Below, one piece after another: positions 1 to 7,632 of a stretch of 7,632 bases of DNA (its first letter is position 1; every line of letters starts with the position of its first letter). The notes below the pieces were generated by a model, which worked only from the letters and a program-made list of their open reading frames with translations, was not told the DNA's origin and ran no database searches. The translations under genes and the position numbers were made by a program. The DNA lies in NCBI GenBank assembly GCA_903913345.1, contig CAIWLA010000662.1, forward strand, positions 1-7,632. Reading direction: 5' to 3'. Source of the stretch: an uncultured Magnetococcales bacterium (lineage in GTDB: Bacteria; Pseudomonadota; Magnetococcia; Magnetococcales; Magnetaquicoccaceae).

Positions 1-1
1 C

Positions 2-715
2 CGGGAGGCAACCGAACCGACCATCCTGATTGAACTCGACCTGCGCCTCCCGATGGCGGGCGCGGAGAGATCCGTCACCTATCATCTTGAAATCACACGG
101 GATGGCCACAAAACGGTCGTGGCACGGGAGATCGTCTGCTGTCAACCCGATCACCATGGCCATCCCTTCCACTGCCTGGATTTCAACCGAGGCAGCGGCT
201 ACGCCATTGTCAATGAGGGGCATTTCAACCAGAAGACAAGAAAAATAAAATATCGGAACAGGAGATTGGACAGGTCTGACCAGTTGGCTGTTCAGAGCCT
301 CGGTCAATCTCTGCGTTTCCCGATGGCCCACCACCTGCGGCAACAGATGCTCAACTGGCATGTCGCCGCTTTTTATAGCGACGCCACGGTGTTGACTCAA
401 TATCGCCATCCGGTTCCCCATCCCCTTTTGTGTCTCAAATGGCCGGAAAGGCCACATCCGCCTCAACAGCTCCGGGCCACGCTCGACACCTTTCGGGCCT
501 ATGCCCAACGGGGCGGACAGCTTCTGGTGGCAACCCATTCACCCGAATTGTTGGAGGCCGCCCGGATAGAAGAGGTTTTCTGGCTGAACAAGGGACCAAA
601 CGACTCGCACATTTTTCGTGCGGCGGACGATTCACAACTGGTTGCCTATGCGCGGGAGGGGGACGGATTGGGATTTTTGTGGAGGCACGGCTTTTTTCTG
701 GCACCCAGGCCCTGA
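2..715 (+). CDS. C-terminal part of an AAA_21/RecF-like ATPase, internally deleted, probably a non-functional remnant; 5' end outside window
   Basis: The frame is open from the left edge, so the ATG at 53 is probably internal. Read from nt 2 it gives a beta-rich opening, then a stretch (QSLGQSLRFPMAHHLRQQM) like the middle of predicted ATPases of the COG4637/AAA_21 group. It ends with a typical C-terminal segment: FRAYAQRGGQ, the THSP motif (nt 533-544), EEVFWL and GDGLGFLWRHGFF. In the relatives I remember, the block between these halves holds the lid, an SDGT-type signature and a Walker B ending LLCxEEPE. Here nt 360-420 jump almost directly to HPLLCLKWPE, so roughly 100 residues seem missing in frame and the catalytic EE is replaced by KW (nt 437-442). 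No stop or frameshift interrupts the frame. If the family comparison is right, ATP hydrolysis is unlikely. The Walker A part would lie upstream, outside the window. The alternative is a divergent but functional subfamily. Confidence 0.62.
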   Translation, partial: REATEPTILIELDLRLPMAGAERSVTYHLEITRDGHKTVVAREIVCCQPDHHGHPFHCLDFNRGSGYAIVNEGHFNQKTRKIKYRNRRLDRSDQLAVQSLGQSLRFPMAHHLRQQMLNWHVAAFYSDATVLTQYRHPVPHPLLCLKWPERPHPPQQLRATLDTFRAYAQRGGQLLVATHSPELLEAARIEEVFWLNKGPNDSHIFRAADDSQLVAYAREGDGLGFLWRHGFFLAPRP

Positions 716-717
716 CC

Positions 718-733
718 AAAAAAGCCGTTTTTT
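718..733. terminator. Weak A/T-stem hairpin between convergent ATPase remnant and tRNA-Gly
   Basis: A run of six A, a GCCG loop and a run of six T form a symmetric hairpin just after the ATPase stop and before the tRNA 3' end. It could act in either direction. Read leftward, the tRNA transcript meets five T and then this hairpin. The stem has no G-C pairs, so it is weak and the call is tentative. Confidence 0.22.
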
Positions 734-743
734 AAAAATGGAG
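725..743 (+). repeat. Direct repeat copy 1, covering the tRNA-Gly 3' end
   Basis: CCGTTTTTTAAAAATGGAG reappears at 879-895 with only a two-base shorter A run. The last five bases (TGGAG) are the complement of the tRNA 3' terminus: CCA, discriminator base and last acceptor base. Homopolymer content lowers its significance, but the matching CCG and TGGAG ends on both copies, 154 bp apart, make coincidence less likely. Confidence 0.45.
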
Positions 744-812
744 CGGGCGAGGGGAATCGAACCCCCGCCTTAAGCTTGGGAAGCTTAGGCCCTGCCATTA
801 GACGACGCCCGC
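739..812 (-). tRNA. tRNA-Gly (anticodon CCC)
   Basis: Read on the minus strand the 74 nt fold as a complete cloverleaf. The acceptor stem GCGGGCG pairs with CGCCCGC. The D arm is GTCT/GGGC with two G-U pairs and an AATGGCA loop. The anticodon stem TAAGC/GCTTA has loop TTCCCAA (anticodon CCC, window positions 778-780). The variable loop has four bases, and the T arm has five pairs with loop TTCGATT. The discriminator base is U and CCA is encoded (739-741). It reads GGG glycine codons. It is transcribed from the promoter at 828-855, divergent from the FmdE-like gene. Its 3' end faces the degraded ATPase gene, the side on which an element integrating into a tRNA gene would lie. Confidence 0.97.
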
Positions 813-827
813 TTGATGTGATACCCT

Positions 828-855
828 ATTCTAACGCAATATTTTCCCAGGTCAA
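828..855 (-). promoter_or_regulatory. Sigma-70 promoter of tRNA-Gly
   Basis: On the minus strand TTGACC (850-855, -35) and TAGAAT (828-833, -10) are separated by 16 bases. Each hexamer matches the sigma-70 consensus at five of six positions. The expected start of transcription is about 820-822, leaving a leader of roughly ten bases before the mature tRNA 5' end at 812. Confidence 0.75.
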
Positions 856-878
856 CAGTCGGCTGCAGATAGGGCCAA

Positions 879-895
879 CCGTTTTTTAAATGGAG
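879..895 (+). repeat. Direct repeat copy 2, upstream of FmdE-like gene
   Basis: CCGTTTTTTAAATGGAG matches 725-743 apart from a two-base difference in the A run. In this copy the final GGAG lies where the ribosome binding site of the next gene is expected, so the repeat appears to supply that site. Confidence 0.45.
892..895 (+). promoter_or_regulatory. Ribosome binding site (GGAG) that favours the ATG at 905
   Basis: GGAG lies nine bases upstream of the ATG at 905. The earlier in-frame ATG at 890 has only CCGTTTTTTAA in front of it and no purine-rich site, so 905 is the better start. Confidence 0.6.
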
Positions 896-904
896 TCGCA
901 TGCC

Positions 905-1486
905 ATGTTTCCCAAAACCCCCGCCATCACCCTTTATGATCCACTTGGTGACCTTCTCGGTGCCGGAGATGGCCATTTTACCTACACTTTCGACGATGCT
1001 GTCAAACTGGCGGGCCACGCCTGCCCCACCGTGGCCGGGGCCTTTTTACTGGCCAGGAGGGCATTGGAACTGCTCTTTCCGGGAGAGACACCCGTCCGGG
1101 GGGATCTCCGCATCACCCTCCACGGCGCAGTGGATCAGGGAGTCAATGGCCCCATCAGTCAGATTTTTACCCTCTTGACCGGTGCTGCCGCCCAGAATGG
1201 TTTTCACGGCCTCGCCGGACAGTTTGTCCGCAGCCACCTCCTGCACTTCGAGGCGACGGCCCTCCCCGCTCCTTTCCTCTTTGAACGCCTCTCCACGGGA
1301 CAAACCGTCCGACTCCTCTACTCCGCCGAGGCCATCCCCTCCTCCCCCCGCGTGGCGGAATTGATGCCTCTGGTCCTCTCCCGCCGGGCGACCGAGGTCC
1401 AACGGGAACAATTCCGTGCGGCCTGGCGACAACGGGTGATCGACATCCTCGCCGATGAGGGCGTACACACCATTCGCTCGGCATGA
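905..1486 (+). CDS. FmdE-like domain protein (PF02663-type), 193 residues
   Basis: The N-terminal half resembles the domain of FmdE/FwdE, the E subunit linked to formylmethanofuran dehydrogenase operons. A helix (TFDDAVKLAGHACPTVAGAF) carries the hallmark Gly-His-x-Cys-Pro at residues 37-41, with H38 and C40 as likely metal ligands. It is followed by a strand and turn (VRGDLRITLHG), a glycine-rich ISQIFTLLTGAA segment and GLAGQFVRSHLL. The zinc-finger tail found in archaeal FmdE is absent; the C-terminus is a short helical stretch. Bacterial single-domain relatives lack methanogenesis partners and their role is unsettled; metal or cofactor binding is an inference. There is no signal peptide, so it is probably cytosolic. 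Its TGA overlaps the hpnE ATG (ATGA at 1483-1486), implying coupled translation. The start at 905 is chosen for its GGAG site; ATG 890 would add five residues. A weak plus-strand promoter (TTGATG 813-818, CAATAT 837-842, 18-base gap) is possible. Confidence 0.75.
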   Translation: MFPKTPAITLYDPLGDLLGAGDGHFTYTFDDAVKLAGHACPTVAGAFLLARRALELLFPGETPVRGDLRITLHGAVDQGVNGPISQIFTLLTGAAAQNGFHGLAGQFVRSHLLHFEATALPAPFLFERLSTGQTVRLLYSAEAIPSSPRVAELMPLVLSRRATEVQREQFRAAWRQRVIDILADEGVHTIRSA

Positions 1487-2853
1487 AAGAGACTGTTTTT
1501 GATCCCGTTTTTGATCAAAAGGCGGATATTCTTGTCCTCGGAGCCGGGGTGGCCGGACTCAGTGCGGCCCTCCGGTTGGCCGATGCCGGACGGCAACCTC
1601 TGGTCCTGGAGGCCGCCCCAGCCCCTGGCGGTCGTGCCCGTTCCTGGTTCGACCCCACCTGTGCCGAGGAGTTGGATAACGGACCCCACCTGTTGATGGG
1701 GGCCTACACCCATACGTTGCAACTGCTGAACCGCCTGGGCACCCGCCACCAACTGCTGGAGGAGTCCACCCCCACCTTCACCTTTTGGGATGCGACCCAC
1801 GGCGTACACCGGTTGACCTGCCCAGACTGGCCTGCCCCCTGGCATCTTCTGGCCGCTCTCGCCCGTTTTCCCGCCCTTTCACTCTCCGATGGGCTGGCCG
1901 CCCTGCGGCTGGCTCCTGACCTGCTGTCCCACCCGTCCCGGCTGGAAAAACAGAGTGTGACCCAATGGCTCACCCGCCATCGGCAGGGTGAGAACCTCTG
2001 TCAGCGACTCTGGTATCCCCTCTGCCTGACGACCCTCAACGAACCGCCCGGCTCCGCCAATGCCGCCCTGTTTGTCACGGTCCTGAAACGGCTTTTCCTG
2101 GCCGACCGCGGGGCAGCCCGCCCCCTGCTGCCCGCCATACCCCTCTCCCGACTCTTGATCACCCCCGCTCAGACGGCCATTCAACAAGCGGGTGGCTCCG
2201 TGCGGTGCCGATGCCGGGTTCGAGAGTTGACCTTTGCCGATCGTCGCCTCCAGGCCGTGCATACCGACCAGGGCAGCTGGCTGCAACCCAGGGCGGTCAT
2301 CGCCGCCCTGCCCCCGGCCGCTTTGGCGCGCCTGATTCCGGAGTGGGCGACCCGCACCCGGATGACCGCGCTGCGCAATGCACCCATTGTCTCCGTCCAC
2401 CTCACCTATGACTACCCGGCCACCCTGCCTGCGGCCTTGATCGGCTTGCCCCAGACCACCAGCCAATGGTTTCTCGATCGCAATATCATTCAAGGATTGC
2501 CACCATGCCACACCAATGGACGATTCACGGCCGTCCTGAGCGCGGCCTATCGGGAACGCACCTGGTCCCCCGCCCGACTGATTCAGGCGGTCCATCAGGA
2601 TCTCAGCCGCATGGTACCGGCATTGGCCCATCAGACCCCCCAGGCGGCGCGGGTCATCAAGGAGCATCAGGCCACCTTCGCCGCCTGGCCCGACACCACC
2701 GCCTGTCGGCCCGTCAGCCAGACCCCCTGGGACAATTTTTGGTTGGCGGGCGACTGGACCGCCACGGGATTGCCCGCCACCCTGGAAGGGGCCGTACAGT
2801 CCGGCGTGGGGGCAGCAGAAAAAATCCTCGATTTGTTGGCCCATGAACGGTAG
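1483..2853 (+). CDS. hpnE: Hydroxysqualene dehydroxylase HpnE (squalene-associated FAD-dependent desaturase)
   Basis: A 456-residue FAD-dependent amine oxidase/desaturase-fold protein, near the usual HpnE length. The dinucleotide-binding motif G20-A-G22-V-A-G25 follows a first beta strand (DILVLGAG). E43 ends the second strand and should hold the FAD ribose. G49-G50-R51-A52-R53 is the GGRARS motif, followed by DNGPHLLMGAYTHTL, which matches the HpnE pattern of DNG-H--LGAY. The C-terminal FAD motif is L421-A-G-D-W-T-A-T-G-L, then P-A-T-L-E-G-A. In the HpnC-HpnD-HpnE route two farnesyl diphosphates become presqualene diphosphate, then hydroxysqualene, which HpnE reduces to squalene, the hopanoid precursor. 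hpnC and hpnD are not in the window, so the usual cluster is split here. It overlaps the upstream FmdE-like gene by four bases and is followed 42 bp later by bamD. Carotenoid desaturase is the main alternative, but the motif set favours HpnE. Confidence 0.88.
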   Translation: MKETVFDPVFDQKADILVLGAGVAGLSAALRLADAGRQPLVLEAAPAPGGRARSWFDPTCAEELDNGPHLLMGAYTHTLQLLNRLGTRHQLLEESTPTFTFWDATHGVHRLTCPDWPAPWHLLAALARFPALSLSDGLAALRLAPDLLSHPSRLEKQSVTQWLTRHRQGENLCQRLWYPLCLTTLNEPPGSANAALFVTVLKRLFLADRGAARPLLPAIPLSRLLITPAQTAIQQAGGSVRCRCRVRELTFADRRLQAVHTDQGSWLQPRAVIAALPPAALARLIPEWATRTRMTALRNAPIVSVHLTYDYPATLPAALIGLPQTTSQWFLDRNIIQGLPPCHTNGRFTAVLSAAYRERTWSPARLIQAVHQDLSRMVPALAHQTPQAARVIKEHQATFAAWPDTTACRPVSQTPWDNFWLAGDWTATGLPATLEGAVQSGVGAAEKILDLLAHER

Positions 2854-2895
2854 AATCGGGAGGTTGTCCAGGAGCGACACCCTTTCCCCTTCACG

Positions 2896-3822
2896 ATGGA
2901 ACCATCCATGCGCCTATTCCATGCCAACCCCCATCCCGGGAGCTTCCCCATCGCCACCGCTCGACTGATGGTTGTTCTGCTTTTGCTGGCCAGCGGCCTG
3001 ACCGGTTGCAGTACCACACCCGAAGCGGAAGAGGTCAGCAAACCGGCGGAGCAACTCCATGCGGACGGGGTCGAAGCCCTTCACAACAAACAGTACAAGA
3101 CCGCCGTGGACCGTTTCCAGGAACTGGATCGCAAGCATCCCTTCTCCCCTCTGGCGGTCCGGGCACAGGTCAACCTGATCTATGCCCACTACAAGAAAGA
3201 AGAGTATGCGGATGCCATCAGCATGGCCGAGCGGTTTACCCGTCTCCATCCCAAACATCCGTATGTCTCGTATGCCTATTACATGCGCGGACTCTCCTTT
3301 TACCAACAAATTTCCAGTGCCACCCAGGATCAGAACAATACCCGCGAGGCGATGACCGCCTTTCAGGAACTCGTCTCCCGGTTTCCAAAGAGCGATTATG
3401 CCTGGGAAGCAAAACAGATGGTCGTGTTGTGCAAAGATCGACTGGCGGAACAGGAGATGGTGGTTGCCCGCTACTATCTGGACCAGGAGGAGTATATCGC
3501 CGCCATCAATCGTTTCAGTCAAGTGATCTCCAATCCCATGTACAGCACCACGCCTTATCTGGAAGAGGCCCTGTTCAGTCTGGTCCTGGCCTCCAAACGG
3601 TTGGGACTGGTGGAAGAGGCCCGCAACTATGCGGTCATTCTGGGACACAATTTTCCCGATCAACCGTTCTACCGGCAAGCCTTGGCCTTGCTGGAAAGGG
3701 ATCAAAGCCCCTCTCGTTCGGAGTTGGCCGATTTGCGTCAGGGCGTCAATCAAAAGAGTGCTTTGGGGCGTCTCTTCCAGGGTGTGGCACCCGGTCTGGC
3801 ACCCACACAAAAAGATCTGTAA
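2896..3822 (+). CDS. bamD: Outer membrane assembly lipoprotein BamD
   Basis: BamD is the essential lipoprotein partner of BamA in the beta-barrel assembly machinery, anchored to the inner face of the outer membrane. From the ATG at 2896 the product has 308 residues. A hydrophobic segment (LMVVLLLLASG) leads to the lipobox L-T-G-C38, the expected signal peptidase II site, leaving a mature chain of 271 residues. Tetratricopeptide-like helix pairs follow: ADGVEALHNKQYKTAVDRF, then the family-typical YADAISMAERFTRLHPKHP and YAYYMRGLSFY, and later FQELVSRFPKSDYAWEA and RYYLDQEEYIAAINRF. It is longer than E. coli BamD (about 245 residues) at both ends, with a C-terminal tail. The start is uncertain. 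AGGAG at 2870-2874 is too far from 2896, and the in-frame ATG at 2908 would give a tidier 34-residue signal peptide. TAGAAT at 2851-2856, over the hpnE stop, could be a -10 element, but its -35 is poor. Confidence 0.93.
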   Translation: MEPSMRLFHANPHPGSFPIATARLMVVLLLLASGLTGCSTTPEAEEVSKPAEQLHADGVEALHNKQYKTAVDRFQELDRKHPFSPLAVRAQVNLIYAHYKKEEYADAISMAERFTRLHPKHPYVSYAYYMRGLSFYQQISSATQDQNNTREAMTAFQELVSRFPKSDYAWEAKQMVVLCKDRLAEQEMVVARYYLDQEEYIAAINRFSQVISNPMYSTTPYLEEALFSLVLASKRLGLVEEARNYAVILGHNFPDQPFYRQALALLERDQSPSRSELADLRQGVNQKSALGRLFQGVAPGLAPTQKDL

Positions 3823-3888
3823 CACCTCCTGCTGTAATCCTTCCGGTTTTTTCCTCTCCTGATGGGATGGTAGCCTCTGCATTGGCCT

Positions 3889-3921
3889 GGGGGGCTGCCC
3901 CCCCGACCCCCGGTTTGGGGG
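3889..3921. repeat. G/C-run double palindrome between bamD and the NACHT gene
   Basis: Two adjacent hairpins are visible. The first is GGGGGG (3889-3894), loop CTG, CCCCCC (3898-3903). The second is CCCCC (3907-3911), loop GGTTT, GGGGG (3917-3921). No T run follows, so this is not a standard terminator. It is similar in style to the element at 6491-6575, suggesting a dispersed repeat family. The 104 bases between bamD and the next gene hold this element and no clear promoter. Confidence 0.7.
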
Positions 3922-3926
3922 AATGA

Positions 3927-6473
3927 ATGGCTGTTGCACACAACATAAGGCAACCATCCATGACGACAATCCATTTTGGTACCACCAAACCCATTGCCCT
4001 GTGGAACCGGGCGATTCAAACCGACTTCAAGACCTTTTTCCTGAACCTGGCCGAGGGTGCCCTCCACCTGACCACGCATGAGTGGAAAGAGGCGGCCAGC
4101 AATGCCCTGGAGGCACTGTCTGCCATCGGACTCGCTCCGGACGACTGCGGGGCACGGGCCTGGCTGTTGATTCATCGTGCCCTGACGGAGGCGGTCTTCC
4201 AGCTGGCCGAAGAGAGTGCCCTCTCCTCTCCCCAGCCTCTGATCGACCCGGAAAGCTGGGTGGCCTCTCTTGAATTGGACCAAACCCTGGAACAACACCC
4301 GTTCAGTCTGGATCCCCATTTTTTTCTCCATCCCGAACGCTGTCCCCTTTTGGCCCATCTGGATCGCCCCCTGCGGCATTGGCTGGAGGCCAACGGCCAT
4401 GATCCGGCTCGGGCCAGGGCCATCAGCCAACGTCTGCCCAGTTATTTTGTCTGCGCGCTGAACCATCAATGGCGCAAAAAACCGGAGGAGTATCTCTGTC
4501 TGCAACAGGTCGTGGAGACCCCCTTCACCCAGGCCGCAGAGCGGGAACAGGGGTGGAACCACTATCGGGCATGGTTGCAAAAACAGGTGGATGAACCTCT
4601 ATTGGGTGGCCCTTTCTCCTTGCGCACCCTCCATATCCCTCTGCGCGGCGGCACCAGTGGACCTTGTCAGCACCATACGGAGTCCGGTGACTGGCACCCG
4701 TGCACCCTAGTGGTCGATCTGCACACCGCGTTGATGGATTGGGTACACGAGGCCCATCCCGGTGATGCCGTCCGACTGTTGTGTGGGGGAGCGGGAACGG
4801 GCAAGACCACCAGTGCCAAACTCTTTGCCGCCGCCGTGGCCGGTGAGGGGACCATACCCGTTTTGTTCATCCCGTTCCATCTGTTGCCAGGGCCGCTGGA
4901 TCTGGTCCAGGCGGTCAAGGCGTTTGTCGCCGCCGATCCCTATTGTCACCGTTACAGTCCATTGGAGGAGAGAGAGGGCCAGGAACGGCTGTTGCTTATC
5001 CTGGATGGCTTGGAGGAGTGGGCGATGCATCATGCAGAGGCCACCGTGGCCTCCCGGCAATTTGTGGAGGCGGTATGGCAGACCACGGACCAATTCAACC
5101 AACGGGAGAGCCGTTTGCAGGTATTGATCACCGAGCGTACCCCCCTCTGTTGTGCCAGTACCGACCTGTTTCGCCTGCCTGGGCAGATGATCCACCTGCT
5201 TTCCTACCATCCAGAAGGGGAATCCCATGGCCAACCGGATCCGGATCCGGTGTGGCGGGTGGACCAACGACCGTTGTGGTGGGCCGCTTATGCCCAGGCC
5301 AAAGGCGAGCCGGAATCCGACCGACTGGCCCCCTTCCAGATGGATGAACTGGCGGAGATCTCTGCCCATCCCCTGATCAACCATTTGCTTGCGCTGTGGA
5401 TTGAAGAGGGTCGTCCCGGTTTGACCCAGGAGAAGGGATGCCATCTCTTCTACCAGGAGGTTCTCTCTGCCCTGTTCAAACGGTCGTATGCAGGCGGACG
5501 CAATCCGGCCACCAGGGGACTGGAAGAGGTGCCGTTTGCCCGCCTGTTGGAGGCGGTGGCGACGGCGGTTTGGCATGGTCATGGCTGGACGGCCACGATA
5601 ACCGAGATGGAGACTTATTGTCGGCCCCTTTGGCCGCCAACCCGCACAGGCCGTCCCGGTCCGGGTTCCAGGGAGGATATTGTGCGGCTGTTGACCGCCT
5701 TTTGTTTTCGCATGGCCGGTTTTAATCCCAGTGGTGAAGAGGCGTTTGCCTTTCTTCATCATCGTTTTGCCGAATTTTTTGTGGCCCGGCGCGTGGTCCG
5801 TTTGCTCCATCAAATGAGCAACCAGCTCAAACGATTTCGGGCCAATTCCGACCAGGGGTGGAGCGAAACCACGGCCCTGCTCCATTGGCTTGACCTGTGC
5901 GGTCCCACCGAACTGGATGAGGGGATTTTTCTCTTTTTAGGTCGAGAGTTGGCCCTGTATTCGCCACGGACCGTCTGGGGATGGCAAAAGCAGGTGGCGC
6001 ATCTCCTTGGTCATCTCTTGAAGAGTGGTTTGCCCATGGCCAGACGGGGCATGACCAGCCACAAGCGGATGGAAAGGGAGGCGCGTCATGCCGAACTGGC
6101 GTTGCTGGCCGTCCTGAACGGAGCGGCCCGCCACACCGGTCGCCGATCACCCAGATGGGTGGGGGAGGCAACGGCCTTTGGGAGTTGGCTCCACCGTCTG
6201 CGGCGGCAACGCACCCTCTCCGATCCGGGCAGTCGGGCGTTGGCCTGGCTGGGTTATCTGGATCTGTCCGGGGTGGTGTTGCGTTTGGCCGATCTGTTCG
6301 GGGCCGATTTGCAGAATACGGACCTGCGCGGGGCTGATCTGTACTGGGCCAATCTGGGCCAGGCCAATCTACAGGGGGCCGATTTGCGGGGAGCCAATCT
6401 GGAAAAAACCAATCTGGAGGGTATCCAGCGACAGCATGCCAAAGGGCTGGCGGTCGAAAAGGGATCGTCCTGA
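3927..6473 (+). CDS. STAND/NACHT-type NTPase with C-terminal pentapeptide repeats; bacterial NLR-like candidate
   Basis: An 848-residue soluble protein without a signal peptide or membrane segment. Residues 1 to about 260 form a mostly helical region I cannot assign to an effector family. Walker A is G287-G-A-G-T-G-K293-T294. Walker B is LLLIL-D360-G-L-E363-E364, close to the NACHT form hhhDGhDE. A sensor-1-like strand reads VLI-T402-E-R404. F609-L-H-H-R-F-A-E-F-F-V-A620 matches the helix that closes NACHT modules (F-H-xF-EF-A). Nine consecutive pentapeptides, A(D/N)LxG type, occupy 788-832, with two poorer ones at 778-787. STAND proteins are ATP-driven switches; NACHT members serve bacterial antiphage defence, eukaryotic innate immunity or signalling. 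A sensing role for the repeats and an effector role for the N-terminus are inferences. It appears transcriptionally separate: palindromes on both sides and its own terminator. Numbering is from ATG 3927 (GGGGG five bases upstream, inside the palindrome); ATG 3960, with AAGG nine bases upstream, is an equally plausible start and would remove 11 residues. Confidence 0.85.
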   Translation: MAVAHNIRQPSMTTIHFGTTKPIALWNRAIQTDFKTFFLNLAEGALHLTTHEWKEAASNALEALSAIGLAPDDCGARAWLLIHRALTEAVFQLAEESALSSPQPLIDPESWVASLELDQTLEQHPFSLDPHFFLHPERCPLLAHLDRPLRHWLEANGHDPARARAISQRLPSYFVCALNHQWRKKPEEYLCLQQVVETPFTQAAEREQGWNHYRAWLQKQVDEPLLGGPFSLRTLHIPLRGGTSGPCQHHTESGDWHPCTLVVDLHTALMDWVHEAHPGDAVRLLCGGAGTGKTTSAKLFAAAVAGEGTIPVLFIPFHLLPGPLDLVQAVKAFVAADPYCHRYSPLEEREGQERLLLILDGLEEWAMHHAEATVASRQFVEAVWQTTDQFNQRESRLQVLITERTPLCCASTDLFRLPGQMIHLLSYHPEGESHGQPDPDPVWRVDQRPLWWAAYAQAKGEPESDRLAPFQMDELAEISAHPLINHLLALWIEEGRPGLTQEKGCHLFYQEVLSALFKRSYAGGRNPATRGLEEVPFARLLEAVATAVWHGHGWTATITEMETYCRPLWPPTRTGRPGPGSREDIVRLLTAFCFRMAGFNPSGEEAFAFLHHRFAEFFVARRVVRLLHQMSNQLKRFRANSDQGWSETTALLHWLDLCGPTELDEGIFLFLGRELALYSPRTVWGWQKQVAHLLGHLLKSGLPMARRGMTSHKRMEREARHAELALLAVLNGAARHTGRRSPRWVGEATAFGSWLHRLRRQRTLSDPGSRALAWLGYLDLSGVVLRLADLFGADLQNTDLRGADLYWANLGQANLQGADLRGANLEKTNLEGIQRQHAKGLAVEKGSS
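3947..3950 (+). promoter_or_regulatory. Possible ribosome binding site (AAGG) for the alternative start at 3960
   Basis: AAGG stands nine bases before the in-frame ATG at 3960. That start would put translation initiation clear of the G/C palindrome, whereas ATG 3927 would begin five bases after it. Sequence alone does not settle which is used. Confidence 0.4.
6288..6422 (+). repeat. Pentapeptide-repeat coding array (nine 15-bp units)
   Basis: Nine in-frame 15-bp units encode ADLFG, ADLQN, TDLRG, ADLYW, ANLGQ, ANLQG, ADLRG, ANLEK and TNLEG. The central Leu with Ala or Thr two positions before it is the rule for a right-handed quadrilateral beta-helix. Nine units make a little over two coils. 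The DNA repeats GCC-(GAT or AAT)-CTG with drift, so this is an old, coding repeat and not a recent tandem expansion. Confidence 0.92.
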
Positions 6474-6485
6474 TCCCTTTTTTTT
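6457..6485 (+). terminator. Intrinsic terminator overlapping the stop codon of the NACHT gene
   Basis: AAAAGGGATC (6457-6466) pairs perfectly with GATCCCTTTT (6472-6481) across the loop GTCCT, and eight T run from 6478 to 6485. The stop TGA (6471-6473) lies at the loop and stem edge, so the last four codons form the 5' arm. The form and T run are those of a strong Rho-independent terminator for plus-strand transcription. Confidence 0.88.
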
Positions 6486-6490
6486 ATTGC

Positions 6491-6575
6491 GGGTCCAGGG
6501 GGATCATCCCCCTGGTGGGGTCCGGGGCGAAGCCTAAGTCCATTTACCGGGGGAAATAATCTCCCCCGGACCCCC
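6491..6575. repeat. Nested inverted-repeat cluster between convergent genes
   Basis: Hairpin A is CCAGGGGGA (6495-6503), loop TCA, TCCCCCTGG (6507-6515). Hairpin B is CCGGGGGA (6547-6554), a seven-base loop, TCCCCCGG (6562-6569). The unit GGGTCC(A/G)GGGG occurs three times: at 6491 and 6518 on plus, and inverted near 6564-6574. The outer copies form a larger inverted repeat enclosing the whole element. It fills the gap between the convergent stops at 6473 and 6580. No T run follows the hairpins, so it looks like a dispersed repeat and not the main terminator. Confidence 0.75.
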
Positions 6576-6579
6576 ATCA

Positions 6580-7632
6580 TTATTTCTTGGGTGCTTCCTT
6601 TTTGGGTGTCTCTTTTTTCGGAGCCTCTGTTTTGGGTGGTTCTGTCTTGGGCGGTTCGGGTTCCGGGGTGACGCTGGGATCCTCGCCCAACACCTCCTGC
6701 AAGATCCATTCATACCGTTGCCGGGCCTCTTTGAGGATGGCCTCCACCTCTGCCTGTTGGGACGACATGCTGAAGTAGGCCTTTCCAAACAGAGACATGG
6801 CCTTCAAGGCACTGAGTTTTTTAAACGCGCCCCAGGCCATCACCTTGTGGGCAGCCGGGTGGCCGGCCAGACGACCGTAGGCCTGCACACATTTTTCCAC
6901 ATCGCCCATTTCATAGATGCCCATGGCCAAAATTTTACCGGCCATGGAGTTGCCCCGCATGAATCGACAGGCTTTGATCAGCAAAGGCTCCCGGCTTTTG
7001 GCAAATTTGGTCCGATGCACCAGTTTGACGACCAGGATTTCACCCGCATCGCTGCCATCGCTGATATATTTTTCCAGGATGACCACCACGGCGTTGATAT
7101 CCGCCACGCGGGTCAGTTCCAGGGCGAGGATGGCCGAGGCCTTGGCATTGTTTTTACAGAAGGAGAGGCCGCGCACCATCGGCTCGACCCCCACATCCTT
7201 GCGATTGGCCACCCCGGAGGCCAACGCGACGATGCCGGGGGAAGAATCATCGAGCAGATTCATCGCCTCCAGCATTTGTTCCAGGCTCCCTTTGCGCATG
7301 ATTTCCATGGCCCACATCAATTCGGCATCGGGTTGACCCCGTGGTGCGGCGGCAATGGTGCGAATCATGTGATTGACCGTCCCCTGTTCGGCAATCCCCT
7401 TGGCCAATGCCTCATAGGCCGTCGGACTGATGGTGGCGTAACGCAGGGCCTCGATCAACGGATTGACCCCACGCTGGGCGACAATACCGGCCACCAGATC
7501 CTCGACCAGATCCCGTCGGTTGCTCACTTTGCTCAAGGCTTCCAACAGGGAGGGGGGCTTGGCATCCTTGTGGTTCAGGATGGCGGTCACCAGTCGTTGC
7601 TGTTTGTCCAGTTCGTTTTTGACCTTGTCCAA
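6580..7632 (-). CDS. Uncharacterised alpha-helical repeat protein with Pro/Lys/Glu tail; 5' end outside window
   Basis: The frame is open to the right edge. The first codon seen is TTG, so the true start is probably beyond the window; residues here are counted from it. I do not recognise the family. Residues 14-296 divide into about nine units of 30-35 residues, most beginning L-A-x-G-I or a variant: LVAGIV (46), LAKGIA (76), LASGVA (137), LALELT (169), LAMGIY (235), MAWGAF (265). Each unit fits two helices, consistent with an alpha-alpha solenoid of HEAT/TPR-like build. Residues 297-316 form a charged helix (KEARQRYEWILQEV). The last 28 residues are a disordered tail with a period of five (PPKTE, PPKTE, APKKE, TPKKE, APKK). 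No membrane segment is visible in this part. Such solenoids usually hold protein partners; the lysine tail might contact an acidic surface, but both roles are inferred. The gene converges on the NACHT gene with 106 bp between stops. Confidence 0.8.
   Translation of the reverse strand: MDKVKNELDKQQRLVTAILNHKDAKPPSLLEALSKVSNRRDLVEDLVAGIVAQRGVNPLIEALRYATISPTAYEALAKGIAEQGTVNHMIRTIAAAPRGQPDAELMWAMEIMRKGSLEQMLEAMNLLDDSSPGIVALASGVANRKDVGVEPMVRGLSFCKNNAKASAILALELTRVADINAVVVILEKYISDGSDAGEILVVKLVHRTKFAKSREPLLIKACRFMRGNSMAGKILAMGIYEMGDVEKCVQAYGRLAGHPAAHKVMAWGAFKKLSALKAMSLFGKAYFSMSSQQAEVEAILKEARQRYEWILQEVLGEDPSVTPEPEPPKTEPPKTEAPKKETPKKEAPKK
6583..6666 (-). repeat. Low-complexity coding repeat for the Pro/Lys/Glu tail
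   Basis: The 84 bases encode PEPE, then five-residue units PPKTE, PPKTE, APKKE, TPKKE, APKK. The 15-bp period is visible in the DNA as spaced tttcggagc/ttttgggtg-like blocks. It is likely to vary in length between strains by slippage or unequal recombination. Confidence 0.8.

Follow-up and report, generated by a model that had tools for sequence, protein, structure and literature searches.

Bacterial NACHT proteins have been reported as antiphage proteins (PMC12169576), and the accessible part of that source describes members of bNACHT clade 14 as carrying no readily discernible effector domains. Among further papers, Kaur et al. 2020 (PMC7159879) describe conflict systems of filamentous or aggregating prokaryotes in which NACHT occurs sporadically, DefensePredictor (PMC13092281) presents a further NACHT system whose front is enzymatic, and PMC10907252 describes, for multicellular bacteria, NACHT targets whose N-terminal extensions are uncharacterised. 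A description of NNH3 function was not found among the literature matches listed, nor was a defence assay or phage data for the protein analysed here. The work of the group of Kibby et al. 2023 is reportedly the source of similar domain names.

The stretch analysed here (the window) is the entire contig C662, 7632 bases long, from a genome of 3.63 Mb in 729 contigs, and the nearest named relatives of its NACHT protein in the protein search belong to Magnetococcales, an order that forms magnetic particles. The open reading frame at 3927-6473 (+) that the earlier note had singled out is real, with 848 codons in the ORF listing. Its start more likely lies at the in-frame ATG at 3960 than at 3927, because of the starts of homologues and the reach of the DNA homology to genome G003: seven of the eight closest homologues (P0002-P0009, with starts as predicted by gene callers) begin within 2 residues of the methionine at 3960, P0005 being shorter, and the homology to G003 starts at base 3948. 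A convincing ribosome-binding site was not seen by eye at 3927 or 3960. The whole terminator scan returned 2 sites vs. 3.6 expected by chance, so the hairpin over the stop codon (Table 1) is weak. A REP-like dispersed palindrome lies at 6490-6515, with 66 genome copies at up to 2 mismatches and none of the reversed pattern.

Table 1. Features of the NACHT gene in the window; residues are numbered with M1 at base 3960, the favoured start.
Feature	Position	Strand	Details
NNH3-NACHT-pentapeptide gene	3960..6473	+	837 aa plus stop; longer ORF from 3927
NNH3, all-helical N-terminal domain, residues 24-221	4029..4622	+	Pfam PF22735, E about 7e-35
Walker A GGAGTGKT, residues 276-283	4785..4808	+	motif search
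Walker B LILDGLEE, residues 346-353	4995..5018	+	motif search
TER, residues 391-393, sensor arginine R393	5130..5138	+	motif search
Winged-helix-like region	5490..5843	+	boundaries by eye from predicted model
FLHHRFAEFFVA, residues 598-609, holds H600	5751-5786	+	motif search
HD2-like helical region, residues 629-750	5844..6209	+	boundaries by eye from predicted model
Pentapeptide-repeat tail, ~10 repeats, residues 766-823	6255..6428	+	PF00805, E about 1.5e-14
Terminator-like hairpin over stop codon, then T run	6456..6482	+	12 pairs

The first ~240 residues, which the earlier note had left unassigned, match Pfam NNH3 (PF22735) with 121.3 bits against a cut-off of 27, covering profile positions 12-213 of 213 (hmmscan); the note's suggestion that similar N-termini recur in other NACHT proteins is supported by this catalogued domain. 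Predicted alone, residues 1-240 had a mean pLDDT of 84.4, and structure searches with the NNH3 region gave no clear match, a result that excludes no enzyme class. The four motifs cited for the NTPase are each present once and in the stated order in the motif scan of the protein. The NACHT profile PF05729 matched residues 273-360 with 24.0 bits against a cut-off of 26.7 (E 3.8e-5, hmmscan) and with 26.7 bits, level with the cut-off, in the genome search (with its neighbours in frame); the relative L073 passes the cut-off at 35.9 bits. The Walker A motif fits the NACHT/STAND form GxxGxGK[ST]. The Walker B of the NACHT clade has the form hhhhD[GAS]hDE, from which the window protein departs conservatively, with D349, G350 and E353 present and the aspartate at 352 replaced by glutamate. 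The AlphaFold2 model is confident and has the NBD-HD1-winged helix arrangement as in NLRs, and the part from NACHT to the helical arm is predicted to fold like NLRC4, with which it aligns best (among the four best NLRC4 rows, three extend to residues 761-788 and one stops at 666). Whole-chain TM-scores to NLRs were low in Foldseek (query-normalised 0.22-0.35; rmsd 13-25), an outcome sometimes seen for chains with several domains. On motifs and predicted fold, the NACHT/STAND core proposed at the outset stands.

The protein search covered 5.8 billion proteins, the 7998 candidates with most words in common being scored, and returned 63 matches including the window's own. The first 34 all carry NNH3, and 32 of these also carry PF00805, the two without it being P0028 and the partial P0009; of the remaining 29 matches, most span 5-14% of the query. 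When the query was limited to the first 240 residues, 13 matches were obtained, all with NNH3 and all except P0009 (12/13) with PF00805. Additionally, one genome of each species was scanned with one peptide pattern, which gave 298 stretches and 200 confirmed relatives. The best 80 of these 200, a top-scoring subset whose phylum counts are no prevalence, comprised 48 Cyanobacteriota, 7 Pseudomonadota, 6 Thermodesulfobacteriota (including cable bacteria), 4 Acidobacteriota, 4 Bacteroidota, 3 Methanobacteriota (Methanothrix), 2 Myxococcota, 2 Planctomycetota, and one each of Chloroflexota, Armatimonadota, Bacillota and Verrucomicrobiota. A pentapeptide run of at least 5 repeats was found in 80/82 aligned sequences, the exceptions being P0028, which ends early, and L095, which carries HisKA there. 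The tail, which had been thought to replace the usual sensor, is therefore the rule of the family, and the NNH3-NACHT-pentapeptide architecture is nearly fixed across the aligned sequences. The L095 protein (L095:9977-12499, Candidatus Electrothrix gigas) is an NNH3-NACHT protein with the HisKA domain in place of the tail; P0065 is an NNH3-NACHT-pentapeptide protein with C-terminal GAF domains.

The presence of the tail in 80/82 sequences would also suit a protein in which the tail provides the output, for instance through binding to enzymes that act on DNA, with NNH3 as a regulatory cap. MfpA and Qnr bind gyrase, and the solved relatives found in a profile search with the tail include QnrB1 and MfpA. 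That profile match, however, is generic to the pentapeptide repeat. The window tail has only ~10 repeats, none of the tail positions is occupied by a single polar residue at the 85% level, and L095 and P0028 have HisKA in its place and an end before it, respectively, so that an output role of the tail is judged quite unlikely.

The residues of the nucleotide switch are strongly conserved: K282, D349 and R393 are each present in 82/82 aligned sequences, E353 in 81/82 and H600 in 79/82. In animal NLRs, ADP is held by the corresponding histidine of the winged helix. The changes at H600 are confined, among the 82, to the window's clade (8 rows of the alignment: the window and P0002-P0008), occurring in P0003 (Q), P0007 (Y) and P0008 (R), and the Walker B glutamate E353 is changed in P0007 alone, likewise a member of this clade. 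With these changes, P0003, P0007 and P0008 may have a switch that works differently or is being lost. The window copy retains all five residues; D352E is common to six sequences, namely the window and 5 other rows of its clade. The copy of genome G022 (L026:9539-11113, -) is homologous to the window protein only up to about residue 512 of the latter, short of the winged helix, and P0003, the G003 copy, seems to drop out of the repeat frame close to its end. A decaying or selfish gene without present function in Magnetococcales would account for the truncated G022 copy, the apparent loss of frame in P0003 and the lost switch residues of the three relatives; the window copy, however, is of full length, keeps every motif and yields a confident model, which makes this explanation very unlikely.

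Between the window and G003, amino acid identity is 60% for the NACHT protein vs. 86% for the neighbouring 350-aa protein, 78% for BamD, 78% for the FmdE-like protein and 74% for HpnE, and by this comparison the NACHT protein diverges faster than its neighbour genes. Compared with P0002-P0008, NNH3 is the top segment in 6/7 (59-74% identity; in P0005 the tail exceeds it by 1 point), while HD1 is the bottom one in 6/7 (28-47%; in P0007 the winged helix falls 1 point below it). With NNH3 best conserved and HD1 least, the fast-evolving part is thus not the tail.

PF22735 was found in 4/48 Magnetococcales genomes and in 5/398 genomes of the phylum sample, the 4 Magnetococcales included, which agrees with the expectation that homologues would not be confined to conserved core loci. 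In a quick tree with SH-aLRT support only and a midpoint root, and so without polarity, the window's clade grouped with the G022 copy (9 rows, SH-aLRT 99) and three Methanothrix sequences grouped with one planctomycete sequence (SH-aLRT 96). Patchy inheritance with some transfer is likely from these distributions. No near-full-length relative was found on plasmids (9 records; the best, from Skermanella, covers 43% of the query at 28% identity) or among the listed stretches of viral contigs (1 partial match), and none of 43 phage records spans 80% of the query.

To the left of the gene, HpnE and BamD occur together in 5/5 related genomes of the genus examined and, where the contig reaches, the FmdE-like gene in 4/5 and tRNA-Gly in 3/5 lie beside them. 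To the right of bamD, DNA common to the window was found in 0/11 related loci, the dispersed palindrome aside and with 7 of the contigs ending within 1.2 kb; some of these loci resemble one another there. The 350-aa gene at 6583-7632 (-) is present in 23/25 Magnetococcales genomes, its own included, and neither Pfam (E 0.1) nor NCBIfam (E 0.01) gave a match for its protein. The NACHT gene of G003 is likewise convergent to the 350-aa gene, with no DNA in common with the window on the left of the NACHT gene; G001, G002, G004 and G006 have other genes on that side of the 350-aa gene. The G004 NACHT copy is flanked by genes for a flagellin and a sensor kinase. The G022 copy adjoins an HD-domain gene and, on its other side, is separated by one small ORF from a Sel1-repeat gene. 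At the far left, window positions 2-715 encode the C-terminal part of an ATPase that matches PADLOC HEC-01B (E 1.5e-59) and is cut by the contig start; it stands left of tRNA-Gly 742-812 (-). An island boundary at this tRNA is possible, because the DNA homology in the relatives L132, L133 and L135 ends there. Elsewhere in the same genome (L002:219-3315, G000 contig C179), a CHAT-domain ORF (219-1346) lies beside a STAND-TPR ORF, the two overlapping as listed.

The gene had been described as stand-alone, and no partner was found in a search over 1127 ORFs, clustered, around the best 80 of 200 loci: among the top 25 clusters considered (at least 3 loci each), none lies near the NACHT gene in more than 11/80 loci. 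On conserved neighbours, the protein may act without a partner gene. Three candidates were set aside, namely a ~157-aa upstream gene (11 loci), found in cyanobacteria only and resembling common synteny, the ~100-aa ORFs beside it (6 loci), which look like translated tandem repeats, and an ABC-transporter cluster (11 loci) located 310 to 8437 bases from the NACHT gene. For defence genes, PADLOC (E 1e-15) was run on 142 ORFs, a random draw from the 299 of 150-900 aa at 25 loci, and on a control of 131 ORFs drawn from 455. The control ORFs came from 40 stretches, located through an arbitrary 12-base pattern in the same 25 genomes; one stretch, L178, overlaps the L086 locus, with the three ORFs taken from it lying outside that locus. 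PADLOC matched 57 families near vs. 9 in the control, counted as families and not as distinct ORFs; the near matches, among the 25/57 families listed, were largely many models of PD-T4-6 and methyltransferases, and any one family matched at most 2/142 near ORFs and 3/131 control ORFs. There may be a modest enrichment of defence genes near NACHT loci. PADLOC holds no model for the window protein, the sole match being TRIP13 at 0.045.

With no clear defence-gene signal nearby in this sampled scan, the protein could instead be a regulator of the STAND type, in the style of MalT or SWACOS, that serves development, stress or cell aggregation; its ring would control gene expression or a physiological partner. 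The 48 cyanobacterial loci among the best 80, many from filamentous genera, and the signalling modules of relatives (GAF in one, HisKA in one) would suit such a role, whereas the window protein has no Pfam match to a DNA-binding domain, its occurrence is patchy and it diverges faster than its neighbour genes; a regulator of this type is considered unlikely.

The reading preferred here, with a probability of about 0.55, is that of an NLR-like switch composed of NNH3, NACHT NTPase, helical arm and pentapeptide tail, in which a ring triggered by infection would cluster NNH3 and stop the infected cell. The resting protein would likely be in an ADP-bound off state; its C-terminal half would meet the infection cue, which would lead to assembly into a ring, and the clustered helical NNH3 domains would then halt the infected cell. 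Since no conserved set of residues of catalytic type is present, the output of NNH3 would be non-enzymatic, with the clustered helices disturbing the membrane or serving recruitment. The window protein has the three-part plan of animal and plant immune sensors, and sequence comparison establishes the domain order, the intact NTPase motifs, the nearly fixed architecture, the lack of a detected partner and the patchy occurrence. A conflict role fits the last two of these, the NLR-like predicted fold and the fast divergence, and it also fits the occurrence in filamentous or aggregating prokaryotes (cf. the accessible part of PMC7159879). Against a defence switch stand the G022 copy that stops before the winged helix, the nearly fixed tail, the finding that HD1 rather than the tail evolves fastest, the switch residues lost in three of the 8 rows of the clade, the missing PADLOC model, the sampled neighbourhood scan with no clear signal and the low whole-chain TM-scores to NLRs. 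On balance, an immune reading is plausible and the protein is likely a defence switch. A bolder version, drawn by analogy, would see in NNH3 an all-helical output of unsolved fold with non-catalytic killing, likened to the clustered helices of plant coiled-coil NLRs, and in the family a widespread single-gene NLR system of filamentous and aggregating prokaryotes, with the tail as a fixed docking rod and the helical arm as the sensing part; it is offered tentatively, as rather unlikely.

The original observation is sound, and the protein is largely catalogued in kind. NACHT proteins of the NNH3 type occur across bacteria and archaea, and neither a clear solved counterpart nor a described function of NNH3 was found. 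If NNH3 is non-catalytic, a large group of uncharacterised bacterial NLRs would be linked with the outputs by helix clustering that plants are known to have, a link that is directly testable because the system apparently consists of a single gene.

Compared with known systems, the window protein shares the central NACHT of the bNACHT antiphage proteins, differs in having no nuclease N-terminus, and resembles clade 14 in having no readily discernible effector domain; the available part of PMC12169576 describes SNaCT or NCH1 C-termini, whereas a pentapeptide tail is found here. The NACHT targets of PMC10907252 likewise differ, having C-type-lectin C-termini in the part of that source at hand. 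Avs proteins combine an N-terminal effector of known enzyme class with a C-terminal TPR-type sensor, where the window protein has NNH3, which might yet be such an effector, and the pentapeptide tail, with no match to TPR (Pfam, E 0.1), nuclease, protease or SIR2; the Foldseek match of its model to Avs4 is weak (E 7.7e-3). No CARD, PYD or LRR of the NLRC4, NLRP3 or NAIP5 kind was matched (Pfam), and sequence identity in the NLRC4 rows is 12-14%. Avs and animal NLRs carry varied sensors, whereas the tail of the NNH3-NACHT family is of nearly fixed kind. With pentapeptide-repeat proteins (Alr5209, NP275, Qnr, MfpA) the window protein shares a PF00805 match over the cut-off (hmmscan) and the beta-helix, here as the short tail of a large NTPase. 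With Pfam NNH3 (PF22735) itself, residues 24-221 are alike, N-terminal to NACHT, and no difference was seen.
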